In this document: positions 1 through 15,913 of the stretch, piece after piece
How the letters are laid out: each line of letters begins with the position of its first letter
How positions within the stretch are numbered: the stretch's first letter is position 1
Origin: Erythrobacter donghaensis
GTDB lineage: Bacteria; Pseudomonadota; Alphaproteobacteria; Sphingomonadales; Sphingomonadaceae
DNA: 15,913 nucleotides
Direction of reading: 5' to 3'
Assembly: GCF_001557325.1 (NCBI RefSeq)
Contig: NZ_LSJS01000058.1
Span: 1 to 15,913 of the forward strand
Notes under the pieces: model-generated
Told to the model about the DNA's origin: nothing
The model's database searches: none
Seen by the model: only the letters and a program-made list of their open reading frames with translations
Position numbers and translations under genes: made by a program

Positions 1-60
1 GGGCTCCACGCCTGAGAGGGCAGAGCCCCCATCCCCAACCCCTTCCCCGCAGGGAAGGGG
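1..60. repeat. Intergenic hairpins with overlapping G-quadruplex motif
   Basis: Two inverted repeats fill this end of the window. GGGCTC at 1-6 pairs with GAGCCC at 23-28. CCCCTTCCC at 39-47 pairs perfectly with GGGAAGGGG at 52-60 across a 4-nt loop. On the minus strand, bases 48 down to 26 form four G tracts of 4, 4, 4 and 5 separated by AA, TT and AT, which fits the canonical intramolecular G-quadruplex pattern. The block begins 2 nt beyond the asparaginase stop, so it would be its 3' untranslated region and may stop transcription or protect the 3' end. Neither strand has a clear T tract after a stem, so it is not a standard intrinsic terminator. From memory, similar GC-rich palindromes are common between sphingomonad genes; I could not check this. 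Confidence 0.6.
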
Positions 61-62
61 CT

Positions 63-1178
63 TTAGTGATCCGGCGTCGCCGAAGCCTTCTCCTCGCCGC
101 CGAAGATCGCCACTTCGTTGACACCGGCGCTGGTCGCGCGGCCACGATACATGCCGGTGGTGTTGAAGCTGAAGATCGCATCGCCCGCGGGCGTGACGAG
201 GATCACCCCGCCATCGCCGCCGAGCGCCGCGACGTCGGCCATGACGTCGTCGGCGATTGCCTGCGCTAAATCTTCTGGAGCACTAGGCAACCTAAGCTCA
301 AACGAATTGGCATCATCAGAGCCTGCCTTTTCGAGCGCCTCTCCCAAAGCCGATGCCATTGTTTGCGGGTCCACAGTCCACCACGTTCGCAACCGCGCGC
401 AAATCTCGTGCGCCACGCCCACGCGGATGAAATATTCCCCCCACCCCGTCGCCGACACGGCGCAGGCGCGGTTATCCGCATAGGTCCCCGCGCCGATCAT
501 CGGCGCATCGCCCACGCGGCCCCAGCGCTTGCCGGTCATTCCGCCCGTGGAGGTGCCCGCCGCCATGTTGCCGCTCTGGTCGAGCGCCACCGCGCCCACC
601 GTGCCGAACTTGTGGTCGACATCGAGCGCCGAGAGCTTCTCCGCCTTCAGCCGCTCCAGCGCCTCGCGCCGCGCCTGGGTGGCGAAATATTCGGGCGGCA
701 TCACCGCAAAGCCCTTGGAGACCGCAAATTCCTCCGCGCCCTTGCCGACGAGGAACACGTGCTCGCTCCGGGTGCGCACCGTGTCAGCGAGCAGGATCGG
801 GTTCTTGACCGTCTTCACCCCCGCGACCGCGCCCGCGCTGCGGTCGCGCCCGTCCATGATCGAGGCGTCGAGTTCGTTGGTCCCGTCCCACGTGAACACC
901 GCGCCCTTGCCGGCGTTGAACAGCGGCGAATCCTCCATGATCACGATCGCGGCCTTGACCGCGTCCATCGCGCTACCGCCGTCTGCAAGGATCTTCGCCC
1001 CCGCATCGAGCGCGCGCTGCAAATCCGCCTCGTAGGCCGCGCGCTTTTCGGGCGTCATCTGCGCAGGGTCGAGCGTGCCTGCCCCGCCGTGGATAGCCAG
1101 CGACCACTTCGGGGCGTCCTGGGCAAGAGCGGGCTGGGACATGAGGGCGAGTGCAACCAGTGCGAGGAATTTCTTCAT
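63..1178 (-). CDS. Exported isoaspartyl peptidase/L-asparaginase (Ntn-hydrolase, plant type)
   Basis: 371 aa. Residues 1-20 are a Sec signal peptide (MKK, hydrophobic core, ALAQ), so the enzyme is probably periplasmic. The family hydrolyses beta-aspartyl dipeptides and asparagine after self-cleavage into two subunits. The family start AIHGGAGTLDP lies at 28-38. The autocleavage site and Thr nucleophile are seen as FGTVGAVA, with Thr193 the expected new N-terminus; GTSTGG (208-213), GAGTYADN (229-236) and GGDGG (320-324) fit the substrate pocket and family core. Between ARLR (261-264) and GGDGG there are 55 residues, about 25-30 more than I expect for this family. The extra part is encoded by atypically AT-rich codons (see findings). 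It is divergent from the GNAT gene downstream on the plus strand. Periplasmic location is inferred from the signal peptide alone; the family call is firm. Confidence 0.93.
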   Translation of the reverse strand: MKKFLALVALALMSQPALAQDAPKWSLAIHGGAGTLDPAQMTPEKRAAYEADLQRALDAGAKILADGGSAMDAVKAAIVIMEDSPLFNAGKGAVFTWDGTNELDASIMDGRDRSAGAVAGVKTVKNPILLADTVRTRSEHVFLVGKGAEEFAVSKGFAVMPPEYFATQARREALERLKAEKLSALDVDHKFGTVGAVALDQSGNMAAGTSTGGMTGKRWGRVGDAPMIGAGTYADNRACAVSATGWGEYFIRVGVAHEICARLRTWWTVDPQTMASALGEALEKAGSDDANSFELRLPSAPEDLAQAIADDVMADVAALGGDGGVILVTPAGDAIFSFNTTGMYRGRATSAGVNEVAIFGGEEKASATPDH

Positions 1179-1217
1179 GGCGACAGGGTGTAACGCGGCC
1201 CCGTCCGTTTCGCCAGC

Positions 1218-1246
1218 TTAACAGTGCGCTTTCCGCGCGCTAGGGC
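1218..1246 (+). promoter_or_regulatory. Putative promoter of the GNAT gene
   Basis: TTAACA at 1218-1223 resembles a -35 box and TAGGGC at 1241-1246 a -10 box, with a 17-nt spacer. The ATG at 1254 is 7 nt after the -10, so transcription would begin at or next to the start codon and give a leaderless mRNA. AGGG at 1242-1245 could alternatively serve as a weak ribosome binding site if transcription starts upstream. The boxes are inferred by eye. Confidence 0.45.
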
Positions 1247-1253
1247 TGCGCGC

Positions 1254-1766
1254 ATGATCTACCGCCCCGCCACGCTCGCCGATGCCCCCGCCCTCGCCCG
1301 GCTCGGCGCGGAAACCTTCGTTGCTGCCTTCGGAGACCTCTACACGCCCGAAGACCTCGCCACCTTCCTTGCCGAAGTGCATAATCCCGAGGCGGTCGCG
1401 GGCGAGATCGCGGGCGGGAGCTGCACGCACCGACTGGTGGAAGACGACGGCCAGCTCGTCGCCTTCTGCAAGCTGCGCTACCCGACGAAGTTCGGCGGCT
1501 ACACCGAGGCGCGCGACCCCATCGAACTGGGCCAGCTCTATGCCCTGCCGACCCACACCGGCCACGGCATCGGCGCTGCTCTGATGGATTGGGCCATCGC
1601 CCACGCGCGCGAACATGGCAACGATGCCATTCTGCTCAGCGTCTATGCCGAGAACTTCGGCGCACAGCGCTTCTACCAGCGCTACGGCTTTGCCAAGATC
1701 GCGGACATCACCTTCAAGGTGGGGGAACAACTCGATCCCGAATTTCTATATGAACTGAGGCCATAA
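1254..1766 (+). CDS. GNAT-family N-acetyltransferase
   Basis: 170 aa from the ATG at 1254. An in-frame GTG at 1224 would add 10 Arg-rich residues, but it lies inside the likely promoter spacer, and MIYRPATLADAPALA is the normal beginning of a GNAT fold. The acetyl-CoA binding motif A is visible as QLYALP followed by GHGIGAAL (94-110), then an amphipathic helix. Motif B appears as NFGAQRFYQRYGF (134-146), typical of GNAT enzymes acting on small amines or protein N-termini. It transfers an acetyl group from acetyl-CoA to an amine; the substrate cannot be read from sequence. A short-chain dehydrogenase follows after 15 nt on the same strand, so the two probably share a transcript. Cytoplasmic, no signal peptide. 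Confidence 0.9.
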   Translation: MIYRPATLADAPALARLGAETFVAAFGDLYTPEDLATFLAEVHNPEAVAGEIAGGSCTHRLVEDDGQLVAFCKLRYPTKFGGYTEARDPIELGQLYALPTHTGHGIGAALMDWAIAHAREHGNDAILLSVYAENFGAQRFYQRYGFAKIADITFKVGEQLDPEFLYELRP

Positions 1767-1781
1767 CCAAGGGAGAGGGCA

Positions 1782-2732
1782 ATGCACGAATTCGGCTGGG
1801 GCAGCACCGCCGACGAGGTGCTGGCAGGCAAGGACCTGTCGGGGCGCACGGTGTTCATCACGGGGGCCAACTCCGGCCTCGGGCAGGAGACCGCCCGCGC
1901 CATGGCGAGCCGGGGCGCCGAGGTGATCATGGCCGGGCGCGATCAGGGCAAGCTCGACGAGAGCGTCGCCGCGATCAAGGCCGATCACCCCAAGGCGCAG
2001 CTCGAGACGATCACGGTCGACCTCACCAGCCTCGAGAACATCCGCGCCGCGACCTCGCGCGCGCGGCAGCGGTTCCAGAAGATCGACATCCTGATCAACA
2101 ATGCCGGGGTGATGGCGACCCCGTTCCTGCACACGCATGACGGGTTCGAGATGCAGATCGGCACCAACCATTTCGGCCACTTCGCGCTGACCGGCGAGCT
2201 CTTCCCGCTGATCGAGCGCGGGGCGCTGAAGCGCATCGTCAACCTCTCGAGCCGCGGGCACCACTTCGCCCCGGTCGATTTCGACGATCCGTTCTTCGAG
2301 CACCGCCCCTATGATCCGTGGATCGCCTACGGCCATTCCAAGACCGCCAACGTGCTGTTCTCGGTGGGGATCGAGGCGCGCTACGCAGTGCTCGGCATCC
2401 ACGCCTACGCGGTGCATCCGGGCGGGATCCAGACCAACCTCGGCCGCCATATGACCGAGGAAATGCGCGCGGCGCTGATGGCGCGCGTCACCTCGCGCGA
2501 CACCGGCTTCCAGTGGAAGACCATCCCCCAGGGCTCGGCGACCTCGTGCTGGGCGGCGACCGCCGAGGAGCTCGAAGGCAGGGGCGGGGTCTATTGCGAG
2601 GACTGCCACGTCGCCGAGGTCGACGACGAAAGCCCCACCCACGGCGTGCGCTCCTACGCGGTCAATTCCAGCTACGCCGACCGCCTGTGGGCGATGAGCG
2701 AGGAGCTGACCGGGGTGCGCTACCCGAGCTAG
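1782..2732 (+). CDS. SDR-family NAD(P)-dependent oxidoreductase
   Basis: 316 aa, preceded by a strong purine-rich ribosome binding site (GGGAGAGGG, 1771-1779). Classical short-chain dehydrogenase features are all present: cofactor motif TGANSGLG (27-34), NNAG (106-109), catalytic Ser in VNLSSRGH (Ser156/157) and the YxxxK pair Tyr183/Lys187. The post-catalytic segment with HPGGIQTNL (212-220) resembles the retinol dehydrogenase/WWOX-like subgroup, which is longer than the usual 250 aa. An acidic residue after the second strand is not obvious and AGRD (51-54) includes Arg, which hints at NADP preference. Substrate unknown. Its TAG stop overlaps the stop of the convergent hydrolase. It probably forms a two-gene unit with the GNAT gene. 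Confidence 0.92.
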   Translation: MHEFGWGSTADEVLAGKDLSGRTVFITGANSGLGQETARAMASRGAEVIMAGRDQGKLDESVAAIKADHPKAQLETITVDLTSLENIRAATSRARQRFQKIDILINNAGVMATPFLHTHDGFEMQIGTNHFGHFALTGELFPLIERGALKRIVNLSSRGHHFAPVDFDDPFFEHRPYDPWIAYGHSKTANVLFSVGIEARYAVLGIHAYAVHPGGIQTNLGRHMTEEMRAALMARVTSRDTGFQWKTIPQGSATSCWAATAEELEGRGGVYCEDCHVAEVDDESPTHGVRSYAVNSSYADRLWAMSEELTGVRYPS

Positions 2733-3667
2733 CGGCCCACGAACTCCGCCAGCAGGCGCAGCGCATCCTTCGCCTCGCGGGTGGGGAGGATCGCCATGAA
2801 GACGTGCGGTGCGGCCTCGTATTCGTAGAGCTTGGCGTCCACCCCGGCCTCGACCAGCCGCCCGGTGAAGGTCCGCGAATCGATGATGAACAGGTCGTGC
2901 CGCCCGGTCCAGATCCGCGTCGGCGGGAGCTGGGCGAGCGCCTCGGCAGGGGCGTAAAGCGGGCTCACCGCGGGATCGTCCATCGCACGCCCTGCGGCGA
3001 CCAGCCCCCCGCAGGCGCGCAAGGTTCCGATCTTGAGCATCACGTCATGCGGCTCGATGGCGGCAATCGCCGGGTCGGCAAGCCCGAGGTCGAGCCACGG
3101 GGCGAACAGCGCGAGCTTGCCGGGCAGCGGGTCTCCGGCCGCGATCAGCCGCAATGCCAGCGCCAGCGCCATGTGCCCGCCCGCAGAATCGCCATTGAGG
3201 ATGATCCGTGCCGGATCGTGGCGCGCGGCGAGATCGGCCCAGGCCGCGTCCGCCAGATCGTCCTGCGCGGTGTAAGGTGCCTCGGGCACCACCGGGTAGA
3301 GCGGCACGGTCACGCTCATCCCGCAGCGCCTGACCATCTCGGCGACCAGCGGCCAGTGGACCTTGAACATCGGCCGCACGAAGCCGCCGCCGTGGAAGTA
3401 GAGCATGTGCCATGCGCCCGGCCCCGCCTTCGGATGCAGCGTCACGAGCCTGTGGCCGAGCAGCTCGCGCTCCTCGACGTTGAACTTCTGGCGGAAGCCC
3501 TCGGGCATCGGCGCATCTTGCGGAGCCTCGCGCCCCGCCATCGCCGCATGAAACCCCGCCTCGTCGAGCGGGAAGACCGGGGTCTGGCGGCTCACCAGCC
3601 ATTTGATGCCGCGCATCAGCAGGCTCGGGCCAGGGCTGCGCAGTTCGATCGCGGAGCGGGTCAGCAT
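2729..3667 (-). CDS. Alpha/beta hydrolase, HSL-type (family IV) esterase
   Basis: 312 aa from the preferred ATG at 3667. An in-frame ATG at 3679 would add MGET, but those codons contain GGGAGAG, which makes a good ribosome binding site for the inner start. Family IV features (positions from the outer ATG, subtract 4 for the preferred start): oxyanion motif HGGG at 96-99, nucleophile elbow GDSAGG with Ser165, acid Asp262 in GRHDLF, and His292 in APHVFM, completing a Ser-Asp-His triad. Such enzymes hydrolyse short-chain acyl esters. No signal peptide, so cytoplasmic. It is divergent from ispG and convergent with the SDR gene, overlapping it by 4 nt at the stops. The natural ester substrate cannot be inferred. 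Confidence 0.92.
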   Translation of the reverse strand: MLTRSAIELRSPGPSLLMRGIKWLVSRQTPVFPLDEAGFHAAMAGREAPQDAPMPEGFRQKFNVEERELLGHRLVTLHPKAGPGAWHMLYFHGGGFVRPMFKVHWPLVAEMVRRCGMSVTVPLYPVVPEAPYTAQDDLADAAWADLAARHDPARIILNGDSAGGHMALALALRLIAAGDPLPGKLALFAPWLDLGLADPAIAAIEPHDVMLKIGTLRACGGLVAAGRAMDDPAVSPLYAPAEALAQLPPTRIWTGRHDLFIIDSRTFTGRLVEAGVDAKLYEYEAAPHVFMAILPTREAKDALRLLAEFVGR

Positions 3668-3687
3668 CGTCTCTCCCATTTTTTTCG

Positions 3688-3716
3688 CAAACTGCCGCGA
3701 CGCCGCGCCAAGTCAA
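3688..3716 (-). promoter_or_regulatory. Putative promoter of the esterase gene
   Basis: Read on the minus strand, TTGACT (3716-3711) is a good -35 box and AGTTTG (3693-3688) a weak -10 box, with a 17-nt spacer. The expected transcript start near 3681 leaves a leader of about 14 nt containing GGGAGAG, consistent with the ATG at 3667. Assigned by eye. Confidence 0.4.
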
Positions 3717-3735
3717 GCCGGGTGCCCGCTTGTGA

Positions 3736-3764
3736 TTGCCCCGACGCGCTTTGCCGCCTATATG
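3736..3764 (+). promoter_or_regulatory. Putative promoter of the ispG operon
   Basis: TATATG at 3759-3764 is a fair -10 box, with TTGCCC at 3736-3741 as a weak -35 and a 17-nt spacer. The ATG of ispG at 3772 is 7 nt past the -10, so the message would be leaderless. No ribosome binding site is visible before the ATG, which supports this reading. Confidence 0.4.
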
Positions 3765-3771
3765 CGCCTCC

Positions 3772-4926
3772 ATGTCTTCCATCCGTCCGTGGCGCACGAT
3801 CGAGCGGCGCAAGTCGCGCCAGATCATGGTGGGGAATGTCCCCGTTGGCGGTGATGCTCCCATCACCGTGCAGACCATGACCAACACGCCGACCGAGGAC
3901 GTGCGCGCCACGATCGACCAGATCCGGCGCTGCGAGGAAGTGGGCGCGGACATCATCCGCGTCTCCTGCCCTACGGAAGAATCGACGCGCGATTTCAAGA
4001 AGATCACCCGCGCCGCGCGCATTCCGATCGTCGCCGACATCCACTTCCACTACAAGCGCGCCCTGGAAGCCGCCGACGCGGGCGCGGCCTGCCTGCGCAT
4101 CAACCCGGGCAACATCGGCTCGGCGAGCCGCGTTGCCGAGGTGGTGCGCGCCGCCAAGGCCAATGGCTGCGCGATCCGCATCGGGGTGAACGCGGGCAGC
4201 CTCGAGAAGGACCTGCTCGAAAAATACGGCGAGCCCTGCCCCGAGGCGCTGATCGAAAGCGCGCTTGATCACATCAAGCTGCTGCAGGACCACGATTTCC
4301 ACGAATACAAGGTGGCGGTGAAGGCCTCCGACGTGTTCCTCGCGGTGGCGGCCTATCACGGGCTTGCCGAAACCGTCGATTGCCCGCTGCACCTCGGCAT
4401 CACCGAAGCAGGCGGCCTGATCGGCGGCACCGTGAAGTCTTCGATCGGGATCGGCTCGCTGCTGTGGGCGGGGATCGGCGACACCATCCGCGTCAGCCTC
4501 TCGGCCGAGCCCGAGCAGGAGATCAAGGTCGGCTTCGAGATGCTCAAGGCCCTCGGCCTCAGAACCCGCGGCGTGCGCATCGTCTCGTGCCCGTCGTGCT
4601 CGCGGCAGGGCTTCGACGTTATCCGCACCGTCGAGGCGCTGGAACAACGGCTCGAACACATCAAGACCCCGATGAGCCTCTCGATCCTCGGCTGCGTGGT
4701 CAACGGACCCGGAGAAGCGCGCGAGACCGATGTCGGCCTCACCGGCGGCGGCGCGGGCAAGCACATGGTCTATCTGCGCGGGGTGACCGACCACACGATC
4801 CAGGACGAGGACATGCTCGATCACATCGTGCGCCTCGTCGAGGAGAAGGCCGCCGAGATCGAGCGCGGCGAGGCGACCGCCTTCGACCCCCACGCCGCGC
4901 CGCAGCAGGCGGTTGCCGCCGAGTGA
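3772..4926 (+). CDS. ispG: 4-hydroxy-3-methylbut-2-en-1-yl diphosphate synthase (GcpE)
   Basis: 384 aa, the usual bacterial length. IspG reduces 2-C-methyl-D-erythritol 2,4-cyclodiphosphate to HMBPP, the penultimate step of the MEP isoprenoid pathway, in the cytoplasm. The N-terminal TIM-barrel is recognisable from [18 protein letters not shown] and SCPTEES. The [4Fe-4S] ligands are Cys273 and Cys276 (CPSC) and Cys308 in GCVVNGPGE, and Glu315 is the conserved glutamate that caps the cluster. The ATG at 3772 is preferred over a TTG at 3736 because [13 protein letters not shown] is the typical beginning and a promoter overlaps the upstream codons. A 20-residue Ala-rich tail follows the last conserved block. 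It is the first gene of a five-gene overlapping operon; the next gene starts inside its stop codon. Confidence 0.97.
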
Positions 4927-5426
4927 TCCGCGCCGCGATTGCCGCAATGCTGGCACTCGCGCTGGTGTCCTGCGCGAGCGTGCCGAAGACCGCCGCCACG
5001 CCTCATCCCGAAGCGCGGGCCTATGCTGCCGAGGCCGATGCCGCCGCCGAGGTCGACGCCGCCCTCGCCCGCGCGGCTGTCTCGGGCAAGCGGGTGCTGC
5101 TCGTGCTGGGCGCGAACTGGTGCCACGACAGCCGCGCGCTTGCCGGGTGGCTCGAAACCCCGCGCTTCGCCGCGCTGGTGGCCGAGCGCTACGAGCTGGT
5201 CTTCGTCGATGTCGGAATGCCGCAGACCGGCGAGGGTCGCAATCTCGAGATCGCCCGGCGGTTCGGCCTAGAGGAAATGAAGAACACCCCTGCGCTGCTG
5301 GTGCTCACCCCCGATGGCCGCGCCCTCAACGCCGACACCGCCCGCGACTGGCGCAACGCCGCCAGCCGCAGCGAGGATGCGATCCACGCGGAGCTGACAG
5401 CGCTGGCGGACAAGCCCGCCGCATGA
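4923..5426 (+). CDS. Thioredoxin-fold lipoprotein with a single active-site Cys
   Basis: 167 aa from a GTG overlapping the ispG stop (GTGA). Residues 1-16 form a short lipoprotein signal ending in the lipobox LVSC, with Cys17 the lipidation site, so the protein is membrane-anchored and faces the periplasm. The rest is a thioredoxin-like domain: strand [12 protein letters not shown] (56-67), active-site loop WCHDS (66-70), VFVDVG (93-98), and the cis-proline region NTPALLVL with Pro123. The loop is CxxS, not CxxC: Cys67 is kept and the resolving position is Ser70. That argues against ordinary disulfide reduction by itself and suggests a monothiol role or a binding role. The start GTG is inferred from the lipobox and the overlap. 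Cotranslation with ispG and mntP is likely. Confidence 0.8.
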
Positions 5427-5968
5427 TCGAAGCCCTGCTGCTCGCCTTCGCGCTCGCGATGGACGCCTTTGCGGTGGCGCTGACGCAGGGCGCGCGGTTC
5501 CGACCGTCGGCGGCGGGGGGCCTCACCATCGCAGCGACCTTCGGGGTGTTCCAGGCGCTGATGCCGCTGGCCGGGTGGGCGATCGGGACGGTGGCGCTGG
5601 CATACGTGGCGGCGGTCGATCACTGGATCGCCTTCGGCCTGCTCGCCTTCCTCGGTGTCAGGATGCTGGGCGGGCATGTCGGCGAGGGGGAGGCCGCCCA
5701 TGCGCTCACCGGGCGTGCGCTGCTGATCGCAGGGGTCGCGACCAGCATCGACGCGCTCGCGGCGGGCATCACGCTGCCGGCGCTCGGCGTCTCGCCGTGG
5801 CTGGCGGCGGGGCTGATCGGGCTCGTCACCTTCGCCCTCTCCGGCGCGGGGGTGGTGCTGGGCCACCGCGCGGGGGAACATCTGGGCCCATGGGCCGAGC
5901 GCGCGGGCGGCGTGATCCTGATCGGGCTCGGGGTGAAGATCCTTGGCCAGCACTCCGGCTGGATGTGA
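5423..5968 (+). CDS. mntP: Manganese efflux pump MntP
   Basis: 181 aa, close to the family norm, with about six hydrophobic membrane segments. The two conserved intramembrane acidic motifs are present: [13 protein letters not shown] (12-24, Asp14) and [11 protein letters not shown] (106-116, Asp110), arranged as an internal repeat. The segment [13 protein letters not shown] (40-52) is also a family hallmark. MntP exports Mn(II) across the inner membrane. The ATG overlaps the stop of the thioredoxin-like gene (ATGA), which shows tight coupling. The family is often preceded by a manganese-sensing yybP-ykoY leader, but here there is no leader because the gene is internal to an operon, so such control would have to act elsewhere. 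No exact duplicate or defect seen. Confidence 0.93.
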
Positions 5969-5972
5969 CGGC

Positions 5973-6914
5973 GTGCTCCACGTCGTCCACCACGCCGACT
6001 ATATGGCACCGAGGCCCGAGCGCGGCACCTTCCGCTTCGACAAGTATTTCCTCGTGATGGAGGAACTGCGGGCGAGCGGCGCTGCAATCACCGAGCACGC
6101 GCCCGACCCCATGCCGCGCGAATGGCTCGAGGCGGTGCACTGCCCCGACTATGTCGACGAGGTCTTCCGCGCCGAAGTCCCGCGCGCCAAGGAGCGGCGC
6201 ATCGGCTTTCCCGTCACCCCCGCGATCACCGCGCGGGTCAGGCACACCAACGGCGGCACGTGGCTCGCCGCGCAGCTTGCGCGCCGCCACGGCTATGCCG
6301 CCAACTCCGCAGCCGGGAGCCACCATGCGCTGCACGATACGGGCGCGGGTTACTGCGTGTTCAACGACCTCGCGGTGACCGCCAACCGCCTGATCGCCGA
6401 GGGCCACGCGGCCCGCGTGCTGATCGTCGACCTTGACGTGCATCAGGGCGACGGCACAGCCAGCCTCACCGCCGGGCGGGAGGACATCTTCACCCTCTCG
6501 CTCCACGCGGAGAAGAACTTTCCGGTGAGGAAGGCGCGATCAAGCCTCGATGTCGGCCTGCCCGACGGGCTGGACGACGATGGCTACATGGCAGCCCTCA
6601 CCCGCCACCTGCCGCAGGTGCTGGCCGACTTTGCGCCCGACTTCGTACTCTATCAGGCAGGCGTCGATCCCCACCATGACGACAAGCTCGGGCGGCTCGC
6701 CCTCACCGACACGGGGCTGGCGATGCGCGACCGCTTCGTCATTGCCGAGGCGCGCCGCCGCAACCTGCCGGTGGCCAGCGCGCTCGGTGGGGGCTATGGC
6801 GATGATCCGCGCAAGGTCGCCGCGCGCCATGCGGCCTCGATGCTGACGATGGCCGACGAGAACAGGCGCTACCGGGGGGAACAGGCATGGTCGATCACGC
6901 AACCGATTACCTGA
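5973..6914 (+). CDS. Histone deacetylase-superfamily amidohydrolase
   Basis: 313 aa from a GTG at 5973, 4 nt after the mntP stop. A TTG at 5943 would lie inside mntP, and LHVVHHADY is the natural beginning, so GTG is chosen, though the ribosome binding site is weak. The family is zinc-dependent and removes acetyl groups from amines (acetyl-lysine, acetylpolyamines, related amides). Visible features: His117-His118 in GSHHALHD, zinc ligands Asp155 and His157 in [10 protein letters not shown], Asp232 in AGVDPHHDD, and catalytic Tyr275 in GGGYGDD. The catalytic set is therefore complete. Bacterial relatives include AcuC and acetylpolyamine amidohydrolases; I cannot choose between them. Its last 28 nt overlap the next gene, so the two products are probably made in step. 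Confidence 0.92.
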
Positions 6915-8353
6915 TCGTCGGCGCAGGCGCGGTCGGTCTTGCCTTCGCCGATTCGCTGCTGGACGAGGACCCGGACTGCCACATCACCTTCGTCGACAGG
7001 CACGCCAAGCCCGGCGGGCACTGGAACGACGCCTATTCCTTCGTCGCGCTGCACCAGCCCTCGGCCTTCTACGGGGTCAATTCGATGGCCTTCCCGGGCG
7101 AGACGATCGACACGCATGGGCCGAACGCGGGGCTCCACGCGCTCGCCAGCGGAACGGAAGTGCTCGCCTATTTCGAGAAGGTCATGAACCTGCGCCTGCT
7201 GCCGAGCGGGCGCGTCGCCTACCACCGCCTCGCCGAGTTCAAGGGCCGCGACGCGGGCGGCACCGCCACGGTCAGAGGCGTGATCTCCTCCGAGGAAACG
7301 CGCATCCACGTGCGCCGCAAGCTGGTCGATGCGACCTTCTACCAGACCTCGGTGCCCTCGACCCACACACGCGCCTTCGCGGTGGACGCGGGTGTGCGCA
7401 TCGCCATCCCCGGCGACCTGCCCGACCTGTGGAAGCGCCCCGCCGACATCCCCGAGACCTTCGTCATCCTCGGCGGCGGCAAGACCGCGATGGACGTTGC
7501 GGTGTGGCTGATCGAGGCGGGCGTCGCGCCTGAGCGCATCCACTGGGTGCGCCCGCGCGAGAGCTGGCTCAACAACCGCAAATATGTCCAGCCGGGCGAG
7601 GACTTCCTCGCCGCGACGGTCGAGAGCCAGATGGCCCATCTCGAAGCCTTCCGTACCTCGCAGAGCGGCGAGGAGGTGTTCGAACACCTCGAAAAGGGCG
7701 GCTATATGCTGCGCATTGACCCCGAAGTGACGCCCGAGATGTATCACTACGCCGTGATCTCGGAGGGCGAGATCGCAATGCTGCGGCGCGTGCGCCAAGT
7801 GATCCGCAAGGGCCGCGTCACCCGCATCGGCGAGGGCGTGCTGCACTTCGGCGACGTCACCCACCCTGTCCCGCAAGGCGCGCTCCACATCGATTGCACC
7901 GCGCGCGCCGTGCCCTTCGCGGCGGCCGAGAATGCCGGGCCGCAGTTCCGCGGCGACACCATCGTGCTCCAGCCGGTGATGGTCCCGCTGGTGACCTTCA
8001 GCGCCGCGCTCACCGCCTTTCTCGAGGCGCACTTCCCCGACGATGCGACGAAGAACCAGCTCGCCCGCGCCGCCGAGCTGACCGACACCCCGGCGACCTT
8101 CCCCTACGCCTTCATGATGAACCTCATGAACCGCGGCACCTGGATGCAGACCCCCGAGATCGCCGCGTGGCTGGCGAAGTCGCGGCTCGATCCGACCGGG
8201 CCGACCGTGGCGCGGATGAGCGCGGCGGGCGACCCCCGGCTCGCGGCATTGAGCGGCTTCCGGCAGGCGGTGATGGCGGCGATGCCCGATGTGATCCGGC
8301 TCGGCATGGCGGCCAAGGCGCTCCACGAAAGCACGTCTTCCCCCGCGAGTTGA
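6887..8353 (+). CDS. FAD/NAD(P)-binding oxidoreductase (flavin monooxygenase-like)
   Basis: 488 aa. The ATG at 6887 follows GGGGGA and lies inside the end of the deacetylase gene. The N-terminal FAD Rossmann motif GAGAVG is at 12-17 with [12 protein letters not shown] after the second strand, typical of a flavoprotein that binds the FAD ribose and flavin. A second dinucleotide motif, GGGKTAMD (196-203), fits NAD(P)H binding. The segment HIDCTA later in the protein resembles the third FAD motif of flavin monooxygenases and disulfide-reductase-fold enzymes. The diagnostic FMO fingerprint was not clearly seen, so the subgroup is uncertain; monooxygenase, oxidase or reductase are all possible. 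The C-terminal 130 residues are not recognised. No signal peptide. It is the last gene of the operon, and a promoter for the next gene begins at its stop. Confidence 0.82.
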
Positions 8354-8395
8354 CGCAGGTTTGCGACGAAATGCTGATCTACGTTAAACCGCGGC

Positions 8396-8424
8396 TTGGG
8401 AACCGGACGCTTGGCCGCTACGTT
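8396..8424 (+). promoter_or_regulatory. Putative promoter of the YkuD_2-type L,D-transpeptidase
   Basis: TTGGGA (8396-8401) and TACGTT (8419-8424) are 17 nt apart, and the ATG at 8433 is 8 nt beyond the -10, giving at most a few leader bases. A stronger -35 match, TTGACG at 8350-8355, overlaps the stop of the upstream gene but has no good -10 at the right distance. The octamer CTACGTTA occurs at 8379-8386 and again at 8418-8425 across the -10. Confidence 0.4.
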
Positions 8425-8432
8425 ACGGATCA

Positions 8433-9134
8433 ATGAAGCGTCGCGACATCCTCAAGGGCACTCTGGCAGCCGGAGCGGCATTGGCGCTGCCCGCCCGCCT
8501 GTTCGCCCAGCCGATGGCCGGCACCCCGCGCGACCGCATCCTGTTCGGCATTGCCAAGCGCGAGCTGCTGCGCGCAGGCAGCGCGATCTGGCGGCAGGAC
8601 ATTGTCGGGATCGCCGATTTCGGCCTGCATTCGGGGAGGCCCCGCTTTCACTTCGTCAATCTCGATCGCGGCGAAGTGCAGTCCTACCACGTCAGCCACG
8701 GCATGGGCTCCGACCCGCAGCATGACGGCTGGCTCAAGGATTTCTCGAACACCGAGGGCTCGAACGCCACCAGCCGCGGTGCCTACGTGACGTGGGAATG
8801 GTACAAGGGCCGCTACGGCACCTCGGTCCGCCTCGGCGGGCTGGACGAAAGCAACGAGGCGGCGCTCAGGCGCTACATCGTCATGCACCATGCCGATTAT
8901 GCCGAGACGTCGCATCTGGAAAAGTGGGGCCGCCTCGGGCGCTCCAACGGGTGCTTCGCGATGGGGACCGCGCAGTTCCGCGAGGCGCTGATGCACCTGT
9001 CGGGCGGGCGGCTGCTCTATGCCGACAGCCTCGGGCTGGAGGAGGACGGCAGCATTCAGCCGCTGCCCGAGCTGGCAATGTACCAGCGCCAGCCGCTCGA
9101 CCTCGCCCCGCGCCCCTCGATCGCCGCTTACTGA
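8433..9134 (+). CDS. Murein L,D-transpeptidase catalytic domain protein (YkuD_2 type), Tat-exported
   Basis: 233 aa. The N-terminus MKRRDILKG then a hydrophobic stretch to LFAQ (about residue 26) reads as a twin-arginine signal, with RRDILK close to the Tat consensus, so the folded enzyme is sent to the periplasm. The catalytic region has MHHADY (151-156) and SNGCFAM (171-177), giving the nucleophile Cys174 with His152 or His153. The preceding segment NTEGSNATSRGAYVT is typical of the YkuD_2 family. Such proteins are expected to form 3-3 or lipoprotein links in peptidoglycan, although activity of this subfamily is less well documented than for classical YkuD. It has its own putative promoter and converges on a second L,D-transpeptidase gene. 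Confidence 0.88.
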   Translation: MKRRDILKGTLAAGAALALPARLFAQPMAGTPRDRILFGIAKRELLRAGSAIWRQDIVGIADFGLHSGRPRFHFVNLDRGEVQSYHVSHGMGSDPQHDGWLKDFSNTEGSNATSRGAYVTWEWYKGRYGTSVRLGGLDESNEAALRRYIVMHHADYAETSHLEKWGRLGRSNGCFAMGTAQFREALMHLSGGRLLYADSLGLEEDGSIQPLPELAMYQRQPLDLAPRPSIAAY

Positions 9135-9162
9135 GGCAGGCCTCTAGCGCCGCACGCCTCAG
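9131..9162. terminator. Inverted repeat across two convergent stop codons
   Basis: CTGAGGC (9131-9137) and GCCTCAG (9156-9162) are perfect complements with an 18-nt loop. The TGA of the plus gene (9132-9134) lies in the left arm and the TGA of the minus gene (plus bases 9159-9161) in the right arm. There is no T tract, so intrinsic termination is doubtful; it may be a bidirectional 3' end or chance. Confidence 0.35.
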
Positions 9163-10523
9163 GTATCCGTCAGATCATCCTCGATCACGATCACCTCGCT
9201 CGTCGGCTTGGTGCCACGGTCGCGCACCCGCGGCTTGTCGAGGCTGGCGAGCACCGGCGCGTCGCGGCCGTAGATGTCCTTGAAGGTCGCCATCTCGCCG
9301 TTGATGTCGGTCGCCATGGTGAAATAGGTGATGTAGGCGGGCCACTGCTTGGCGAGCATCACCTTGGTGTACTTGCCCGACTTGGAGATCGCCACCACCT
9401 CCTCCTTCGTCCCGCCCCGGCCCAGGATCGCCATCGTCATGGCAAGCTCCAGCGCCCGCTCGGTGCGAACGCAGCCGTGCGAGAGCGCGCGGAAATCATT
9501 GGCGAAGAGGTGACGCGAGGGCGTGTCGTGGAAGAAGATCGCATGCTCGTTGGGCATCTCGAGCTTCATCCGGCCGAGCGAATTGCCCGGCCCGGGCTGC
9601 TGCACCACGGTGATGTAGCCGTTCGCACCCTTGGTCGCGACATAGCCATTGGCGCGGCCCCATTCGGGATTGGCGAGCACCCGCGCGCCCAGCCCCTCAC
9701 CCTTGACGATCGACTGCGGCACCGTCCAGGTCGGGTTGAACACCACGCCCTCGACCACCTCGGCCAATTGGGGCGTGGCGGTGCGCCCGGGCTTGCCGAC
9801 GATCGTGCGATAGGTGCTGACGATCTTGTTCTTGACCGTCAGCCGCAGCTGGAATTCGGGGACGTTGGTGATGAGGTATTGCGGCCCGAGGTCGCGCGCC
9901 AGCCAGCGCCAGCGGTCCATGTTGGCGCGGATCAGCTTGCGGCGTGCAGTCTGCCCGTCCGAGGTGGCGGCGAGCTCGGCCTTGAGCCGCGCGTAATCGG
10001 GGTGAGTCGGGTTGAGCTTCATCAACGTGCCCGCGATGTCGCCGGTCTTGAGCGCCTCGGCCAGCACATTGCCGGCAGGGTTCGCTTCGCGGTCGGGGTC
10101 GACCACGAACCACTGCTGGCGCGCCTCGAACGGGGTGCGCCCGTCGCGCAGGTCTTCGACCAGCCAGACGAAGCTCTGCGAGGCCATCCGGTTGAGTTCC
10201 TCGGACGGCCCCGAGGCGATCGCGACCTTGAGCGGGGCAAGGTCGTAGTCCTTGGGGTCGAGCCCCTCGGCGCCGATGCCCTCGATCACCGCGACCAGCG
10301 CCTGCGCCTGCGCCACGGTCCAGGTCTGCACCAGCGGGGCGACCTGCGCGGTCGCCTGCACCACCGGCTGCGAGACGGTCGGCGGGAAGGCCTCGGCGAA
10401 GGCTGCCGACGGCGTGGGCGAAGGCGCGGGAGCGGGCGCGGCGGCGTCCTGCGCCAGCGCTGCGCTCGCCACCAGCGCCGCCATCGCAACGCCGCCAGCC
10501 AACCTGCCCGAGAACCTGATCAT
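9159..10523 (-). CDS. L,D-transpeptidase of YcbB/LdtD type with scaffold domain
   Basis: 454 aa from the ATG at 10523. An in-frame start at 10589 would add 22 residues ahead of the signal peptide, and GAGAAGG upstream of 10523 supports the shorter form. Residues 1-25 (MIRFSGRL, Ala-rich core, ALAQ) are a Sec signal, then a Pro/Ala-rich linker and a helical scaffold region (WLVEDLRDGRTPFE) as in YcbB relatives. The YkuD catalytic region has HDTPSRHLF (His332) and SHGCVR with Cys351 as nucleophile. It would form 3-3 cross-links between stem peptides of periplasmic murein. The C-terminal 90 residues, ending in an acidic tail, are less conserved. No clear peptidoglycan-binding domain was picked out. 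It lies divergent from the EamA transporter gene, with a palindrome between them. Confidence 0.9.
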   Translation of the reverse strand: MIRFSGRLAGGVAMAALVASAALAQDAAAPAPAPSPTPSAAFAEAFPPTVSQPVVQATAQVAPLVQTWTVAQAQALVAVIEGIGAEGLDPKDYDLAPLKVAIASGPSEELNRMASQSFVWLVEDLRDGRTPFEARQQWFVVDPDREANPAGNVLAEALKTGDIAGTLMKLNPTHPDYARLKAELAATSDGQTARRKLIRANMDRWRWLARDLGPQYLITNVPEFQLRLTVKNKIVSTYRTIVGKPGRTATPQLAEVVEGVVFNPTWTVPQSIVKGEGLGARVLANPEWGRANGYVATKGANGYITVVQQPGPGNSLGRMKLEMPNEHAIFFHDTPSRHLFANDFRALSHGCVRTERALELAMTMAILGRGGTKEEVVAISKSGKYTKVMLAKQWPAYITYFTMATDINGEMATFKDIYGRDAPVLASLDKPRVRDRGTKPTSEVIVIEDDLTDT

Positions 10524-10642
10524 CACGTCTTTGCCTTCTCGCCCCGTGCCGCCGGGAGGGTGGCGGCATCGCAATTCGCCTGCGGCCATACCCGCTCGGC
10601 CATGCCCCTATCAACTATCTTGGCTTTCACCTGCATTAATGT

Positions 10643-10658
10643 TCACACCCCTGTGTGA
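10643..10658. promoter_or_regulatory. Palindrome TCACAC-N4-GTGTGA, possible operator
   Basis: The 16-nt inverted repeat has perfect 6-bp arms and a 4-nt centre (CCCT), and extends imperfectly on each side. It sits in the divergent region between the L,D-transpeptidase and transporter genes, 120 nt from one start and 60 nt from the other. It could bind a dimeric regulator. No regulator gene is nearby, so the function is open. Confidence 0.35.
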
Positions 10659-10682
10659 CCTTGGCGCTCCCCGGGAAGGGGC

Positions 10683-10711
10683 GTGACCTGCCCGCCGCAG
10701 AGGCCTATGGC
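10683..10711 (+). promoter_or_regulatory. Putative promoter of the EamA transporter gene
   Basis: GTGACC (10683-10688) and TATGGC (10706-10711) are 17 nt apart, and the ATG at 10719 follows the -10 by 7 nt. This again predicts a leaderless message. The match to the -35 consensus is partial (TGAC core). Confidence 0.35.
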
Positions 10712-10718
10712 CGCGCGC

Positions 10719-11621
10719 ATGAACGCTGCCGCGCTGCCTGCCCTTCATGCCCTGCTACCCTTCGCCGCCGCGCTGGCGGGGGTCGGCTTCCTGTCGCTGA
10801 TGGACGCCTTCATGAAGGAGGCCGCGCTGCTGATCGGGGCCTACACCGCGACCGCCCTGCGCGCGGTGATCGGCACGGCGCTGGTCGCCCCCGTGTGGCG
10901 GCTGCGCGGCGGGCGGATGCCTTCGCGCGAAGTGTTGAAGCTGCATCTCGAGCGCGGGGTGGTCTCGGCCTTCATGGCACTGACCTTCTTCCATTCGATC
11001 ACCCTCCTGCCGCTCGCCGAGGCGATTGCGCTCTCCTTCATCGCCCCGTTGCTGGCGCTTTACCTTGCCCGCGTGCTGCTGGGCGAGACCATCAGCCCGC
11101 GCGCGGTTCTGGCGAGCCTGCTGGGTTTTGCGGGCACGCTGGTGATCGTCGGCGGGCGGATCGGCGGCGGTGGTTTCGACGAGCGGGCGATGCTGGGGGT
11201 CGCATCGGTGTTCGTCTCGGCGCTGCTCTATGCCTACAACTTCATCGTCATCCGGCGGCAGGCGCAGGTCGCGGGCGCGCTCGAGATCGCGACCTTCCAC
11301 AGCGGGGTGAGCGCCCTCGTCCTGCTGCTGATGGCGCCGCTTCTGTGGCAGACCCCGCAAGCGGCTGCACTGCTGCCGCTCGGGATCGCGGCGGTGCTGA
11401 CGGTGTGCGGCTCCTTCGCGATCGCCTTTGCCTATGCCCGGGCGCCCGCCAGCGTGCTGGTGCCGACCGAGTATTCGGGCTTCGTCTGGGCGGCGATCAC
11501 CGGCTGGGTGTTCTTCCGCGAGGCGGTCACCCTGCCGACGCTCGCGGGCACCGTGCTGATCGTCACCGGCTGCTGGATCGCCGCCCGCCCCGCGCGCGCG
11601 CGCGCTGCGGCGGCGGTCTGA
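10719..11621 (+). CDS. DMT-superfamily (EamA) transporter
   Basis: 300 aa from the ATG at 10719. Earlier in-frame starts at 10683 (GTG) and 10707 (ATG) exist but overlap the likely promoter. The protein shows about ten hydrophobic segments in two halves, matching the duplicated EamA layout at roughly 13-146 and 158-288. The end of each half carries the familiar signature: LPLAEAIALSFIAPLLALY (97-115) and PASVLVPTEYSGFVWAAI (243-260), each followed by an acidic residue (LLGE, FFRE). The family includes exporters of amino acids, nucleosides and other metabolites; this substrate cannot be assigned. Inner membrane. An Arg/Ala-rich C-terminal tail is encoded partly by alternating CG (11591-11603). 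Expressed as a single gene, probably. Confidence 0.9.
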   Translation: MNAAALPALHALLPFAAALAGVGFLSLMDAFMKEAALLIGAYTATALRAVIGTALVAPVWRLRGGRMPSREVLKLHLERGVVSAFMALTFFHSITLLPLAEAIALSFIAPLLALYLARVLLGETISPRAVLASLLGFAGTLVIVGGRIGGGGFDERAMLGVASVFVSALLYAYNFIVIRRQAQVAGALEIATFHSGVSALVLLLMAPLLWQTPQAAALLPLGIAAVLTVCGSFAIAFAYARAPASVLVPTEYSGFVWAAITGWVFFREAVTLPTLAGTVLIVTGCWIAARPARARAAAAV

Positions 11622-11646
11622 GACAAAAGCCTGAGGCCCAGCCCCC

Positions 11647-11664
11647 TTGACCTCGCGCGCGAGG
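11647..11664 (+). promoter_or_regulatory. -35-like box and GC palindrome upstream of acnA
   Basis: TTGACC at 11647-11652 matches a -35 box and runs into CCTCGCGCGCGAGG (11651-11664), a perfect 14-bp palindrome. No convincing -10 lies 16-19 nt downstream. The 119-nt gap 11622-11740 is the only place for acnA's own promoter. An operator for a repressor is possible but unproven. Confidence 0.3.
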
Positions 11665-11740
11665 GCGCGCAGGAGGCCAGCGAAATCCCATGCCCTTGGT
11701 GGATCGGGGGCGGGTCAATCGAAAGGACGGAAAGCCTCCC

Positions 11741-14413
<2,673 letters not shown>

Positions 14414-14421
14414 GGAGAGGC

Positions 14422-14922
14422 ATGAGACCAGGTCGCGCCGTTCTTCTTCTCGCTCCCGCCCTGCTGCTGGCGCTGCCGGCCTGCGGGGATGATGCGGGCG
14501 AATCGAAGAGCAAGCGCGAGGCGCCTTCGGTACCCCTCGGCTTCGAGCTCGCCTTTGCCGGAACCGCGGGCGAGGCTGAAGCGGTGCCTGCACCTTCCGC
14601 GCTAGTGCCGCTCACCCCGCAGGAACTTGCCGCGAAGATCGAGGCGGGCGATGTCCGCCTGATCGACGTGCGCACCGACGAAGAGGTGGCAGGCGGCATG
14701 ATTGCGGGCGCCGAGCACATCGCGCTCGACCGCTTCGATCCGGCCAAGCTCGACCTCAGTGACGGGCGCGAGGTGGTGCTCTACTGCCGCTCGGGCCGGC
14801 GTTCGGCCATCGCGGGCGAAAAGCTGGCTGCGGTGACAGGTGAGCCGGTGGAGCACCTTGAAGGCGGGTTGCTCGCCTGGCAAGCCGCCGGGCAGAAGGT
14901 CGAAACCCCGCAAGGGCAGTAA
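14422..14922 (+). CDS. Rhodanese-domain lipoprotein
   Basis: 166 aa. A strong ribosome binding site (AAGGAG) overlaps the acnA stop. Residues 1-20 are a signal peptide ending in LALPAC, with Cys21 the likely lipidation site; proline at -2 is unusual but tolerated. After a linker, the rhodanese domain covers about 60-158: RLIDVRTDEE (78-87), active-site loop CRSGRRS with Cys121 (121-127), and HLEGGLLAWQAAG. Single-domain rhodaneses carry persulfide sulfur or act as redox or binding modules. Placement outside the cytoplasm makes a direct role in repairing the aconitase cluster unlikely. Residues at +2 and +3 (Gly, Asp) do not give a clear inner-membrane retention signal. Cotranscribed with acnA, ending at the terminator at 14943. 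Confidence 0.87.
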   Translation: MRPGRAVLLLAPALLLALPACGDDAGESKSKREAPSVPLGFELAFAGTAGEAEAVPAPSALVPLTPQELAAKIEAGDVRLIDVRTDEEVAGGMIAGAEHIALDRFDPAKLDLSDGREVVLYCRSGRRSAIAGEKLAAVTGEPVEHLEGGLLAWQAAGQKVETPQGQ

Positions 14923-14942
14923 GCAACAGGGAACAAAGGAAA

Positions 14943-14970
14943 AGGGCGGCCCCGCAAGGCCGCCCTCTTT
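14943..14970. terminator. Bidirectional rho-independent terminator
   Basis: AGGGCGGCC (14943-14951) pairs perfectly with GGCCGCCCT (14958-14966) around a 6-nt loop. On the plus strand CTTTCGTT follows, ending the acnA operon. On the minus strand the stem is followed by TTTTCC, serving the convergent Ser-rich gene whose stop is at 14993. Confidence 0.85.
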
Positions 14971-14992
14971 CGTTGTGCGCAGGTGCACGGCC

Positions 14993-15913
14993 TCAGCCGA
15001 GGAACTTGCGGCGCCCGAGGATCGCCGCGGCGGCGAGACCGAACAGGATCGTCATCGGCGGCGCGGGGACATCGTTGCCGCCCGTGGTGGTGCCGCTGGT
15101 GCTGCCGCTGCTCGAGGAGGAGGACGAAGAGCTGCTGCTCGACGAGGACGACGACGAAGAGGAAGTCGACCCGGTGGTTCCGCTCGAACCGCTCGAGGAG
15201 GAGGACGACGACGAGGAGGACGACGAGCTGCTCGAAGTGCTGCTGGTCATGTCGCCCGAAGACCCGCCGCTGGTCGCCCCGCCTGACGAGGAGGAGGACG
15301 AGCTGCTGCTCGAGGAAGAGGAAGAGCTCGACGAGGACGAGGACGAAGAGGAGCTGGAGCTCGTCACCGCCCCGGTCGAGGAACTGACGTTGCCCGAAGA
15401 GCTCGAGACGTTGCCCGACGAGCTCGACACATTGCCCGAGGAACTGGACACGTTGCCGGAAGAGCTCGACACCGCGCCGGTGCTCGACGAGACCGCGCCA
15501 GTCGACGAGGAAACGGCGCCGGTGCTCGACGAGACCGCCCCGGTCGAGGACGAGACATTGCCCGAAGTGCTGGTGCTCGACACCGCCCCCGTGCTGCTCG
15601 AGACCGCGCCGGTGCTGCTGGTGCTCGACACCGCGCCGGTGCTGCTCGAGACCTGTCCGGTCGAGGAGGTCACCACGCCCGAGGACGAGGTGGTGGTCGA
15701 CGTCAGCGTGCCCGACGAGGACGTGGTCGAGGTCGAATTGTCGATGTCGATATCGATCACAATGCCGCTCGACCCGCTGCTCGAACCGCTGGTCGAGCCG
15801 CTGCTGCTGCCCGAGGTCGAGGTCGAGGTGGTGGTCGAGACCGAGACGTCGCCCGAGGAGGAACCGCCGCCGCCGAAGAAGCCGCCGAAGAAGCCGCCGC
15901 CGAAGCCGAAGCC
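14993..15913 (-). CDS. Serine-rich repeat protein with PEP-CTERM-like C-terminus (5' part missing)
   Basis: The gene runs off the right edge; 306 C-terminal residues are visible and the start is outside. A GTG at 15760 is in frame, but open coding continues upstream of it to the edge, so it is not the likely start. In order: a Gly/Phe-rich stretch (GFGFGGGFFGGFFGGGG, 15913-15863), a Ser/Thr/Gly region, the alternating segment VIDIDID (15760-15740), about 14 repeats of the type SSSTGAV or SSSSGNV, then Ser runs of 26, 15 and 19 residues. The last 26 residues include DVPAPP, a hydrophobic stretch and GRRKFLG, fitting a PEP-CTERM-like sorting signal that an exosortase would process. It is therefore probably exported and surface-bound, and may be glycosylated on Ser/Thr. 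Family membership beyond the sorting signal is not recognised. A terminator lies 22 nt downstream. Confidence 0.8.
   Translation of the reverse strand, partial: GFGFGGGFFGGFFGGGGSSSGDVSVSTTTSTSTSGSSSGSTSGSSSGSSGIVIDIDIDNSTSTTSSSGTLTSTTTSSSGVVTSSTGQVSSSTGAVSSTSSTGAVSSSTGAVSSTSTSGNVSSSTGAVSSSTGAVSSSTGAVSSSTGAVSSSSGNVSSSSGNVSSSSGNVSSSSGNVSSSTGAVTSSSSSSSSSSSSSSSSSSSSSSSSSSGGATSGGSSGDMTSSTSSSSSSSSSSSSSSSGSSGTTGSTSSSSSSSSSSSSSSSSSSSGSTSGTTTGGNDVPAPPMTILFGLAAAAILGRRKFLG
15107..15361 (-). repeat. Three poly-serine tracts
   Basis: Read on the minus strand there are 26 consecutive Ser codons (15361-15284), 15 (15235-15191) and 19 (15163-15107), separated by short Gly/Thr-rich links. The 26-residue run uses TCC 9 times, TCG 7, AGC 6, TCT 3 and TCA once, so the nucleotide sequence is not a simple repeat. 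Confidence 0.9.
15365..15670 (-). repeat. Seven-residue tandem repeats (SSSTGAV/SSSSGNV)
   Basis: Fourteen units encoded by 21-nt, or twice 27-nt, segments: one ending TGQV, eight ending TGAV and five ending SGNV. Four TGAV units in a row are followed by four SGNV units in a row. Two units carry two extra residues (SSTSSTGAV, SSTSTSGNV). Codons for the same residue differ between units. Confidence 0.9.

Follow-up and report, generated by a model that had tools for sequence, protein, structure and literature searches.

The window, that is, the whole stretch of DNA that was analysed (15,913 nucleotides of a contig of Erythrobacter donghaensis), breaks off at its right edge within a gene read on the minus strand. 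The frame from 15913 to 14993 comprises 306 codons and a stop and remains open through that edge. Beyond its 3' end lie a hairpin and two plus-strand neighbours, and the features considered here are as follows.

14993..15913, minus strand: 3' portion of the gene, comprising 306 codons and a stop, with the start codon outside the window past the right edge; coding judged by third-position bias against five orthologs
15863..15913, minus strand: Gly/Phe block GFGFGGGFFGGFFGGGG, visible residues 1-17, by sequence composition
15695..15862, minus strand: Ser/Thr/Gly region with IVIDIDIDN, residues 18-73
15365..15691, minus strand: 15 units of [ST]4-G-x-V within residues 75-183, by pattern count; tandem repeats also at the DNA level
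15284..15361, minus strand: first poly-Ser run, 26 residues, TCN and AGC codons mixed
15191..15235, minus strand: second poly-Ser run, 15 residues
15107..15163, minus strand: third poly-Ser run, 19 residues
14996..15073, minus strand: sorting-signal-like C-terminal tail (DVPAPP, hydrophobic span, RRK), by sequence and conserved in homologs
14940..14969, no strand assigned: terminator-like hairpin between two convergent genes, usable from either side
14422..14922, plus strand: convergent neighbour that keeps its synteny with the gene across the genus and whose product, judged by its sequence, is presumably a rhodanese-like protein
11690..14413, plus strand: neighbour acnA, presumably aconitase (again judged by sequence) and the source of the tree used below

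The order ruvB, the gene, the convergent rhodanese gene and acnA is kept in the genus. Between ruvB and the rhodanese gene, the alignment interval spans 1269-3414 bases in 43 gene-carrying genomes of the genus (G025 has no rhodanese match, and acnA served as its far flank); at 16 of the 18 gene-negative loci (G034 and G049 being excluded) it spans 9-823 bases with the neighbours unchanged, some of the longer intervals holding small ORFs of other kinds. The hairpin forms 13 pairs when read on the minus strand and 9 when read on the plus strand, and a T-rich stretch follows in each direction.

Serine accounts for 144 of the 306 visible residues (47%), with 48 Gly and 39 Thr. The original prediction had described a layered architecture, and the Gly/Phe block, the Ser/Thr region, the three poly-Ser tracts and the tail are all present in the translation. 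The predicted heptad repeats are there as well at a pitch of about 7 residues, but the pattern [ST]{4}GxV counts 15 units rather than the 14 claimed, and two of the steps measure 9 residues. The poly-Ser runs, which start at residues 185, 227 and 251, all intermix TCN and AGC codons, which argues against simple triplet slippage as their origin; since single base changes connect TCN with AGC only by way of another residue, the mixture points instead to selection on the protein. The protein ends in NDVPAPPMTILFGLAAAAILGRRKFLG, with MTILFGLAAAAILG as its hydrophobic span and a stretch of 17 residues whose hydropathy averages 1.7.

Codon-position differences from five orthologs (first/second/third: 49/44/106, 66/56/112, 44/36/111, 34/28/94 and 54/44/143) concentrate at the third position, and synonymous codon differences outnumber non-synonymous ones in all five comparisons (e.g. 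107 versus 25), with the proviso that the protein-guided alignments bias the result toward the tested frame. Together, the third-position bias and the synonymous excess indicate that the minus strand codes, as had been proposed, and that the other long open frames are by-products of composition. Those frames might otherwise be taken to mean that the Ser-rich protein is a compositional artefact whose true coding frame lies on the opposite strand. The codon comparisons reject opposite-strand coding, however, and the artefact reading is further opposed by the presence of the N-terminal domain in 37 of 84 genera, by its occurrence with the tail in one ORF in 82 of 83 complete homologs, and by the position of the terminator-like hairpin at the gene's 3' end; we accord it a vanishingly small probability.

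What lies past the right edge can be read from orthologs, the nearest genome searched (G001) matching window positions 14300-15913 at 79% DNA identity. The ortholog start resembles MSLKLAIAKLSAAAAGVALLQGGAVRMAEP and is followed by an RRRRIVERT-containing segment, a pair of conserved Cys, a Pro-rich stretch and then GGGFFGG, a motif that is invariant in 21 alignment rows trimmed at that very motif and nearly invariant in 20 full-length rows. Erythrobacter and Porphyrobacter orthologs begin with a signal-peptide-like N-terminus, a Lys-containing start plus an Ala-rich hydrophobic stretch, and a candidate for the export signal that had been anticipated is seen in the orthologs rather than in the window itself. 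Fourteen of the first 29 residues are invariant among 21 diverse family members, and in the family alignment this signal-like region hardly varies from genus to genus; signal peptides are normally less constant than this. An AlphaFold model covering residues 1-173 (mean pLDDT 46.7, pTM 0.11) shows helices at 4-21 and 71-76 in an otherwise unstructured chain, which only suggests that this region is disordered.

A search for homologs gave 90 loci, 89 of them with the N-terminal domain; setting aside one open-ended sequence and five repeated copies leaves 83 distinct complete homologs, the frameshifted L133 included. Their lengths run from 195 (the frameshifted copy) to 894 residues (median 497) and their median Ser fraction is 0.35, and 14 of them have no poly-Ser run of at least 8 residues. 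The comparison indicates that what the family has in common is a body rich in Ser/Thr/Gly together with the tail, whereas the length of the poly-Ser runs and the number of repeats drift. In the ortholog L133 / L035 of G023 the N-terminal and Ser-rich parts stand in different frames, through either a frameshift or a sequencing error. No Pfam or NCBIfam family scored over its cut-off for the window ORF or three orthologs, in agreement with the earlier remark that the combination matches no described family; a protein-database search with the N-terminal region returned only four proteins, three named hypothetical and one nameless, and no published description of a Ser-rich, VPAPP-tailed family was found in the open-licence literature. 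This is a real, conserved and, by these searches, undescribed family that resembles PEP-CTERM substrates.

The resemblance is seen in the tail. The motif VPAP[PGAS] occurs in the last 45 residues of 82 of the 83 homologs, as VPAPP in 80 (79 in the last-38-residue slice, plus L269) and VPAPG in 2. At its extreme C-terminus the window protein has the layout of the PEP-CTERM type, i.e. VPAPP, a hydrophobic span and the basic RRK. The literal Pro-Glu-Pro, near-invariant in PEP-CTERM proteins according to Haft et al. (2006, PMC1569441), is not there: the Glu is missing, and VPEP appears in none of the 83 last-38-residue slices. With VPAPP in its place, the family is better described as a VPAPP variant of the PEP-CTERM kind than as a plain member.

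The PEP-CTERM profile PF07589 was run at E values up to 1 on 16 hand-picked genomes, 12 of them carrying the gene. It matched the ortholog in all 12 carriers, over the cut-off of 20.7 bits in five (G398 at 32.2, G137 at 24.5, G101 at 23.7, G119 at 23.4 and G022 at 20.8) and below it in seven; in 14 control genomes it matched in six, never above the cut-off. The window protein itself scores 14.9 bits, under that line, such that the predicted exosortase-type signal gains from the ortholog matches and from the co-occurrence with exosortase described below but falls short on the window's own score. At a 17-bit line set after the scores were seen, the ortholog is the sole ORF matched by PF07589 in six of the 12 chosen carriers (G001, G032, G053, G111, G131 and G137), whereas the median reported by Haft et al. 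(2006, PMC1569441) is eight PEP-CTERM proteins per genome; cargo was counted with PF07589 alone and may be undercounted. The other six carriers hold one or two additional PF07589 ORFs over the cut-off. In the four chosen genomes with neither gene nor exosortase no ORF exceeded the cut-off, G007 having a 462-residue ORF at 17.2 bits; weak matches of this sort, to ORFs 462-474 residues long, turn up in genomes both with and without exosortase and look like false positives.

The exosortase of G001 is XrtA (289.6 against a cut-off of 208), and beside it lie ORFs over the cut-offs of the ATPase, deacetylase, FemAB, glycosyltransferase and amidotransferase models (the models over cut-off being TIGR03109, 03015, 03006, 03019, 03087 and 03108, with TIGR03018 and TIGR03016 below). 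The exosortase A model and these marker genes define an XrtA locus in G001, outside the window, and lend substance to the earlier suggestion of an exopolysaccharide link. The Ser-rich gene is not part of it, lying on contig C14 and the XrtA locus on C31. A DNA match 8 kb from the G001 exosortase (L004) was dropped; it falls inside an ORF that we take to be ribonuclease-E-like. Also rejected as part of a linked system was the PrsK-type histidine kinase (TIGR02916), which is nearly ubiquitous: 96 of 100 genomes of the genus have a match above its cut-off, including 21 of the 23 without exosortase, and hence it is uncoupled from the sorting system here.

Across these 100 genomes, the exosortase profile PF09721 and the N-terminal profile of the gene each match 77, both together in 73 and neither in 19, leaving four genomes with the gene only (G053, G109, G119 and G137) and four with exosortase only (G024, G033, G049 and G123). 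Thus 73 of 77 gene carriers have exosortase, an association for which Fisher's test gives p 5e-13, ignoring kinship. Among the 81 good-quality genomes the counts are 64 with both, 13 with neither, three with the gene only and one with exosortase only. At the level of the order, PF09721 matches 326 of 396 genomes, a first profile of the gene matches 155 of 396 and a wider family profile 205 of 366; all but one of these 205 belong to one family, and 202 also have PF09721, the gene occurring without exosortase only in G137, G215 and G398. Conversely, the gene is present in 201 of the family's 232 exosortase-positive genomes and the other 31 have no family-profile match, counts that rest on a reconstructed draw of 366 genomes taken to end at handle G433. 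That its relatives occur mostly where exosortase occurs makes the gene product a good candidate main cargo of the enzyme in this bacterial family.

Kinship was considered on a 60-row aconitase tree comprising 59 genomes of the genus and the window; another 39 of the 100 did not enter it, G034 and G102 were skipped in having no usable acnA, and G049 and the window each had one trait set as unknown. On this tree the gene changes 6 times and exosortase 10 times. Four independent pairs on starred branches differ in the gene, and exosortase differs in the same direction in 3.9 of them on average and in the opposite direction in none; six supported pairs differ in exosortase, the gene following in the same direction in 3.6 and showing no difference in 2.4. 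Sign tests on these pairs did not reach p 0.05 in either direction.

The tail could also be a mere C-terminal membrane anchor, such that the protein would stay in the inner membrane and be no exosortase substrate. The hydropathy of the tail and the VPAPP motif in place of PEP accord with an anchor, as do G053, G119 and G137, in which the gene and an intact tail are kept and no exosortase was found. A further search with TIGR04178 at E values up to 10, to which G001 responded, likewise found none in these three genomes or in G109, G045 and G013 (G215 and G398 were not among the genomes searched). These exceptions carry little weight, however. G053 is a metagenome-assembled genome (MAG) with an eroded XrtA locus (L282 5631-9453): the ATPase and deacetylase give near-whole matches, the outer-membrane protein matches over its final 110 residues only, FemAB is split between two frames, and the glycosyltransferase gene passes from its start directly into the end of the amidotransferase gene, from which it follows that exosortase is missing there; the erosion may be either real decay or a MAG assembly fault. 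G137 is another MAG, and G119 holds two further strong PEP-CTERM ORFs (36.6 and 35.2 bits); neither G119 nor G137 has a deacetylase over the TIGR03006 cut-off. Since strong PEP-CTERM ORFs occur in G119, G215 and G398, all without a detected exosortase, unassembled replicons are possible, and the exosortase of G119 may reside on one. The fourth gene-only genome, G109, has a completeness of 71%, and its XrtA locus is truncated where a contig ends within the deacetylase gene. With exosortase absence accompanying gene loss in nearly all of the supported pairs, we consider a simple anchor unlikely.

A second alternative is that the gene and the exosortase locus are dispensable surface functions, shed independently by some lineages with no direct functional link. 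It draws on clustering in the tree, where 11 of the 15 double-negative rows fall within a single region, and on the 2.1-2.8 Mb genomes of many double negatives. Yet the double negatives G013, G019, G058, G106 and G129 are 3.0-3.3 Mb in size and at least 99% complete, and G033, an assembly of 440 contigs, is the only one of the 81 good-quality genomes to have exosortase without the gene. Each of the four exosortase-only genomes is a draft assembly in 230-440 contigs, with a completeness of 72-84% in three. The retention of PrsK in most exosortase-negative genomes also speaks against general shedding, though this kinase is too widespread to be a fair control. Independent shedding therefore strikes us as improbable. 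In one double negative, G058 (L283 8525-9605), an XrtA-type deacetylase and an ATPase fragment remain.

The explanation that we favour, and regard as probable on the strength of comparative sequence evidence, is that the gene encodes an envelope protein, disordered and processed by exosortase, which is conserved in Erythrobacter and its family and partners the polysaccharide of the XrtA locus. Persistence of the gene beside the eroded locus of G053 and the weaker outcome of the reverse pair test slightly lowered our confidence in it. The protein would be exported by Sec and held in the inner membrane by its tail, whereupon XrtA would cut near VPAPP and the product would be delivered to the cell surface; there, the hydrophilic Ser/Thr body and the cationic segment may keep the XrtA-locus polysaccharide near the cell, resulting in a protein-polysaccharide coat. 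It is enticing to go further and speculate that XrtA is kept chiefly for this one cargo, which would be joined to the surface polysaccharide or its lipid to form a proteoglycan-like coat. This extension is tentative and, on balance, doubtful; were it true, a pairing of one enzyme with one cargo would account for the repeated joint absence, the single-candidate genomes and the fixed tail.

How exosortase A acts on its cargo, and which cargo matters, are in our view largely open questions in the field. The gene sits at a fixed site beside ruvB in the genus and co-occurs with XrtA, and half of the carriers searched have no other clear PEP-CTERM ORF; an exosortase A with a single candidate substrate would provide a simple test system that includes cultured strains. 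The Ser/Thr body may also be O-glycosylated and serve as a stalk or adhesin, as the original prediction proposed. The long Ser-rich, low-complexity region resembles that of the serine-rich repeat adhesins of Gram-positive bacteria, which possess such a region, but the window sequence has no LPXTG and its relatives are Gram-negative.

Set against PEP-CTERM proteins as portrayed by Haft et al. (2006, PMC1569441), the family shares a putative N-terminal export signal (signal-like in the orthologs), a C-terminal motif with hydrophobic span and basic cluster, a presence that tracks exosortase, the layout of a single gene after an intergenic gap, and the exopolysaccharide link; besides its VPAPP and the frequency with which it is the sole candidate, it departs from them in a presence independent of PrsK. 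The closest functional parallel found, a model for what such a protein can do rather than a presumed homolog, is PepA of Aquincola tertiaricarbonis RN12, a PEP-CTERM protein of an exopolysaccharide-making bacterium. In an rpoN1 mutant, extra PepA lowered soluble and raised bound polysaccharide and did not restore biofilm (excerpts of PMC9850573). PepA differs from the Ser-rich gene in being RpoN-dependent, and the same excerpts mention no Ser-rich repeat body for it. The nearest studied locus found, a possible relative of the XrtA locus of G001, is cluster B of Sphingomonas LM7, which makes a cell-surface polysaccharide; an exosortase-associated amidotransferase is tabulated there under a footnote b, taken to denote cluster B (PMC11340318). 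That paper nowhere uses the term PEP-CTERM.

A sigma-54-type site precedes most, not all, proteobacterial PEP-CTERM genes according to Haft et al. (2006, PMC1569441), and in this respect too the family differs: a simple pattern search of 41 upstream regions (from 56 loci) found no sigma-54-like site. Across these 41 loci the gap between ruvB and the ATG measures 113-306 bases. Within the last 260 bases of the gap, GGGACAG occurs in 36 of the 41 loci (shuffled mean 0.77) and GGTTAAC in 30 (shuffled mean 0.48), a conservation that partly reflects shared descent because the loci are related. The GGTTAAC upstream of the gene resembles a CtrA half-site.
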